Part shown: one piece after another, positions 1-64,000 of the stretch
Numbering within the stretch: the first letter of the stretch is position 1
Layout of the letters: the number at the start of each line of letters is the position of its first letter
Assembly: GCA_012520995.1 (NCBI GenBank)
Contig: JAAYNI010000067.1
Coordinates: 124,001-188,000, forward strand
DNA length: 64,000 nt
From: Candidatus Rifleibacteriota bacterium
GTDB lineage: Bacteria > Muiribacteriota > Ozemobacteria > Ozemobacterales > Ozemobacteraceae
Direction of reading: 5' to 3'
Made by a program: the position numbers and the translations under genes
The notes under the pieces: model-generated
Told to the model about the DNA's origin: nothing
Seen by the model: the letters and a program-made list of their open reading frames with translations, nothing else
Databases searched by the model: none

Positions 1-87
1 GAAGATTCTGCTCAGGAAGCCCGTAAGATTGAACAACTGCTGCAAAATCTTCAGTCCAAAACCAGAGTGATGACTGGCGTAAAATAA
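1..87 (+). CDS. 3' end of an unidentified gene (partial)
   Basis: The first 28 codons of the window are open in frame 1 and end in TAA at 85-87. The residues are polar and helix-like (ending KTRVMTGVK). In many bacteria the gene before hfq is miaA, but this short tail does not resemble the end of MiaA and I cannot name it. An hfq promoter candidate starts 5 bases after the stop. Confidence 0.5.
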   Translation, partial: EDSAQEARKIEQLLQNLQSKTRVMTGVK

Positions 88-91
88 TCGC

Positions 92-120
92 TTGTATTTT
101 TGTTTTTTTGATTGTAAAAT
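92..120 (+). promoter_or_regulatory. Candidate sigma-70 promoter of hfq
   Basis: TTGTAT (92-97) and TAAAAT (115-120) are separated by exactly 17 bases. The predicted start near 127 gives a leader of about 23 bases containing the AGGAG ribosome site of hfq. Called by eye only. Confidence 0.5.
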
Positions 121-149
121 CCCCATTGTGAACCACACAGGAGTTTAGA

Positions 150-455
150 ATGGCTCAATATAGATCCCAGTTGCAAAATCAGTTTCTGTCAGATGTGAGA
201 AAACGCCGACAAGCGGTAGAGATCGTCTTGGAAACAGGAAATGTTCTTAAGGGTCGCGTTAAATCGTATGACCGCTTTTCCGTCACTTTGGTTTATAAAG
301 GACAGACGGAAGTTGTTTACAAGTCAGCTATAATTTATATAGCTTATAATAGACGCAGGCAGTTTGACAGCTATCCCTCAAGAAGACGTGATGGCGAACG
401 CCCGCAAAGAGACTTCAGAAGGTTCTCTCCTAGAAATTCTGATAGAGATTTCTGA
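150..455 (+). CDS. hfq: RNA chaperone Hfq with arginine-rich tail
   Basis: Hfq is a hexameric Sm-like RNA chaperone that pairs small RNAs with mRNAs. The Sm1 region is at residues 22-48 (VEIVLETGNVLKG, then YDRFSVTL) and Sm2 at 55-65 (VVYKSAI). The N-terminal LQNQFL matches the usual LQD.FL. The family's YKH signature reads YKS here, so the pore histidine is a serine. Residues 68-101 form an arginine-rich tail (12 Arg in 34 residues), unlike the acidic or glycine-rich tails of proteobacterial Hfq and probably disordered and RNA-binding. AGGAG lies 7 bases before the ATG. The gene ends in a strong terminator and appears monocistronic. The family call is firm; the tail's role is inference. Confidence 0.9.
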   Translation: MAQYRSQLQNQFLSDVRKRRQAVEIVLETGNVLKGRVKSYDRFSVTLVYKGQTEVVYKSAIIYIAYNRRRQFDSYPSRRRDGERPQRDFRRFSPRNSDRDF

Positions 456-466
456 TAATTTTCAGC

Positions 467-505
467 AAAAAAAGCGGTCTTGCAATTTTGCGAGACCGCT
501 TTTTT
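467..505 (+). terminator. Intrinsic terminator after hfq
   Basis: A-run, then GCGGTCT (474-480), a loop of 12 bases that can partly pair, AGACCGC (493-499) and a run of six T. The flanking A and T runs make it potentially bidirectional, which suits the convergent gene downstream. Confidence 0.9.
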
Positions 506-558
506 GATATTAGTTCTGGTAGACTGTTGCAACTAAATGTTCTTTTAGAATTTTCATC

Positions 559-588
559 CACAGATGGACACAGATTCACACAGATGAG
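559..588. repeat. 10-base tandem repeat (CACAGATnnn x3)
   Basis: Three consecutive units beginning CACAGAT with exact spacing 10 (559, 569, 579), the last three bases varying. The reverse complement of the same motif occurs at 15830-15849, 17108-17126 and 32022-32040, always next to a hairpin. Confidence 0.85.
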
Positions 589-597
589 GGCAAAACT

Positions 598-642
598 GGT
601 CAAAAATTGCATTCTGCTACTGCATAATCACAATTTTTGACC
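598..642. repeat. Perfect 12-base inverted repeat
   Basis: GGTCAAAAATTG (598-609) is exactly complementary to CAATTTTTGACC (631-642) around a 21-base loop. There is no T-run on either side, so it is not an ordinary terminator. Confidence 0.8.
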
Positions 643-702
643 TAGCCTCTGATTAAGGGCAGATGGTGATGAACAATGTAATAGGGGAGCTAAAGAATTC
701 AA

Positions 703-723
703 CTCGCCACTCACCACTCGCCA
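703..723. repeat. 7-base tandem repeat (CTCGCCA/CTCACCA x3)
   Basis: Three units in strict 7-base phase at 703, 710 and 717. It lies inside the block shared with 31833-31912, where the equivalent positions read GAGTGGC-type units on the other strand. Confidence 0.8.
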
Positions 724-784
724 CGGTGCGATCTTAGTAGCAGCCAACTATGATTTATTGTTGAGCAAGATGTATTTTAAAAGG
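705..784 (-). repeat. Dispersed intergenic block, copy 1
   Basis: The reverse complement of these 80 bases matches 31833-31912 at 71 of 80 positions without gaps, including the exact stretch CTAAGATCGCACCGTG. Both copies are intergenic and neither encodes an extended reading frame. They may be remnants or active copies of a dispersed non-coding element. Confidence 0.85.
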
Positions 785-825
785 ATCTTTATGTTTATCT
801 GATGCAGCAGCCGCCACTGTTTTTT

Positions 826-1506
826 TCAGTCTACACTTAAGTGAATCAAAGTTGAGCCGTCAGCGTCATCCTCAACCTTTATGACTCTAAGAATATTCTT
901 CTTGCGAGCTCTCAAGAATTCTTGAAGCTTTAAAAGTTCTGAATCGTAGTAATCAACATTGACGCGCATGTTCTTAAGAATGCCGCTGTAGTTTTGATTT
1001 ATTCTTCTAACATCCTCAATGTCTGAAACTGTTATGTTGAGGTTTCTGGCCATCTTATTCAAGTTTTTGCTCTGACAGAGTTTCATGAGGTTTTTGTTCA
1101 AGTCCTCCATAAGGTAGACAAGGTCATACTCAGTCATATTGCCTGATCTAAGTTTGGTTAGTGATATTTGACGGGTTATATAACCTTTTCTTGCCATTCT
1201 TCCAACGACGCTGTACATTTCATCCTTTGGATTTATTTTTTTGAATGGGGTGGGATTCCAATTAATTATTCGATTTCGCGGGGTTAGTGCCTTCTGTTCT
1301 GTTACAGACTTAGGAATAGGCTCCGTGTGAGCAGGGAGCTTCAAAGTCATTGTGAATTGATCAGCTTTCATGCCTTCAGGCAAGGGAAGAGTAATGGTAG
1401 AGTCGGCTCTCGCTGTCGAAAAGGTGGATAGAGCGGAAACAATTATCATTAAAGCCAAAAGATAACATTGGCTGCTTTTGAAAAATCTTTTACATGTTCT
1501 AAGCAT
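826..1506 (-). CDS. Exported protein with one SLH-like segment
   Basis: The 226-residue product starts with a positively charged segment and a hydrophobic core (residues 14-33) ending in ARA|DS, a typical Sec signal peptide. Residues about 93-140 (DEMYSVVGRMARKGYI ... MTEYDLVYLMEDL) resemble an S-layer-homology domain as used to anchor envelope proteins: a position for Y/V, a Gly-Tyr-Ile turn, then Met-Thr-x-Tyr-Asp. Only one such segment is present, whereas anchoring usually uses three. The remainder is helical and ends in a short beta-like tail. GGAGGA precedes the ATG. No close family is recognised. It stands alone, facing repeat locus A. Confidence 0.7.
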   Translation of the reverse strand: MLRTCKRFFKSSQCYLLALMIIVSALSTFSTARADSTITLPLPEGMKADQFTMTLKLPAHTEPIPKSVTEQKALTPRNRIINWNPTPFKKINPKDEMYSVVGRMARKGYITRQISLTKLRSGNMTEYDLVYLMEDLNKNLMKLCQSKNLNKMARNLNITVSDIEDVRRINQNYSGILKNMRVNVDYYDSELLKLQEFLRARKKNILRVIKVEDDADGSTLIHLSVD

Positions 1507-1706
1507 ATGGCTGATTCCTCCAATAATGGTATCTTTGAATTCGGCTTATATCTAAGTTTTTGTAACTATAAGAGAAGAGTAAATGAGAAATCTTTATATG
1601 GGGTGCTGATTCTTAATGAAAAAATATTCTGTCTTTTTTCATACGGTCAGGGTATTCTATGCTCGCAAAAGCCATTTGGAACAAATTGAAAAGGAGGGCG
1701 GAGAAT

Positions 1707-2594
1707 ATGAAATCTGATAATCAAAAAGCCATTGATGAAATTGCCAAAACTTTCTTGGGTAAGAGATTAAATAATTATGAAAGCAGATATGATTCCAGCT
1801 TGCTGGTGCCTATAGAGAGGTCTTTGAATCGCACTGATTATAATATAAAAGCTGACGATTTTATGGGCTTTGATATTTGGCATAACTATGAATGCAGTTT
1901 TATGACAAATAAAGGATATCCGCTTACTTTGGTAGGTAAAATCAAGATCCCTGCCGATTCAAAATATTTTATTGAAAGCAAATCAATGAAATTATATTTC
2001 TTTGGATTTCATATGGAAAAACTGGGAGAAACTAAAGAAGAAGCTATTCATAACTATATCAGGATTGTCAGGAGGGATTTGTCAGAAAAAGCAGAATCTA
2101 ACGTTGAATTCAATGTGTTTGAAAAAACAGACAATATAGACATTTTTACCGACTATAAACATATCGAAGAATTGATTGATATTGAAACAATAGACTTCAA
2201 AGATTTTAAGGAATCTCCTGAGTTGATTAAAACAAGCAATGACAAAGGAACTCTAAAGGTTTCTTTTCCAAATCTTCGTTCTAATTGCCGAGTTACGCAA
2301 CAGCCTGATTTTGGGAGCCTTTTTATAGGGATTGAAGGCGAGCTTCCAAGTTTGGAATCCTTAGCTCAATATATAGTTTCATTCAGAAATGAGTATCATT
2401 TTCATGAAGAAGTTACAGAGCAAATTTACAAGTCCTTGCAAGACAGGCTGAAAATAGACAAGCTGAGCGTTTGCAACATGTTCACAAGAAGAGGAGGTTT
2501 GGATATTTGTCCCTGCAGAGCTTCTTCGTTGGATTTGATTGATCAAACGGTGATAGATATAAATAGGCTGCAGAATGCGACTGTCTACCAGTAA
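1707..2594 (+). CDS. queF: NADPH-dependent preQ0 reductase QueF (long type)
   Basis: QueF reduces 7-cyano-7-deazaguanine to preQ1 in queuosine synthesis. The 295 residues match the long two-domain type of E. coli (282 residues): SLLVPIERSLNR near the start, ESKS at 90-93, catalytic Cys194 in SNCRVT with Asp201 in QPDFGS, FHE at 232-234 and TRRGGLDI near the end. The start at 1707 is chosen because AAGGAGGG lies just upstream; an earlier in-frame ATG at 1659 lacks a ribosome site. No other queuosine genes are in the window, and no preQ1 riboswitch pattern is visible upstream. Confidence 0.95.
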   Translation: MKSDNQKAIDEIAKTFLGKRLNNYESRYDSSLLVPIERSLNRTDYNIKADDFMGFDIWHNYECSFMTNKGYPLTLVGKIKIPADSKYFIESKSMKLYFFGFHMEKLGETKEEAIHNYIRIVRRDLSEKAESNVEFNVFEKTDNIDIFTDYKHIEELIDIETIDFKDFKESPELIKTSNDKGTLKVSFPNLRSNCRVTQQPDFGSLFIGIEGELPSLESLAQYIVSFRNEYHFHEEVTEQIYKSLQDRLKIDKLSVCNMFTRRGGLDICPCRASSLDLIDQTVIDINRLQNATVYQ

Positions 2595-2606
2595 AACAGT
2601 AGATTG

Positions 2607-2648
2607 TTGGCAGTGGATAGTCGACAGAGAGCAATTGTCACTGTCAGC
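2607..2648. repeat. Degenerate 7-base tandem repeat (locus B)
   Basis: Six units in 7-base phase (TTGGCAG, TGGATAG, TCGACAG and diverged followers). The run starts 13 bases after the queF stop and ends 27 bases before the promoter of the next gene. Part of its wording (GACAGAGAG.GCAATT) recurs near 16769. Confidence 0.6.
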
Positions 2649-2674
2649 AACTGTAAAGCAGCGGCTGGCTGCTC

Positions 2675-2703
2675 TTGACGTTTGGATAAAAAACGGGTAC
2701 AAT
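2675..2703 (+). promoter_or_regulatory. Candidate sigma-70 promoter of the 2734-4511 operon
   Basis: TTGACG (2675-2680), a 17-base spacer, TACAAT (2698-2703). Predicted start near 2710, with the GGAGG of the first gene in the leader. Confidence 0.6.
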
Positions 2704-2733
2704 GGCTTAAAATAGTGCGATTTGGAGGCGGCA

Positions 2734-3516
2734 ATGAGAAAAATAAGCTTTAGAACAATGCTGACCGTCCTTGCAATGACTCTGCTTTGTACAGGAGTCT
2801 TTGCTGACGAGATCTTTGTTCCGCGATGGAAAAAAGGCGATTCTTGGGCAGTAGATACAACCACACTTGACGTAAGAAATGAAAAGCCTGCTTGGCAACC
2901 TGCTGAAAGGTGGGTCTTTAAAGTGCGCAATATCACTCAGTTCCAAGGCCAAGATTGCTATGTGTTGCATGTGCATTCGTCTCGCAGAAGCAATTTAAAT
3001 CAAGCTGTTCTATGGCTTTCCGTTAAAGATCTCAGACCGCTTAAAATAATAGACGTGTTTCCTTCAGCGGGCAGTGTTTCTCACTCTGAAAGAGACCTTT
3101 CTCAAGGAGAATATGTTCCTTTGCTTGCAAAGGATACACCTGTTCCCTATGATTTGCCTGTTTTCCCGCTGACTACCTTGGAAGAAGACACTGAAGCAAC
3201 CAGAAGCGTTTCGGATTCTGCTATTCATAGAGACTTTTCAAGCGTAAGACAAACTGGCAGGCTTTCCTTCAAACGAAAAGTCACTCAAACAGAAAAGGCA
3301 CCAGGAAAAACTCTTAGAGCGGCTTTCCCGTCTAAGACTCGAAGCGGTGAGACTGCTCTGCTTTATCAAGTTACAATTGGCGAAGAACGCTCCAAGATCA
3401 AAATTGAACAGGTTTGGCAGGAAGATAAGCCTTGGGCTCTGACTTCCGAATCTGCTACCAAAAAATCAAAACTCGTTATTGAAGAAAAGAAAAATTCAAA
3501 CGGAGGTGAAGAATAA
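2734..3516 (+). CDS. Exported protein of unknown function, partner of the transglutaminase-like gene
   Basis: The 260-residue product has a clear signal peptide (MRKISFRTMLTVLAMTLL ... VFA|DE, residues 1-24). The mature part opens with VPRWKKGDSW and is rich in beta-like segments; residues 150-200 are charged. I recognise no family. The start at 2734 follows GGAGG at a good distance; a TTG at 2722 would overlap that site. The stop overlaps the next start by one base (TAATG), so the two genes are almost certainly co-translated. It could be a chaperone, inhibitor or substrate-binding partner of the next product, but that is inference from the coupling alone. Confidence 0.75.
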   Translation: MRKISFRTMLTVLAMTLLCTGVFADEIFVPRWKKGDSWAVDTTTLDVRNEKPAWQPAERWVFKVRNITQFQGQDCYVLHVHSSRRSNLNQAVLWLSVKDLRPLKIIDVFPSAGSVSHSERDLSQGEYVPLLAKDTPVPYDLPVFPLTTLEEDTEATRSVSDSAIHRDFSSVRQTGRLSFKRKVTQTEKAPGKTLRAAFPSKTRSGETALLYQVTIGEERSKIKIEQVWQEDKPWALTSESATKKSKLVIEEKKNSNGGEE

Positions 3517-4511
3517 TGCGAAAAATCACTTTCATTACGGCTATATTTGTTATTTTCGCTCTTTGCCCCGCACTCTTTGCTAACGATTCCGGCGAAATAA
3601 AACCAGCTCCTTGGTCTGGATACTGGTGGCCGCGTAAAGTTACCGCTCTCTTTGAAGGATGGAGAGGGCATAAGCCAGGCCCCTTAGCTAAATATGATGC
3701 GTATGTGCAGCAGGTAACAGGCAGAAATCCAGGAGCAGTTGCATGGGAAGCCGATGTACGCAATAATCACTATAATCCCAATGCAGAAGGCTGGGAAGGT
3801 CACTGCAACGGATGGGCAGCAGCGGCAATTATGACTCCTGAACCCACTTTTTCCAGAATCAGAGGCGGCATTGAATTTACGGTAGGAGATCAGAAAGCTC
3901 TTTTGAGCGAACAGTGGATGAACTGCTATTGTAATTTTTATGGTCACAGATATTGGGGCGGATCAGATGATCCAGATGATATATATCCCGATGAATTCCA
4001 CAGAGTTATTGAAAAATACATAGGTGAAAATAAAAGTGCCGTCATTTGTGACATTGAATATGAAGAAATGGTTTGGAACTTTCCTATGTATAAATACACA
4101 AGCTCATGGTCTGAATCATGGTTTGATGAAAACAAGTTGAAAGTTAAGACCACTTGCTGGTTTGTGAATGATGATGTGGGTGCAGAATTTGTAGGTACCA
4201 GAAGCTTTACTATAGACTATACTTACAATCTCTATTTGGACAAAAACGGCAACGTCGAATCAGGCGAATGGACAGGTAAGTCGCGCAGAAATCACCCTGA
4301 CTTTATTTGGGTGCCTACTGCCGATGCTCCTAATCCTAAAAATGGCAATTTGGAGAATCCAAGACTTCACCCCAGATTTGTGCAGCAAATTTGCGAAGGT
4401 CCTGCTCGTGAAACAGAACGCACAAGATCCGTGTTAGATTCTGATGAATTCAGAACTCCTGACGATGTACTGAGAAAAGCAGGTCTGGATCCTGCTGTGC
4501 TTTTCAACTAA
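3516..4511 (+). CDS. Exported transglutaminase-elicitor-like protein
   Basis: The 331 residues begin with a signal peptide ending ALFA|ND. The mature part has the features I associate with the transglutaminase elicitor family (Phytophthora GP42 and bacterial relatives): APWSGYWWP near the start, GHCNGWAAAA (95-104) with the candidate nucleophile Cys97, then EFHRVIEKYIG (160-170) and CDI...VWNFPMYKY (178-194). Members of that family cross-link glutamine to amines using a Cys-His-Asp type centre. The assignment rests on motif recall, not a search. It is coupled to the upstream exported protein and followed by a strong terminator. Confidence 0.7.
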   Translation: MRKITFITAIFVIFALCPALFANDSGEIKPAPWSGYWWPRKVTALFEGWRGHKPGPLAKYDAYVQQVTGRNPGAVAWEADVRNNHYNPNAEGWEGHCNGWAAAAIMTPEPTFSRIRGGIEFTVGDQKALLSEQWMNCYCNFYGHRYWGGSDDPDDIYPDEFHRVIEKYIGENKSAVICDIEYEEMVWNFPMYKYTSSWSESWFDENKLKVKTTCWFVNDDVGAEFVGTRSFTIDYTYNLYLDKNGNVESGEWTGKSRRNHPDFIWVPTADAPNPKNGNLENPRLHPRFVQQICEGPARETERTRSVLDSDEFRTPDDVLRKAGLDPAVLFN

Positions 4512-4525
4512 GCAAATAAACTGCT

Positions 4526-4573
4526 AAAAAAGCAGGCTAGGGCGATAAACAATGCCTTTGCCTGCTTTTTTTT
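4526..4573. terminator. Bidirectional intrinsic terminator
   Basis: AAAAAAGCAGGC (4526-4537) pairs with GCCTGCTTTTTT (4560-4571), with an inner GGGC/GCCT pairing. A and T runs on both sides suit the convergent 3516-4511 and uvrB genes. Confidence 0.9.
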
Positions 4574-4612
4574 ATACTCTATAAACTACTTCCTTGAAGT
4601 TCCCGCCACTCA

Positions 4613-6691
4613 TCACTGTTTTTTCAACGCACGCTTGCGGGCTGAGCCTTTGGCTTTGCCTTTTTTTAAGGCTTGGGAGATATTTCCAAGAATATCTGAT
4701 TCTAAATGCTCACTTTGAATAGTTATTATTTCATCTCTGATAGCTGCGGCTTTCTCAAATTCCAGCTTGGCAGCAGCACTTTCCATTTCTTGCTTCAGTT
4801 TGGTTAAAATCTCTGCAAGCTGCTCATTGGCTACTTTTCTGGTAAGTTTTGTATGAGCGGGGTTGGAAGCATGTTCGGGGTGTTCCCAGGTGGGAGCGAA
4901 TGTCTCAGCAATAGCTTTCTTAATAGTCTTGGGAACTATTCCGTATTTTTTATTATGAGCTTCTTGAATTTTTCTGCGTCTGGCTGTTTCGTTAATGCAA
5001 TATTCCATAGCCGGCGTGATTTTGTCGCCGAAAAGGATAACTTTTCCTGAAGCGTTTCTTGCAGCTCTTCCGCTGGTTTGCATGAGCGACCATTCAGAAC
5101 GCAAAAAACCTTGTTTATCAGCATCAAGTATTGCGACTAATGAAACCTCTGGCAGGTCAAGGCCTTCTCTGAGGAGGTTTATGCCTACAAGCACTTTAAT
5201 TTCTCCTGTACGCAGGTCGTGAAGTATCTCAACTCTCTCCAAGGTGTCTATTTCGTCATGCAGGTATCCGCTTGGTATGTTTAAATCGGCAAGATATGTT
5301 GCTAGTTCTCTTGCCATCTTTTTGGTCATGGTGGTAATCAGAACGCGTTCATCTCTCTCAATACGTTCATTTATTTGTTCTATAAGATAGTCTATTTGTC
5401 CTTCAGTTTTTACTACTTCAATTTCAGGATCCAGAAGACCTGTAGGCCTTATAAGCTGTTCTGCCACTTTGTTTTCAGAGACTTCAAGCTCGTATCGTCC
5501 AGGAGTTGCAGAAACATACATTATTGGCAGATCTTTGCTTAAAAATTCTTCGAAAGTTAAACATCGATTGTCCAATGCGGATGGGAGACGAAAGCCGTAG
5601 TCTATAAGGGTTTGTTTTCTATTTCTGTCGGCTCTGTACATTCCCTTTAGCTGAGGTACTGTCATGTGGGATTCGTCCAAGATTATGAGACAATCTTTAG
5701 GAAGATAGCTTACTAAGGTGTCAGGAGGCTCGCCGGGATTTCTGCCTGAAAAATGTCTTGAGTAGTTTTCTATGCCTTTGCAAAAACCTGTTTCTCTCAT
5801 CATTTCGAGGTCATATCTGGTGCGTTCATAAATTCTTTGAGCTTCTATCAGCTTACCTTCGGATTCGAAATATTTTACTCGCTCTTTCATTTCAAACTCA
5901 ATGTTTTGAAGAGCCAGCTCTCGCTTTTCTTCGGTGGTGACAAAGTGTTGTGCAGGGAAAATTTCTACTTGTTTCAGCGATTCTAAAAGTTCGCCCGTCA
6001 GAGGATCGAATCTTTCAATTTTTTCGGCCTCATCACCAAAAAAGCGGACTCTTATGCCTTCTTCGCTGGCGGCAGGAAAAATATCTATAACTTCGCCTCT
6101 GACTCTGAATCTGGAGCGGCTGAAGTCCATGTCGTTTCTTGAATATTGGATATCTACCAGCTGTCTGATAAGCTTGTTTTTGCCGTGCATAGAACCTTTT
6201 TTTATTGTTATACGCAAGTCGGCATAATCAGCTGGTGAGCCAAGGCCAAAAATACAGCTTATAGAAGCTACTACAATGATATCCCGCCTAGTGAAAAGAG
6301 AGGTGGTTGCTCCGTGTCTGAAACGGTCTATTTGGTCGTTTATTGCCGAGTCTTTTTCTATGTAACTGTCAGTGGAGGGTACATAGGCTTCCGGCTGATA
6401 GTAATCGTAGTAACTGACAAAATATTCTACAGCGTTATCAGGAAAAAAGTCTTTGAATTCGCTGTATAGCTGTGCTGAGAGGGTTTTATTATGTGTTATT
6501 ACCAGAACAGGTCTTTGCAGTCTCTGTATGACATTTGCCATAGAGAAAGTCTTACCTGAACCAGTGACTCCGAGAAGGGTTGTGTTCTTAGCCCCTTCCC
6601 GGAGCCATTCAGTAAGGTTCTCCACAGCCTGCGGCTGGTCGCCGCTAAGACTATAGGGGCTGTGGAGCTTGAACAGTTCGGGAGATTGCAA
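4613..6691 (-). CDS. uvrB: Excinuclease ABC subunit B
   Basis: UvrB is the damage-verifying helicase-like subunit of nucleotide excision repair. The 692 residues show Walker A GVTGSGKT (41-48), the beta-hairpin region YYDYYQPEAYVP (94-105), the DESH motif II followed by VPQLKGMY, the helicase C-terminal ATPGRYE segment and a C-terminal UVR domain (AKLEFEKAAAIRDEI) that contacts UvrC. A lysine/arginine-rich tail ends the protein. The start codon is TTG, one base after the pnp stop, without a clear ribosome site, so translation is probably coupled to pnp. Joining uvrB to an RNA-decay operon is unusual. Confidence 0.95.
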   Translation of the reverse strand: MQSPELFKLHSPYSLSGDQPQAVENLTEWLREGAKNTTLLGVTGSGKTFSMANVIQRLQRPVLVITHNKTLSAQLYSEFKDFFPDNAVEYFVSYYDYYQPEAYVPSTDSYIEKDSAINDQIDRFRHGATTSLFTRRDIIVVASISCIFGLGSPADYADLRITIKKGSMHGKNKLIRQLVDIQYSRNDMDFSRSRFRVRGEVIDIFPAASEEGIRVRFFGDEAEKIERFDPLTGELLESLKQVEIFPAQHFVTTEEKRELALQNIEFEMKERVKYFESEGKLIEAQRIYERTRYDLEMMRETGFCKGIENYSRHFSGRNPGEPPDTLVSYLPKDCLIILDESHMTVPQLKGMYRADRNRKQTLIDYGFRLPSALDNRCLTFEEFLSKDLPIMYVSATPGRYELEVSENKVAEQLIRPTGLLDPEIEVVKTEGQIDYLIEQINERIERDERVLITTMTKKMARELATYLADLNIPSGYLHDEIDTLERVEILHDLRTGEIKVLVGINLLREGLDLPEVSLVAILDADKQGFLRSEWSLMQTSGRAARNASGKVILFGDKITPAMEYCINETARRRKIQEAHNKKYGIVPKTIKKAIAETFAPTWEHPEHASNPAHTKLTRKVANEQLAEILTKLKQEMESAAAKLEFEKAAAIRDEIITIQSEHLESDILGNISQALKKGKAKGSARKRALKKQ

Positions 6692-6692
6692 G

Positions 6693-8804
6693 TCAGTCGT
6701 TTTCAGGAGCGAAAAGTACTTTTCTGGAGAGATTTACTCTGCCTTGAGAATCTATCTCGATTACTTTGACTTTCAACTCGTCACCGATATTGACTACATC
6801 TTCGACCTTGTTAACTCGCTTGTTGTCGAGCTGGCTGATGTGAACGAGACCTTCAGTGCCGGGAAGTATTTCTACAAATGCGCCGAAATTCATTATGCGT
6901 TTTACGGTGCCTGTGTAGACTTTGCCTACTTCAGCTTCATCTGTGTGAAGTTTCACAAGCTCAAGAGCTCTGTCGTTAGATTTCTGGTCAGGGCTCATTA
7001 TAAGGACTCTGCCGTCATCGAAAGTATCAATCTTGACGCCTGTTTCGTCAGTGATAGCTCTGATTGTTTTGCCGCCGGGACCAATCAAGGTGCGGATCTT
7101 TTCAGGGTCGATCTGCAGGTTGATTACGCGAGGAGCGTATTTGGAGAGTCCCTTGGGCTCCGTAATAGCTTCGGCCATTTTGGAGAGTATGTGCAATCTG
7201 CCTTCTTTAGCTTGTTGAAGAGCTGTTTTCATAATATCAAGAGTCACTCCGATAATCTTGATATCCATCTGGAGGGCGTTAACGCCGTTTTCAGTTCCAG
7301 CAACTTTGAAGTCCATGTCGCCGAAGTGGTCTTCATCTCCGAGGATGTCGGTAAGGATTTTGAAACGGTCGCCGTCTTTAATTAGACCCATTGCTATTCC
7401 TGCTACGGGAGCTTTGATGGGAACGCCGGCATCCATGAGAGCCATGCTGCCTGAACAAACGCTTGCCATTGAAGAACTGCCGTTGCTGGAGAGTATCTCG
7501 CTGACTACTCTGACTGAGTATGGGAAATCTTTCTGGGAGGGCATAACCTGAGCTAAGGCTTTTTCAGCTAAAGCGCCATGGCCTATTTCTCTGCGTCCAG
7601 GACTTCTCATTGAGCGTGCCTCGCCAGTGCTGAATGAAGGGAAGTTGTAGTGCAGATAGAAAGGTTTTTTGCTTTCAGGTTCTAGATTGTCAATTATGAG
7701 AGCGTCTGAAGAACCGCCGAGAGTTACAACTCCGAGAGACTGGGTTTGTCCTCTGGTGAAGAGAGAAGAACCATGTGTGCGGGGCAAAAGACCAGTGATG
7801 CAGGATATGGGTCTGACTTCGTTTAGTTTGCGTCCGTCGATTCTGCGTTCTTCTTCAAAGATCATGCGGCGCATTTCAAATTGCGTCATGGAATCCATCA
7901 TGGCGGCTGCAACTGGCATTTTCTTTTTGCCTTCGTCTTCGCCAAGGCGTTCTATAAGAAGATTTTGCAGGTCTATGTTGATAACTCTGAATTTTTCGTT
8001 GCGTTCAATTTTGTCAGCTGTATGGAGAGCGTCTTTCATTCTGTCATAGAAAGCACCTACGGCTTCACGAACTGGTTGATCGCGAGGAGGTTCAGGAAGT
8101 TCAGTTTTGGGTTTTCCAGCTTTTTGAGCCAACTCCTTCTGAGCTGCCGCAATTTGTTTGATAGCTTCGTGAGCGAATGCCAGAGCTTCAAGGAGTTCTT
8201 CTTCGCTTACTTCTTTGGAACCTGCTTCAACCATGGTTATGGCTTCTTGAGTTCCAGCTACTGTCATGTCTATAGTGCTGTTATTGAGCAGTGTTTCGGA
8301 TGGGTTGAGAACCAGCTCTCCGTTTACTTTTCCTACTCTGACGGCTGCTACAGCGTCAACGATAGGAACTTCGGAAACCATGAAAGCAGCACTGGCCGCG
8401 TTTACTGCCAAAACGTCTACGGGACAGGTGTCATCGTAGGAAAGAACCAGAGCCGAGACTTGCAGGTCATTGAAGTAGTTGTCAGGGAACATGGGTCTCA
8501 ATGGCCTGTCTATGAGTCTGCATGCAAGTATTTCTTCAGTGGAAGGCTTTCCTTCGCGTTTGAAGAAACCGCCAGGGATTTTGCCTGCTGCATAGCTTTT
8601 GGCTACATAGTCGACTGTAAGAGGAAGGAAGTCTGTTCCTTCTTTAGGTTCTTTGCTGGCAACTACGGCTACCAGCACAACTGAATCGCCAGAGCGTGCG
8701 ATAACTGCTCCAGAAGCCTGTTCGGCCATCATTCCTGTTTCAAAAGTAATTGTTTTTGCGTTTTTTTGTGTCAGTTCACAAGCTGTAATTTCGTAATTTT
8801 GCAT
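6693..8804 (-). CDS. pnp: Polyribonucleotide nucleotidyltransferase (PNPase)
   Basis: PNPase is a trimeric phosphorolytic 3'-5' exoribonuclease. The 703 residues have the full layout: first RNase PH-like domain (with PGGFFKREGKPS), helical linker, second RNase PH domain (RRIDGRKLNEVRPI ... RGQTQSL), KH domain (IGPGGKTIRAI) and S1 domain (GTVKRIMNFGAFVEILPGTEGLVHISQL) at the end. Length is normal. GAGGAA precedes the ATG, and the gene follows rpsO by 15 bases, the classical rpsO-pnp order. Confidence 0.97.
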   Translation of the reverse strand: MQNYEITACELTQKNAKTITFETGMMAEQASGAVIARSGDSVVLVAVVASKEPKEGTDFLPLTVDYVAKSYAAGKIPGGFFKREGKPSTEEILACRLIDRPLRPMFPDNYFNDLQVSALVLSYDDTCPVDVLAVNAASAAFMVSEVPIVDAVAAVRVGKVNGELVLNPSETLLNNSTIDMTVAGTQEAITMVEAGSKEVSEEELLEALAFAHEAIKQIAAAQKELAQKAGKPKTELPEPPRDQPVREAVGAFYDRMKDALHTADKIERNEKFRVINIDLQNLLIERLGEDEGKKKMPVAAAMMDSMTQFEMRRMIFEEERRIDGRKLNEVRPISCITGLLPRTHGSSLFTRGQTQSLGVVTLGGSSDALIIDNLEPESKKPFYLHYNFPSFSTGEARSMRSPGRREIGHGALAEKALAQVMPSQKDFPYSVRVVSEILSSNGSSSMASVCSGSMALMDAGVPIKAPVAGIAMGLIKDGDRFKILTDILGDEDHFGDMDFKVAGTENGVNALQMDIKIIGVTLDIMKTALQQAKEGRLHILSKMAEAITEPKGLSKYAPRVINLQIDPEKIRTLIGPGGKTIRAITDETGVKIDTFDDGRVLIMSPDQKSNDRALELVKLHTDEAEVGKVYTGTVKRIMNFGAFVEILPGTEGLVHISQLDNKRVNKVEDVVNIGDELKVKVIEIDSQGRVNLSRKVLFAPEND

Positions 8805-8819
8805 TAAATTCCTCGTTTA

Positions 8820-9089
8820 TTAGCGGCGCAGGCCTAAGCTCTTGATAAGATCTGTATATCTTTGATTGTTTTTGTTCTTAAGATAGCTCAAGTGGCGTTT
8901 GCGGGCACCGATCATTTTAAGAAGTCCTCTTCTTGAGTGGTGATCTTTGGGATTGGCAAGCAAATGGGCTGAAAGGTTGTTGATGCGTTCAGTGAGCAAA
9001 GCTACTTGAACTTCAGGGGAACCAGTGTCTTTTTCTGACTTTCTGTAGGATTCAATAATTTCTGTTTTTCTTTCTTTGTCGATTGACAT
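8820..9089 (-). CDS. rpsO: Ribosomal protein S15
   Basis: Primary binder of the 16S rRNA central domain. The 89-residue length is exact for the family, with the signatures [31 protein letters not shown] and the terminal SLGLRR. AAGGAG precedes the ATG. It is the first gene of the rpsO-pnp-uvrB operon. S15 often represses its own leader; the leader here (about 65 bases) can form a small stem (AGCC/GGCT), but I see no decisive S15-site match. Confidence 0.97.
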
Positions 9090-9161
9090 CGTAAAACTCC
9101 TTAAATATAAGTAAATAACTGAGCAAGCCTTACAGGACGAACCCGGCTATACTGAGAAAAG

Positions 9162-9167
9162 ATTATA
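9162..9167 (-). promoter_or_regulatory. Candidate extended -10 promoter of rpsO-pnp-uvrB
   Basis: On the minus strand the sequence reads TGTTATAAT, an extended -10 element. The -35 position (TTTTAT at spacing 17) is poor, as is common with extended -10 promoters. Predicted start near 9155. Confidence 0.5.
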
Positions 9168-9232
9168 ACATAAGGCGCTAAGGAATAAAAGGAAAAGAAA
9201 CTCTCCTTTTATCTTGAAAGCTCACCATTTAA

Positions 9233-9262
9233 TTGACAAGAGAGAAGAGCTCTTGATATTTT
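9233..9262 (+). promoter_or_regulatory. Candidate promoter of the 9272 operon
   Basis: Perfect TTGACA (9233-9238), an 18-base spacer, then TATTTT (9257-9262). The predicted start, near 9269, is only about 3 bases before the ATG at 9272, implying a nearly leaderless mRNA if that start codon is used. Confidence 0.5.
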
Positions 9263-9271
9263 CTATAAGGT

Positions 9272-10597
9272 ATGACTATTCACGAAAATATATCATTGAA
9301 AGAAAACGGATGTGCCATGGAAACAGTTATTGAACGCATGAGTTACGGTTTAGACTCTCTTGCCCGTTTGGACGGCAAGGCGATATTTGTTCCTTACGGG
9401 GTTCCCGGAGACGAAGTAACCATAGAAATCACTGAAGAAAAGAAAGATTATTCCAAAGCTGAAATCAAAGAAATTAAAAAACCTTCCGATTTCAGGAGAG
9501 AATCTCCTTGTCCCGCTTTTCCAGATTGCGGAGGCTGCCACTGGCTTCAAATGACAGATGAAGCTCAGAGGACACAGAAAGAGGAAGTCTTGGCTTTTGC
9601 TCTGAAAGCTCTTGCACCCAAAAAGATATATCCGATGGAGCCGTTGCCTTCAAGAGGTTATCGAAACAAGCTGGATCTCAAAATAGCTGTGGATGAAGCC
9701 GGCAATGTGACTCTTGGAAACTACAAATTCAGATCCCACGATGTTGTGCCTATTGACGGCTGTATAGTCCAAGCAGAAGCTAATATGAAGATCTATGGAA
9801 TTCTCAAAGATTCCTTGCAGAAGCAAGAGCATCTGGAGTATGCCAAAAACATTTCCAATGTTTCAGCTAGAACTCTCGGTGGCTATCAAGTTTGCACGGT
9901 ATTTTTGAAAGAGCCTCCGAAAGAGGCGGAAACTGCTTACTACAAAGAACTTTTCGAAGCTCTTTCCGAGGTAACCAGATTTGAGGTTAAAGCCGGCAAT
10001 AAAACTATTTTGACCTTGATGCGCGAAACTCCGCCTTTCCTTTTTCTTGGAAAGAAGTGGAGAATATCAGCTAATTCCTTTTTTCAGAACAATCTGACAG
10101 GTGCGGAAGCCATTATGGAAAACCTTTTGTCAATTTATAAGTCTTTTGAGCATAAAGGCAAGTTCTTGGATCTCTACAGCGGATGTGGCACTCAAACCTT
10201 CTTGCTTGAACATTTTTTCGATGACGAAGTTTATGCTATTGAAGGTAATCAATCTTCACATCAGGACGCGCTTTTCCATCAAAAAGGGCTTTCCGCTTCC
10301 AAAGCAAAATTTCTTTGCAGATCTGTTGAAAGCATTTTCAATACTAAAATTACAAAAGGCGTGATAGCAGCTATGCATTTGAATCCGCCGAGAACTGGCT
10401 TAAGCCAGCAGGTTTTAAACGGTTTGGCTGGTATAAAGCCCAAGATAATAACATATCTTTCCTGTAATCCCATGACATTCAGACGGGATGCCAAACATAT
10501 CAAGCAAATGGGTTATATCTATGAAGCATGTTTCCCGTTTGATCTGTTTCCTGGGACTTTTCATATGGAAACCTTAAATCTTTTTGTAAGAAGGTAA
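9272..10597 (+). CDS. RNA (uracil-C5)-methyltransferase, RlmD/TrmA type
   Basis: SAM-dependent methyltransferase forming m5U in rRNA or tRNA. The TRAM domain covers residues about 8-70, followed by an iron-sulfur-type cluster motif (Cys80, Cys86 and Cys89 in CPAFPDCGGC), the catalytic domain with NSFFQNN, the SAM motif FLDLYSGCGT and the nucleophile Cys398 in YLSCNP. The usual DPPR motif reads LNPPR: Asn371 replaces the expected Asp. The 441-residue length is normal. The start at 9272 includes a complete TRAM strand; ATG at 9317 is an alternative. It heads a packed operon of six genes; the substrate (23S rRNA or tRNA) cannot be told from sequence alone. Confidence 0.85.
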   Translation: MTIHENISLKENGCAMETVIERMSYGLDSLARLDGKAIFVPYGVPGDEVTIEITEEKKDYSKAEIKEIKKPSDFRRESPCPAFPDCGGCHWLQMTDEAQRTQKEEVLAFALKALAPKKIYPMEPLPSRGYRNKLDLKIAVDEAGNVTLGNYKFRSHDVVPIDGCIVQAEANMKIYGILKDSLQKQEHLEYAKNISNVSARTLGGYQVCTVFLKEPPKEAETAYYKELFEALSEVTRFEVKAGNKTILTLMRETPPFLFLGKKWRISANSFFQNNLTGAEAIMENLLSIYKSFEHKGKFLDLYSGCGTQTFLLEHFFDDEVYAIEGNQSSHQDALFHQKGLSASKAKFLCRSVESIFNTKITKGVIAAMHLNPPRTGLSQQVLNGLAGIKPKIITYLSCNPMTFRRDAKHIKQMGYIYEACFPFDLFPGTFHMETLNLFVRR

Positions 10598-10601
10598 GGC
10601 C

Positions 10602-12080
10602 TTGCGTGTTGAACCTGGAAAAATTCTGGTAGTAGAAGATGACGAAGATATAAGGAGTTACCTCCAGGATGTGCTGATGCTGGAGGGATACTTGGTTGAA
10701 AAGGCTTCATCGGGGCAAGACGCTTTGCGGAAAGTTGAGACTTTTGCTCCTGATTTGCTGCTTTTAGATTTAATGTTGCCTGATATTTCGGGAGAAGAGA
10801 TTTGCAAAAATCTCAAAAATGATCCTGAAAAATCTGACATCAAGATTTTTATGCTTACAGCAAAGAGCAGCGTAGAAGAAAAAATAAAAGGATTTAAGGC
10901 AGGGGCTGATGACTATCTTGGTAAGCCCTTTTCTACGGAAGAGCTCTTAGCTAGGATTGCTGTGCACTTTCGTCTGATTCGTCTGAAAAAGACTTTGGCA
11001 TTTTCTGAAAACCGTCATCGTACTCTTTTGGAAAACTTGCCTGATGCGGTTTTACTGCTATCAGGAAATAATTTGGTTTGTTCGGCCAACTCCAAAATCT
11101 TTTCTCTGCTCAAGCTTCCCTCTACGCTAAAGCTTGAAGGAATGAATCTGGATGAGCTTTCAAAGCTTTCGCCTCTATTTGAAAAAATCAAGCAGCTTGT
11201 CAAAAAGGCTAAATACGGTCTGACTTCAGTTTCTAATTATGATGAGTATTCCCAAATAATTGACGGAGTGGAGCATTTCTTTGAAATATCCGCTCTCCCG
11301 ATTCAAGAGGCTGTTTGCGATGAAAAAGCTATTCAGATTCTTGTGCGTGATGTCACTGAAAAAAAAGCTATTGATAAGATGTTGGAAAAGATAGAAAAAA
11401 TAAACTCTCTTGAGATTTTGGCAAATGGGGTGGCACATGAAATCAATAACCCGTTAGCTGGTATTGCAAATGCTTTGAAACTTATTCAAAAAAAATCTCT
11501 TTCGGAGGATAAGCAGAATGCCCTTTTTGAACAGGCTAGCGAAAGTATAAAGCGAATTAAAAATATCACAAAGGATTTGACCTTTTTTGTACAGCAAGAG
11601 AAAGCAGATGTTTCCTCGTTTTCTATACAAGAAGCAACTTCAGATGCAGTCAGTTTTATCGGTTATCAAAAGGGCGGTAAAGAAGTAGATCTGATGTTTG
11701 AGTTTTCGGAAGAGCCTCTTCGTATAACCGGCAGTCGCAGCAGTTATGTTCAGTTAATGTTAAACCTGCTTCTCAATTCTATTCAGGCCATTGAGGAGAA
11801 AGGCAAGATAAATGTTTATATTTGCGAAGAGCCAGAAGGAGTCGCCAGAGTCTCTGTGAAAGATTCGGGCTGCGGTATTCCTCATAAAGAGCTGGAGTTT
11901 GTCTTTGACCCATTTTTCTCTATCAAAAAGAATGGTATTGCAACCGGCTTGGGTCTTACTGTGGCACGCAAAATAATAAGGCTTTTTCAAGGCTCTATAG
12001 AAGTTACCAGTGCACAAGGGGAGGGAACTGAGATAGTCATGCTCTTCCCGATTACAGAAAAAGTCACAACAAATAATTAA
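10602..12080 (+). CDS. Response regulator-PAS-histidine kinase hybrid
   Basis: A soluble 492-residue signalling protein: N-terminal receiver (residues 6-125; acidic pocket EDD at 12-14, phospho-acceptor Asp56, Lys108 in GKPF), PAS-like sensor (about 135-250), HisKA with His279 in GVAHEINNPL, and HATPase_c with LLLNSIQAI (N box), DSGCGIP and GLGLTV. No membrane segment is visible, so it senses something cytoplasmic or is fed by another kinase through its receiver. The start is TTG, 4 bases after the previous stop, with AAGGTAAGG overlapping that stop. No output regulator is adjacent. Confidence 0.9.
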   Translation: MRVEPGKILVVEDDEDIRSYLQDVLMLEGYLVEKASSGQDALRKVETFAPDLLLLDLMLPDISGEEICKNLKNDPEKSDIKIFMLTAKSSVEEKIKGFKAGADDYLGKPFSTEELLARIAVHFRLIRLKKTLAFSENRHRTLLENLPDAVLLLSGNNLVCSANSKIFSLLKLPSTLKLEGMNLDELSKLSPLFEKIKQLVKKAKYGLTSVSNYDEYSQIIDGVEHFFEISALPIQEAVCDEKAIQILVRDVTEKKAIDKMLEKIEKINSLEILANGVAHEINNPLAGIANALKLIQKKSLSEDKQNALFEQASESIKRIKNITKDLTFFVQQEKADVSSFSIQEATSDAVSFIGYQKGGKEVDLMFEFSEEPLRITGSRSSYVQLMLNLLLNSIQAIEEKGKINVYICEEPEGVARVSVKDSGCGIPHKELEFVFDPFFSIKKNGIATGLGLTVARKIIRLFQGSIEVTSAQGEGTEIVMLFPITEKVTTNN

Positions 12081-12095
12081 GAAAGAAATAAAACA

Positions 12096-12983
12096 ATGTC
12101 CAATATAGATTTTTTTGCTGATTTGCATTCACATTCAACTGCTTCTGACGGAACTTTGACACCGACCGAAATGGTAAGGGAAGCGAAAGAAGCTGGTTTG
12201 CAAGTTATGGCTTTGACAGACCATGATACTTTGGCTGGCGTTGCAGAGGCTCTCAAAGCAGGAAGGGACTATGATGTCACGGTGGTGCCAGGAGTAGAGC
12301 TTTCCACGGGTTGGGAGGGAATAAGCTCTTCTGTTCATGTTTTAGGGCTTTTTATATCAGAAAATCCGAAGTCTTTGAAAACCATTCTTGATGAACAGCG
12401 TGAAATGAGGTATGCCAGAGCTTTGGAAATAGTAAGGCGTTTGAGGAATGCCGGACTTGATATGAGAACGGCTGAAGAAGATTTCGCCAAAGACCCTGAC
12501 AGGGTTCTTGGCAGACCTCATATAGCAGGTCTTTTGGTAGAGTATGGACACGTTTCCTGCTTTAAGGAAGCTTTTGCAAGATATCTTAAAAGAGGCTGCC
12601 CTGGATATGTGGAAAAGCAATATATTTCGCCGAAAACTGCTGTTGAGGCAATTCATGATGCAGGCGGCATAGCCGTGATAGCTCATCCGGGTTTAACAGC
12701 AGACTTTGATGAAACATTCAAAGTTTTGAGAGAAGAAGATTTTGACGGTATTGAGTCCTTATATATTGAACATTCAGCTTCTCAAACTGAAAGATTTGCA
12801 AATTTGGCGAAAGAAATGAATTATGTTCAGACAGGCGGAAGCGATTATCACGGACAAAGAGGTAAGCACTGTAACCGATTCGGCAACGGAGGAATGACTT
12901 TGCTGCAATACGAAAAATTGTTGTCAGAGTGCAAAGAAAAAGGAATTAAATTAGATGAAAAATATGCAATTATCAAAAACTGA
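12096..12983 (+). CDS. PHP-domain phosphoesterase (RNase AM / nucleoside bisphosphatase type)
   Basis: PHP-domain metal-dependent phosphoesterase. The metal-binding motifs appear in order: DLHSHS (9-14), TDHD (41-44), GVELS (66-70), GRPHIAG, AHPG and GSDYHG. Proteins of this layout and size (about 280-295 residues) include YciV/RNase AM, which trims 5' ends of RNA and hydrolyses 3',5'-nucleoside bisphosphates; this is the most likely role. Its neighbours (an RNA methyltransferase, TatD and TcdA) also suit nucleic-acid work. The next gene starts 29 bases inside its end. Confidence 0.85.
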   Translation: MSNIDFFADLHSHSTASDGTLTPTEMVREAKEAGLQVMALTDHDTLAGVAEALKAGRDYDVTVVPGVELSTGWEGISSSVHVLGLFISENPKSLKTILDEQREMRYARALEIVRRLRNAGLDMRTAEEDFAKDPDRVLGRPHIAGLLVEYGHVSCFKEAFARYLKRGCPGYVEKQYISPKTAVEAIHDAGGIAVIAHPGLTADFDETFKVLREEDFDGIESLYIEHSASQTERFANLAKEMNYVQTGGSDYHGQRGKHCNRFGNGGMTLLQYEKLLSECKEKGIKLDEKYAIIKN

Positions 12984-14181
12984 AAAAGCAGACGAAAAAA
13001 TATATGAGTCTCTCGCAAATGAAGATGAACGCCGTCTTTCAAAGCGTTTGTGTCTGATAGGCACTTTTAGATCTCCGACTTTTTCAGGTCGGATTCTGAA
13101 TTCTTTGCTTAAAGTCTTTAAAAAAATGGAGCTGGAATTGGCGGCTTCTGAGCGTTTTCTTTATGGCTATCAACCAAAATTTGAACTGTCCAGATTCGCA
13201 AAGAAACTTCTAAAGCGGCCAGAGTCTGGTTTTTACCGACTATGGGCGGCGCCTTTAGAAGATTTGCCACCAGGGGTAGACAAAGGAGCCTTTTGGGCTT
13301 TTCCTGGCTTTGATACCTCATTTGCAGACTTGACAGCCATAAAAAAACTGAGAAAAGCAGATTTTGTTTTTCTTACTTCCGATGCACAAGCTCAAATATG
13401 TGTACAGAATGGTATTAAGCCTTCAAAGATTCATGTTTTTCATAACCTCCCTGTAGATCGTAAAATTTTTAAAAATAATTTGCCTCAGCCAGCTGGATAT
13501 GAAAAGGAAAAGGGCGTTTTCAGATTCATAATTTCTGCTCACCCCTTAAAACGCAAGGGTGTAGAACTAGTTCTTGAATCTTACCTGAAGGAATTTAAAA
13601 ATACTGAAAAGGTGGAGCTGGTCATCAAATTGCCAAGAATGCCTAGAGCCAAAAAAGATCTCAGGTTTGAAATTGAAGATTTTGCTCAAAAGATAGGCGC
13701 TTTGAACAGAATGTTCGCCAAAGTGACTGTAATAAACGAAGTTCTTTCAGATGAGGAGTATGGCAGACTTCTTTCTTCTGCAGATGCATATATAGCTGGC
13801 AATATAAAGTTCAATTCAGGGATAAATGCCTTTGAAGCGGCAGCCTGTGGTCTTCCAGTAATAGCTCCTTCAAATATAACGGATTTTGTGCCTTTTGAAG
13901 AAGGGGATTTTCTAAGTGTCGAGACAGAAAAATTCAAGTTTGAGCCGGGAGAACTATATATTAATTCGCCAAAGTCTTATGGCAAAGCTATGAATAAGGA
14001 AGCTTTGCAGGCAGCCATGAGAAAGGCTTTTGCGGAGAGTACGCAAGTCAGAAAAATAGGTCTAAAAGCTCAGCGCAATCTTAAAAAACTCAAGCCTGCT
14101 ACTTGGGGCGAAATGGCGGAAATAATAGCCTCCAGGGTCTACAGAAAACTACTTTTCCAGAGTTTGCTTGAGAAAAAATGA
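12955..14181 (+). CDS. Glycosyltransferase, GT-B/GT4-like
   Basis: The 408-residue product has the C-terminal half of a GT4-type glycosyltransferase: ISAHPLKRKGVELVLESY (start of the nucleotide-sugar domain), SADAYIAGNIKFNSG, then GINAFEAAACGLPVIAP, the usual E-rich donor-binding segment. The N-terminal half is less conserved and has no membrane segment. Donor and acceptor are unknown. The first 29 bases overlap the PHP gene in another frame, with AGGA about 10 bases before the ATG. The last 4 bases overlap tatD (ATGA). Confidence 0.75.
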   Translation: MKNMQLSKTEKADEKIYESLANEDERRLSKRLCLIGTFRSPTFSGRILNSLLKVFKKMELELAASERFLYGYQPKFELSRFAKKLLKRPESGFYRLWAAPLEDLPPGVDKGAFWAFPGFDTSFADLTAIKKLRKADFVFLTSDAQAQICVQNGIKPSKIHVFHNLPVDRKIFKNNLPQPAGYEKEKGVFRFIISAHPLKRKGVELVLESYLKEFKNTEKVELVIKLPRMPRAKKDLRFEIEDFAQKIGALNRMFAKVTVINEVLSDEEYGRLLSSADAYIAGNIKFNSGINAFEAAACGLPVIAPSNITDFVPFEEGDFLSVETEKFKFEPGELYINSPKSYGKAMNKEALQAAMRKAFAESTQVRKIGLKAQRNLKKLKPATWGEMAEIIASRVYRKLLFQSLLEKK

Positions 14182-14915
14182 AGTTTTTCGACACTCATTG
14201 TCATTTAGATCTTATCAAGGCTTTGCCTGAAGACTTCAAAGATTCTGAAAGCTTTGAGAAAGTCAGAAAATTTATGATTCCAGGTGTGGATGGCGAAATA
14301 AAAAATCCTGAACTCTTTTCGGATAATACTCGCTATCTGAAAGCTTGGGGAATTCATCCGCGTTGTGTTGATGAGGATTCAATTGACAAAATTTCCTCGT
14401 TCTCTCCTATGTATAGGGCGGCTTGCGTGGGTGAATGCGGCTTAGATAAATATGCAAAAGCTCCTCTTGAGCTTCAGCTTGCTGTTTTTGAAAGGCAAAT
14501 AGAATTAGCGGCTGATTTGAAAAGACCTGTTTCTGTACACATACTAGGCTTTTATAGAGAAAGTCTGGAACTTATTAAAAAGCATTCTGCTTCCGTTTCA
14601 TTCGCAATGCACTCTTGGAGTGCTTCAGGAGAGCTTGCCAAGGAGTTTGCAAGAGCAGGGGTCTATTTTTCTTTTTCTTCTCTCTCTTTGAGAAACAAAA
14701 AGAAGCTTGCGGCTTCGTTTGAAAATATTCCGAGTGACAGAATTTTGCTTGAGACAGACGCTCCTGATCAGTCGCCTGGCAAAGATTCGCCGGAAGAGCT
14801 GTTTTATTTGCAGACTTTATCAAGCGAGCTTTCCAGGATTCTCAAGATTTCCCAAGGTGAGCTTGTTAATTTGGCTTTTGACAATGCTTGCCGCTTTTTC
14901 GGAGTAAGCTTATGA
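14178..14915 (+). CDS. TatD-family metal-dependent hydrolase
   Basis: TatD proteins are 3'-5' exonucleases and D-aminoacyl-tRNA-related metal hydrolases with a TIM-barrel fold. Metal ligands are visible in order: DTHCHLD (5-11), GIHPR, GECGLD, VSVHILG, MHSW and LLETDAPD. At 245 residues it is slightly short but complete. It is translationally coupled on both sides by ATGA overlaps. Confidence 0.88.
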   Translation: MKFFDTHCHLDLIKALPEDFKDSESFEKVRKFMIPGVDGEIKNPELFSDNTRYLKAWGIHPRCVDEDSIDKISSFSPMYRAACVGECGLDKYAKAPLELQLAVFERQIELAADLKRPVSVHILGFYRESLELIKKHSASVSFAMHSWSASGELAKEFARAGVYFSFSSLSLRNKKKLAASFENIPSDRILLETDAPDQSPGKDSPEELFYLQTLSSELSRILKISQGELVNLAFDNACRFFGVSL

Positions 14916-15667
14916 ACGAGCGTTTTTCCAGAGTTTCTATGCTTTTTGGCGAAGATAAGCTTGCTATGTTGCATAAAGCCAAAGTAGCTGTTTTCGGTTT
15001 AGGCGGAGTCGGTTCTTATGCTGCCGAAGCATTGGCCAGAAGCGGGGTGGGGGAGATCGCTTTAATAGACTTTGACCGGGTTGAAATTTCTAATATCAAT
15101 AGACAGATTTTGGCCTTAGATTCCACTTTAGGAAGGCTCAAAACAGATGTTTGCGCAGAAAGAATTAATGATATAAATCCTGAATGCCGTTTGCAGTTGT
15201 TTGCTGAGTTTTTTGATGAAAGAACTTTGTCAAAGATTTTTTCCGCATTAGATAGCTATATTGTTTTGGACTGTATAGATACTTTCAACTCTAAGACCCT
15301 TTTAATAAAGCATTGTCTTGAAAATGATATCCCTGTTTTCTCTTCGATGGGAGCTGCAGGGAAAAAAGATCCTTCGCAAATTAAGCTTGCGGATATATCT
15401 AAAACCTCTGTTTGTCCGCTTGCACGCAAAATTCGAAAGTATTTGGTTAAGAATAAAATTAAAGGCAAATTGCCTGTGGTTTTTTCAACAGAGCCTTTTG
15501 AAGTGTCTTCTGACTCTCTTCTTTTTGAGAAAACTTCGCAAAAAGATGCTAGTTCTGAAGACTCAGCTTTGCCTGAAAAGCCACCTTTGGGAGCACTTTG
15601 CCATATAACCGCCATTTTCGGTCTTATGCTCGCTGCCTCTGCGATTAACTATATAACTGAAAATTAG
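14912..15667 (+). CDS. tcdA: tRNA threonylcarbamoyladenosine dehydratase (TcdA)
   Basis: TcdA uses ATP to cyclise t6A37 of tRNA to ct6A. The 251 residues match the ThiF/E1-like family closely: FGLGGVGSYAAEALARSGVG (28-47), LIDFD (51-55), SNINRQI, and DCIDTFNSKTLLI later. GGAGTAAG before the ATG at 14912 and the ATGA overlap with tatD fix the start; an in-frame ATG at 14888 lies inside tatD. It is the last gene of the operon begun at 9272. No sulfur acceptor (CsdE/L) gene is adjacent. Confidence 0.92.
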   Translation: MNERFSRVSMLFGEDKLAMLHKAKVAVFGLGGVGSYAAEALARSGVGEIALIDFDRVEISNINRQILALDSTLGRLKTDVCAERINDINPECRLQLFAEFFDERTLSKIFSALDSYIVLDCIDTFNSKTLLIKHCLENDIPVFSSMGAAGKKDPSQIKLADISKTSVCPLARKIRKYLVKNKIKGKLPVVFSTEPFEVSSDSLLFEKTSQKDASSEDSALPEKPPLGALCHITAIFGLMLAASAINYITEN

Positions 15668-15788
15668 CCTATAAGAAAACCGCAGAACATAAACCTTTTT
15701 TTAACCACGAAATACACGAAAAGAATATTTTTTTAGATTTTCTCCAGTTTGTTTATACTTTATAGTCTACATTTTACAGTATAAAAGT

Positions 15789-15819
15789 CTGTGATTTTAA
15801 CCTATGCTTAAAATCACAG
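15789..15819. repeat. Perfect 12-base hairpin of the TTTTAAGC family
   Basis: CTGTGATTTTAA (15789-15800) and TTAAAATCACAG (15808-15819) around a 7-base loop. Versions of the same hairpin, followed by the same tail, occur at 17081-17103 and 31997-32015. Confidence 0.85.
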
Positions 15820-15829
15820 CTATGTTAAT

Positions 15830-15849
15830 CTGTGTCCATCTGTGGATAG
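15830..15849. repeat. 10-base tandem motif CTGTGTCCATCTGTGGATAG
   Basis: Two units of ATCTGTGnnn-type spacing. Same motif as 17108-17126 and 32022-32040 and the reverse complement of 559-588. Confidence 0.8.
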
Positions 15850-15906
15850 AAGAATATCATACTCGATGATAAACTATTTGGATAAATAGAATACCAGGAG
15901 GATTCA

Positions 15907-16686
15907 ATGAAAATTCGAGTTTCATTGTTTGTCTTGTTAGTTTTGCTTTCCTTGCCCTTTTCTTCTCATGCTTCTGCCGACAGAAATATGCTTCCGAGAT
16001 TTCCGGAGATAGTTTTTAAATTAAGAAATTCTGCTTCTTTATCTGTTACTGAGTTGAAGGCTTCTGCTGATATAGGTGATTCAAAAGCTCTCAGTGAGAT
16101 TGAAGCCGACTTTAAAAATGTTTCAGATAGCAAAATATCGGGTGAAATGAAAATCAGAGTTTTGTACCCTGTTTCTGAGAGGGATATAAAAATATTTGTT
16201 GATGGAAAAAAGACAAGTTATTCGCCTGACAGGATGAGAAAGTTTTTTCTGGATCCTGGAAAAAGCATGAAAATAAAGATAAATGCAGAATCTTATACTA
16301 AATATAGTGCCGAGGCGGTTCGAAAAGCTTTATCAGAAAACCACAAAGATAGACGAAATCGTAAAAGAGAAGACACTTTTAAAGGAAGCTTTGCCCGCTT
16401 TTTTAAGGGAATTCAAAAGTATGAAAACAGGTTTATGACGGGAAATATAGTTTCTAATCTGGGACTATTTCCTCTCAGTGTAGATAAATGCTCTCTCGTA
16501 ATCTCTGTTCCTCTTGATTATATAGCTATAACGCCAAATGAAGAAGCTTGGACAAAAAAGAGAGAAGATAAAAAGCTTCTTTATATCAGTGCTTCTAATG
16601 ATGCTTATAATTCTTTGACTTTGATGCCAGAAAAAGAAAAGGAAAGCTTTTTGCAGACCCGGGAACTAATGAAAAACAAGCACTGA
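15907..16686 (+). CDS. Exported protein of unknown function
   Basis: The 259-residue product begins with a textbook signal peptide (MKIRVSLFVLLVLLSLPF ... HASA, residues 1-24). The mature part is a basic, mostly beta-type sequence with a Lys/Arg-rich helix around residues 140-160 (KDRRNRKRED). No family is recognised. AGGAGG precedes the ATG. The gene is alone, bracketed by repeat loci D and E that share the same hairpin module, so it may have been inserted or moved as a unit. Confidence 0.7.
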   Translation: MKIRVSLFVLLVLLSLPFSSHASADRNMLPRFPEIVFKLRNSASLSVTELKASADIGDSKALSEIEADFKNVSDSKISGEMKIRVLYPVSERDIKIFVDGKKTSYSPDRMRKFFLDPGKSMKIKINAESYTKYSAEAVRKALSENHKDRRNRKREDTFKGSFARFFKGIQKYENRFMTGNIVSNLGLFPLSVDKCSLVISVPLDYIAITPNEEAWTKKREDKKLLYISASNDAYNSLTLMPEKEKESFLQTRELMKNKH

Positions 16687-16744
16687 TGCTTTTTCAGCTA
16701 AAACTTTATTATCGTCTATGTTTTTTCTGCCTGCTATAAAAATA

Positions 16745-16772
16745 GTGAGTTGTGGACTGTGGACGGTGGACA
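16745..16772. repeat. 7-base tandem repeat (GTGGACn x4)
   Basis: Units start at 16745, 16752, 16759 and 16766: GTGAGTT and three GTGGACn. Confidence 0.8.
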
Positions 16773-16815
16773 GAGAGGGCAATTAACATCAGTGATGAGT
16801 GGCGAAAACTTCAAA

Positions 16816-16843
16816 GGAGTAGGGGTTAGGGTGTAGGGAGTAG
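16816..16843. repeat. 7-base tandem repeat (GGAGTAG type x4)
   Basis: Units GGAGTAG, GGGTTAG, GGTGTAG and GGAGTAG in exact 7-base phase. The same family of units occurs at 27832-27859. Confidence 0.8.
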
Positions 16844-16900
16844 CCTAGCCCAAGGGCCAAGAGGTGGGGGCGAGTGGCGGGTGACGAGTTGATTGTTTAG

Positions 16901-16932
16901 AACTCAATTCTTGAAACTGATAACTGCTTTGG
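16901..16932 (+). repeat. ACTCAATT..TGAAACTGATAA block, copy E
   Basis: Matches 31926-31957 at 26 of 32 positions. It is preceded by the same GAGTTGATTGTTTAG as at 31912. Confidence 0.75.
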
Positions 16933-17052
16933 ACTGCTGATAAATAGTTGAAACTCTTGGATTCAAAATAAAAACAAAACTATCAAAAACGAAGTTTTGG
17001 CATAATTTTTGCCCTGTCGCTGCTTTCTCATGTATGTTGTTCCTTCTCTCCC

Positions 17053-17080
17053 GCTACTCGCCACCCGCCACACAACACTG
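17053..17080. repeat. 7-base tandem repeat (CGCCACn type x4)
   Basis: Units CGCTACT, CGCCACC, CGCCACA and CAACACT in exact phase, directly before the palindrome. Confidence 0.75.
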
Positions 17081-17126
17081 ATTTTTAAGCTAGCTTAAAA
17101 ATCCTATCTGTGTAATCTGTGGATAG
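17081..17126. repeat. Palindrome plus CTGTGTAATCTGTGGATAG
   Basis: TTTTAAGCTAGCTTAAAA (17084-17101) is a perfect palindrome, extended by GAT/ATC with one bulge. The 10-base motif follows at 17108-17126. Same arrangement as 15789-15849 and 31997-32040. Confidence 0.85.
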
Positions 17127-17136
17127 TTTATTTTTC

Positions 17137-17165
17137 TTGTAAAAAGTTGCTTTTTGCCTTATAAT
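17137..17165 (+). promoter_or_regulatory. Promoter of the yicC operon, predicted leaderless
   Basis: TTGTAA (17137-17142), a 17-base spacer and consensus TATAAT (17160-17165). The expected start at about 17172 is 2 bases before the yicC ATG, and there is no ribosome site. Confidence 0.75.
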
Positions 17166-17173
17166 CGACCGCC

Positions 17174-18049
17174 ATGATATTAAGTTTAACAGGATACGGA
17201 AGAGCCGAATTAACAGACGAAACAGGCCAGCTCAATGCAGAGCTGAGGTCTGTCAATAATCGTTTTTTGCAGCTGAATGTACGCATTCCATCCAGCTATT
17301 CTTGGGCCGAGATGCAGATTCGCGAGTTTATCTCTGCCCGAATTTCAAGGGGCAGCTTGAATTTTTCGCTTGAAGTTTTGAACAGCGAAGAAGAGACTGA
17401 CATTGAAATCAATTTGCCCTTGCTTCGCAAACTCTTGAACCTGCATTCAGAGCTTTCCTTGCAGACAGCGAAAGACACTTCTCTTTCTTTCAACGGTCTT
17501 TTGTCGATACCCGGCATTATGAAAATACGCCCGAAAGAAGGCGATAAAGAAGCCTTATGGAAAAGGCTTGAGAAAGTTCTGCAAGACCTCATTGATAATT
17601 TTATAGAATCAAGAAAAAGAGAAGGCGATCGTTTAAAAACTGCTTTAATATGCCATGCGGATACATTGGCTGAGATAGTGTCAAAGGTTGAACCTCTGAG
17701 TGCTGACTATAAAGAAACTGCCATAGCAAAATTCAAAGAGCGAATAAAAGAACTTTCGGAAGCTGCTGAAATAGACGAAAGCAGACTGAATACAGAAGTA
17801 GCTTTATGGACTGACCGGCTTGATGTCACTGAAGAAATTGTGCGTCTTAAGAGCCATTTGGAAGAGCTGAAAAACATTCTTGATTCCGAAGAACCTATTG
17901 GCAGGCGTTTGGACTTTTTGGCTCAAGAGCTGAACAGAGAAGCCAACACGCTCTCTTCGAAGATCGATGATGTTCAAATAACCAAATTGGCCATTGACCT
18001 TAAGTGCGAAATTGAAAAGATTCGCGAACAGGCTCAAAACATTGAATAA
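17174..18049 (+). CDS. yicC: YicC-family endoribonuclease
   Basis: YicC proteins form hexamers that cleave small or structured RNAs. The 291 residues start with the diagnostic SLTGYGRAE and SVNNRFLQLNVR, and end with REANTLSSKIDD..... LKCEIEKIREQAQNIE, the conserved YicC C-terminus (DUF1732). Length is typical. No Shine-Dalgarno sequence is present and a consensus promoter ends 8 bases before the ATG. The order yicC-remA-rpoZ-priA-def-fmt follows the widespread arrangement except for missing gmk and coaBC. Confidence 0.93.
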   Translation: MILSLTGYGRAELTDETGQLNAELRSVNNRFLQLNVRIPSSYSWAEMQIREFISARISRGSLNFSLEVLNSEEETDIEINLPLLRKLLNLHSELSLQTAKDTSLSFNGLLSIPGIMKIRPKEGDKEALWKRLEKVLQDLIDNFIESRKREGDRLKTALICHADTLAEIVSKVEPLSADYKETAIAKFKERIKELSEAAEIDESRLNTEVALWTDRLDVTEEIVRLKSHLEELKNILDSEEPIGRRLDFLAQELNREANTLSSKIDDVQITKLAIDLKCEIEKIREQAQNIE

Positions 18050-18061
18050 ATGGAGAAAACA

Positions 18062-18346
18062 GTGCAAAAACCCCTGATACTCAATGTGGGCTACGGCAAC
18101 TATGTCATGGCGGACAGAATAGTAGCTATAGCCAGTCCTGATTCGGCTCCAATAAAGCGTATTATAAGCAATTTAAGAGAGCAGGACAAAGTAATTGATG
18201 CGACTTGCGGCAGAAAAACTAGAGCCGTTATAATTACTGATGCCGGGTATTTGATTCTTTCGGCGGTAAACTCAGAAACCGCTGCTGCCCGTATTAACGA
18301 TGGAAAGATCGTTAAGGACCAAGATTCTGAAAAAGAAGACTTTTGA
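18062..18346 (+). CDS. remA: RemA/DUF370 family regulator
   Basis: RemA-like proteins are small DNA-binding regulators (matrix and osmotic genes in Bacillus) with a conserved core. Here [29 protein letters not shown] and [24 protein letters not shown] match that core. The start at GTG 18062 (94 residues) is preferred because GGAG (18052-18055) lies 6 bases upstream; an ATG at 18050 would have no ribosome site and would add 4 residues. A charged C-terminal tail ends the protein. Role in this organism unknown. Confidence 0.88.
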
Positions 18347-18366
18347 TTTAAAACGGAGGTTTGTAT

Positions 18367-18570
18367 ATGAAATTTCCTTCTAGAACTGAAATAATCGATA
18401 GAATACCTAACAAATACGATGCGGTTGTTGCCATATCTAAAAGAGCGCAAATGCTTATGGACGGCAAAAAACGCCTTATAGAAGAAAACGATGAGAATTT
18501 CGTTAAACTCGCTATGACTGAAATAGCTACGGGTGCTTTGGAAGTTGAGATCACAGAGCCGGAGGAATAA
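18367..18570 (+). CDS. rpoZ: RNA polymerase omega subunit
   Basis: Omega assists assembly of beta' and transmits the ppGpp signal in some bacteria. The 67 residues carry RIPNKYDAVVAISKRAQML, the conserved helix, and LAMTEIATG near the end. The start at 18367 follows GGAGG by 7 bases. In many genomes gmk precedes rpoZ; here remA does. A rel gene for ppGpp lies 6 kb downstream. Confidence 0.88.
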   Translation: MKFPSRTEIIDRIPNKYDAVVAISKRAQMLMDGKKRLIEENDENFVKLAMTEIATGALEVEITEPEE

Positions 18571-19414
18571 AAAAAAGTTTGCCGGAATAAAAGTTTCACT
18601 TTTGACATTTCCGGAGTCGGTGCATTATTCCTTTTCGCAATATCTTAGTTATGCTCTTGAAAGGCTGTTTGGCAACATCGGTTTTGAGGTCGTTGTAACA
18701 GCCTTTGAGCTGAGCTCTCTGACTTCTGAAGAAGCAGAGCGGCTGGCAAAAAAAACTTGCGATAATTTTTTCAGTGGTGCTTTTGATTGTACCATTTGTC
18801 TTTTTCCGAGCAAGTTTTTCTCCAGCTTTTTATCAGACAAGCTGAACCGAGACGCTTATGCAGAGCTTGCTGAAAACACATCAAATCTAGTAAAAATTGT
18901 CTCTGACGAAGCCTCGTCTTTTACGGAAACAACCAATCTGACTTATTTTAAGCTTTCTCCTCAAGAACCGGCTGCCTTAAATGCTTATTTCAGTATATTT
19001 TCTGAAGCTATTTCAAGACTTTTCTTGATTGCTGATGGCAAAGGGCGGAGCTTTTATATTCAAGACTCCCCGCAAATGCCTCAGATGGCGGATTTTGCCA
19101 AAGCTTTGGAAGCCGCATGTCTTAGGAAAAAACTTGATGAAGAAGCGGCTGATGTGATCATCAAGGCTTATTCTGCTTCTTCGGATTTTTCTGAGTGCGA
19201 TCCTGAAAAACTCTACTTTTACTTTGCAGATGAAAAGGTCTATGGAGATTTGACGGGCGATTTTATTTATCCCGTGGAGATTTTGCCCAACGGCTATGTA
19301 TTGTACACAGAACAAGCGAAGCGATTGTTGCCTGAGCTGACAGCACTTCCTGCTGCAAAAAATCTTGCTAAATTTGTCTTATACAGGCTGAAAAAGAATC
19401 GGAGCGATTCATGA
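18533..19414 (+). CDS. Unknown protein between rpoZ and priA
   Basis: The frame reaches 293 residues if read from GTG 18533 inside rpoZ. A GGAGG at 18561-18565 suggests initiation near 18571-18590, but no ATG, GTG or TTG is in frame there; TTG 18602 is the next candidate. The first convincing protein sequence is FAGIKVSLLTFPESVHYSF. The body is a mixed alpha/beta protein without recognisable motifs. It occupies the slot where coaBC is often found but has none of the CoaBC motifs (no ASRS-type segment and no SGPT). It overlaps priA by ATGA. The start is unresolved; an ATA start or a sequence error is possible. Confidence 0.6.
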   Translation: MLWKLRSQSRRNKKKFAGIKVSLLTFPESVHYSFSQYLSYALERLFGNIGFEVVVTAFELSSLTSEEAERLAKKTCDNFFSGAFDCTICLFPSKFFSSFLSDKLNRDAYAELAENTSNLVKIVSDEASSFTETTNLTYFKLSPQEPAALNAYFSIFSEAISRLFLIADGKGRSFYIQDSPQMPQMADFAKALEAACLRKKLDEEAADVIIKAYSASSDFSECDPEKLYFYFADEKVYGDLTGDFIYPVEILPNGYVLYTEQAKRLLPELTALPAAKNLAKFVLYRLKKNRSDS

Positions 19415-21813
19415 CTTTTTATGCAGATGTAGCCTTTAATGATCCTATAGGCGACGATGCTGTTTTAACCTATCATTTAGGGAGAGATAGGGATATTCCC
19501 GAGCTGGGCAGCCGCGTAGTTTGCAGAGTTAACACTCGTTTTGCCATGGGATATATTATAAGAATTCACAGGGATAAGCCGAATTTTAGAACAGTTCCCC
19601 TTGGCAGGGTTATAGATCCTGTGCCTCTTTTTTCAAAAGAACTTATTGAACTGGCCAAGATCACGGCAAGGGTTTGTGTTGCCAATGTCGGCGAGGTTTT
19701 ACATGCCATGCTTCCTGGAGGAATCAAGCAAGATTTAACCAGGCAGGTGCTCTATAAAGCTGAGCCTCTTGAGGATGAGGTTGATGCGTTGGAACCTCTT
19801 GCTTATTTAAAAGAAAAAGGTGAGGTTTCCTACAGATATTTTGCTGATACCTTTTCGCTGAAAGATTCTAAAATAAACTCGTGGATAACAAAGGGATATT
19901 TGAGCGTTGTTCAAAAGCTCACAGAGAAAGCGGCTCACAAGACTCAAAAAACTTTGCTTTTGTCGCCCGATGTTGTTATTGAAGAAACCAAGTTAACGCC
20001 TAAAGAAAAAGCAGTTATAGAAGCTCTTTTCAAAATGAGTGTTGCCCCTACTAAAACGGTCTTGGCAAAAGCTGCCGATACAAGTTTTGGGCCTATCAAT
20101 CAACTCATTAAGAAAGGGATTCTGACAGAGACTCTGGAACAAATTGTCAGAGAAGTCGGGACTGAAGAATATTATGATGCTCCCGCAGAACTGCCTCCAG
20201 AACTCACAGATGAGCAAAAAGCCACTTTGGAGAAAATACAAGAGGCTTATGACTGTGATATGCAGCCAGTTCTGATAAGAGGGGTGACCTGCTGCGGCAA
20301 AACAGAAATATATTTAAGGTGGGTCGCTGAAGTTTTGGCTGAAGGCCGTTCGGCAATAGTTTTAGTGCCCGAAATATCTCTGACTCCTCAAATGATGAAA
20401 CGATTCAGAGATCGTTTTGGCAAAGATGTGGCTATTATGCACAGCAAGCTTTCTCAAGGAGAGCGTTTTGATCAGTGGGAGCTTATCAGACAAGGCAAGC
20501 GCAGAGTGGTTGTGGGTGCGAGATCTGCTGTTTTTGCGCCTGCGGTTAATTTAGGCACCATAATACTAGACGAGGAGGGCGAACCCTCTTTCAAACAAGC
20601 AGATTCGCCAAGATATAATGCCAGAGACGTAGCTTTAGAGCGTTGTCGTCTTGAATCTGCTCAACTGGTTATGGGCTCAGCAACTCCAACAATAGATGCC
20701 TATGCTATGGCTTTGAACGGCGATTTTGTTCTCTGTGAAATGAATAACAGGGTGAGTTCCCGTAAGATGCCCGAAGTTGAAATTGTTGATATGAGGCATG
20801 AACTTTCAGCTAAGAATAACCGCTCAATGTTTTCCGGTGCTCTTCGCGAAGCTATGCAAAAGACTTTGAAGGAAAAGAAACAGGCTATTTTATTTTTGAA
20901 TAGGCGAGGTTATTCCAGTTTCGTTTTCTGCAGAGAATGCGGAGATCCTTTGAAGTGCGATCGCTGTAATGTTTCGCTTGTATATCATTCAGGCAATAAA
21001 ATATTGAGGTGTCACTATTGCGGCTTATTCAAAGAAAATCTTTCTATTTGCCCTTCCTGTGGCAGTAACAAAATTAAATATTTTGGAACTGGCACGCAAA
21101 GAGTAGAGCAGGAAGCAGCCAGATATTTTCCAGGGGCAAAAATTGCCAGGCTCGATTCTGATACTACTAAACTAAAAGGCTCTTTGGAGAGGATTTTAGA
21201 TGATTTCGGGAAAGGTAAGGCGGATATACTCATAGGCACTCAAATGGTAGCAAAGGGATTGGATTTTCCTAATGTAACTCTTGTCGGAGTGCTGGCTGCT
21301 GATAGTCTGTTGCGTGTGCCTGATTTTCGTGCTTCCGAGAGAAACTTTTCCTTGCTGGCTCAGGTATCTGGCAGGGCTGGACGTGGAGATGCTCCAGGCC
21401 GAGTGATTTTACAGACTTATTCTCCTGAACATCCTTCTGTAACTCATGCCGCAACTGAAGATTACGCCGCTTTTTATGACTATGAAATAAATGCCAGACG
21501 AGAAGCGAATTTTCCGCCTTTTTGCAATCTAGCTGCTATAACAGTCAGCGCAGAAAAAAATGAAAATGCCAAGGAGGCTGCTTTTAGCCTAGTTTCTGAG
21601 CTTACTTTAATTCCTGCGGCTAAGTCTTGCGAAATTTTTGGGCCAGTTCCTGCTGCTATAGAAAGAATAAATAATCGCTATAGATGGCAGATAATGATAA
21701 AAGAGATTGATTTGGCACTTTTAACGAGCAGTTTGGCAGAAGCTTTAAAGAATACCAAAAGAAAAGGTTCTGCAAAGATTGATATAGATATTAATCCATA
21801 TTTATCAGCTTGA
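19411..21813 (+). CDS. priA: Primosomal helicase PriA with altered motif II
   Basis: PriA restarts stalled replication forks. The 800-residue protein shows the N-terminal 3'-binding domain, a winged-helix segment, Walker A GVTCCGKT (291-298; the usual GVTGSGKT carries two cysteines here), motif III GSATPT, the eight-cysteine zinc region (FCRECGDPLKCDRCNVS ... CHYCG ... CPSCG), GTGTQRVEQE, GTQMVAKGLDFPNV and QVSGRAGRG. Motif II, normally DEEH, reads DEEG (387-390), so the conserved histidine is a glycine. The rest looks functional. It is coupled to the preceding gene by ATGA. Confidence 0.95.
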   Translation: MTFYADVAFNDPIGDDAVLTYHLGRDRDIPELGSRVVCRVNTRFAMGYIIRIHRDKPNFRTVPLGRVIDPVPLFSKELIELAKITARVCVANVGEVLHAMLPGGIKQDLTRQVLYKAEPLEDEVDALEPLAYLKEKGEVSYRYFADTFSLKDSKINSWITKGYLSVVQKLTEKAAHKTQKTLLLSPDVVIEETKLTPKEKAVIEALFKMSVAPTKTVLAKAADTSFGPINQLIKKGILTETLEQIVREVGTEEYYDAPAELPPELTDEQKATLEKIQEAYDCDMQPVLIRGVTCCGKTEIYLRWVAEVLAEGRSAIVLVPEISLTPQMMKRFRDRFGKDVAIMHSKLSQGERFDQWELIRQGKRRVVVGARSAVFAPAVNLGTIILDEEGEPSFKQADSPRYNARDVALERCRLESAQLVMGSATPTIDAYAMALNGDFVLCEMNNRVSSRKMPEVEIVDMRHELSAKNNRSMFSGALREAMQKTLKEKKQAILFLNRRGYSSFVFCRECGDPLKCDRCNVSLVYHSGNKILRCHYCGLFKENLSICPSCGSNKIKYFGTGTQRVEQEAARYFPGAKIARLDSDTTKLKGSLERILDDFGKGKADILIGTQMVAKGLDFPNVTLVGVLAADSLLRVPDFRASERNFSLLAQVSGRAGRGDAPGRVILQTYSPEHPSVTHAATEDYAAFYDYEINARREANFPPFCNLAAITVSAEKNENAKEAAFSLVSELTLIPAAKSCEIFGPVPAAIERINNRYRWQIMIKEIDLALLTSSLAEALKNTKRKGSAKIDIDINPYLSA

Positions 21814-21887
21814 TACTGGTTTAAGCTTGCTTTATATGTTATTCTGAAAGTCTCAAATATAAATATAGATACAGAACAGGAGTGCAA

Positions 21888-22463
21888 ATGAAATACCGAG
21901 TGCTGCATTATGGAGAGAAACCTTTACGCACGCCTTCTAAGCCTATAAATGAAATAAACGAAGAACTGCGGGCTCTTGTAGAAGACATGTTTGAAACAAT
22001 GTATGAGTCAAACGGTGTGGGTTTGGCAGCTCCTCAAATAGGAGAAAATATTAGACTTGTTGTCATGGATCCCGGTGAAGATCCTATAGCTATGATTAAT
22101 CCTGAGATCATCAAAAAATCCGGCAAAGTCGTAGATATGGAAGGCTGTCTTTCTTTTCCCGGCCTTGCGGAAGAGGTTGCTCGTTATCAAGCTGTAACTG
22201 TCCGCTTTACAGATCCTGATGACGGCGAAGAATATGAGATCGAAGCTGAAGATTTGCTGGCCAGGATTATTCAGCATGAGTTGGATCATCTTGACGGAAT
22301 AGTCTTCATAGACAGAATTTCTGAAGCCAGAAGATTTGTTATAAAAGGAGATCTTGAGCTTATAAAGCAAGGATACGACCTAAGCGCCGATGATGAAGAT
22401 GAAGAAGAAGAAGAAGGCTGCTCCGATTGCAGCAGCTGTTCACACTGCACCCATTGCGGATAA
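21888..22463 (+). CDS. def: Peptide deformylase with acidic, Cys-rich tail
   Basis: Def removes the formyl group from nascent proteins. The three metal-site motifs are intact: GVGLAAPQ (43-50), EGCLS (85-89, ligand Cys87) and HELDH (130-134). The catalytic domain ends near residue 165. The last 25 residues are unusual: an acidic run (168-176) and then five cysteines spaced every third residue (178, 181, 184, 187, 190) with two histidines, CSDCSSCSHCTHCG. This looks like a metal-binding appendix. AGGAG precedes the ATG at 21888. It stands directly before fmt, the usual def-fmt pairing. Confidence 0.95.
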   Translation: MKYRVLHYGEKPLRTPSKPINEINEELRALVEDMFETMYESNGVGLAAPQIGENIRLVVMDPGEDPIAMINPEIIKKSGKVVDMEGCLSFPGLAEEVARYQAVTVRFTDPDDGEEYEIEAEDLLARIIQHELDHLDGIVFIDRISEARRFVIKGDLELIKQGYDLSADDEDEEEEEGCSDCSSCSHCTHCG

Positions 22464-22499
22464 GCTCAAAAAAGCGACTCTTTCCAGGAGTAAACCAAG

Positions 22500-23471
22500 A
22501 TGACCTCTGGCAAAACACCACCTTTTAAGACTATTTTCATGGGCTGCCCGGAGTTTGCAGTTCCTTCCTTGAAGCTGATAGCAGCCGATAAAAGATTCGA
22601 CTTGCAGGCCGTTTTTTGCATGCCCCCTAAACCAGCAGGCAGACGAAAAAAACTGACCTATTTGCCTGTGGATCTTTTAGCTAAAGAGTTGGGTCTGGTT
22701 TTGCGGACGCCTTCTTCCTTTAAAAAAAATCCTGAAGAAATAGATTTTATCAGGGAATTAGCTCCTGACTTCATAGTAGTCACGGCTTACGGTTTGATTT
22801 TACCTCCCGCTGTTTTAGAGATACCAAAGATAGCTCCTATAAATCTTCATGCTTCTGTTCTTCCTCTTTTGAGAGGAGCTGCCCCTATACATTACGCATT
22901 GATGCAAGGCTTCAAAGAAACTGGGAATAGCGTAATGTTGATGAATGACAAAATGGATGAAGGTGATGTGCTCTCTGTTGAGAAGATCCCTATTGAAGAC
23001 ACTGACACCTCAGACACTTTGGTTGAAAAGCTTGCTGATAACGGTGCTAGATTGCTTGTTGATACTCTGATTAAGTTTGCGGCAGGCGAAATAACACCTC
23101 AGCCGCAAGATCATTCAGCTGCCACCTATTGCAGCAAGGTTACGCCCATGACAGCGAAAATAGATTGGACCCTTCCGGCAGAAGCCTTAAACAACCATGT
23201 GCGTGCTATGAGCTCCAATCCTGGTGCATGGTTCCAATACAAAGGTGAGAGAATAAAGGTTTTCAAACTTAACCCCAAAGAGGGCTCTTCCAATGCCAAA
23301 CCTGGCGATATCATTGCTTGCTGCATAGATAGTGGTGTTACCGTGCAATGTGGCGATAATACGGCAGTTGACATTTTAGAACTCCAAAGACCTGGCAAAT
23401 CACAGTTAAATGCAAGACAGTTTCTCTGTGGTTCTACTTTTGAGCTTTGCAATTTAATGGACGAATATTAA
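22500..23471 (+). CDS. fmt: Methionyl-tRNA formyltransferase
   Basis: Fmt formylates initiator Met-tRNA using 10-formyl-THF. The 323 residues show INLHASVLPLLRGAAPI (Asn115 and His117 of the catalytic site), Asp153 in MDEGDVL, and the C-terminal tRNA-binding barrel from about 215. Length is typical. AGGAG precedes the ATG. It follows def by 36 bases. Confidence 0.95.
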   Translation: MTSGKTPPFKTIFMGCPEFAVPSLKLIAADKRFDLQAVFCMPPKPAGRRKKLTYLPVDLLAKELGLVLRTPSSFKKNPEEIDFIRELAPDFIVVTAYGLILPPAVLEIPKIAPINLHASVLPLLRGAAPIHYALMQGFKETGNSVMLMNDKMDEGDVLSVEKIPIEDTDTSDTLVEKLADNGARLLVDTLIKFAAGEITPQPQDHSAATYCSKVTPMTAKIDWTLPAEALNNHVRAMSSNPGAWFQYKGERIKVFKLNPKEGSSNAKPGDIIACCIDSGVTVQCGDNTAVDILELQRPGKSQLNARQFLCGSTFELCNLMDEY

Positions 23472-23480
23472 ACTGGATTT

Positions 23481-24137
23481 ATGAAAAGCAAACAAGACAA
23501 GGCATTGCCTCCTCCATCAACTGTAAAACGTCTTATTCTTTATTTGAGATACTTGAATGGCCTCAGTACAGACGGCGTTGAACTTGTGTCCTCAAATTAT
23601 TTGGCTCGCAAGCTGGATTTGAATCCTGCTCAAGTGCGTAAGGATCTTGCATACCTAGGTTCTTTTGGAAGAAGAGGGGTGGGATACTCGGTAGATCCTT
23701 TGATAGAAGTCATAACAGAGGCGCTGGGTACAAACCGCACCAGAAATGTTGCGATTTTGGGTGCTGGAGGAAGACTGGGAGCGGCTCTTGCCGAATACAA
23801 AGGTTTTTACAAACGCAATTTTGAAATTGTAGCTCTTTTTGACAACAATCCCGATGTTATAGGCCGAGTGGTTGAGGGGGGTGGGCCTATTTTTGATGTA
23901 AAACGGCTTCCTGAATTGGCACGTGAAAAGGAAATAGAAATACTTATATTTGCTGTTCCGCCAGATAATATCAAAGAACTCTTTAAAAAAGTTTCAGAAC
24001 AAACAGATGTGAAAGCTGTTTTAAACTTCGCTCCTTTTAAGCTGATTTCAGACGGAAAAATTTGTGTACACAACGTAGATTTGACCAATGAATTGGAGTA
24101 TTTGACCTATAGAATGAGTCTGTTGCCTGATTGCTGA
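23481..24137 (+). CDS. rex: Redox-sensing transcriptional repressor Rex
   Basis: Rex is a dimeric repressor that senses the NADH/NAD+ ratio. The 218 residues comprise an N-terminal winged helix (about 10-80, with SSNYLARKLDLNPAQVRKDLAYLGSFG split over the recognition region) and a Rossmann domain (GAGGRLGAAL, then FDNNPDVIG). The glycine-rich loop is GAGGRLG rather than the common GVGNLG. It sits 9 bases after fmt. I found no clear Rex operator (inverted TTGTGA/TCACAA) in the intergenic regions of this window. Confidence 0.93.
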   Translation: MKSKQDKALPPPSTVKRLILYLRYLNGLSTDGVELVSSNYLARKLDLNPAQVRKDLAYLGSFGRRGVGYSVDPLIEVITEALGTNRTRNVAILGAGGRLGAALAEYKGFYKRNFEIVALFDNNPDVIGRVVEGGGPIFDVKRLPELAREKEIEILIFAVPPDNIKELFKKVSEQTDVKAVLNFAPFKLISDGKICVHNVDLTNELEYLTYRMSLLPDC

Positions 24138-24208
24138 AAAGCCTCTTGCTTCTTGACCGCTTCTTGTTGCACGTGTTAAGATTCAGCTATTGAAAACAGG
24201 AGTTTCTT

Positions 24209-24580
24209 ATGAATGAACTGAAACTTGACAACCTGAAAATAGATGTAAGTTCTGCTGAAAACGATGTTGCCTTAGTTGCTATAGACGGCGAAATTACTTT
24301 TGATAATGCGGCCCAGTTGCGAGACTCTATAGACAAAATTTGTGACAAGGGTATTTGCAACATAGTAATTGACCTGAAAGACTTAAAATATATGAGTTCT
24401 GCTGGTCTTGGCGTTTTGGTGCATGGTCTGAAGAACACCAGAAACAAGGGCGGAGATCTTCGTGTAGTTAATCTTAATGGCAAAATGAAAAGAGTTTTTG
24501 TGATTACTCAGTTCACTCATCATTTCAAGGTATATGATACTTTAGAGCAAGCTATTGCAAGCTTTGCTAAAACAGAATGA
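24209..24580 (+). CDS. Anti-sigma factor antagonist (STAS domain)
   Basis: A single-domain STAS protein of 123 residues, the SpoIIAA/RsbV type. VAIDGEITFDNAAQLRDSI and LKYMSSAGLGVLVHGL show the fold; Ser64 aligns with the phosphorylated serine. Such proteins bind an anti-sigma kinase and release a sigma factor when dephosphorylated. No RsbW-like kinase or PP2C gene is in the window. AGGAG precedes the ATG. The gene stands 6 bases before rel, suggesting that stress signalling and (p)ppGpp control are co-expressed. Confidence 0.88.
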   Translation: MNELKLDNLKIDVSSAENDVALVAIDGEITFDNAAQLRDSIDKICDKGICNIVIDLKDLKYMSSAGLGVLVHGLKNTRNKGGDLRVVNLNGKMKRVFVITQFTHHFKVYDTLEQAIASFAKTE

Positions 24581-24586
24581 GATAAA

Positions 24587-26767
24587 ATGGAAAGCCTTTC
24601 TATGCCTGACAAAGAAGTTTTGTTTTCCTTAGTCAGGAGCTATAACCCCGAGGCTGATTTTGCCAGCGTAGGAAAGGCCTATGATATGGCTAAAGAGGCT
24701 CACAAAGATCAATTTAGAGCTTCCGGAGAGCCCTTTTTCCTTCATCCTTACAGTGTGGCCTGTATAGTCGCGGAAGAGCTTCATCTGGACTCTACTGCAG
24801 TTTGTGCGGCTCTTTTGCACGATGTTATAGAAGATACAGCTGTTACAGCTCATGATATTGAAAAGGCTTTTAACTCTGTAGTCTCTAACTTGGTAGAGGG
24901 TGTAACTAAGCTTAATAAAGTATTTTTTACTTCAGCTTCGGCAGCTCAGGCGGCAAGCTTCAGAAAAATGATTTTTGCAATGACTCATGATGTTAGGGTC
25001 ATTCTCATTAAGCTTGCGGACAGACTTCACAATATACGAACCCTGACTTTTTTGCCGCCTGTAAAACAAAAGCATATAGCTATAGAAACCCTGGAGATAT
25101 ATGCGCCTTTGGCTCATAGGCTTGGAATAAACAAAATTAAGTCGGAGCTTGAAGACGTCTCTTTCAGCTATATTAATCCAGAAAAATATCAAGAAATAGT
25201 AGCTTTTCTGGAGAAGTCAGGTATTGAGGATCAGAGCAGGCTTCATGATGCAATAAAGCTGATAGAAGAACAAGTTAAAGAGTTGGACTTGGAAATAGAT
25301 ATTTCTGGCAGACCCAAACAGATATATTCTATATACAACAAGCTTCTTAAATATAATACCGATCTGACAGGTCTTTATGATTATCTTGGCGTGAGAGTCC
25401 TTACAGACTCTGTAAAAGACTGTTATGCGGTTCTAGGTATAATTCACAAGAACTGGAAACCGATTCCAGGCCGTTTCAAAGACTATATAGCAGTTCCAAA
25501 ACCTAATATGTACCAGTCTTTGCATACAACCGTGCTTTTTGAAGGTGAACCATTGGAGGTTCAAATAAGAACTCACGAAATGCACAAAGTAGCAGAAGAG
25601 GGAATTGCTGCTCACTGGGACTACAAAGAAACAGGCGGTGAGGTAACTGCTCGGGATTATAAAGAAAAACTTTCTTGGCTCAGAAATCTTATCGATTGGT
25701 ACAAAGAAGTCAAAGATGCTTCCGAGTTTATGGAAACAGTCAAACTGGATCTCTTTGAATACCATGTTTATGTCTTTACCCCCAAGGGTGAGGTGGTTGA
25801 ACTTCCGAAAGACAGTACTCCTATAGACTTTGCCTATTCAATTCATACAATGGTAGGTCATACATGTGTCGGAGCCAAGGTTAACGGCAGAATAGTTCCA
25901 TTGGATTACAGGCTTCAGAATGGCGACATAGTTTCTATTCTGACAAGTAAGAAGCAAAAAGGACCAAGCCGCGATTGGTTAAATATAGCAGGCAGTGCAA
26001 GCGCTAAGCGTAAAATCAGAAACTGGCTCAAAAAAGAGTTCAGAGACGACTATATCGTTACTGGCGAAAAAGAATTTTTGGACTATTATAGAAAGTCTGA
26101 TGGTGACAAAGAGCTGGAGAAAACCTTTAAAACCTCTGCCTTTGCCGAGAAGGTCAAAGCTGCAGGATATGGCTCGTTAGAAGAAATATATGCGAGTTTG
26201 GGTTCCGGCGATTTGAAAGTTCAGCATGTCTTTGCCAAACTTTTCCCGGAACTTCTAGTTAAGAAAGCTCCAGATAAACTCAAAAAGAAACCCAGAGCTT
26301 CACGTGGTCCAAGTATTATTGTTGATGGCCTTGAGGACGCTCTCGCCAAAATTTCAAAATGCTGTAATCCTATACCTGGTGACAGAATTGTCGGATACAT
26401 AACCCGTGGCAGAGGAGTAACCATTCACAAGGACGACTGCGAGAATCTCCTGAATTTGCGTGAGAATGAAGCTGATCGCTTAATTGAGGCTAAGTGGGAT
26501 ACCGGAGTTGCCGACAATGTTGCGAGCTCCGATGCTTACAATGTCAGGATCCGCGTTGAGGCCATAAACAGAAAGGGCATGCTTAACTCCCTTACAGCTC
26601 TTATTTCAGGCAGCGAAATAGATATAAACTCAGTCGATGCCCGTGTAAAAAAGGATCAGACCGCTTTTTGCGACTTTTCTTTGTCCGTATCTAATTTAGA
26701 TGTGCTTGAAGATTTGATGAACTCTATATCAAGAATCTCAGGTGTGCTTAAAGTGTATAGAACTTGA
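24587..26767 (+). CDS. rel: Bifunctional (p)ppGpp synthetase/hydrolase Rel
   Basis: Makes and degrades (p)ppGpp in the stringent response. Domains in order over 726 residues: HD hydrolase with intact ligands (HPYSVA, LLHDVIEDT, KLADRLHNIRT), synthetase (GRPKQIYSIYNKL, YDYLGVRVL, RFKDYIAVPKPNMYQSLHT, EVQIRT), TGS (HVYVFTPKGEV ... SIHTMVGH), a zinc-finger-like stretch with CCNPIPGD, and a C-terminal ACT domain. The RFKD motif and the intact HD site indicate both activities. The preceding STAS gene is 6 bases away. Confidence 0.95.
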   Translation: MESLSMPDKEVLFSLVRSYNPEADFASVGKAYDMAKEAHKDQFRASGEPFFLHPYSVACIVAEELHLDSTAVCAALLHDVIEDTAVTAHDIEKAFNSVVSNLVEGVTKLNKVFFTSASAAQAASFRKMIFAMTHDVRVILIKLADRLHNIRTLTFLPPVKQKHIAIETLEIYAPLAHRLGINKIKSELEDVSFSYINPEKYQEIVAFLEKSGIEDQSRLHDAIKLIEEQVKELDLEIDISGRPKQIYSIYNKLLKYNTDLTGLYDYLGVRVLTDSVKDCYAVLGIIHKNWKPIPGRFKDYIAVPKPNMYQSLHTTVLFEGEPLEVQIRTHEMHKVAEEGIAAHWDYKETGGEVTARDYKEKLSWLRNLIDWYKEVKDASEFMETVKLDLFEYHVYVFTPKGEVVELPKDSTPIDFAYSIHTMVGHTCVGAKVNGRIVPLDYRLQNGDIVSILTSKKQKGPSRDWLNIAGSASAKRKIRNWLKKEFRDDYIVTGEKEFLDYYRKSDGDKELEKTFKTSAFAEKVKAAGYGSLEEIYASLGSGDLKVQHVFAKLFPELLVKKAPDKLKKKPRASRGPSIIVDGLEDALAKISKCCNPIPGDRIVGYITRGRGVTIHKDDCENLLNLRENEADRLIEAKWDTGVADNVASSDAYNVRIRVEAINRKGMLNSLTALISGSEIDINSVDARVKKDQTAFCDFSLSVSNLDVLEDLMNSISRISGVLKVYRT

Positions 26768-26778
26768 CAGGTGTGCTG

Positions 26779-27744
26779 ATGTCTGAATATTCCGACTTTG
26801 GAAGCCTTGATCTTATCAATTTGCTTACACCGCCTAACATGCCTGATTTATATAATATCAAGGTGACAGAACTTGAATCTGAAGCTTTGTTGTCTTTTGA
26901 TGAGCCTTTGCCTTTTTCAGATGCTTCTGTACAATCGTCTAAGATTTTATCAAAGAAAACGGAGATAGCATCTGTAAAATCTGGAGAATTGTCTTCTTCT
27001 ACGGGGCCAGTTGCTCCCGAAAGTGTTAAGGCGAGTAATTCTTCCTCGCCAAGAGAAGTATCTTATACGCGCAGACCTATGGCAAACCTTCCTTCTTTGT
27101 CAGTAAGGGAGCGTGAGCGTCTGGAGAAAATAGAAGAAATCCTTGCCGCTCCGCCAATAGAAAATGATTCATTAGAAAAGCTTGTTGCTGATATAGCGGC
27201 CTGTACTAATTGCCCTTTAAGCGTTACAAGAAAAAACACTGTGCCTGGACATGGCAATCCTAAAGCGAGGCTTATGCTGATTGGCGAAGCGCCTGGAGCA
27301 GGCGAGGATGAAGCGGGGCTTCCGTTTGTAGGCAAAGCAGGACAGCATCTAGACAAGATTATAGCGGCTGCAGGCTTTGATAAAAGTGAATTGTATATTT
27401 GCAATATACTCAAATGCCGTCCTCCGATGAACCGTGACCCATCCATGGAAGAAATGCGGCTATGCACGCCGTTTTTGGACCGTCAGATAAACATAATAAA
27501 GCCTGATTTGCTGGTTTGTTTGGGAAATGTAGCTATCAGATATATAATTTCGCCCGCTGCGCCTGGCGTTTCCAAGATACATGGGCAGTGGTTTGATTCT
27601 ATTTTCAAAATTCCCGCCATGCCTATGTACCATCCTTCCGCATTGATACGCTCTGAAAGCCGTGCAAAAGGCAGTCCTAACTGGGTGACATGGCAAGATG
27701 TGAAGGCTCTGAAGAAGAAATACGATTCGCTCACTAAAAACTAG
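26779..27744 (+). CDS. Uracil-DNA glycosylase, family 4
   Basis: Iron-sulfur uracil-DNA glycosylase for base-excision repair. The catalytic domain occupies about residues 125-315: ACTNCPL, MLIGEAPGAGEDEAGLPFVG, ILKCRPP, LCTPFL (cluster cysteines) and MYHPSALIR. Residues 1-120 are a low-complexity Ser/Glu-rich extension of the kind often seen in this family. The start at 26779 follows AGGTG by 5 bases; TTG 26764 overlaps the rel stop and is less likely. Last gene of the yicC-to-UDG run. Confidence 0.9.
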   Translation: MSEYSDFGSLDLINLLTPPNMPDLYNIKVTELESEALLSFDEPLPFSDASVQSSKILSKKTEIASVKSGELSSSTGPVAPESVKASNSSSPREVSYTRRPMANLPSLSVRERERLEKIEEILAAPPIENDSLEKLVADIAACTNCPLSVTRKNTVPGHGNPKARLMLIGEAPGAGEDEAGLPFVGKAGQHLDKIIAAAGFDKSELYICNILKCRPPMNRDPSMEEMRLCTPFLDRQINIIKPDLLVCLGNVAIRYIISPAAPGVSKIHGQWFDSIFKIPAMPMYHPSALIRSESRAKGSPNWVTWQDVKALKKKYDSLTKN

Positions 27745-27831
27745 TGCTTTGTTGCAGCTAAAAGTTACCCATAAAATCTTATTCTGCGTTTTAACCGATT
27801 AGTTTATTTCAGATGCTACAGTCGCACTAGA

Positions 27832-27859
27832 GGGAGTAGGGAGTAGGGTGTCGGGGGTA
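27832..27859. repeat. 7-base tandem repeat (GGGAGTA x4)
   Basis: Units GGGAGTA, GGGAGTA, GGGTGTC and GGGGGTA start at 27832, 27839, 27846 and 27853. Confidence 0.85.
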
Positions 27860-27868
27860 GTGAAATTT

Positions 27869-27900
27869 GACTCAATTGCTGAAACGGATAATTGCTTTGA
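27869..27900 (+). repeat. ACTCAATTGCTGAAAC block, copy F
   Basis: Identical to 31926-31957 at 30 of 32 positions and in the same orientation. The two copies bracket the pilin-like operon at 28197-31810. Confidence 0.85.
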
Positions 27901-28122
27901 CTTGCTGATAACTATATGAAGTTTTGAATAAAAAAAAGATTATAAGCTAATAAAACTTAAATAATCTAAAGCAAAGAAAAAAAATAAAAAAAATGCGGCA
28001 GAATATATCTATAAAAATACTTACAAATATTTATTATGAGTCGAAAAGCAGGATATTAGACTCGCGAGCGGGCTTCCAGTTTTTTGCTGCCCATGGTTAG
28101 CATCACGCACCACTGCTTATTC

Positions 28123-28150
28123 TGTCCACGGTCCACTAATCACTGACTAC
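28123..28150. repeat. 7-base phased repeat (nnnnCAC x4)
   Basis: TGTCCAC, GGTCCAC, TAATCAC and TGACTAC in exact 7-base phase, followed by TGATTTT. Confidence 0.7.
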
Positions 28151-28181
28151 TGATTTTTAAGCATTGATTAAAAGTTTCATG

Positions 28182-28187
28182 TATAAT
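28182..28187 (+). promoter_or_regulatory. -10 box of the pilin-like operon, predicted leaderless
   Basis: Consensus TATAAT with no good -35 at 16-18 bases. The expected start near 28194 lies 3 bases before the ATG at 28197, and no ribosome site precedes that ATG. Confidence 0.55.
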
Positions 28188-28196
28188 AGTCGCAAG

Positions 28197-28697
28197 ATGG
28201 AAAAATATAACTTACGACAAGCTTTCACCCTGATTGAAATATTAGTCGCTGCGACTATGCTCAGCGTGCTTTTCGGTATGACTTATTTACTTTCCAATAC
28301 TCTGTTTGGAGTAAAAAAAATCAGAAGCTACGAAACAGCTATTATGCTTGCAAACGAAGCTGTTGAGGCTGTAAGAGCAGCTCGTTCATCAGATTTGTTG
28401 AGACTGCCTCCAGGAAAGAAAGCCGATCCTAAGGCCAAAGCGGAAAAAGACTCATTGGTAGCTGATTTTAATAGTGATCAAGATGAATATGACGATACTG
28501 TTTGCGGATTTAAACCGGAAATAAAAGTGGGCAACGTCCTTTACAAACGTACAATAGAGATAATAGATATGGAATCTGATTCCAAAAGTTTGGAAAGCCC
28601 AGTTAAAACCGTAAGAATACTTGTGGAGTGGAAAGACGGCGAAGATGCCACTCCTCTGACTTATGAAATAATAACAGCTCACTGTGATTTAAGATAA
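28197..28697 (+). CDS. Type IV pilin-like minor subunit, PilV/GspI-like
   Basis: The 166 residues start with a short class III leader MEKYNLRQA and then FTLIEILVAATMLSVLF, the prepilin cleavage and N-methylation motif with Glu at +5. The rest is a globular domain without cysteine pairs. Start at ATG 28197: starting at 28164 would make an oddly long leader and would lie upstream of the likely transcription start. It opens a three-gene cluster of pseudopilin-type proteins. The assembly ATPase, platform protein and prepilin peptidase are not in the window, so these subunits must use machinery encoded elsewhere. Confidence 0.85.
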   Translation: MEKYNLRQAFTLIEILVAATMLSVLFGMTYLLSNTLFGVKKIRSYETAIMLANEAVEAVRAARSSDLLRLPPGKKADPKAKAEKDSLVADFNSDQDEYDDTVCGFKPEIKVGNVLYKRTIEIIDMESDSKSLESPVKTVRILVEWKDGEDATPLTYEIITAHCDLR

Positions 28698-28709
28698 GTA
28701 TTTTTAATT

Positions 28710-29414
28710 ATGAAGACTTCGAAAGAAAAATCAGGCATATCCCTTATAGAAGTTGTACTCTCGATTTTCTTCTTGTCCTTGCTCATTGTGCTGATTAATA
28801 AATTGTTTTTCTCGGAAATACAGAATATAAAGTTCTCGGTTGAACATATGTATTTAAACGAGAATGTACGAAGAGTAATGGTGCTTCTGGGACATGATGC
28901 CAGAAAGTCTAATTGGGTAGATTTCCCTGCTCCTATGGATGTGAACGAAATAAAGGATTTAAAGCCGATTACTGCTCCTGGGCCTTTTATCAAATTAAGA
29001 GTTCAAGAATTTGACTTTGAGGTTAAACCGCCGGATGAAGGCTTTCTAAAACAATCATTTATTGAATATTCTCTGATTGAGGGCGAAAACGGCACCCTTT
29101 CCCTTCAGCGCACTGTGGCTTCAGATGACTCTGGCGGACAATCGGCTTCAAAAATAGTTTGTGAAGGCATAATAGATGCGCAGGCGGCAGTTACCATTGA
29201 ACGTCCTATGACATTAAGTTCTAATACTGATGGGTTATTAACCAAAGAAAAAATGGCTCATTTTCCATACAGCGATAACGGCAAAGGTCCTTGGCTTCTT
29301 CATGTACAGCTTAACCTTACTAAGCCTGATGATCCTCGGACAGCAGATAAGGTTTTATTTGAGTTTAAAACTTGTTTCGCCTTGCGTGGCAAGCTTAACG
29401 GAGTGTTTCCATGA
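28710..29414 (+). CDS. Type IV pilin-like minor subunit, PilW/GspJ-like
   Basis: The 234 residues begin MKTSKEKSG|ISLIEVVLSIFFLSLL, a prepilin-type leader with Glu at +5 and a following hydrophobic helix. The rest is beta-rich, similar in size and position to PilW/GspJ. It follows the previous gene by 12 bases and overlaps the next by 4 (ATGA). No strong ribosome site is seen. The call rests on leader and order; the globular part is not recognisable. Confidence 0.8.
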   Translation: MKTSKEKSGISLIEVVLSIFFLSLLIVLINKLFFSEIQNIKFSVEHMYLNENVRRVMVLLGHDARKSNWVDFPAPMDVNEIKDLKPITAPGPFIKLRVQEFDFEVKPPDEGFLKQSFIEYSLIEGENGTLSLQRTVASDDSGGQSASKIVCEGIIDAQAAVTIERPMTLSSNTDGLLTKEKMAHFPYSDNGKGPWLLHVQLNLTKPDDPRTADKVLFEFKTCFALRGKLNGVFP

Positions 29415-31810
29415 TTAATTTTTCAAAACGGCGCGCTCAAGCAATGATTTTTGTCCTTATAGCCATAGCTATTATTTCAGCCTATTTTGCTTTTGTTCTG
29501 CTTTTTCAGCAAAACCAAACAGCGCTTTTGTCGAAATCAGCTAAGGATTATATGGCTGTTTGCGTTGCTGAAACAGGTTTGCACTGTCTCCTTGCTGAGA
29601 TGAAGGCGGATTATCAATTTGTGACCCATGGAAATATATATGTTCCGGTCAAAGGATGGGGAACTTCTTCAAAGAGTCAAAAGTTTAATTATATAAAAGG
29701 CAACGAACATGTTGAGTTAGCAAAAAACACAAATGGAAACTACGAAGGAACGGTAAACTTCAAGGAGGTTGGTGAAAAAGGCCAGTTTAAAGCTCGTGTA
29801 AAACTGCTTGCCGCTAAAAATGCTACTGAGACTAAGACTATTGATGAATCTCACGCATACTTTTTATTGGAGTCTTTTGGCAAGGTCGGAGATTCTTGCA
29901 AACGTGTTTCAGCAATTTTACAAAAAATCACTCCTGGAAACTATCTGTTTTATGACGGAGATATACTTGATCTCGGCGGTTATGGCCCTAATCGTTTGCG
30001 AAAAGGTATAATAACTGGCGGACGTATATATGGACACGAGATGCTGGTTTTTTCCAAAAAAGGTAAAAGTGACTCAGGGCTTGCTTTCGAAGATGTGGAA
30101 AAAATATCGACTCCAGGAGCTATTGTAGCATACGATACATTTCCTATTGATTTTCCTGGTGGCAAAAAGGGTTCTATAAGCACTAAAAATGATTCTTACA
30201 GCCAGAAAGATTTTGAAACTTACGGTGACGAATCTGGAGATATAACTATAAATGGTAAGCTTTTGGACGGACCCCACGGAGCAAAGTCTGAAAAACTCCC
30301 AGCGCTTAATCCAAAATATTACAGAGAAGCTACTCGTCCGTCTCCAACTATTCTTTCAGCAGGCTCAAGCTTTGACGGTTTTAAAGAGTCAAAATGGAAA
30401 AATCCTTTGAAGCCTTCGGAGACAGTTTATGACCTCTTCTTTGGTTGGAAATTTGAGCAAAAAGGAGATAATTGTCTTATTTACTCTGAAGTTCCTTTGA
30501 GAATTTGGGGCAATCCTCCTTATAAGGCGCTTACAATATTTTGTGAGAAAGATGTCTATATAGCAGGCGATTTGAATACAAACCCTCTTGCTCCTCAAAG
30601 ATATGAGCCAGGTTATTCAAAGCTGGCTTATCAGCCTAAAAACGGCCGCGATAAAAACGGACTCCAAATATTATCCATGGGACGCATTTGGTTTGACTAT
30701 TCGAATCCGATGAACTTTATGAGAAATGAACTTCATACGCTTATAGACTATGATTTGGCGAATTCACTGTCAGCTACAAAATTAAATACTTCTTTATTGA
30801 AGGAGATAGTTTTTCCTAAGAGAGATTCACATAAAACCTACAAGAGACTCCCTTTTACTTTTATCAACTTTTCAGCTTTGAACTCTATGTATCACATGCC
30901 AAAAGAATCCCTTGAAATGGATGCTGTGATTGCTGCTTCTTTGCCTTTTCATCCAGCTTTGAGAAAATTGCGTTCTTATCTTAACAAACCGGGAAAAGCT
31001 GAACCTGATAAATTGCCTAAAATGCCTTCTCAGACTCCTGAATTGGAAAGCGGGAATGCGGGAGTTTACAGCACGGAAACAGACAAGAAGCTTCTCATGC
31101 AAGATAATAAAACCAGGCCGCAAGCTCAGGATGATAATAATGAGGAGAGCGGCGGTTACATAGGCGGCACTGGGGAAAGCGAAGTACATTTTCCGATAGA
31201 AAGTGCGGCGGTTAGAGTAGGTATTTACGAAACTATAGGCGCTTTGGCTTATGCAACAGGAACTATTCCTCCCCAAGTGAGAGACAAAATAATTGAAAAG
31301 ATTTTAACTCAAGCAGAAAAAGAGATGTTTGATAAAAACGGCTCTCCTGTACCTGAATCGCCTGTTTGGACGGTTATGGACAGACTTATGAATACAGTTC
31401 TGGCTCACAGGGATACAGGTTTCAGGTTCCCTGAAATGACCGTTAATGCTTTATTGGTTGACTCTGCGGCGACAGATGTGAACTGGGATTTAGGAAACTC
31501 TGCTACGAAAACTCTTCAGGAGCTTGGCAACATAGCTGACGGTGCTATGAACTCTTTACCTTATACTAACAAAAATACCCGTTTTATTTTAAGACATCAC
31601 GGTTCCAGAATTCATCTTAGAACTGCTCCTTCAGATGTCAGCATTAAGAAAAAAGTTTCAGATGACCAGTCGGTAATGCGCAAAAACTCTTTTGATAATA
31701 CTTTTGTCAGAGGCGGCGGCGATTACTTTCCTCCTTATCCGATGAACGGCTTCATCATGATTAACTGGGAAGAATCAAGTATTACACCTGAAGAATTCAA
31801 AGACATCTAG
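29411..31810 (+). CDS. PilX/GspK-like large minor pilin subunit
   Basis: The 799-residue product starts with a basic stretch and a hydrophobic helix (RRAQAMIFVLIAIAIISAYFAF split at the cleavage region), lacking Glu at +5 as GspK and PilX do. It comes third after PilV- and PilW-like genes, the usual minor-pilin order. It is far longer than GspK (about 330) or PilX (about 200): residues 60-790 form a large exported domain with a disordered, Gln/Asn/Gly-rich section around 530-585. This suggests a tip adhesin-type minor pilin. Stops just before locus G and faces the giant lipoprotein. Confidence 0.7.
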   Translation: MINFSKRRAQAMIFVLIAIAIISAYFAFVLLFQQNQTALLSKSAKDYMAVCVAETGLHCLLAEMKADYQFVTHGNIYVPVKGWGTSSKSQKFNYIKGNEHVELAKNTNGNYEGTVNFKEVGEKGQFKARVKLLAAKNATETKTIDESHAYFLLESFGKVGDSCKRVSAILQKITPGNYLFYDGDILDLGGYGPNRLRKGIITGGRIYGHEMLVFSKKGKSDSGLAFEDVEKISTPGAIVAYDTFPIDFPGGKKGSISTKNDSYSQKDFETYGDESGDITINGKLLDGPHGAKSEKLPALNPKYYREATRPSPTILSAGSSFDGFKESKWKNPLKPSETVYDLFFGWKFEQKGDNCLIYSEVPLRIWGNPPYKALTIFCEKDVYIAGDLNTNPLAPQRYEPGYSKLAYQPKNGRDKNGLQILSMGRIWFDYSNPMNFMRNELHTLIDYDLANSLSATKLNTSLLKEIVFPKRDSHKTYKRLPFTFINFSALNSMYHMPKESLEMDAVIAASLPFHPALRKLRSYLNKPGKAEPDKLPKMPSQTPELESGNAGVYSTETDKKLLMQDNKTRPQAQDDNNEESGGYIGGTGESEVHFPIESAAVRVGIYETIGALAYATGTIPPQVRDKIIEKILTQAEKEMFDKNGSPVPESPVWTVMDRLMNTVLAHRDTGFRFPEMTVNALLVDSAATDVNWDLGNSATKTLQELGNIADGAMNSLPYTNKNTRFILRHHGSRIHLRTAPSDVSIKKKVSDDQSVMRKNSFDNTFVRGGGDYFPPYPMNGFIMINWEESSITPEEFKDI

Positions 31811-31832
31811 TTCTGTGTTGCAACTAAAATTT

Positions 31833-31912
31833 CCTTTTAAAAGACATCTTGCTCTACAATAAATCATTGTTGGCAGCTGCTAAGATCGCACCGTGATGAG
31901 TGGCGGGTGGCG
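31833..31912 (+). repeat. Dispersed intergenic block, copy 2
   Basis: Matches the reverse complement of 705-784 at 71 of 80 positions with no gaps. Confidence 0.85.
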
Positions 31913-31925
31913 AGTTGATTGTTTA

Positions 31926-31957
31926 GACTCAATTGCTGAAACTGATAATTGATTTGA
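31926..31957 (+). repeat. ACTCAATTGCTGAAAC block, copy G
   Basis: 30 of 32 identical to 27869-27900 and 26 of 32 to 16901-16932. Confidence 0.85.
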
Positions 31958-31967
31958 GATGCTGCTG

Positions 31968-31995
31968 CACCCTACGCCCTAACCCCTACTCCCTG
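31968..31995. repeat. 7-base tandem repeat (CnCCCTA x4)
   Basis: CACCCTA, CGCCCTA, ACCCCTA and CTCCCTG in exact phase; the reverse complement resembles the GGGAGTA units of locus F. Confidence 0.8.
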
Positions 31996-31996
31996 A

Positions 31997-32040
31997 TTTT
32001 AAGCTATGCTTAAAACCCCCTCTGTGTCATCTGTGGATAG
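31997..32040. repeat. TTTTAAGC hairpin plus CTGTGTCATCTGTGGATAG
   Basis: TTTTAAGC (31997-32004), loop TAT and GCTTAAAA (32008-32015), then the 10-base motif at 32022-32040. Confidence 0.85.
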
Positions 32041-32086
32041 AAAAAATCTGTTCGATAATAAACATTTAGATTTTACAGACTTCTAG

Positions 32087-35000
32087 TTATTCCAGTCCGA
32101 GTGATGCTTTACCTTGGAATACTCCGCCTGAAGTGCCCACCCAGACATGGCGGTTTGTGCCTGCTTCGCCTTCAGATTGAACCATAGAGGTAATTGTTTT
32201 GTGAGAGCCGAGTCCGCTCCGGATACGCATCCATGTGCCTCCTGAGTTGGTGGAGCGATAAACTCCGTCCTCTGAACCCGCCATAACATTTATTACGTTG
32301 GTAGGATCAAGCAGGATACATCTGGTGTTGGTGTCTACTCCTCCTGCTCCGAAAGATCTTGCTTGCCAAGTAGCGCCAGAGTCTATGGACATGAATACGC
32401 CTTTCGAGGTTGCCGCCCAGACTTTATTAGAGTTTATCACGTCTACGGTTATATCCATAGGCAAGCCGCCTATTGTGGAAGGGGCTGGTGGTGAGGTTAT
32501 AAGAATGTCTATATAGGGATTTGGGTCTACTAGGTCTACGCTTGGTGGATCGCCATAAAACTGCTCTCTTTGTGCGTTGGAATACATTGGGATGAGTAGT
32601 TGCTTATCCTTAAAAGTATATGAAGTCGAATTTTGACAAAGAGCATAGAGGCTGTGATCGGCAAATTTGATTTTAGAAACGGGAGAGTTGATAGGATTTG
32701 TTTTGCCCTTGTTTGAATAAGCCGTTTTGGCATAAGTGATTGGTGGGTCGTCTTGGGTTTGAGTTTGTCTCGTTTCTTGCTCAAAATAGGGGTTCATGGT
32801 GTCTATAAGGTAGAGGAAATTAGAATAGGTTTTATAATCTTCATTCAAAGTGATCTTGTAAATTCCGTCTGTGCCGGCTGCATACATAATTCTCGGGTTT
32901 TCAGTATCAAAAGTTATAGAATGATAGGCTCGATCTTCATAGGGATCATAATGTGGAGAGCCTTTAACTTTAATAGCTTTTCTGTTTTGGATATCTATAT
33001 AGTAGATTCCTTCTTTGGTAGCTGCATACATTTTATTTGCACTGTTATTCTGTATATCATCTACGCTGGATGTAATTAGCCCGCCTCCTGCTTTCGTGAC
33101 AGGTTGCCAATAAGGGTCGTCTCCTTCTTCTTTATTGAATCTTCTGTAAAATATTCCGTAGTTTTTATTCAAGTCGCCTGCGCCTGCAAAAATCCTGACG
33201 TTTTTATTGTCGTTTGCGTTAATGACAGGTGCTATTTGCAGACATTTGATGGGCATAGGCGCGTCAATCAGAGTGTCTGTCATTCCTTCGCGTTTAGGCA
33301 TCCAGAAGTCTGTGAGAGTGACTTTTACAGTTGTTGTGGCGGATGGATCGTATACTGATGTGGCACGCACGGTGACTTGTCCGTATTGCAATTCACTTGT
33401 CAGCGGAGCTGTGTAAGTGCCATCGTTTGCGACAGTTCCCAAGTCTGCTCCCTGTATAGGATCTATAGACCAAGTTACAGCTGTGTTTGGTACATCGGCA
33501 GGGATGAGTTTGTGGAAAAACCTCAGTTTTCCTACTTCAATAACAGTAGATGCGGAATTTATCTGGTGGTTAAGTTCCACTTTGTCATGAATTTCTATTT
33601 TTAATTTTTCAAGAATAGTTATATTGGCCAGAGCAAAGGAATTCGGGTCTTTTTCTGAAGATACTCTCAGAATGACACTGTTGCTCCAATCCTGGTTAAA
33701 ATCATGGGGAGCATCTATTGGGCGTTTATAAGTAGCTCCAAAGGTATTTGGGTCTATACTCAGGGTACCTCTGTCATAGTTGGTTTCTTCGCTTCCTGGG
33801 CTGAAATCTCCAGTGTGCGCAGCATTTTTGAGTTCCCATACAAGTTTATCTTGAAAGGCTGGATGGGTGTTGCTTAAAAGAGTCGTGATGCGCAAAGGTT
33901 CAACCAATGGCATGGCCTTTATATTGTTTGGGTGTATTTCTATTTTGAGCGGCGGAATTATTTTGACAGCGGTATTGTTGGAAACTTCTCCTGCTGTGGC
34001 TGTAACCGTGAGTTGCACTTCAGAGGCGACCTCTTTAGGATAAAGCAGCACTTGATGTGGCGCTCCTTCTGTGACAAAGGTTGTAAGGTCGTTGTCAGGA
34101 CTGAAACTTGCGTGGAGAGCGGATGGTATTTTCCAAGTGACTTTGTTTTCCAGTGAGTTTTTTAAAACAGCTGAGAGAGTAATGGGGTTTCCGCGTCGTC
34201 CAACTGAATTGGCAACTTCCAGAGAAATTGAAGGGCCTGTGGATATACCGTATGACAATGAGGCAGTAATTTCAGGATAGTTTTTGGAGGCAATTTTGAC
34301 TATGACATCATCTGCAACGGTGCTTGGGGCTGTGTAGACAAGATCTACCAGAGTTCCATATTCAGCCTGTCTCTGATTTTCAAAACTTACTTGTCCATGA
34401 GAAACCTCCAGAAGATCCACGCCTCTTGTCGAGTGGAGTACATAGACTTCTGTGCGAGAGATCTCTTGAGGAGCCATATAGATTTTTTGGTTTGTAAAGG
34501 AATATGAGCCGTTAGGTTGTTTAAATAGAATAGCGGTAGTGGGTTTGAGTATAATTTCGAAACTATCAGTCATTTCTTGCATTTGGGTGGAAGAGACTTT
34601 TATGATTGGCTTTGTGGTGTCAGTTATGGGGTTAGGCGCTGTGTAGAGACCGCTTTGTGTGATAGTTCCTCTGTTGGTGCCTTCACCGCCGTTGGCTATA
34701 GACCAAGTGACAGGTTCAACCTCTGTAGGATCTGCATTTAGTATCTGATATTCCAGCTGTTTTGTTTTGCCGCTTGTTAAAGGTAAATTGTCAGCGGTAA
34801 TTGCTATTTTCGGGCCTTTAATGAGAAGCTTGGTAATTATTTCTTGGCTGCTGTTGCCAGCTTTGTCTTTGAAATAAGCCTTGAGTATGTATTTGGCAGC
34901 TTGAAGCCTCTCAGAGGTTAACCTGATTGGAGCAAAAGGGTAGGGGACTTCTTGATATTCAGGCTCTTGAGTTATGTTCTCCTTAAATACTTTATAGAAG

Positions 35001-36598
35001 ACCTGTTCCGTAGATTCATCTTTCAATTCGAAATGCAAGAAAACAGGCAGTTCTCCCAGTGTGGCTTCAGTGATGGCTGTTGAGGTTGGAGTGTCGTTTG
35101 GCTTTACGGCTATCAGGTTTCCTAAAGGGGGGGTGTAGTCAAGAGTCACAGTAGCAGAAATAAGATCGGATAAATTGCCTGCTTCATCTCTGAATCTGGC
35201 GTAAATACGGCGTTCTCCCTCCTGATTATTCAAGGTCCACTGGCAGGGATTGGCATATTTTATCCATTTGTCATTTGATGAGGGCTGTACATCGTTTTTT
35301 ATTTGCATTTCGTATGGTGGAGAATCGCTTGAGAAAAACAGGGTTACATCGCGGTGAGATATTTGCAGGTTATCTTCCTGTTCAGGGGAGTCAATGTTCA
35401 TAGTAACTACAGGCGGTTGAGTTTTTAGGATTATTGAGGCTGTATATACGTCATATTCGTTTGCAAGACCGCCTTTGAATTTTGCATAAACAGTTTTCTC
35501 TCCCTCTTCAGATGAAAATGTTATTTCTTTGCGAGGTTTCATAGGCTCAAAGAAGGAACCGGAAAAGTCGGGCTGAAGAGAAATCATCATCATTTCAGCG
35601 GTTGGAAAAACTATATCGAGAGTAGCTTTATTGGAGGAAGTGAGTGTTTTGCCTTCGTTGAGCCAAATACCTAAGAAGCCTGCGGTTACTCTGGTTATGG
35701 ATGTTGAAATGACAGGAGAAAGGTTTCCGTCTTCTGATTTCAGTTGTAAATAGACTATTTTTTGCCCGGAGGATTCGCCAGGAAAAGTCATGGTCTTTGA
35801 AGGTTTGAAGGTTTCCCAGGGTGAGTCGTCAAAGTCTGAACGCCAAGAAACTCTCATTTCGCTGGCATTGGCAGCTAATATATTCAGATCTAGAGTTTTA
35901 TCTGAAGTTATCTCTTTTCCGTCGCTCGGATTAAAAGAATAGTTGGTTGGTCCAGGTTCTGTTGCCAAAGTTACAGAGAGACCACTTTTTATCAATTCTT
36001 GAGAAGGAGTTTTCAGCTTGATTGAAATGTTGTAAGAGCCTCCAGGAGAAAGGTCTGTGAATTGAGTTGTGTGATTTTGGGCACCTTGTCCAATAATTTT
36101 AACTTGTTCTTGTTCTCCAGGCCTAGCAATTGAAACCTCAGAGTCACAGTTTGCAAAAGTTTTGAAGGTGATTGAAAAGGAATTGGTTTTAACATTGTGA
36201 ATCAGGAGGCTTTTGATTTCCAAAAGAGGGCCGTCAAAGAGTTTTTCTTCTTGCCCTATGTATTGTAAATTTTTTTTGAATGTTATTTCGCTGTTAAAGG
36301 CGTTTGCGGAAAAGTTGTAGACTCCGTGAGGAAGATTCTCGAAAGAAAATATGCCTGCTTCATTGGTCATAGTTGACATTGCTATTGTTCCCTCTGGTCT
36401 TTTAGCGAAAACAGGCAAGTATCCGTAGATTTGTCGATTTTTAAAATAAATTCGACCGAAAAGCGGATTTTTCTCCAGCTCTCCGACTATTGAGGAGCCT
36501 GAAGGATACAAAGAGTCATCAGAAGATGACATTCCTAGGCAACCAAAAAATATTATGGAGCCCAAAATAGCCAATATAAGCGCAATTTTCTTTTCCAT
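32087..36598 (-). CDS. Giant surface lipoprotein with Ig-like and BNR-type repeats
   Basis: The 1503-residue product has a lipoprotein signal (IIFFGC, acylated Cys20). Next comes a carboxypeptidase-regulatory-like segment (about 45-110: GRIYFKNRQIYGYLPVF ... FENLPHGVYNF). Several Ig-like units follow, including at least two of the form TWSI....GTI.q.GlYTAP (around 620 and 1090). Last are C-terminal BNR/sialidase-type propeller units (DGIYKITL, SIDSGATWQARS, STNSGGTWMRI, VWVGTSGGVFQG). Such proteins act in adhesion or carbohydrate binding. A -10 box TAAAAT lies 7 bases before the ATG, with no ribosome site. It faces the pilin-like operon across locus G. Confidence 0.8.
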   Translation of the reverse strand: MEKKIALILAILGSIIFFGCLGMSSSDDSLYPSGSSIVGELEKNPLFGRIYFKNRQIYGYLPVFAKRPEGTIAMSTMTNEAGIFSFENLPHGVYNFSANAFNSEITFKKNLQYIGQEEKLFDGPLLEIKSLLIHNVKTNSFSITFKTFANCDSEVSIARPGEQEQVKIIGQGAQNHTTQFTDLSPGGSYNISIKLKTPSQELIKSGLSVTLATEPGPTNYSFNPSDGKEITSDKTLDLNILAANASEMRVSWRSDFDDSPWETFKPSKTMTFPGESSGQKIVYLQLKSEDGNLSPVISTSITRVTAGFLGIWLNEGKTLTSSNKATLDIVFPTAEMMMISLQPDFSGSFFEPMKPRKEITFSSEEGEKTVYAKFKGGLANEYDVYTASIILKTQPPVVTMNIDSPEQEDNLQISHRDVTLFFSSDSPPYEMQIKNDVQPSSNDKWIKYANPCQWTLNNQEGERRIYARFRDEAGNLSDLISATVTLDYTPPLGNLIAVKPNDTPTSTAITEATLGELPVFLHFELKDESTEQVFYKVFKENITQEPEYQEVPYPFAPIRLTSERLQAAKYILKAYFKDKAGNSSQEIITKLLIKGPKIAITADNLPLTSGKTKQLEYQILNADPTEVEPVTWSIANGGEGTNRGTITQSGLYTAPNPITDTTKPIIKVSSTQMQEMTDSFEIILKPTTAILFKQPNGSYSFTNQKIYMAPQEISRTEVYVLHSTRGVDLLEVSHGQVSFENQRQAEYGTLVDLVYTAPSTVADDVIVKIASKNYPEITASLSYGISTGPSISLEVANSVGRRGNPITLSAVLKNSLENKVTWKIPSALHASFSPDNDLTTFVTEGAPHQVLLYPKEVASEVQLTVTATAGEVSNNTAVKIIPPLKIEIHPNNIKAMPLVEPLRITTLLSNTHPAFQDKLVWELKNAAHTGDFSPGSEETNYDRGTLSIDPNTFGATYKRPIDAPHDFNQDWSNSVILRVSSEKDPNSFALANITILEKLKIEIHDKVELNHQINSASTVIEVGKLRFFHKLIPADVPNTAVTWSIDPIQGADLGTVANDGTYTAPLTSELQYGQVTVRATSVYDPSATTTVKVTLTDFWMPKREGMTDTLIDAPMPIKCLQIAPVINANDNKNVRIFAGAGDLNKNYGIFYRRFNKEEGDDPYWQPVTKAGGGLITSSVDDIQNNSANKMYAATKEGIYYIDIQNRKAIKVKGSPHYDPYEDRAYHSITFDTENPRIMYAAGTDGIYKITLNEDYKTYSNFLYLIDTMNPYFEQETRQTQTQDDPPITYAKTAYSNKGKTNPINSPVSKIKFADHSLYALCQNSTSYTFKDKQLLIPMYSNAQREQFYGDPPSVDLVDPNPYIDILITSPPAPSTIGGLPMDITVDVINSNKVWAATSKGVFMSIDSGATWQARSFGAGGVDTNTRCILLDPTNVINVMAGSEDGVYRSTNSGGTWMRIRSGLGSHKTITSMVQSEGEAGTNRHVWVGTSGGVFQGKASLGLE

Positions 36599-36604
36599 GG
36601 TCTG

Positions 36605-36610
36605 ATTTTA
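36605..36610 (-). promoter_or_regulatory. Extended -10 box, predicted fully leaderless start
   Basis: Minus strand TGATAAAAT, an extended -10. Seven bases after the hexamer falls on base 36598, the A of the lipoprotein ATG. The -35 position (TCTCAA) is weak. Confidence 0.5.
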
Positions 36611-36673
36611 TCACAATATAAGCCTTATTGAGAGGTTTTCTCATAATAATTTTTCGTTTTTTTTATTTTGCCA

Positions 36674-36702
36674 TTGCAAATAGGGCTGGATTTTGATATT
36701 CT
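36674..36702 (+). promoter_or_regulatory. Candidate promoter upstream of 6S RNA
   Basis: TTGCAA (36674-36679), a 17-base spacer, TATTCT (36697-36702). The predicted start near 36709 would give about 40 bases of 5' precursor, including a GCGGT/ACCGC hairpin (36714-36726), so processing would be needed. Confidence 0.35.
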
Positions 36703-36750
36703 AATCTTAGAAGGCGGTTTGACCGCACTTTAACGTTCTTTGACTTTTTT

Positions 36751-36940
36751 CCCTGCGTTGTTCGTGATGGTGCAGGTTAAATTGAGCCGACACCTGTTCC
36801 ACAAGGGAATCCATCTCTGCGCTGCTTCAGGGTTACTTACGACCGGGTGTAACCCGCTACGAAGTCCTGTCGCTACCGCAGGCGGACAACCATACTAATA
36901 AAGTGGGTTCAATTTCTTCCTTTACACGGCAATTGCGGGG
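36751..36940 (+). ncRNA. ssrS: 6S RNA (SsrS)
   Basis: 6S RNA mimics an open promoter and sequesters housekeeping RNA polymerase. This 190-base segment folds as the expected rod. The closing stem is CCCTGCGTTG (36751-36760) with CAATTGCGGGG (36930-36940, one bulge), followed by TTCG. A second stem joins AAATTGAGCC and GGGTTCAATTT. A large internal bubble, a CTGCG/CGCAG stem and an apical hairpin GGGTTAC/GTAACCC lie further in. The 5' TGTTCG-type start and GACACCTGTTCCAC stretch resemble known 6S RNAs. tmRNA, SRP RNA and RNase P hallmarks are absent. A terminator follows at 36954. No protein frame explains the conservation. Confidence 0.8.
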
Positions 36941-36953
36941 TCTGAAAACTAAG

Positions 36954-36979
36954 GCTGCCTTTGCAATAAGGCAGCTTTT
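36954..36979 (+). terminator. Intrinsic terminator after 6S RNA
   Basis: GCTGCCTT (36954-36961), a 6-base loop, AAGGCAGC (36968-36975), then TTTT. Confidence 0.85.
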
Positions 36980-37003
36980 CTATTTATTGACAAAAGTGCG
37001 ACA

Positions 37004-37798
37004 ATGCAAGAGACAAGAATTGTAGTTTTAGGCGATGTTTTTGGCGATACTGGCCGTAAAACTCTCGCTAAGACTATGCCTGAAATTGTAGAAAAGTATC
37101 AGCCCGACTGGATAATAGCAAATGGAGAGAATATTTCCGGCGGCAACGGAATTTCTAAGAAGCATGCGAACTTTCTTCTTCAAATAGGCGTAGACGTTAT
37201 AACTACAGGCAATCATCTGTTTGCCAGAAATGACTGGCAGGAAGTGACTGCTTCTGTAAAGAATATTTTAAGACCTCATAATATGTTGCCCGATAATTTT
37301 CCAAGCAAGGGTATTAAGCGCTTTAGTAAAGAAGGCAAACAGGATATTCAGGTGATGAATCTTTGCGGCCGAGTTTTTATGGAACCTTGCTTTTGTCCTT
37401 TTCAAACGTTTGACAGGCTTTTTGCTGAACTGGATTCTTCTGTTCCTTTGATTGTAGATTTTCATGCGGAAGCAACTTCTGAAAAGCAGGCTTTCGGATG
37501 GCATGCCGCTGGAAGAGCCTCGGCAGTATATGGAACTCACACTCATGTTCAGACTTCCGATGCCCGTATAATTACTTCGAATGGAAGAAATACGGCTTTT
37601 ATAACCGATATAGGCATGACTGGCTCCAGAGACGGTATAATAGGAGTCGATAGGGATACTATAATAGACCGTTTTCTAGGTGGCTACTCCGACAGGTTTA
37701 CGGCTGGAGATTTGCCTGGAAAGGCAGAAGGAGCCTTCTTTTTGATAGACGGTTCTGGTGCCGTACAGACTGAGTCTTTCAGGTTTTTTGCTTTTTGA
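37004..37798 (+). CDS. ymdB: YmdB-type metallophosphoesterase
   Basis: Bacillus YmdB is a 2',3'-cyclic nucleotide phosphodiesterase affecting biofilm and motility decisions. The 264 residues match that family: VVLGDVFGDTGR (7-18), ANGENISGGNGI, TTGNHLF, DFHAEATSEK, YGTHTHVQTSDA and DIGMTGSRDG. The metal-binding Asp, Asn and His residues are all present. No Shine-Dalgarno sequence precedes the ATG; the gene starts 25 bases after the 6S terminator. Its last 20 bases overlap the end of the convergent thioredoxin-like gene. Confidence 0.92.
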   Translation: MQETRIVVLGDVFGDTGRKTLAKTMPEIVEKYQPDWIIANGENISGGNGISKKHANFLLQIGVDVITTGNHLFARNDWQEVTASVKNILRPHNMLPDNFPSKGIKRFSKEGKQDIQVMNLCGRVFMEPCFCPFQTFDRLFAELDSSVPLIVDFHAEATSEKQAFGWHAAGRASAVYGTHTHVQTSDARIITSNGRNTAFITDIGMTGSRDGIIGVDRDTIIDRFLGGYSDRFTAGDLPGKAEGAFFLIDGSGAVQTESFRFFAF

Positions 37799-38162
37799 GG
37801 TTTTTTCTCAAAACTTTGAAATAATCCAAAAACATGGAGTCTAACTGATAACCTGGCAACATAATGGGTTCACGCTCAGTAGAATCTTCGGCTTTTTTGT
37901 CCGAATTGTTGTCGGATGTTTTGGGTGGCAGTGCTTCATAAGCTATGGTAGATGGGATATTTCTAACCTCTAAGCTTTTGGCCAATTCCTCATTGGAGTC
38001 TATGTCTAAAATGAAGAATTCAGCAATATCAGAGTTTTCCGCTTGTAGGCGCTCAGCTGATTCTTTCTGCATAAGAGAAGGTTGACACCAAGAGGCGTAA
38101 AAAACAACAAAAATGGCTTTATTCTGTTCAGATAATATTTTATCTAAGTTAGCAAGGTTCAT
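37779..38162 (-). CDS. Thioredoxin-fold protein with single active-site cysteine
   Basis: The 127 residues follow the thioredoxin pattern: KAIFVVFYASWCQPS (16-29), the cis-proline loop RNIPST (68-72) and a terminal helix. The active site is W-C-Q-P-S, so the second cysteine is missing and disulfide reduction by the normal dithiol route is impossible. A charged insertion (about 80-99, KTSDNNSDKK...STERE) splits the second half. There is no signal peptide, so it is cytoplasmic. It may bind partners by mixed disulfide or act as a scaffold. It overlaps ymdB by 20 bases tail to tail. Confidence 0.75.
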   Translation of the reverse strand: MNLANLDKILSEQNKAIFVVFYASWCQPSLMQKESAERLQAENSDIAEFFILDIDSNEELAKSLEVRNIPSTIAYEALPPKTSDNNSDKKAEDSTEREPIMLPGYQLDSMFLDYFKVLRKNLKKQKT

Positions 38163-38199
38163 CTTCGGAAATGTCCGTCCAGATAAAAGTATTGATGTT

Positions 38200-38228
38200 T
38201 GTTATAGTCAATAAGATACTGTATAATA
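38200..38228 (+). promoter_or_regulatory. Promoter of the 38279-47082 cluster
   Basis: TTGTTA (38200-38205), a 17-base spacer, consensus TATAAT (38223-38228). The predicted start near 38235 leaves a 44-base leader with TTTGGAG before the first ATG. Confidence 0.65.
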
Positions 38229-38278
38229 CTTGTCGTTACAAATAAAAAGTATTTTTTTGCTTCTTTGGAGAATTTGCC

Positions 38279-39118
38279 ATGAAAATAAAACAAGTCATGG
38301 ATAGTTTATCACAAATATTAGAAAGCATGTCTTTCAACGAGTTGATGCCTTTTCCACTGCCTTTAGAAGAATACTGGTCGCATCCTGATTTGTTTCTTTC
38401 ATTGGCAGGCAGAAAGCCTAATTTTGTTTACGTTTTTCAGCACGTAAAGCCGGGTGAGTTCTTAGAGAAGCTGGAACCAACGCCGCAACTTATCGCTCTT
38501 TTTGATAAAGTAGGCTCAACTTTGCCTGAGACAAAGCTTTTTCAGTTTTTATCAGAAGTTTCTAAGATAGCTTCTAAGGATAATCCTGCTTACTTTGAGG
38601 TGCAAGCTATTAATAAACGTCCTTATCTTAGGGATACCCAATGTTTGACTTGGATAATTTTCATGGAAGGAGTTCCTTGCGGCAAGCTTTTTCTTTATAC
38701 AGCTCTTCCTGGAAATAAACTTCCTGAAAGCGGCAGGCTCCTGCTTCATATCAGCCCGGCTGCTTTGGCTTCTGCTTTGACGATTCAGAAACAAGAAGAC
38801 GACTTGTGTGATTGGGAAACAGGTATTTCTTCACATATATTGACGGCGCCTGTATCTTGGATGAGAATTCCGCAGATGCTTAACATTAAACATGCTCTTC
38901 AAGCTCTCGTGCCTTCCGTAGACGATGAAAACATGGAGGTTTCCGATTCTCCTGTGCAGACTTCTTTGCCCCCTGCTTCAGAGTTCTCGGATTTGTTTGC
39001 AATTTATAATGCTAATTCTCGCAAAATTAACTTGAATGAATCACTCTATAGGCTTTTCGTAGAGAGATTAAAGACCTTGACACAAAAATTGTTGTCTGCC
39101 AAGTCTCCTGGTATATAA
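38279..39118 (+). CDS. Unknown cytoplasmic protein, first gene of the signalling cluster
   Basis: The 279-residue product has no signal peptide or membrane segment. Residues 1-180 look like a globular alpha/beta domain (FNELMPFPLPLEEYW ... NFVYVFQHV ... LTWIIFMEGVPCGKLFLY). Residues 215-245 are a Ser/Pro-rich linker, and the C-terminus is helical. I recognise no family. TTTGGAG precedes the ATG. It stands directly before the LolA-like gene and seems to lead the cluster that ends in the NtrC-type regulator. Confidence 0.65.
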   Translation: MKIKQVMDSLSQILESMSFNELMPFPLPLEEYWSHPDLFLSLAGRKPNFVYVFQHVKPGEFLEKLEPTPQLIALFDKVGSTLPETKLFQFLSEVSKIASKDNPAYFEVQAINKRPYLRDTQCLTWIIFMEGVPCGKLFLYTALPGNKLPESGRLLLHISPAALASALTIQKQEDDLCDWETGISSHILTAPVSWMRIPQMLNIKHALQALVPSVDDENMEVSDSPVQTSLPPASEFSDLFAIYNANSRKINLNESLYRLFVERLKTLTQKLLSAKSPGI

Positions 39119-39925
39119 ATGTTGTTAAAGAAGGACATTGTGTTCAATTCCCTGAAAGGTTTGTTGTTTTTGCTGATTTTTGCTTGTCTTCTCTCTCCAG
39201 CAGCAGCTATAACTCCAGATGAGCTTTTTCAAGCAATGGAAGAGAGGGCGATTGATATTACTTCACTTGCTGCAACCTGTGAAATGCACTATGGGAACGA
39301 TGTGTACACGGCGTCTATGTATGTCAAAGAGCCTAACAAGTTTTTAGTAGATTTTGATAATTCCTCTATGATTTTAGCTTTCGATGGAAGAACTCTCTGG
39401 ATCTACATTAAACTTCTTAATACAGCCTACTATGCTGATATAGCTGAAAAGGAAACTCCTTGGCTTTTGCAGCAGTTTTTTCCTGACTTTAAAATGTTGT
39501 TTCTGAAGGCTACCAAAAACTCTGTTTTTGCATTTTTCGATGTCGAGATACTTTCAAAAGAAACAACCGATATTTATTCCTCTTATCCGACAATCTTTAA
39601 ACCTAAAATGACAGCTTTCTTTAAAAAGTTTTTGAATACAGAAAAATACTTAATTGTTTTTTCAAACGTTGACATGGTACCTCTTCGGGTTGTACAATAT
39701 GCTCCTGGTGCTTCAGAAGTCGCTGAGATGATTTTTACTTCTTACAGGTTTAATGAAGATGTCTCGGATGAACTGTTTTGCTATAAACCGCCTCTTGCGG
39801 CATTGAAACTGCCTTTTAAACATCTTATATTTGCCGGTGTAGAGGATATGGCGAGCAAGGTGACTGATAAAATAGGCTCGACATATCGCAACTTAAAGAA
39901 CCGCATATTGAAATGGAGCTTTTAG
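39119..39925 (+). CDS. Exported LolA-like protein
   Basis: The 268-residue product carries a signal peptide (hydrophobic stretch 14-29, ending SPAAA). The mature part follows the LolA/LolB half-barrel pattern: YTASMYVKEPNKFLVDF (63-79), LAFDGRTLWIYI, and FTSYRFNEDVSDELFCYKPP near residue 225. LolA carries lipoproteins across the periplasm; divergent members have other lipid-binding roles, and this copy is only LolA-like. ATG 39119 touches the previous stop and has no ribosome site; GTG 39140, after AAGAAGGA, is an alternative start that keeps the signal peptide. Confidence 0.7.
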   Translation: MLLKKDIVFNSLKGLLFLLIFACLLSPAAAITPDELFQAMEERAIDITSLAATCEMHYGNDVYTASMYVKEPNKFLVDFDNSSMILAFDGRTLWIYIKLLNTAYYADIAEKETPWLLQQFFPDFKMLFLKATKNSVFAFFDVEILSKETTDIYSSYPTIFKPKMTAFFKKFLNTEKYLIVFSNVDMVPLRVVQYAPGASEVAEMIFTSYRFNEDVSDELFCYKPPLAALKLPFKHLIFAGVEDMASKVTDKIGSTYRNLKNRILKWSF

Positions 39926-39926
39926 C

Positions 39927-41138
39927 ATGGCCGAATTCAGAAAATATCTGACTGCCGAAGAAATCAGCGAAGGAAGGCTGACTTGGACTAAGGATGATGA
40001 CGCTGTTATTTCTGAAATTTTTCCCCAAGCCTTACTTTTTAGCATGAAAATAGACGATGAAATTCTGACAGGTTTGTCTGTGGACAGAGAGAAACGTTCT
40101 CTTTTTGTGGGTGAAGTCATAAAGAATTTTGCGCCTGGTTCAGAAATACTTCTTATATCTCCGAAAACAGAAAATGCACCTGTACAGTGCCATATTATGG
40201 TTCCGCAAGAACAAATGATTATACAAAAGCGCTTGTCTTTGCAAGAATATAATGGCCGATATCTAAAATGGTTTGCCCGTGAAGACAATTTATACGCGAG
40301 ACTCTTTCTATACAAGGCTAACTACAATATAGAAATTTTTGGAAAGCAAATAAAAGGCAGGGCGCCTGATTTTGAAAAACGTAAATTATTTATAGGCAAT
40401 CTTATCACAGTCTTTTCTCCAGGTGATGACTTGCTCATAAGATGGGCTACTGCGGAAGATTCTGAAATTCCCGTTTTAAAAATCGAACATATAAGCAAAG
40501 CTGAGCAAAAAGTAGACGGAAACGCTCAAATGAGAGCTATGGTTTCCCGTATTCTTTCTTCTGCTCCGATTTCTGGCTATGACAAAGCGGAGTTGCACAC
40601 TCTTATACTTATGTTGGATGAAAACAAAAAGCTTTGGGAGAAAAACACCTTGCTTCAGGAAGAAAATCAATCTCTGAAAGAACACCTTAAGCTTTTGGAG
40701 TCTGTTTGCGAACAATTTTCATCTAATAGCATGTTTCAATATAGACGCGACTTTGAACAGTTTGTTTTAAATAGGCCTGGACAGATAGAAAAAGGCTTGA
40801 AAGTTGTTCTGCGCGATCTTGTTATTGAACTTCCCACAGGACGACAAAAAACTCTAGATGCTCTTTGTATTGATCGTCTCGGTGTGTACACCGCTTGCCA
40901 ATTCATTTATAAAAGCGACATGCAAGAAATAGATGAAAACATTGCATTAATTCAATATTTGCATGATAATAAGCAAGCTTTGAAAAAATTTTTGCCTGAT
41001 CCGGAATTGGAAATAGCGGATGTCAGAGGCTTGATAATTGCAGATTCTGAAAATGATGATTTGCTGGAAAAGTCTGTACAGTCCGGAATAAAGCTTGCAG
41101 TAGTAAAAACAGGCTCACTAATAGAAACTTGGGAGTAA
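39927..41138 (+). CDS. Duplicated-domain protein with degenerate NucS-like nuclease domain
   Basis: The 403 residues contain an internal duplication: 7-78 and 102-172 align at an offset of 95 (DREKRSLFVGEVI at 53, DFEKRKLFIGNLI at 148, both ending in FxPGxxLLI). A coiled coil follows (about 222-262). The last part (272-380) resembles the RecB-like nuclease domain of NucS/DUF91 proteins: DFEQFVLNRPGQIEKGL, then TLDALCIDRLGVYTACQFI. The catalytic ExK strand reads QFI, with Gln325 in place of the acid, so nuclease activity is unlikely. GGAG precedes the ATG. The nuclease link is inferred from pattern. Confidence 0.6.
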   Translation: MAEFRKYLTAEEISEGRLTWTKDDDAVISEIFPQALLFSMKIDDEILTGLSVDREKRSLFVGEVIKNFAPGSEILLISPKTENAPVQCHIMVPQEQMIIQKRLSLQEYNGRYLKWFAREDNLYARLFLYKANYNIEIFGKQIKGRAPDFEKRKLFIGNLITVFSPGDDLLIRWATAEDSEIPVLKIEHISKAEQKVDGNAQMRAMVSRILSSAPISGYDKAELHTLILMLDENKKLWEKNTLLQEENQSLKEHLKLLESVCEQFSSNSMFQYRRDFEQFVLNRPGQIEKGLKVVLRDLVIELPTGRQKTLDALCIDRLGVYTACQFIYKSDMQEIDENIALIQYLHDNKQALKKFLPDPELEIADVRGLIIADSENDDLLEKSVQSGIKLAVVKTGSLIETWE

Positions 41139-41144
41139 AGCTCT

Positions 41145-43250
41145 ATGCCCAACAAAAAGTTTGAATGGCTCAATGAATACAGAAAAGAACAGCTTCGCCG
41201 CTCTACGCGAAATCCAGGATTGGCGGCAGCTTTATCAGCAATTTTCATGGGATTGGGGCATATATATGCTGGACATATAGACAAAGGCATTTTACTCGTG
41301 GGTACAAATGCCGTTATGATAATTGTTACGGCCAGCACTTATATGAAAGGTGCTTTGTATGTGGTTTTGAGCGGTGCGATTGGCAATAAGCTTTTTTTTG
41401 CTATTTATTATTTTCTACTTACTGCATACTTGATGCTTTGGAGTTACAGCGTAAAAGATGCTTACCATCTTGCACTGTTTAGCAGCTTCCGTGACTGGTT
41501 CGAGCTTGAACGTGTTCTGCTTCAACATATAGGTGTTCCTTCAGATCAGCTTCTCATTGGCATGAGTGCTCCTGAAAGAAATATGAAGCTTATTGAGCAC
41601 GTAACTGCTGATGGGAAAGTTATCGATGAGGATGGATCAATTGATGTTGAATCTGCTCCTTCGGCTAAGCTGGTTGCAGATTTTATCAAAACTGATCCGG
41701 GAGCTCTTATTGATGACGCTGCTTCTTCCTCTTCATCATGGAAGACCTATGCGGTTATAGTTACTGTTATGTTGGTTTTGGGCGTATTTATTGTTGGAAA
41801 CTATGGCAGAATTGAAGATGCTGTTACAGGTATTGAACCCAGTATATCTATGGATATGGCTATGAGTTCGTCAGAGCTTCCGACTTCCGATGCCTTGCTG
41901 AAGCAAGAGCAGGAAATTATCATGCCGCCTTCTTCTAACTCTTCCGCCTCTAGCCATCTTGTTCAGGAAATCCACAATGAGACTCTTTATAATGAACATT
42001 TAGCTTTAAATGAAACTTCTTCTCCGACAGCATTGTCTTCAGATTTGGCTGAAAAACAATTTGATCGCGAAGGTTTCCTGAAGGCCGCAGCTTTGGCTCA
42101 AGCTGGTGATAATGTTGATGTAGAGGAAATATTAGCGAAATATAAAAATATTCCTGTGATTCCGACACCAGCCTATAGGACAGAATCAGTCTCTGAAGAA
42201 AGTGTTTTCACTTCAAAAAAAGATGCTTTTTCACCCCTTCAGAGAAATATTATTGTTCACCAAGAAGACGTGCCTGTCAGCATGCCTCAAGAAAACCTGT
42301 TTGCAGATGCAACAATTGCAGCAGAAAAACCTGAGATTTTCATAGAGCCTGTAAAGACTGCTCCTGAAGCGAACAAGGTTATATTCGTTCAGGGTAAACA
42401 GGAACCGCGATTAATAGAAAAAGAATCTCCTGAATATGCCTATGCAACAGTTTCCGAAGAAATTCTTGTTCCATCTTCTTCCGTATCCCAGAAATCTTTG
42501 GAAGTTTCCGTTGCTGCTCCCGTATCTGCTAATCTCTCGCCTACATCCGACTTATCTCAGTTTTCAGAAAACTCTTTGCCTGCATCTACAACTCAAAAAC
42601 AACTAGCTGGAGATGACTTTGTTGAAGGTAATGTGCTCTATGTCGCTTTGGAACCAGCAGAAGATTTCGGAGAGGATTCTAAGTTCCAGACAGTTTCTGC
42701 TGATGAACTTGAATTCCAGGAAGCGCAACAGCAAGAACAGACATCTCCTTCTCCCGAAGAGCTATTGGCTCGACAGAAATATTTAGAAACTCAACGAATC
42801 TTGGAAGAAAGACGTGAAAAAGGCAGAAATTATTTCTATGCTGGAGACTGGGAGTTGGCTTTGCAAGAGTATCTATTTCTTCTTGAACACCAGAAGGATT
42901 ATGAAACCTACGAAATGATAGGCCTGCTTTTCGACAGACTGAAGGTTTATGATGCCTCATATGAAGCCTATAAGACAGCTTACGCCTTAGATTCTTCTTC
43001 GCCCCATTTGCTTATAAGATTAGCTAAGTTGGCTGAACAGTCCGGAAACTATATCGAAGGTGAAAAGTTCCTTGCTTTGGCTATTGAGGAGCGCCCTAAC
43101 AGAGTCGACCTCAAAATTTCCTATGCAAGATGTCTTGCACATAATGGCAAGCCTTCTGCGGCAATAGATTTCTTGAAAAGGCTGTATGATCAGTCATCCT
43201 CATATGCTGTCAAAAAAGCAATCGAAACTGAACTGAGAGCTATTATGTGA
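41145..43250 (+). CDS. Membrane-anchored TPR protein with TM2-like N-terminus
   Basis: The 701 residues start with a cytoplasmic basic segment and NPGLAAALSAIFMGLGHIYAGHIDKGILL (split across 23-51), the GLGxxYxGxxxKGI pattern of TM2-type membrane proteins, with three or four helices to about 105. A further helix lies at about 203-221. Residues 225-540 are a long Ser/Pro/Glu-rich disordered linker. The C-terminus (545-700) holds about four TPR units (ARQKYLETQRILEE ... YAGDWELALQEYLF ... YEAYKTAYALD). It is probably an envelope scaffold. It ends 8 bases before the DegS-like kinase gene. Confidence 0.75.
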   Translation: MPNKKFEWLNEYRKEQLRRSTRNPGLAAALSAIFMGLGHIYAGHIDKGILLVGTNAVMIIVTASTYMKGALYVVLSGAIGNKLFFAIYYFLLTAYLMLWSYSVKDAYHLALFSSFRDWFELERVLLQHIGVPSDQLLIGMSAPERNMKLIEHVTADGKVIDEDGSIDVESAPSAKLVADFIKTDPGALIDDAASSSSSWKTYAVIVTVMLVLGVFIVGNYGRIEDAVTGIEPSISMDMAMSSSELPTSDALLKQEQEIIMPPSSNSSASSHLVQEIHNETLYNEHLALNETSSPTALSSDLAEKQFDREGFLKAAALAQAGDNVDVEEILAKYKNIPVIPTPAYRTESVSEESVFTSKKDAFSPLQRNIIVHQEDVPVSMPQENLFADATIAAEKPEIFIEPVKTAPEANKVIFVQGKQEPRLIEKESPEYAYATVSEEILVPSSSVSQKSLEVSVAAPVSANLSPTSDLSQFSENSLPASTTQKQLAGDDFVEGNVLYVALEPAEDFGEDSKFQTVSADELEFQEAQQQEQTSPSPEELLARQKYLETQRILEERREKGRNYFYAGDWELALQEYLFLLEHQKDYETYEMIGLLFDRLKVYDASYEAYKTAYALDSSSPHLLIRLAKLAEQSGNYIEGEKFLALAIEERPNRVDLKISYARCLAHNGKPSAAIDFLKRLYDQSSSYAVKKAIETELRAIM

Positions 43251-43258
43251 GATAATCT

Positions 43259-44314
43259 GTGAGTGATATAAAGCAAATACTGAAAAAAACTCCTCAATCT
43301 ACGCTTGATGCTATTCTTCAAGAGTTTGAAGTTTTTCACAATTCAATAGTTAAACTCCGCGAAGAAATTATCACATTAGTGTCCAACTTGGATATAAGAG
43401 ATGCAGTTTCAGAGGCAACTGATGAGCTTGAAGCTGTTATGAACAATTCTATAGCTCTCGCTCCTGATGCAGTTGAAAGAGCTAACGCGGCGATATCAAA
43501 AATCAAAAAACTTTGCCGTGTTATAGATTCTACAGATCCTTCGGAAATATATAATATTATTGAGCGTTTGACATCCCAAGCCAAATATATAGAGGCAAGA
43601 ATTTCAAACTTGATGAAACTCTCACTTGAAATGGGTGATATAACGAGTCCCGCACAATCCATTATAATAGCTCAAGAACAAGAAAGAAAGCGTATTTCCC
43701 GTGAGATTCATGATGGCCCTGCCCAAATATTTGCGAGTCTTATTATGAGTATAGATTTTTGCCTTTCTATGAGAGGTGTCACCAAGGAAGTTGCGGAAGA
43801 GCTTAACTTGGTTAAAAAGTCTTTGAACAAGAATCTCAACGAAATAAGGCGTCTAATATTTGACTTGCGGCCTATGTCGCTGGACGATTTGGGTATTATT
43901 CCAACCTTAGAACGTTATATTTCTCACTTCAAGGCAAAGACAAAGGCTTCTGTTTATTTTGATGTCAAGGGGAACAGGGTATCTTTTGAATCTATAGACA
44001 CAGAGCTTGCGATTTTCAGGGTTATTCAAGAGGCTCTCAACAATGCTTTTTATCACGGCGAACCCGATAAAATATGTATTGCTCTTATGTACAAGCCTGA
44101 GGCTAACCTTTTTGAAGCTACTATTTCAGATGACGGTAAAGGTTTCAATCCTGATGCTATGGTAGCTAATTATGCCAGCAAACAAAAGTTAGGTCTTCTT
44201 TCTATGCAGGAACGCATAGCCCTTAATGGAGGGCATCTCAAAATAGATTCTGCTCCAGGCAAGGGAACAGTTGTTTACTTTACTTTGCCTTTTATAAGGA
44301 GAAGCAATGTCTGA
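43259..44314 (+). CDS. DegS-like cytoplasmic sensor histidine kinase
   Basis: The 351 residues have no membrane segment. The N-terminal 130 are helical (coiled-coil sensor, as in Bacillus DegS). HisKA_3 has ERKRISREIHDGPAQ with His151, and HATPase_c contains VIQEALNNAFYHG, DDGKGF and LGLLSMQERI. Kinases of this type normally pair with NarL/DegU-type regulators, yet the only adjacent regulator is NtrC-type. The start is GTG 43259. The end overlaps the next kinase gene by 8 bases. Confidence 0.9.
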   Translation: MSDIKQILKKTPQSTLDAILQEFEVFHNSIVKLREEIITLVSNLDIRDAVSEATDELEAVMNNSIALAPDAVERANAAISKIKKLCRVIDSTDPSEIYNIIERLTSQAKYIEARISNLMKLSLEMGDITSPAQSIIIAQEQERKRISREIHDGPAQIFASLIMSIDFCLSMRGVTKEVAEELNLVKKSLNKNLNEIRRLIFDLRPMSLDDLGIIPTLERYISHFKAKTKASVYFDVKGNRVSFESIDTELAIFRVIQEALNNAFYHGEPDKICIALMYKPEANLFEATISDDGKGFNPDAMVANYASKQKLGLLSMQERIALNGGHLKIDSAPGKGTVVYFTLPFIRRSNV

Positions 44315-45695
44315 GTTGTCATTCAAGTGGCGAATTATTGTATTGTTTGCCATTTTTATAGTGATAACTAACTCTATCTTTGTTTTTGCAAGAATAAACT
44401 TGGAAAAAAATGCTTACATAGCAGAGCAAATTGAGCTGGCTTATTCCTTGGGCAAAATAATGCAAAAACCTGCTTTAACGCTTTTTCAAACTAATGACAG
44501 TCGTCCATTAGATGAAATAGTCACTGGCAGGATCGGCAAGATAGCTTCTCTCTATGTAACTGTTTATGACATAAACTGGTGGCGTATTTGGGGGGATTCT
44601 CCCCGCGTTCCTCATGAGGGCTTTCCAAAAATTGACAAGCTTCGCGGTGAAGAGTTGCGAGCTACTTCAGGGGATACTCTTTACGAGATAGTTATGCCTG
44701 TAAAAGATGGAGAAAAGGTTCTGGGGGCTTTAAGCGTGGGAGTTCCAAACTATGAAAACAAGGCTATAAACAAAAAGGTAGCTGAGTTTTCTTTGCTTTA
44801 TGTTTCCAGTGTTGTTATTTCTCTTATGGTAATTTACGTGGCTTCTTTGTCTTTTATTAATCCTGTGGAAAAGCTTCTGGCTGCTTTTGAGGCTTTCAGT
44901 GCAGGTGAATATTCCGTCAGGGTGGATATTAAAGAAGATGGCTATTTTGGCGAGTTGGCAGCTTCATTCAACAATATGGCAAATAAGCTCCAAAGAGCTT
45001 TTCAACGTGAAGAAAGAGCTATAGAAAGTGAAAAGTGGGCTACAGTTGGCAAATTAGCTGCTTCAATAGCTCATGAGATTCGCAATCCTTTGGTTTCTAT
45101 TCGCGGCTTGGTAGAGATAATAGGAGAAAGCGTAAGCGGAGATTTGAAAAACCATTCTCGGATAGTTATTCAGGAGGTGGATCGTCTTAATGGCGTGGTG
45201 AGCGGTCTTTTGAGCTTAGCTAGGCCTGAGAGGGCTAGTCTCAGAGATTGTGATATGAAGATTTTGGTATCAGAGTTGGTTTCTTTAATGCAGCATCAAG
45301 CTAAAAGCAAAAAGATAGAATTCTCAGTTGAGCTTCCTGAAGAATCTTGTATTGCAATGGCTGACGCGGAAAAAATAAAACAGGCCTTTATGAACCTTCT
45401 TTTAAATGCTTTTCAAGCAGCAGGTTCAAATGGAAGGGTTGATGTTCTTCTAACCTGCAGTCAGGAATCATGCGAGTTTAAGGTAAGCAATAGCGGCAAG
45501 CCTATACCTCCTGCAGTTCAAGAGCGCATGTTTACTGCTTTTTACACCACAAAGGCAAATGGAACCGGTCTAGGTTTGGCTATCACCAAGCAGATTATTG
45601 ACCTTCACAACGGACGAATAGATTTTGTTTCTAATGATGATTTTACAACTTTTATTGTTATACTGAATATGAAAAATGAAAATACAAAAATCTGA
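44307..45695 (+). CDS. Membrane histidine kinase, NtrB-like
   Basis: The 462 residues: transmembrane helix about 9-27, extracytoplasmic sensor (28-160), helix about 163-187, HAMP (188-240, AFSAGEYSVRVD), HisKA with His256 in SIAHEIRNPLVSIRGL, and HATPase_c with LLLNAFQAAG and GLGLAIT. This arrangement is typical of kinases that pair with NtrC-type regulators, one of which follows immediately and overlaps by 20 bases. It is the likely cognate kinase of 45676. Confidence 0.92.
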   Translation: MSELSFKWRIIVLFAIFIVITNSIFVFARINLEKNAYIAEQIELAYSLGKIMQKPALTLFQTNDSRPLDEIVTGRIGKIASLYVTVYDINWWRIWGDSPRVPHEGFPKIDKLRGEELRATSGDTLYEIVMPVKDGEKVLGALSVGVPNYENKAINKKVAEFSLLYVSSVVISLMVIYVASLSFINPVEKLLAAFEAFSAGEYSVRVDIKEDGYFGELAASFNNMANKLQRAFQREERAIESEKWATVGKLAASIAHEIRNPLVSIRGLVEIIGESVSGDLKNHSRIVIQEVDRLNGVVSGLLSLARPERASLRDCDMKILVSELVSLMQHQAKSKKIEFSVELPEESCIAMADAEKIKQAFMNLLLNAFQAAGSNGRVDVLLTCSQESCEFKVSNSGKPIPPAVQERMFTAFYTTKANGTGLGLAITKQIIDLHNGRIDFVSNDDFTTFIVILNMKNENTKI

Positions 45696-47082
45696 AAAAT
45701 TTAATATTTTAACTGTAGACGATGAAGATTCTGTTCTGTACACTTTGAATGCTGTGCTGAAGATGGACGGATACTTTATAGAAGGCGCCAAGTCGGGTGA
45801 AGAAGCTTATAAGCTTTTTAAAACTAACACCTATGATTTGGTGATAACCGATCTCACTATGCAGGGTATGAGCGGCTTGGAGTTGCTTGAACTTATACTA
45901 AAAGATGATCCTCAAGCATTAGTTATAATAATCACAGCTTATGGATCCGAAAGCATAGCGGTTGAAGCTATGAAAAAGGGAGCATATGATTATTTGCCAA
46001 AACCTTTTTCCAATGATGATCTGCGTCTTACTGTCAAGAGAGCTTTGGAGAAAAAGCAGCTGGAAAGGGAAAATAAGGCTCTGAGAGAAAAGTTAGGCCG
46101 TGGCACAGGCCAAAAGACCATGACTGGCAGCTCGGAAAAAATGCTGGAAATTTACGACATGATTGGCAAAGTGGCTCCTAATGATGTCACTGTGCTTATA
46201 ACAGGTGAGTCAGGCACAGGGAAAGAACTTGTTGCAAAAGCTTTGCATGAAGGAAGCTCTCGCAAAGACATGCCGTTTGTTAAAGTAAATTGTGCTGCTT
46301 TGCCAGAAAATTTAATAGAAAGCGAACTTTTTGGCTATGAAAAGGGTGCCTTCACAGGAGCTATGGCACGTAAAGAAGGTAAGTTTAAAGTAGCCGACAA
46401 GGGTACAATATTTTTAGATGAAATCGCAGAGATGAACATGCAGACTCAAACAAAGCTTTTGAGGGTTCTTCAGGAGCGCGAATTTGAGAGAGTCGGCGGA
46501 AATACTTTGATTAAAGTGGATACTAGAGTTATAGCGGCGACTAACAGGAATTTGCCAGAGGCGATCTTGGCAGGAGAGTTCAGAGAAGACCTTTATTACA
46601 GGCTCAATATAATAAATATCCAGTTGCCTCCTTTAAGAGAGAGAGCAGCAGATATCCCAGCCTTGGTAGAAACATTTGTTAAAAGATTTTCTGAAAAATT
46701 CGAAAAAAAGCCTATGGAATTTAAAAAGTCTACGATAGAGGCTTTGATGAGGCATGATTGGCCTGGAAACGTCAGAGAATTGGAGAATCTGATAGAAAAA
46801 GTTGTGGTCTTGGATGATGAAGAAATATGTATTAAAGACTTGGAGCACAATCGGCTTCATCGAAACAATGTTGCTGAAACGAATCGTTACAACATTGAAA
46901 TGGAGTATAAAGACGCTAAGTCTGAACTTTTATCCGATTTTGATTATGAGTATTTTAAAAACTTGATGGAGAAGTCAGACGGCAATATATCGGAAGCTGC
47001 GAGGATGGCTGGTATGCATCGGCGCAATTTGTACACTAAATTGAAGGAGTTGGGCTTATCCAGAGAAGATTTTTCTGGTTGA
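45676..47082 (+). CDS. Sigma-54-dependent response regulator, NtrC family
   Basis: The 468 residues: receiver (1-125, phospho-acceptor Asp59), AAA+ domain with Walker A GESGTGKE (177-184), the sigma-54 contact loop GAFTGA (224-229), FLDEIAEM and REDLYYRLN, then a Fis-type HTH (NISEAARMAGMHRRNLYTKLKELGL). All parts needed to activate sigma-54 promoters are intact. No -24/-12 promoter was recognised in this window, so its targets are unknown. Its stop is separated by one base from the stop of the convergent kinase gene. Confidence 0.95.
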   Translation: MKIQKSEKFNILTVDDEDSVLYTLNAVLKMDGYFIEGAKSGEEAYKLFKTNTYDLVITDLTMQGMSGLELLELILKDDPQALVIIITAYGSESIAVEAMKKGAYDYLPKPFSNDDLRLTVKRALEKKQLERENKALREKLGRGTGQKTMTGSSEKMLEIYDMIGKVAPNDVTVLITGESGTGKELVAKALHEGSSRKDMPFVKVNCAALPENLIESELFGYEKGAFTGAMARKEGKFKVADKGTIFLDEIAEMNMQTQTKLLRVLQEREFERVGGNTLIKVDTRVIAATNRNLPEAILAGEFREDLYYRLNIINIQLPPLRERAADIPALVETFVKRFSEKFEKKPMEFKKSTIEALMRHDWPGNVRELENLIEKVVVLDDEEICIKDLEHNRLHRNNVAETNRYNIEMEYKDAKSELLSDFDYEYFKNLMEKSDGNISEAARMAGMHRRNLYTKLKELGLSREDFSG

Positions 47083-47083
47083 T

Positions 47084-47887
47084 TTATTCTGCTTTTTCAA
47101 GTTCAAAACTGAATTTGCTGCCTTTTCCTTGCTCTGATTCTATTTCAAGAGTCGTGTTATGCAGTTTGAGTATCTCGGAAGAAACAGCCAACCCTATTCC
47201 GAGACCAGGTTGTTTATGCTCTTCTCCTTGATAAAAGGCTTTTGTAATAAATTTTAAATGCTTTTGTTCTATTCCTTTTCCTTGATCTTTAACTGAAACT
47301 TTTACTTGGCCTGATTCGGTTTTCTCTGCTGATAATTCAATCTGAGAACCATCAGCAGAAAACTTGATGGCATTGTCTAGCAGATTGGAAAGAACTAAAT
47401 TTATAAGAGCGTAGTCGTAGTTAGCTTTTGGAAGGTTCTCTTCAATTTTTTTTACTAAAATAATTTGGCGTTTATTGAGTATAGGCTCAAAAGCATTGGC
47501 TATTGCTATGATGACAGGTCTGATAGCTTGTTTTTCAATAGTCGGCTTTATTTTTCCGGCTTCGAGTCTGAAATAATTTAATATTGAATTTATTATTCCA
47601 TCTAATTTTGAAACGTTATCTAGAGTTATTTTTAAGGATTTTTTTTGTTGGTCTGTTAAAGCGCCTGTTTTTCCAGAGAGCATAAGTTCCAAATAGCCTG
47701 AAATAACAGCTAAAGGTGTCTTGAGCTCATGAGAAAGGAAGGTCAGGGTTCTGGATTTATGCTTGTCTATTTCGGTTAGCTCATCATGCTCTTTTTTATT
47801 CTCTATGTATTTGTAGAGAAAATAGAGGCTGATAAGCATTATCAGCAGAGTCAGATAGTATAAGACAAGGTGATCTCTGGCTGTCAT
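47084..47887 (-). CDS. Histidine kinase with one membrane helix
   Basis: The 267 residues comprise one transmembrane helix (about 8-26), a short linker, HisKA with His53 in TFLSHELKTPLAV, and HATPase_c with LSNLLDNAIKFS, KDQGKGI and GIGLAVS. There is hardly any sensor domain, so the signal may come from a partner, possibly the membrane protein encoded upstream with which it overlaps by one base (TGATG). No response regulator follows it on the minus strand. Confidence 0.9.
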   Translation of the reverse strand: MTARDHLVLYYLTLLIMLISLYFLYKYIENKKEHDELTEIDKHKSRTLTFLSHELKTPLAVISGYLELMLSGKTGALTDQQKKSLKITLDNVSKLDGIINSILNYFRLEAGKIKPTIEKQAIRPVIIAIANAFEPILNKRQIILVKKIEENLPKANYDYALINLVLSNLLDNAIKFSADGSQIELSAEKTESGQVKVSVKDQGKGIEQKHLKFITKAFYQGEEHKQPGLGIGLAVSSEILKLHNTTLEIESEQGKGSKFSFELEKAE

Positions 47888-50211
47888 CAGAAACCGCTTT
47901 GTTTGAGTTGCCTCAAAGCTTCTAAATCATTTCTTCTTCGTTGCATTAGGGACTTCCATTCTGGGGGAGTTCCTTCGTAAGCTGCTCTGTAGAGTGATTC
48001 TGCTTTTGCGAAGTCATATTTAGTCCTTGCCAAGGCAGCCATGCTGTGAGTTGTTTCGAGGATTGCATTAAGATCTGGGGAAGGCATTGATGTCAGTGAA
48101 TTATAGGCTTCATCTAAATATTGTTCGGCCTTTTCTAAATTGTTGTCTCTTAATATCCAAATGTAGGCTATAGCATTTTTAAGGCGGGGAGTAGGATTTA
48201 TGCTTTCAATAGCTTTGGATAATATTTTTAATGCTTCCTCTGGTTTGTTGTCTCTAAATGCTAATTCAGAAGCTAAAAGAGCGTACTCTTCAGTGTTTTT
48301 TATTTTTTGGTCTGTGACTTTCCCCAGCCAATCTCGTGCTTCTTGTTGCTGCTCTTCAAAGGCATATATAGCTGCTGCTTGAAGGGCGAACTTTGAGGCT
48401 TTATCTGTTTGGTTTATTTCCAGACAAGCTTTATGTAAAGTGCTTAAAACAAAAATCGCTTTTTCAGGTTCTCTGTCTCTCAAGTGCATTTTTGCTAATA
48501 GCTCGTATACTTCGGGAGCGTCTGTTTCATCTATGGCTTTTTGTATATAAAGACGGGAAGAGGGAAGATCTCCCTTTTCATGAAGCAATTTAGTAAGGAA
48601 GAGCTTAGAATTGAAAATTCCTGGGAAGGATTTGTCTAAGCGAAGCATTGCATCTTCTGCTTCATCTCTGTAGCCTAAATCCTTAAGAGCCAAAATTCTG
48701 GTTTTCACAGCCAAGAGGAGTTCCGGGTTTGCTATGAGAGCCTTTTCAGAAAGCTGTTTGGCTGTTTTGAAATACTCGCGGTAGTGGCTGTTGTATTCAG
48801 CTTTTGCCTTGAGACCTTCTGTGAGAGCTGTGTTGGCTTGATAAAGATATCTGAGGGCATCATATTCTGCTTTTAAAAGCTTTGGTGCCGTCATGTAGAA
48901 AGCAAAAGGAATTGCAAGCCAAAACAACGAGACAAAGGAAAAACTTTTTTTGAATTTGGTTTCTGGCAGAACTTCAGAAAGATGTATTACAAAGGTCAGC
49001 AATATTAAACCGTGTAAAGGAGTGAAAGGCAAAATATCTGTAAATAATGCAAGAAAAGACAAAAAGAGCAGTGCTATCATGCTGAATTTGGCATTTTCAA
49101 AAACATGAAAATTTCTGAAGGAAAGAGAAAAAATAAAGAAAAATACAAGAGTGATGGTAAGAAAACCTGTCAGTCCTGTTTCCGCTAGTATTCTTACAAC
49201 GCTGTTGCCGCTGTTGCTAATAAATCTTTTGGGGAAGAGCTGTTCTGTTCTTGGTGGAATCTTCGCATTAATTTTTAATGGCATCTTGCCTATTCCTATA
49301 CCGCTAATAGGATAAGCCTTGAAGTTTCTGATGCCCAAGTTTAAAAGAGAAAGTTTGATTGCTATGTACTTCTCTGAATCTGAGAGAGTTTTGTAGTTGC
49401 TCAATGGAAGTTTGCTCGCGGAATTGGCAGAAAATGAAAGCATAAAAATTACAAGAGTTGTAAAAACAGCTGCAGAGACTAGAGGATGTTTTTTTAACAG
49501 AGAGAAGATGGGCGATGTTTTTTCTGTTAGCAACCAATACAGGAAAAGTAAAAAGGCTACGGTCAAAATGGCAAGCCATCCGCCTGCAAGCGATATAGCT
49601 AAGATATAAATAAAGAATATAGGGAGAGCAAGGGATTTAAGAGGAGAGTTAGAAGGCAGACGCTTGAAAAAGAATTTTGCAGTGAATATTGCGGACAAAA
49701 TCAAATAGGCTGTAAGGAAAAGCTGACTGTCTGCTTGCGTTGAAGGGGATGCAAAAATATTTGCGGGGTTGTGAAATGGAACTTTAGAGAGAGAATATCT
49801 GAATTGAGAAAAAGAGATAATTAAGCCATTTAGGCTGATAAGAGCTTCTAGGAGTGGCAAGAAGCTTTTTTTGGTGAAAAGCTTGAAAAAAAGAAGTAAA
49901 ATCAGGGAGGAAAGTGCATAATATATTGCTGTTCTGCTGGAAAAACTGTCTGTTTTGCTGATATAGACAGTTAGGAGAACAAATAGAGAAAGAAAAATCT
50001 CGGATGCTGCAAAAGTGCCTTTTTTGGGCTGGTAGAAGAGGAAAAAAATTGCCATTATTGAGAGAGCAGACAATGCGGAAGCCAAAACTCCCTGTTTGCA
50101 GAAAAATGAAATAGGCGCTCCTGAAGCTACAAGTAATGGCATACTTGAATAAAGGGTAGCAAATATGGCTGTCAGAGCTAATAAAAGAAAATCAATTTTT
50201 TTCTTGGTCAT
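47887..50211 (-). CDS. O-antigen-ligase-like membrane protein with TPR tail
   Basis: The first 430 of 774 residues contain about eleven hydrophobic segments. The loop RFISNSGNSVVRILAETGLTGFLTI is typical of the Wzy_C/WaaL ligase family (quoted here only for its N..V.ilaEtGl.Gfl core). Residues 430-774 are TPR-like repeats (DEAEDAMLRL, RLYIQKAIDE, EEALKILSKAI, KAEQYLDEAYN). Proteins with this two-part plan ligate or polymerise surface glycans or modify proteins; the substrate is unknown. No ribosome site is evident; the gene lies 8 bases after the DUF192 gene. Confidence 0.8.
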   Translation of the reverse strand: MTKKKIDFLLLALTAIFATLYSSMPLLVASGAPISFFCKQGVLASALSALSIMAIFFLFYQPKKGTFAASEIFLSLFVLLTVYISKTDSFSSRTAIYYALSSLILLLFFKLFTKKSFLPLLEALISLNGLIISFSQFRYSLSKVPFHNPANIFASPSTQADSQLFLTAYLILSAIFTAKFFFKRLPSNSPLKSLALPIFFIYILAISLAGGWLAILTVAFLLFLYWLLTEKTSPIFSLLKKHPLVSAAVFTTLVIFMLSFSANSASKLPLSNYKTLSDSEKYIAIKLSLLNLGIRNFKAYPISGIGIGKMPLKINAKIPPRTEQLFPKRFISNSGNSVVRILAETGLTGFLTITLVFFFIFSLSFRNFHVFENAKFSMIALLFLSFLALFTDILPFTPLHGLILLTFVIHLSEVLPETKFKKSFSFVSLFWLAIPFAFYMTAPKLLKAEYDALRYLYQANTALTEGLKAKAEYNSHYREYFKTAKQLSEKALIANPELLLAVKTRILALKDLGYRDEAEDAMLRLDKSFPGIFNSKLFLTKLLHEKGDLPSSRLYIQKAIDETDAPEVYELLAKMHLRDREPEKAIFVLSTLHKACLEINQTDKASKFALQAAAIYAFEEQQQEARDWLGKVTDQKIKNTEEYALLASELAFRDNKPEEALKILSKAIESINPTPRLKNAIAYIWILRDNNLEKAEQYLDEAYNSLTSMPSPDLNAILETTHSMAALARTKYDFAKAESLYRAAYEGTPPEWKSLMQRRRNDLEALRQLKQSGF

Positions 50212-50219
50212 GGCTGATA

Positions 50220-50774
50220 TTATTGGGAAAGAAAAATTTCAGGTATTTGCAGTTTGTCGCCTATTTCTAAGGCAAACGATTCTATACTGCCTGCGTTTAG
50301 TTCAAGAGCATATTTAGCCAAGTTTGCTGATGTATACTGATCAAGCATATGGTCAGGCATACCATAGCCAGGCTGCATATTGGCCTTCATCTCAACTATC
50401 GTTAGTTTTTCAGAAAAAAAGATTATATCAAGAGGAATCTTGGTGTTTTTCATCCAGAAGGCGAGTCTTTGTGGATAGGTATAAACAAAAAGCATGCCTT
50501 CGTTATGTTTTATTTTATCTCGGTACATCAGACCTTTTCGTTTTTCTTCAAAGGTTTTTGCCAACATAATATCAAGGTCGTGTCCTTTTAGGGTAGCTTG
50601 AACTATTGGCAGAGTCTGAGGAACTTCAATGGGCAGGGCAGGGGAGTTCTGCTGTGTGAGATTGTCGGTTTGAGATATATTAGCGGAAGAGTTGCTTGGT
50701 TCGGAGCTTGATGAGCAACTTACAGAAAAAAATGACAGAGTTAAAATTGTTGCTATAAAAAATTTATTTTTCAC
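50220..50774 (-). CDS. DUF192 lipoprotein
   Basis: The 184 residues begin with a lipoprotein signal (FFSVSC, Cys20), then a Ser/Asn/Gln linker to about 50. The DUF192 domain has KGLMYRDKIKHNEGMLFVY, LAFWMKNTKIPLDIIFF and the terminal LELNAG...FALEIGDKL. The function of the family is unknown; members are usually small exported proteins. The start is GTG, overlapping the ptsI stop by 4 bases (GTGA), so it is co-translated with ptsI. Confidence 0.88.
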   Translation of the reverse strand: MKNKFFIATILTLSFFSVSCSSSSEPSNSSANISQTDNLTQQNSPALPIEVPQTLPIVQATLKGHDLDIMLAKTFEEKRKGLMYRDKIKHNEGMLFVYTYPQRLAFWMKNTKIPLDIIFFSEKLTIVEMKANMQPGYGMPDHMLDQYTSANLAKYALELNAGSIESFALEIGDKLQIPEIFLSQ

Positions 50775-52510
50775 TGCAAACCGAGTTTAGTATTCAATCT
50801 GAAAACAGCTTGATTTATTTCTTCAGCTGTATCCATAGCTAATATTGGCTCTACAAGCTTTTTGAGATTGTAGAGATCGCTGTTTCTTACGACATGTTTT
50901 ACAGCTGGTATAAGAATGGAGTTCATTGAAAAAGATTCAAGTCCGAGACCGAGCAGCAGAGGGGCAAATCTTGAGTCGCCTGCCAGTTCTCCGCAAAGAG
51001 AAACATCTATATTCGCTTTTTTTGCGACATCTATCACATGTTTAATGAGCTTTAATACGGCAGGACTGGTTTGCTGATAAAGGTGGGAGACCTTTGAATT
51101 GGTACGGTCAACAGCAAGGGTGTATTGTGTAAGGTCGTTGCTTCCTATAGAGAAAAACTCTACTTCTTTGGCGAACTTTTCAGCTAAAAGAGCTGCTGCT
51201 GGGGTTTCTATCATCATGCCTGTCTTTATATGGGATGCGGCCCTAAGTCCTTCGTTTATAAGTTCTTCATGACACTCATGGAGCAAGGCTTTGGCATCAC
51301 GAAGCTCAGTCAGATTGGAAATCATAGGAAACATGAGTCTTATTTGACCTTCCGGCAAAATGCCAGAAAGGCGCAATATAGCTCTGAGTTGAGTTTTAAA
51401 CATATCCTTTTGGTCTAAGGTAACTCTGATGGCTCTCCAACCAAGTTCCGGGTTTCGTTCAAGTGAATCTCCTAAGGCATAGGAAACTTTGTCGCCGCCT
51501 ATATCGCATGTTCTGAATGTCAGTTCACCATGTCCAAAACGCTTGGCTATAGTGGCATAGGCTTGGAAAAGTTCCTCTTCTGTGGGAAGCTTTTGTTTGC
51601 CGACGTAGGCAAACTCTGTTCTGAAAAGGCCAATGCTTTCTGCTTTATTGGCAAGAGCCAAGTCTACGTCGCTCAGCTGGCCAATGTTGGCTGATAGCAT
51701 AATAGGGACACCGTCCAATGAAACGGATGGTTCGCCCGCCATCTCTTGAATATGGGCTTGTCTTTGTTGCCAAGCTTTTATGGCATTTTTATACTTTATT
51801 TTGAGCTCATCATCAGGTTCAAAGATTATTTGCTCAGAGACGCTGTCAATAATGGCTATAGCACCTTCTCTGGCCTTTTCCATCAAGCCTTCTACCTGAA
51901 TCAGAGTTGGAATGCCTAATGTTCTGGCCATAATGGCGGCGTGAGATGTCGGAGTTCCGTCTTCTATGGCTATTCCAAGAATGTTAGCGGGTTCAAATGA
52001 AGCCATTTCGGATGGAGTCAGGTCTTCTGCTACTATAATGACTCCTCCGTTTGTTTCAGGCTCACCGCTCATTTGAGGAGTGCCTTGGCAATGCTTCATT
52101 AAACGTTTTCCGACATCCATAATGTCGATAGCTTTGCCTTGGAATTGAGGGTCAGGCAGATTTCTGAAAAAGTTGCTATAGTTTTGGATAACCGAGCTTA
52201 TTGCAGTATAGGCATCCTGGGACTGTTGACTTATGCGTTTAAAAATCTCCTCTTTGAGATCCGGATCATCTAAAAGAGTTAAGTGTGCCTGAAAAATGCT
52301 TGTTATTTCTATGCTGCTCTTAATTTGCGGGAGCATCAATAGACGGCTGATCTCTTGCCTGGAAAGCTCAAGAGCCATTTCAACCTTTTCAATTTCTTGC
52401 TGCGGGGAAAAGGTTTCCTGAGGGGGAGGAAGTTGCTCCTCAAACTTAAATTGCTTGAGGCGGTAGATTTGCCCTACGGCGTACCCTGGTGATATAGCTA
52501 AGCCCTTCAC
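50771..52510 (-). CDS. ptsI: Phosphoenolpyruvate-protein phosphotransferase (enzyme I)
   Basis: Enzyme I passes phosphate from PEP to HPr. The 579 residues contain the N-terminal phosphohistidine domain with GTPTSHAAIMAR (His190, matching His189 of E. coli), FRTEFAY, and the PEP-binding C-terminal barrel with GSNDLTQY and the catalytic Cys in SLCGELAGD. Length is typical. No HPr or sugar permease is in the window, so it may serve a regulatory PTS. The start is GTG. Downstream coupling to a DUF192 lipoprotein is unusual. Confidence 0.95.
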   Translation of the reverse strand: MKGLAISPGYAVGQIYRLKQFKFEEQLPPPQETFSPQQEIEKVEMALELSRQEISRLLMLPQIKSSIEITSIFQAHLTLLDDPDLKEEIFKRISQQSQDAYTAISSVIQNYSNFFRNLPDPQFQGKAIDIMDVGKRLMKHCQGTPQMSGEPETNGGVIIVAEDLTPSEMASFEPANILGIAIEDGTPTSHAAIMARTLGIPTLIQVEGLMEKAREGAIAIIDSVSEQIIFEPDDELKIKYKNAIKAWQQRQAHIQEMAGEPSVSLDGVPIMLSANIGQLSDVDLALANKAESIGLFRTEFAYVGKQKLPTEEELFQAYATIAKRFGHGELTFRTCDIGGDKVSYALGDSLERNPELGWRAIRVTLDQKDMFKTQLRAILRLSGILPEGQIRLMFPMISNLTELRDAKALLHECHEELINEGLRAASHIKTGMMIETPAAALLAEKFAKEVEFFSIGSNDLTQYTLAVDRTNSKVSHLYQQTSPAVLKLIKHVIDVAKKANIDVSLCGELAGDSRFAPLLLGLGLESFSMNSILIPAVKHVVRNSDLYNLKKLVEPILAMDTAEEINQAVFRLNTKLGLQ

Positions 52511-52539
52511 TATAAAAACCTTGAAATTAAAGTGGCGTT

Positions 52540-52568
52540 ATCCTATCATTTCACTGCTGTCTTATCAA
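52540..52568 (-). promoter_or_regulatory. Candidate promoter of the ptsI operon
   Basis: Minus strand TTGATA (52568-52563), a 17-base spacer, TAGGAT (52545-52540). The predicted start near 52533 leaves a leader of about 23 bases with AAGG. Confidence 0.5.
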
Positions 52569-52614
52569 GTTTTATTTTTGCCTGACAGGGTACAGTTTAA
52601 TTTTTGGAGTTATT

Positions 52615-53388
52615 ATGAAAATATTGCTTTCAAACGACGACGGCATATCCGCCAGCGGAATAAGGACCATAGCCAATTATCTTAGGGAGCTTGGAGAGCT
52701 CGTTGTGGTAGCTCCGCATAAAGAGAGAAGCGCCATGAGCAGCGCTTTGACTTTGCATGACCCGCTCAGGGTTCAAGAGCACGATTTTGAAATGGAGGGT
52801 GTAACAGCATATTCTGTTAGCGGTACGCCTGCTGATTGTGTGAAAATAGCTCTTGCAAATATATTGAAGCAAAAGCCAGACTTGATTGTCAGCGGTATAA
52901 ATCGCGGCGGAAATATGGCTGATGATGTTATATATTCAGGAACAGTAGGGGCTGCCTTGGAAGGCGCTTTTAAAAATATTCTTTCCGTAGCTCTTTCTTT
53001 AAGTACAGGCGACAAGTCTCCGGATTTTGAGCCTGCTGCCAGGATTTCTGTTAAGTGCATAAAAGAGATACTTAAAGCAGACTTGCCTAAGCATGTGGCT
53101 TACAGCATAAATGTTCCTCAGATCCCGGAAGAGAATGTCAAAGGTCTTATGGTTACTAGAACAGGTAAGCTGGATTATGGCGAACATTATGAAAAGAGAA
53201 TTGACCCTAGGGGCAACAGTTGGTTTTGGGCAGCAGGAAAACCTGAAATAGTAGACTATACATCTGATTTGGATGTGGTTGCTGTGCGTGACGGCTATGT
53301 TTCCATTACGCCTTTGTTGCCCGATATGACTTCATTGGAGCATTTGCAAACTTTAAGAGATCTTTTTGATGATTCCTTTAAACTTTAA
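52615..53388 (+). CDS. surE: 5'/3'-nucleotidase SurE
   Basis: SurE is a metal-dependent nucleotidase for nucleoside monophosphates. The 257 residues show LSNDDGI (5-11, metal-binding Asp8 and Asp9), PHKERSAMSSALTLH, SGTPADCV and SGINRGGNMADDVIYSGTV (its conserved metal-site loop). GGAG precedes the ATG. It is followed by birA after 5 bases. Confidence 0.95.
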   Translation: MKILLSNDDGISASGIRTIANYLRELGELVVVAPHKERSAMSSALTLHDPLRVQEHDFEMEGVTAYSVSGTPADCVKIALANILKQKPDLIVSGINRGGNMADDVIYSGTVGAALEGAFKNILSVALSLSTGDKSPDFEPAARISVKCIKEILKADLPKHVAYSINVPQIPEENVKGLMVTRTGKLDYGEHYEKRIDPRGNSWFWAAGKPEIVDYTSDLDVVAVRDGYVSITPLLPDMTSLEHLQTLRDLFDDSFKL

Positions 53389-53393
53389 ATATA

Positions 53394-54173
53394 ATGTTTA
53401 ATACACCGCAATATAGAGAGTTAGAGACTTTTGTTCGCAGCCAAGACTTTTGGAGGGATTGTGAGCTGCTTTGGAAGACTGAGACTGGTTCGACTAATGA
53501 TGACTTGAAACTTATTCTCTCAGAAATTCCAGAGTATAGACAGCATCTTCTCTTAGCAGAACATCAAACAGCTGGCAAGGGACAGCTGGGGCGTAAGTGG
53601 CATTCCGAAGCGCAACAGTCTCTTACCTTTTCTTTTAGTCGGATGGTTAATCTTTCGGAGAATGATTTTCCTCTCTCGCTTTTTACAGGAGTTGCTATTA
53701 TGAGGGCTCTGGACAAAGCTGGGGGGGATTTATCCGACGTTTGGCTTAAGTGGCCCAATGATGTGTGGATAGGCAAACGGAAGTTTTCCGGTGTTCTGGT
53801 TGAAGTTGTACATTCTATGACTTTGTCAGCTGCCGTTGTTGGTTTAGGGGCTAATATTATGCCTATGCACGGCTTTGCGGATTCGGCTTCTTTGCAGGAG
53901 ATACTGCCAAGCTTCGGAAAAATTGATTTTTTGAAAGCTTTTCTGCGTGCATTTGCTGATTTGTATGCTGTTGCTCCTGTTGATTTGGCGGCTTTATGGA
54001 AATCTTATGCCGGGAACTTCTGGAAAGCTGATCTTGAAATCACTGACCACTCTACTGGTGAGATAAAAAGAGCCAGAGCGAAAGACTTGTCTTCGGATGG
54101 AACTTTAATAGTTGATATAAAAGGAAAACCGGCTCGTATAACTTCTGCTAGCATACGGCCGGTTTTTGCTTGA
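53394..54173 (+). CDS. birA: Biotin-protein ligase, class I (no repressor domain)
   Basis: Attaches biotin to the carboxylase carrier protein. The 259 residues lack the N-terminal HTH of E. coli BirA, so the protein is an enzyme only. Motifs: TGSTNDDLK (substrate lid), TAGKGQLGRKWHS (biotinyl-AMP loop, usually GRGRxGR), LKWPNDVWIGKRKFSGVLVE and VGLGANI, then a small C-terminal barrel. No clear ribosome site; the start is 5 bases after the surE stop, so translational coupling is likely. Confidence 0.92.
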   Translation: MFNTPQYRELETFVRSQDFWRDCELLWKTETGSTNDDLKLILSEIPEYRQHLLLAEHQTAGKGQLGRKWHSEAQQSLTFSFSRMVNLSENDFPLSLFTGVAIMRALDKAGGDLSDVWLKWPNDVWIGKRKFSGVLVEVVHSMTLSAAVVGLGANIMPMHGFADSASLQEILPSFGKIDFLKAFLRAFADLYAVAPVDLAALWKSYAGNFWKADLEITDHSTGEIKRARAKDLSSDGTLIVDIKGKPARITSASIRPVFA

Positions 54174-54188
54174 TCTTTTAAGTTTCAG

Positions 54189-55325
54189 TTATCTGCGATA
54201 GCTGTCTGATTCCATTGTTCTAGCATCAAAGTCCATAGGTATTACAGGGACTGCGACCTGAAGAATTTTCTTCTGTGTGCCGCCTTCGTTTGTATATACA
54301 TTTACAAAATAGTCTGTTTTCGAAGGAACACGGAATATATGTCTGTATCTTTTGAGTTCGTCGCCTGATATTGGCTGGCTTTCTCCCTTTTCGTCTGTCA
54401 CTGTCATTACGAAGTCGTCTAGGTGCAGACCATCCAATATTTCTAAGGTGATTTTAACTCTAGTGTCTTCGGGTATTTCAAAGTCATCGAGAGTCAGCTC
54501 CTGGGCTTGAGGAACTGTTTCATCTGCGGCGAATGGGGCTTCAGTGAAGTCTATTGGGTGTTGTATGACAAGTTGTACGGAAGGTGCAGGGAGAGCAGGG
54601 GGGGCAATCTCGGCAGGAGGAAGGGGAGGAGCTTCTTCGGCAGGTTCGTCTTCAATGGTTGTTTCGTCTACATCTCTGTTGCCAGGATCTTTGGGATCCG
54701 TTTTAGGCTTCGCTTGAGGAGGCAGTTTTGCGATTTCCGGAGATTTGGTGACAGGTTGAGGCTGTGTCTGCGGTGTGGCTGGAGGAGTGGTTTCAGCCTT
54801 CTTGACAGGTTCTTCGATGGCTGACTGAGGTTTTTCATCCTTTTTGAGACCGGTTCCGAAAGCGCCTTCATCGAAAGAGTCTTTTATGACAAACTTGCCT
54901 GTTTTGGGATCTTGAGAAATTTTTATAGTATAACCGGCAGCAGCTGCGGCATGGCCCGCTGTGTGGGCAGATGTGGCTTTGAAGCCTTCTCTCATAGTTG
55001 CAAGGGATTCTTTGACTTTATCAGAGAGTTGTTGTGCTGTTTCGCTTCCATCTGAAGTGGAGGAATATTTTTCGTCTACTTTGGAAATATCTCCTGATAC
55101 TCCGTCTTTGCCTACGTTTTTCTGTTGTTCTCTCCAAGCTGCAATTTCTTGTTCAACATACTCATGCATTCTTTTGTCATATTCGGCTCTGCGTTTCTCA
55201 GCAGCAGCTCTCGCTTCTTCAAAAGAATCAAACTCTAATTCGACTGCGTAGGCTCCCGTGGTAAGGGAAAAGAGAAAAATGAAAAGAACCATGCAGATTG
55301 CACGACAAACTGTTTTTCTGCTCAT
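54189..55325 (-). CDS. Exported protein with proline-rich linker
   Basis: The 378-residue product has a signal peptide (hydrophobic stretch 11-27, ending GAYA|VE). A charged helix follows (about 31-65, EEARAAAEKRRAEYDKRM). Residues about 165-270 form a Pro/Glu/Lys-rich linker (TPPATPQTQPQP, PPLPPAEIAPPALPAPS). A C-terminal beta domain (about 290-370) contains LDGLHLDDFVMTVTDEKG and YFVNVYTNEGG. The start at 55325 follows GGAGAG; the frame is open upstream to 55496 but without a ribosome site. No family is recognised. It is divergent from the coiled-coil gene at 55560. Confidence 0.7.
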   Translation of the reverse strand: MSRKTVCRAICMVLFIFLFSLTTGAYAVELEFDSFEEARAAAEKRRAEYDKRMHEYVEQEIAAWREQQKNVGKDGVSGDISKVDEKYSSTSDGSETAQQLSDKVKESLATMREGFKATSAHTAGHAAAAAGYTIKISQDPKTGKFVIKDSFDEGAFGTGLKKDEKPQSAIEEPVKKAETTPPATPQTQPQPVTKSPEIAKLPPQAKPKTDPKDPGNRDVDETTIEDEPAEEAPPLPPAEIAPPALPAPSVQLVIQHPIDFTEAPFAADETVPQAQELTLDDFEIPEDTRVKITLEILDGLHLDDFVMTVTDEKGESQPISGDELKRYRHIFRVPSKTDYFVNVYTNEGGTQKKILQVAVPVIPMDFDARTMESDSYRR

Positions 55326-55448
55326 ATTAACTCTCCGTTTTTTATCTCTAATATAAGAATAACTTAAAAAGGAGTAACCCGCCATAGTACATAAATAATA
55401 CCTGAATTTTTCTATTAAAGTTTTTAAATTTGTGCCAGAATTGCTATC

Positions 55449-55477
55449 TTGCAATGGTAATAATACTGTGCTAGAGT
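55449..55477 (+). promoter_or_regulatory. Candidate promoter of the 55560 gene
   Basis: TTGCAA (55449-55454), a 17-base spacer, TAGAGT (55472-55477). The -10 is imperfect. Confidence 0.35.
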
Positions 55478-55559
55478 TAAAAGTCTGTGAATACAAATCA
55501 ATTTGCCCTCTTTCTGGACTCTTAACAGGACGGCAATAAATCGATATACGGGGAGCCTT

Positions 55560-57437
55560 ATGAATCCGGATACCAACGAAGTCAGCAATGAATTTTTTAA
55601 AAAATTAAACCAGCAGATTGTTCAAAAAGACAACCTGATTAAGCTGTTGCAGCTTCAAATACGAAATCTTAAAAACCAAATTGATGCTTCTACAGCTGAT
55701 TCTGCTCAGATTGAGGAACTTAAATCTCAGCTGGAGTCGAAAGCCTCAGATATCGAATCTCTTCAAACAGAGCTTTCTGAACAGAAAAAAATGTTCAGTG
55801 ATTTTGAAAACGAAAAAAACAGCCAAGTAGAAGAATTGAGCAGATTGCTTGAAGAACATCAATCTGACTCTTCGGCAGGTGTTGATGCAGGTTTGGAAGA
55901 AGAAAATCAACAGCTTATGGCCGAAGCCATAAAAAAAGACGAAAGAATATCAGATCTCTCAGATGAACTTGCGTCCATAAAAGATGAGCTGAAAGACCAA
56001 GCTCAAAAACTTAAAGATAAAGATCAGGAATTAAAAAACAGCCTTCAGGATTTTGAGGAGGAGCGAAAACGTTTCCTGCAAGATATTGAAGCCCTTAAGA
56101 GACAATCTGATGATGCAGACGAAACTCATATGGCAGAGCTTGCCAGCGAAAACGCCCTGCTTGAAAGTCGCGTTAAAGAGCTTGAGACTGAACTGAATAA
56201 CTTGGAAAAACAATCTGAAGAAAATTCCAGCTTGAAAGAACAAGTAGCGAATCTCAAGACTGAAGCTGCCACCTATGTTGAAGCTGCTATGAAACTCACA
56301 GCTTTGGAAACAGAGAGAGAACGTTTGTCAGCTGAACTTCTTGAATATAAAAAGGAAGGAAAGCAGCTTGATGCGATGCATTCAGAAATTGTTTCTTTAC
56401 GCAGTTCCCTGCATGAAAAAGAATCTGAAATTGCAACCTATGAAGAGCGGCTTAGAAACTTCGAAAATCAGAGTGCTGGCCTGCTTTCTGTTGAATCCGC
56501 AGCTGAAATAGAAGATTTAACAAGCCAAGTAGCCGACCAGCTGCTTGCAATTCAGAATTTTGAAACGGCTGTTTCGGAATCCAAAGCTCAAATAGAAGAG
56601 CAAAAAGAGGAAATTGAACGTTTAAGGGAGACTTTAAGAGCCTACACCGCAACTGCTTCCGAAGAAAGACCAATAGATCTGGATAGTGAAAGCGAGCTTG
56701 TAACAGGACTTATAGACTTTTTTGACGGTCTTGAAGCTATAATCAAAAAGAATCCTATACCAGAGCTTCAGGCTTTGCACCAGAGACTTCTTGATAGGCT
56801 TATAATGCCCAACCGCATATCTTCCATGGAAGTGATTTCGGAAACTTTTGATCCCTCTAAGCACTTTGCAACTGACTATTTCCGTTCAGACAAGTTCCCT
56901 GAAAAATGTATAGTTTTTGAAGTTGAGAAGGGTTATTTGAAAGGCGAGAGAGTTATTAAAAAAGCTGGAGTATGGGTGGTTCAAAACCTTTATGAATGCC
57001 CAAGCTGCGGTACGATGCAGACTAAAAACGAAAGCAAGTATTGCCATATGTGCGGCACTAAGATTACTGCTCCCAATGGTCTCTCTGTTGACAGCCTGCC
57101 CGAATTCGAGCCCAAAGCGGCGACCTATAAAGGCTTTGCCGATAGAGCTTTGCGTGATGGAGATATTGATAGGGCGAAAGAATACATTCTTGAGGGTCTC
57201 GATATAGATGGCAAGAATGTTCCTCTCTTGGTAAATCTCGCAGATATACATCAGCGTAATTCTGAATTCCAAGAGGCTCGCGACACTTTGTCTTTGGCAT
57301 ATTCGCTTAAACCGGATGCAAAAATCAAAACAAAAATCGACGATCTTGAAACCAGACTCAGCATATTCAGTCAGGCGAAGAGTCTCAAACTTTCAGCAGA
57401 AGAGTTTGATAAGCTGCTTGACCTTATACAGAAATAA
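55560..57437 (+). CDS. Coiled-coil protein with zinc ribbon and TPR-like C-terminus
   Basis: The 625 residues: a very long heptad-rich coiled coil (about 10-370, e.g. QIVQKDNLIKLLQLQIRNL), a small globular part (about 375-460, including a short acidic stretch), a zinc ribbon (CPSCG ... CHMCG, about 480-500) and two TPR-like units (ADRALRDGDIDRAKEYI and FQEARDTLSLAYSLKP). There is no signal peptide, so it is cytoplasmic and may be a cytoskeletal or scaffold protein. The start at 55560 follows GGGGAG; an earlier ATG-less extension to 55503 lacks a ribosome site. The combination is not one I can assign to a named family. Confidence 0.75.
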   Translation: MNPDTNEVSNEFFKKLNQQIVQKDNLIKLLQLQIRNLKNQIDASTADSAQIEELKSQLESKASDIESLQTELSEQKKMFSDFENEKNSQVEELSRLLEEHQSDSSAGVDAGLEEENQQLMAEAIKKDERISDLSDELASIKDELKDQAQKLKDKDQELKNSLQDFEEERKRFLQDIEALKRQSDDADETHMAELASENALLESRVKELETELNNLEKQSEENSSLKEQVANLKTEAATYVEAAMKLTALETERERLSAELLEYKKEGKQLDAMHSEIVSLRSSLHEKESEIATYEERLRNFENQSAGLLSVESAAEIEDLTSQVADQLLAIQNFETAVSESKAQIEEQKEEIERLRETLRAYTATASEERPIDLDSESELVTGLIDFFDGLEAIIKKNPIPELQALHQRLLDRLIMPNRISSMEVISETFDPSKHFATDYFRSDKFPEKCIVFEVEKGYLKGERVIKKAGVWVVQNLYECPSCGTMQTKNESKYCHMCGTKITAPNGLSVDSLPEFEPKAATYKGFADRALRDGDIDRAKEYILEGLDIDGKNVPLLVNLADIHQRNSEFQEARDTLSLAYSLKPDAKIKTKIDDLETRLSIFSQAKSLKLSAEEFDKLLDLIQK

Positions 57438-57498
57438 CAGCTCGTCAACTGAAAGACTTTATCAGCTGACGACAGCTCAGATAAAGGTGTCATAAAAA

Positions 57499-60165
57499 AT
57501 GTCAGAAGAAAAATTAACCGCCTCTTTGCCAAAAGCTTATGATCCTGCTGTAACAGAGCAAGATTTGTATCGTGAATGGGAGGAGGCTGGCTGTTTCAAG
57601 GCTGATCCTCTTTCTGAAAAAACTCCCTATACTATTGTAATACCGCCCCCTAACGTGACAGGAAAACTCACTGTTGGGCACGTTTTGAATAATACGCTTC
57701 AAGATATTCTTATAAGATATCACCGAATGAAGGGTGAAGAGGCTTTTTGGCTTCCAGGCACCGATCACGCTGGTATTGCCACTCAAAACGTCGTAGAAAG
57801 AGAGTTGGCTACGAAAAAAATAACCAGGCATGATCTTGGCAGAGAAAAATTTCTTGAGCATGTCTGGAACTGGAAAGAAAAATACGGCGGCATTATTCTC
57901 AAACAGCTTAGAAGACTAGGCTGTTCCTGCGACTGGACAGCAGAGCGCTTTACTATGGATGAAGGCTTGAGCGATGCAGTTAAAAAATGCTTTGTAAAGC
58001 TTTATGATGACGGTCTGATTTATAAGGGCAAATATATTATTAACTGGTGTCCTCGCTGCAAAACAGCTCTTTCCGATGAAGAAAAAATACCTCAGGATAC
58101 CAAAGGCAGCCTGTGGCATATCAAATATCCATTTAAAGACGGCAGCGGCTACCTGATAGTGGCTACAACCCGTCCTGAGACCATGCTGGGCGATACAGCT
58201 GTAGCTGTGCATCCCGACGATCCGCGATATAAAGATCTTATAGGCAAAAGCATTCTTTTGCCTTTGATGAACCGCGAGATTCCTTTAATAGCTGATGAGT
58301 ATGTCGACAAAGATTTTGGCAGCGGAGCTGTCAAAATGACTCCTGCTCATGATCCGAATGACTTTGAAATAGGCAAAAGACATAATCTGGAGCAAATAGT
58401 TGTTATAGATGAATCAGGCATAATGAATGAAAATGCCGGACAATTTAAAGGATTGGACAGATTTAAAGCCAGAGAGGCTGTCATAGCAGCTTTGGAAGAG
58501 CAGGGGCTCTTGGAGAAAATTGAACCTCATGAATTAGCAGTCGGCCACTGTGAAAGATGCAAGACCGTAATAGAACCTTATCTTTCCGAACAGTGGTTTG
58601 TTAAAATGAAACCTTTAGCTGAGCCCGCAATTAAAGCTTACAAAGACGGAACCCTTTCATTTGTTCCTGACAGATGGGGCAGTGTCTATCTTCACTGGAT
58701 GGAGAATATAAGAGACTGGTGTATAAGCCGTCAGCTTTGGTGGGGACACCAAATTCCTGCATATACCTGCTCCAAATGTTCTCATGTGCAAGTAGCTGAA
58801 AATGCCCCTGAGAAATGTTCCAAATGCGGAGCCTCACAGGAATTTATAGAACAGGACTCAGACGTTCTGGACACTTGGTTCTCTTCATGGCTCTGGTCTT
58901 TCTCTACAATGGGCTGGCCTGAAAAAACGCCGATGCTTGATAAGTTTTATCCGACAACGGCTTTGGTTACTGGCCCTGATATTATATTCTTCTGGGTCGC
59001 TAGAATGGTTATGGCCGGTTATTACTTTACAGGCGAATGTCCCTTCGACAGCGTATATTTTACCAGCATTATAAGAGATCTTAAGGGCAGGAAAATGAGC
59101 AAGTCGCTTGGCAATAGCCCTGATCCTATAGATATAATGGATGATTATGGCGCCGATGCTTTAAGATATACCATGGTGGCTTTGGCTCCTATAGGTCAGG
59201 ATGTCAGGTTTGCCGCCGAGCAATGCGAAATGGGGCGTAACTTCGCTAATAAGCTTTGGAACGCTGCCAGGTTTGTTCTGATGAATGTTGAGGATATGGA
59301 ACTCTCTGTTTTGGAAGATTATCCTGAAAATCTCTCTGAGACAGATCGTTGGATAATTTCTAGGCTGCACAGCACAATAGCTCATGTGGAACATTGTCTT
59401 AAGCCTACGGAATACAGATTCAATGATGCTATAAAGAGTATTTATGAGTTCGTTTGGAATGATTTCTGTGACTGGTATTTGGAGATCTCCAAAAAGGCTC
59501 TTTATGGTTCTGATGCTGATTTAAAACGAAATACGGCCTTAGTTCTCCTGAAGGTATTAGATTCAGCCCTCAAGGTTCTTCATCCCTTTATGCCTTTTGT
59601 TACAGAAACTCTCTGGCGAAAAATTCCAGGAAATTCTGGTTTCCTGATGACTGGTTCTTTCCCTGAATATGATGCAAACCTTGTTTCCCCTGAAACAGAA
59701 GAAAAGGTTGGCAAAATGATGCAGTTTGTAAGAACTGTCAGAAATCTAAGAGCTTCAGCAAATGTGCCGCCTTCCAGAAAGGTAACAGTAAGAGCTGTTG
59801 CCAGCGACCTGAATAATGCGGTTGTTGAAAACTTTGGCGATTTGGTTAAGAGTCTTGCCGGAGTGGAACACTTAGAAATAACTGATTCCAAGCCTGAAGG
59901 ACATCTGGTCGGCTTAGTAGACTCTTCGGTTGTTTGTATGGAACTGAAAGGGCTTATAGATGTAGAAAAAGAGCTTGCCCGTGTTGAAAAAGAAATCGAA
60001 AACACCGAGAAAAGCATGGCCAAGATTGCCGGAAAGCTTGAAAATAAGCAATTTATAGAAAGGGCGCCGGCTGATATAGTAGAAAAAGTAAAAGAAGACG
60101 TTGAAGTTTATAAGCAACAACTGGAAAAACTCTACGAATACAAGAATGAAATAGGAAGTATCTAA
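57499..60165 (+). CDS. valS: Valyl-tRNA synthetase
   Basis: Class I synthetase of 888 residues. It has [13 protein letters not shown] (HIGH motif at 58-61), the editing domain with [12 protein letters not shown] and HPDD, zinc-like knuckles (CPRC; CSKC...CSKCG), KMSKS at 532-536, the anticodon-binding domain, and a C-terminal coiled coil that binds tRNA ([17 protein letters not shown]). Complete. AAAGGTG precedes the ATG. No T-box pattern is visible in the 61-base gap upstream, though TCGTCA/TGACGA can form a small stem there. Confidence 0.97.
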
Positions 60166-60167
60166 CT

Positions 60168-61391
60168 ATGAGGTTTGAATATACACCTAACGAACAGCTG
60201 ACGATCTTGTCCAAGGGTACGGAGCAAATAGTTTCAAATGAAGATTTTGTTCAGAAGCTGGCTCAATCATATGTCACAGGTAAGCCTCTGACGATTAAAT
60301 TGGGAGCTGACCCTTCTGCTCCGGATCTGCATTTGGGGCATACCGTTGTATTGAGGAAACTAAGACAGTTTCAAGACTTGGGTCATGACGTAGTTTTCAT
60401 TATAGGCGATTTCACAGGCAGAATCGGTGACCCAAGCGGCAAAAGTAAAACCAGAACAGCTCTGACTGTAGAAGAAGTAAGGAGCAATGCTGAAACTTAC
60501 AAAAATCAAGTCGGCAAAATATTGGATCTGGACAAGGTTAGGATAGAGTTCAACTCTTCTTGGTTGCAGGTTATGAATTTGGCCGATACCTTGCAACTTG
60601 CCTCTACCTATACTGTAGCCAGAATGCTGGAGCGCGATGACTTTGAAAAAAGATATAAAAATCAGGTTCCTATAACCATTACAGAGTTTTTCTATCCTCT
60701 TTTGCAGGGTTACGACTCAGTAGCTATTAATGCGGATGTTGAATTGGGCGGTCAAGATCAGACTTTTAACCTCCTTGTCGGAAGGGAGTTGCAAAGAGCT
60801 TATGGGCAAGAGCCCCAAATAACCATGACTTTCCCGCTTCTTGAAGGCTTGGATGGCAAAGAGAAGATGTCCAAGAGTTTGGGCAATTATGTCGGTATTT
60901 CGGATACTCCGAAGGATATGTACGGAAAACTTCTTTCAATTCCTGATAATCTAATGCCCAAATACTTCAGGTTGCTCACAGATCTTCCTGAAGAGGAAAT
61001 AAAGAGTCTGACGAAGCAAATGGAAGATGAGCCTAAGCAAGTCAAAATGCGACTTGCTAGAGAAATTGTAACTGAATACTACGATAAAGAAACAGCTCAG
61101 CATGCAGAAGACGAGTTTGAGAATATTTTCGGCAAGTCTGGCGACGGTTTGCCCGATGAGATTGAAATAGTCTCCTTGACCGCTTCCGCAGAGGGAGTGC
61201 CTCTCCAAAAGCTTTTGGTTGAATCTGGCTTGCTTGATAGCGGTTCGGAAGCGAGAAGAATGATTAAGCAGGGAGCTGTAAAGGTTGATCAGCAAAAAGT
61301 TGAAGACGGCATGAAGATGTTTGTGCCTGGCGATTCAGTTCTTTTGCAAGTAGGCAAAAGAAAATTTAAGCAGGTAGCGCTTACAGAATAA
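60168..61391 (+). CDS. tyrS: Tyrosyl-tRNA synthetase
   Basis: Class I synthetase of 407 residues: HLGH at 55-58, the tyrosine pocket with [14 protein letters not shown] at 233-237, and a C-terminal S4-like RNA-binding domain ([20 protein letters not shown]). The length and N-terminus fit the TyrZ-like branch rather than E. coli TyrS. It starts 2 bases after the valS stop. Confidence 0.96.
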
Positions 61392-61418
61392 AGATAAAGA
61401 CTGTTTAGGAGCAAAATA

Positions 61419-63335
61419 ATGTCACAGATCAAGTTAAAGCTGCCCGATGGACAGTTTTTGGATGTAAAAAAAGGCAATACAGTGCTGGATGTTGCCGAGC
61501 AGATAGGCTCCGGTTTGGCAAAGGTTGCCATAGCCGGCAAAGTTGATGGAGTTCTTACAGACCTGAGAACTCCTTTATTGCAAGATGCTGATTTTGAAGT
61601 GGTAACCAAAAAATCGGATGAGGCTCTGGAAGTTTACCGCCACTCTATGGCACATATAATGGCTTATGCGGTACAGAAAAAATATCCGGATGCAAAGTTT
61701 GGAATAGGTCCTTCTATTGAAAACGGCTTCTATTATGACTTTGATCTTCCCGCAAAGATCACTGCAGATGATTTTGAAGAAATTGAGTCTTCAATGCAGG
61801 AAATCATTAAAGCTAATTTGCCTTTTGAAAGAAAAGAACTGACAAAAGAAGAAGCTTTGGACTTTTTCGAGAAAAAAGGCCAGAAATATAAAGTAGAACT
61901 TATTAGAGAACTTGAAGACCAGCCTATTACAATTTTCAGATTAGGCGATTTCGTTGATCTTTGCCGCGGACCTCACATGAAAAGCTCGGGCGAAATATCG
62001 GCATTTAAGCTCTTAAGCGTGGCAGGTTCCTATTGGCGCGGCGATGAAAAACGTGAAATGCTGCAAAGGGTTTATGGCACTTCTTTTAGAACTCCAAAGG
62101 AGCTCAAAGCTCACCTTGATATGCTGGAAGAAGCAAAAAAGCGAGATCATCGCAAACTTTCCAAAGAGCTTGGACTCTTCTCTACTCATGAAGAAATAGG
62201 TCCTGGTCTTATCATTTGGCATCCAAACGCATCAAGAATCAGACATGTGATAGAAGCCTATTGGAAAGAACAGCATTATAAACATGGCTATGAGCTTCTT
62301 TATACTCCTCATATCGGCCAGTCTGTTCTTTGGGAAACCAGCGGACACTTGAATTACTATCAAGATTCTATGTACAGTCCTATTGATATAGACGGAGCCA
62401 ATTATTATCTCAAGCCTATGAACTGTCCCTTCCACATTATGGCCTACAAGTCTGAACTGAGATCTTATCGTGATTTGCCGCTCAGATGGGCAGAGCTGGG
62501 CACAGTGTACAGATATGAGAAAAGCGGCGTTTTGCATGGAACAATGCGTGTCAGGGGCTTTACGCAAGACGATGCGCATATTTTCTGCACTCCTGAGCAG
62601 ATGGCCGGTGAAATCCGCGAGATTTTGCGTTTCAGCTTGAGCCTTTGGAGAGCGTTTGGCTTCAGTGAAATAAAAGCTTATTTGGCTACAAAGCCTGCCA
62701 AGGCAGCCGGCAAAGACAATGAAAAATGGGAACAGGCTACAGAGGCTCTCAAGAATGCTATAATAGCTGAAGGTCTTGATTGGGAAGTGGACGAAGGCGG
62801 CGGCGCTTTTTACGGTCCGAAAATAGACCTCAAAATACGTGATGCTCTGGGCAGAGAATGGCAAATGACTACTGTTCAGTTTGACTGGAATCTGACGGAG
62901 CGATTTGATATGACTTATATAGGAGCGGATGGAGAAAAGCATCGCCCCTATATGATTCACCGTGCTTTGCTCGGTTCGCTCGAAAGATTTTTCGGTGTCC
63001 TTACAGAGCATTATGCGGGAGCTTTTCCGCCTTGGCTTGCGCCTGTTCAGGCGGTAGTTTTGCCCATTGCCGATGTTCATATCCCTTATGCAGAAAAAGT
63101 CCTTGCAAAACTTCGCAATGCTGGTATTAGAGCTTCAATTGATACATCAGATGATAAAATAGGTTACAGAATCAGACAGGCTCAGCTGAAAAAAATACCT
63201 TTTATGATTATTCTTGGAGCGGAAGAAGCCGAAGAAGATAAAGTGACTGTTCGCTATAGAAATGGCGAAAATAAAAAGATGCTGGATCTTAATGAATTCA
63301 TAGATTCAGTAGAATGGCGAAAAGCAGATATCTGA
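61419..63335 (+). CDS. thrS: Threonyl-tRNA synthetase
   Basis: Class II synthetase of 638 residues: TGS domain (1-62), editing domain (HSMAHIMAYAV; DLCRGPHM), catalytic core with YLKPMNCPFHIMAYKS (zinc-ligand Cys), RGFTQDDAHIFC and the C-terminal anticodon domain (VLPIADVH onward). Complete. AGGAG precedes the ATG. The 27-base gap from tyrS makes valS-tyrS-thrS one probable transcript. Confidence 0.97.
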   Translation: MSQIKLKLPDGQFLDVKKGNTVLDVAEQIGSGLAKVAIAGKVDGVLTDLRTPLLQDADFEVVTKKSDEALEVYRHSMAHIMAYAVQKKYPDAKFGIGPSIENGFYYDFDLPAKITADDFEEIESSMQEIIKANLPFERKELTKEEALDFFEKKGQKYKVELIRELEDQPITIFRLGDFVDLCRGPHMKSSGEISAFKLLSVAGSYWRGDEKREMLQRVYGTSFRTPKELKAHLDMLEEAKKRDHRKLSKELGLFSTHEEIGPGLIIWHPNASRIRHVIEAYWKEQHYKHGYELLYTPHIGQSVLWETSGHLNYYQDSMYSPIDIDGANYYLKPMNCPFHIMAYKSELRSYRDLPLRWAELGTVYRYEKSGVLHGTMRVRGFTQDDAHIFCTPEQMAGEIREILRFSLSLWRAFGFSEIKAYLATKPAKAAGKDNEKWEQATEALKNAIIAEGLDWEVDEGGGAFYGPKIDLKIRDALGREWQMTTVQFDWNLTERFDMTYIGADGEKHRPYMIHRALLGSLERFFGVLTEHYAGAFPPWLAPVQAVVLPIADVHIPYAEKVLAKLRNAGIRASIDTSDDKIGYRIRQAQLKKIPFMIILGAEEAEEDKVTVRYRNGENKKMLDLNEFIDSVEWRKADI

Positions 63336-63355
63336 TAGTAATAAAGATAGAATTA

Positions 63356-63390
63356 CATTTTGAAGCCAGTTTATAACTGGCTTCAAAATG
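63356..63390. repeat. Perfect 16-base inverted repeat after thrS
   Basis: CATTTTGAAGCCAGTT (63356-63371) and AACTGGCTTCAAAATG (63375-63390) around a 3-base loop. No T-run follows on either strand, so a Rho-independent stop is doubtful; it may be a processing or attenuation element upstream of the next gene. Confidence 0.8.
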
Positions 63391-63407
63391 AGTTAAGAGA
63401 GGTTGTT

Positions 63408-64000
63408 TTGAGGTTAGCAAAAACTTGGGTTGCTCTGGTTGCTGCAATTTTTTTGTTCTTTGCTTTGCCAATTTCTGCTCAAGGGCAGATGACTGTTCCC
63501 GAAGCCTATATGGCGAAGGCAGAGGCACAAATAAGCAACGGCGAGCTTTTTGAAGCAGTAAGCACATTTCAGGAAGCTCTTGAAAAATATCCCGAGCACA
63601 TAAATCTCAACATTAGTGCCGTGGTTTTTTATGTTGATTACCACGTGCAGATGGAAAACTTCCGACAAGAAGCTCTTAGGCTTATATCAAATCTTTATGA
63701 CAGGAAAGAACAGCTGACAAAGCCTCAGCTTTACAGGCTCGCTCTCTGCAAGGCCAAGATAGCTTTGGCAGTTGAGGCCTATGCCGAAGCAGGAGATTAT
63801 TATGCAAAAGCAGTTGAGATTTTTCCCAACTCTGATTCTGCAAGACTGCGATTGGCGGCCTTAAAGCTTTACTTAGGTAAAAGAGAAGAAGCAGGGGATA
63901 TGCTTCTCTCAATGAAGGATGTTGGCCGAATCAATTCGCCTGAAGATTTCAGGCTTCATTACTTTATGAATTGCAATGTGGGCAATTTCTCTTTGGCTTA
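63408..64000 (+). CDS. Exported TPR protein (partial, runs off the window)
   Basis: From TTG 63408 the frame stays open to the window end (197 residues). AGAGAGG lies 5 bases before the start. Residues 1-25 form a signal peptide (hydrophobic run VALVAAIFLFFALPISA|QG). TPR-like units follow: AEAQISNGELFEAVSTFQEAL, AEAGDYYAKAVEIFPNSDSARLRLA (each a helix pair of the family), spaced about 34 residues or multiples. The gene lies 17 bases after a large hairpin. Its function cannot be judged from the first part alone. Confidence 0.75.
   Translation, partial: MRLAKTWVALVAAIFLFFALPISAQGQMTVPEAYMAKAEAQISNGELFEAVSTFQEALEKYPEHINLNISAVVFYVDYHVQMENFRQEALRLISNLYDRKEQLTKPQLYRLALCKAKIALAVEAYAEAGDYYAKAVEIFPNSDSARLRLAALKLYLGKREEAGDMLLSMKDVGRINSPEDFRLHYFMNCNVGNFSLA

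Follow-up and report, generated by a model that had tools for sequence, protein, structure and literature searches.

The repeated hairpin-linked phrase of about 19–20 letters in this DNA is located in small transposon-like intergenic repeats of a Candidatus Riflebacteria genome, where the hairpin-plus-phrase module lies inside MITE-like elements with terminal inverted repeats (TIRs) that end in CTAG. The reading we favor, with a probability of about 0.6, has two layers: a MITE-like family in this genome, and a wider, cross-phylum class of inverted arms to which the phrase also belongs. For this genome, what had appeared to be an RNA motif gives way to a MITE-like family whose copies break up the assembly and occupy intergenic space.

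Inspection of the window (the whole 64,000-nucleotide stretch of DNA that was analyzed) located all four loci at which the initial annotation had placed the module (Table 1). Its pattern for the phrase, CTGTGTnnATCTGTGGAT, is exact at 556-573 (minus strand) and 15830-15847 (plus strand); the other two copies deviate in having a gap of one base, not two, and read CTGTGT-A-ATCTGTGG at 17106-17126 and CTGTGT-C-ATCTGTGG at 32020-32040. The proposed hairpin at 15789 is present, but its sequence is TTTTAACC..GCTTAAAA, not the TTTTAAGC given for it; the stem contains a C-C mismatch, and CTGTG/CACAG lengthens the outer stem. The perfect 12-bp stem described for locus A, GGTCAAAAATTG/CAATTTTTGACC, can be read directly from the sequence (598-609/631-642). 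The label "decamer" is too short, the phrase being the end of a three-unit arm with 10-bp units, (ATCTGTGTNN)2ATCTGTGGATA. In the window, the phrase has two matches (≤2 mismatches) versus 0.01 expected, and the hairpin alone has five (≤3 mismatches) versus 1.75 expected, a count that 4 of 100 shuffles reach. By itself, the hairpin is without clear significance in the window; it is the genome-wide coupling to the phrase that stands out.

Table 1. Coordinates of phrase, hairpin and terminal-repeat features in the window.
Feature	Position	Strand	Basis
MITE-like element holding locus A; left end decayed near 780-800	516..800	-	
Clear right repeat of the 516..800 element, CTGGTAGACTGTTGCAACTAAA	516-537	sequence given on +	
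Phrase arm, three units, CATCTGTGTGAATCTGTGTCCATCTGTGGAT	556..588	-	
Hairpin C with a 12-bp stem, GGTCAAAAATTG/CAATTTTTGACC; precedes the phrase when read on the minus strand	598..642	-	
Hairpin A type, CTGTGATTTTAAcCTATGcTTAAAATCACAG, extended outer stem, one C-C mismatch	15789..15819	+	sequence, family comparison
Phrase arm, three 10-bp units, CTATGTTA-ATCTGTGTCC-ATCTGTGGATAG	15820..15849	+	sequence; cross-phylum profile
Possible decayed right terminal repeat, weak (9/22 mismatches)	15876..15897	+	
Hairpin B, GATTTTTAAGCTAGCTTAAAAATC, after a CTCGCCAC word like other B copies	17080..17103	+	
Phrase, ATCTGTGTAATCTGTGGATAG, one-base gap form	17106..17126	+	
Terminal repeat of the MITE-like TIR family, CTAGTGCTTTGTTGCAGCTAAAA, no phrase adjoining	27741..27763	+	
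Complete MITE-like element (280 bp) with CTAG termini; contains the third locus	31807..32086	+	
Left terminal inverted repeat, CTAGTTCTGTGTTGCAACTAAAA	31807..31829	+	
Hairpin A, GATTTTAAGCTATGCTTAAAACC	31995..32017	+	
Phrase, CTCTGTGTCATCTGTGGATAG	32020..32040	+	
Right terminal inverted repeat, TTTAGATTTTACAGACTTCTAG	32065..32086	+	

Genome-wide, there are 69 copies of the phrase in both orientations (≤1 mismatch, 2.84 Mb) and none of the reversed control. The module is indeed a repeated one; what the initial annotation overlooked are the terminal inverted repeats and the fact that elsewhere the phrase is an arm of an inverted pair. None of the 57 distinct copies in the genome stretches that were read is coding according to a simple ORF caller, although 85% of the examined sequence is coding, and just 3 of 49 placed copies fall in gaps between divergent genes. 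No match to the repeat or the phrase above the Rfam gathering score was found. Several near-identical copies are located at contig ends, and many contigs end within such copies (e.g., C30:84, C50:81, C77:65, and C86:134). Because contigs break inside near-identical copies, the repeat family limits the assembly, and the true copy number is probably higher.

Downstream of many phrase copies lies ...AACATTTAGATGTTACAGACTACTAG, with its complement further upstream, forming TIRs that end in CTAG. TIR-like ends number at least 129 (≤2 mismatches), compared to one in the reversed control. A right TIR is found ≤90 bp downstream of 26 of the 57 phrase copies, mostly ending at 48-51 bp, compared to 1.15% of random 90-mers. 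The listed TIR pairs number 21, of which 18, with lengths of 161-572 bp, were interpreted as complete elements with exchangeable inner modules; the remaining pairs are ~2 kb apart and are probably separate elements. At the window's own loci, the search downstream of phrase copies recognized no terminal repeat beside the phrase at 17106..17126, and the weak candidate at 15876..15897 has the expected spacing from its phrase, about 50 bp. Adjacent elements have one CTAG in common, with CTAG at both ends of an element; a single CTAG between neighbors is what CTAG insertion with a 4-bp duplication would give. Being short, non-coding, intergenic, dispersed, and multi-copy, with TIRs and short palindromic target-like ends (CTAG), the elements resemble MITEs (reviewed in PMC10969869). 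They differ in that their interiors are mosaics in which words and hairpins can be exchanged, that no partner transposase was found among the families sought, and that the phrase inside them also occurs across phyla without these TIRs.

In these mosaics, hairpin A (GATTTTAAGC..) comes after a CCCTAC..CCCT word, hairpin B (GATTTTTAAGC..) after a CGCCAC..CACT word, and hairpin C, the stem of locus A, after a TTAATCAGAGG word, and each of the three can precede the phrase. Hairpin C is present between CATCTGT repeats in one copy (L042) and missing from between them in another (L040), which suggests module loss via short direct repeats. The initial annotation took stems that keep pairing as a hint of selection for structure; on this view, the module would be an RNA or single-stranded DNA hairpin plus tag under such selection. 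The stems are strong and mostly intact, but the 19 copies of hairpin A contain no two-sided change, and their pairing (94.2%) is no better than that of column-shuffled copies (94.3%). Hairpin B has one two-sided change in 12 copies, and hairpin C has four in 18, three of them at one pair. Compensatory evolution of the stems is not visible in the phrase-bearing copies within this genome, and by the test that the annotation itself had set, the structural inference fails here. Hairpins A and B are copy families behind two different upstream words, not one compensating structure; moreover, three unrelated hairpins, or none, precede the same phrase.

These elements were quite probably transposed by a lost or unseen transposase. 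None matching the TIRs was found among the three families sought in this genome (Y1_Tnp, DDE_5, and DDE_Tnp_1): PF01797 (Y1_Tnp) and PF13546 (DDE_5, IS701-type) are absent, and the single DDE_Tnp_1 gene (PF01609; L237, G000:C93:4707-5195) was rejected as partner, its ends, GGGTCTGTTGAACAT/CAACAGGCCCTAG, being only partly MITE-like. Distant TIRs were also considered as the borders of an autonomous element, but the 2.2-kb pair in L189 holds a XerC-like integrase and another gene and is therefore probably two separate elements. The TIR is absent from 36 genomes of relatives, the nearest of which belong to other genera, and from the 800 kb of sequence examined in other phrase-bearing genomes. In the first layer of our account, the hairpin and phrase would constitute a module inside non-coding MITE-like elements (~160-570 bp) with CTAG-ended TIRs of ~22 bp, situated at the right-hand end of the element. 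Presumably, a transposase acting in trans moved these elements; it may now be missing, unassembled, or unrecognized, and the hairpins would be passengers copied along with the elements.

The phrase itself extends much further, and the statement in the initial annotation that it is scattered through the intergenic DNA of unrelated phyla is borne out for at least 12 phyla. An exact 19-letter match occurs in at least 112 genome contigs versus about 2 expected by base counting, and the matches listed include Spirochaetota, Pseudomonadota, Cyanobacteria, Lentisphaerota/Verrucomicrobiota, Planctomycetota, Chloroflexota, Bacteroidota, Acidobacteriota, Bacillota, Armatimonadota, WOR-3, and Riflebacteria. 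Complete isolate chromosomes are among the records, so the matches cannot all stem from binning error. A shortened pattern was present in 16 of 16 genomes examined, 15 of them with several copies (up to 66), and the reversed pattern in none. The distribution is patchy, with the phrase found in 2 of the 37 genomes of the relatives search, its own genome included. A 19-letter wording that recurs in the intergenic DNA of at least 12 phyla, in inverted pairs about half of the time and, in the Bacteroides cases compared, with unrelated loops, does not readily follow from vertical descent, from chance, or from an element that is copied and pasted in the ordinary way. Two carriers were considered and rejected. 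Exact matches occur in just 4 contigs among 2.9 million viral contigs, and the Bacteroides finegoldii "plasmids" in PLSDB (NZ_OY725969.1, NZ_OY725952.1, and NZ_OY725922.1) carry serC, guaA, and thrA/thrC and are apparently pieces of chromosome. No published description of the phrase was found in literature searches, including searches by literal sequence strings, nor was an established function, as the initial annotation had it.

Among the cross-phylum matches listed, an inverted partner within 200 bp lies upstream of 60 and downstream of 4 of 118 distinct copies, and about half of the copies are without a recognizable partner arm; the same test gave an inverted partner for 0 of 44 copies in the Riflebacteria genome. 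The arm consists of three 10-bp units, each with eight fixed and two freer (NN) bases, and the loop is unconserved. In the profile, the third unit is conserved though the search pattern did not require it, and conservation ends past it. As the pattern did require GGATA, dialects are undersampled across phyla. The NN bases have weak complementarity between arms, slightly above shuffled (p about 0.02-0.05, cross-phylum), which argues that the wording is constant, rather than pairing alone. Just 6 of 77 placed copies lie in divergent gaps, although such gaps contain 24% of intergenic bases, and orientation is unbiased between tandem genes (27 sense, 23 antisense). T-runs are modest overall, with TTTT in 17 of 55 cases versus 8% in an all-sequence background whose AT content is below that of intergenic DNA. 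These element and loop statistics are based on tens of copies.

Bacteroides elements were found by similarity and then compared at orthologous junctions. In 18 elements (15 from one genome plus 3 loci in B. finegoldii, one or more of them orthologous to a member of the 15), the arms are 89.7% identical and the loops 32.0%, versus 31.8% when shuffled. Because the arms are ~90% identical and the loops no better than shuffled, whole-element copying is not the explanation in Bacteroides; copied whole elements would share loops, unless loops diverge very fast. At the PGM-thrC junction, B. finegoldii has an inverted pair whose left arm provides the PGM stop codon, while many sister genomes have just 6-30 bp there and others have a differently worded inverted pair. 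At L235:2001-2063 and in L311, it is the left arm that ends the upstream gene with a stop codon (PGM ends ..TLTADYTD*). In the sister Bacteroides loci L249, L254, and L259, this junction is occupied by inverted quasi-repeats whose wording is unrelated (GTTGACAAGTTGAC, ACTTACAAACTTACAAACT, and GGCACATTAACAAATTGG). The serC junction has a pair in most species, in GAT or GAG wording, and only 13-16 bp in two species. In L304, GAT and GAG left arms stand side by side and a GAG right arm closes the pair. Presence and absence of elements between species amount to turnover. Among the closest genomes, the two clearest cases of a missing element resemble deletions between 6-7 bp direct repeats rather than sites that never received an insertion, so what Bacteroides shows is turnover, not gain.

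In 11 serC orthologs, 93% of the pair cells are paired, and there are 16 two-sided cells versus a shuffle mean of 7.5, a value that 0 of 500 shuffles reach; the count is lower in every slid register. Selection for structure, which the pairing of stems in the Riflebacteria genome does not bear out, does hold for the inverted-pair form as it occurs in these Bacteroides orthologs. As an explanation of the module as a whole, a structure under selection nevertheless appears quite unlikely given the hairpin A copies, the interchangeable hairpins, and the weakly complementary NN positions.

In the second layer of the two-layer account, the phrase would be one arm of cross-phylum intergenic inverted repeats, a class broader than the MITE-like elements, with the three-unit arm given above, its complement, and an unconserved loop between them. 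Such repeats would arise, move, or vanish between genes and would stay clear of divergent promoters; several of those in Bacteroides sit at the 3' end of a gene. As RNA, the inverted pair would form a long hairpin, and its most likely working would be that of a portable 3'-end hairpin, acting as terminator or mRNA end-protector. Long stable hairpins after stop codons, and a T-run past the right arm in several serC orthologs, are reminiscent of intrinsic (bidirectional) terminators, but most copies lack a clear U-tract, and conservation far exceeds the needs of pairing. We consider a role at gene 3' ends plausible, though at somewhat less than even odds, and slightly less so a dedicated, sequence-specific protein that would bind the arms and hold their wording constant. 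A further reading, rather doubtful, is that the phrase belongs, as one dialect, to an undescribed cross-phylum system for placing inverted arms in 9-10 bp units of fixed wording between genes while leaving the loop uncopied; if true, this would imply a sequence-specific protein or templated enzyme, widespread but absent from annotation. If real, the class would represent an unrecorded, widely common recognition system acting between genes, for which arms of defined sequence and the Bacteroides orthologous sites with and without arms offer concrete probes.

Another way to keep arms constant next to unrelated loops would be a motif like the DNA uptake sequences (DUS), with a receptor, or else biased uptake and recombination, maintaining the wording, the pairs doubling as terminators, and clades having their dialects. 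Known uptake sequences are 10-12-mers in hundreds to thousands of copies, whereas the arms here are about 30 bp, with tens of copies per genome and a patchy occurrence over unrelated phyla. These differences leave a DUS-like motif marginally less likely than the structural module, despite the GAT and GAG dialects at one orthologous site. The likeness to DUS extends to constant words, inverted pairs, clade dialects, and 3'-end placement (PMC3630211), and uptake-signal pairs that form terminators have been reported, according to work cited in PMC2267715.

The remaining alternatives are all very improbable. REP/BIME repeats, i.e., palindromes tagged with GTAG/CGTC and mobilized by a RAYT (Y1 HUH) transposase (PMC3733652, PMC2817692), are similarly small, intergenic, and multi-copy, with a one-sided tag beside the hairpin, and Y1_Tnp occurs in 14 of 16 phrase-bearing genomes. 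This reading is largely refuted, as Y1_Tnp is missing from both the Riflebacteria genome and the 66-copy Treponema Md513_bin18, and the phrase is at 0 of 20 Y1_Tnp loci examined in other genomes (mostly with ~1.5 kb flanks). Moreover, there is no GTAG/CGTC tag here, the arms are ~30 bp of 10-bp units, and their wording is common to at least 12 phyla. That the arms titrate DnaA was considered because the phrase end, when reverse-complemented, reads TTATCCACA, and the tail GGATAA gives a perfect DnaA box. GGATAA is found in 17 of 45 copies tallied in this genome, but GGATAG is found in 18 and other tails are common, the Bacteroides arms end in CTGTGGTGA, and the constraint sits in the repeated CTGTG units, not in the box. 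Finally, a templated polymerase, such as a reverse transcriptase that extends broken or hairpinned ends by fixed units of 9-10 bases, would write the same wording without whole-element copying and would fit the constant arms with unrelated loops, the quasi-tandem units of fixed period, and the different wordings at one site, but it is purely inferential.

Three further observations concern the surroundings of the phrase. In the Planctomycetaceae copies L114, L127, and L139, a separate GC-rich hairpin (CGGCGGGGTTTACCCCGC..) lies between or beside the phrase arms, paralleling hairpin A within the Riflebacteria copies. The window also holds further quasi-repeated intergenic words, AGTGGCGAGTGGCGAGTT, CCCTACTCCCTAACCCC, GTGGACAGTGGAC, and AATTAGAAATTAGAAATT, at 16740-17080, 27820-27905, and 31895-32000; they flank elements on either side in opposite orientation, with a period resembling that of the phrase. 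A 6S RNA is found at 36747-36945 of the window (Rfam RF00013, 47.1 bits, just over the gathering score).
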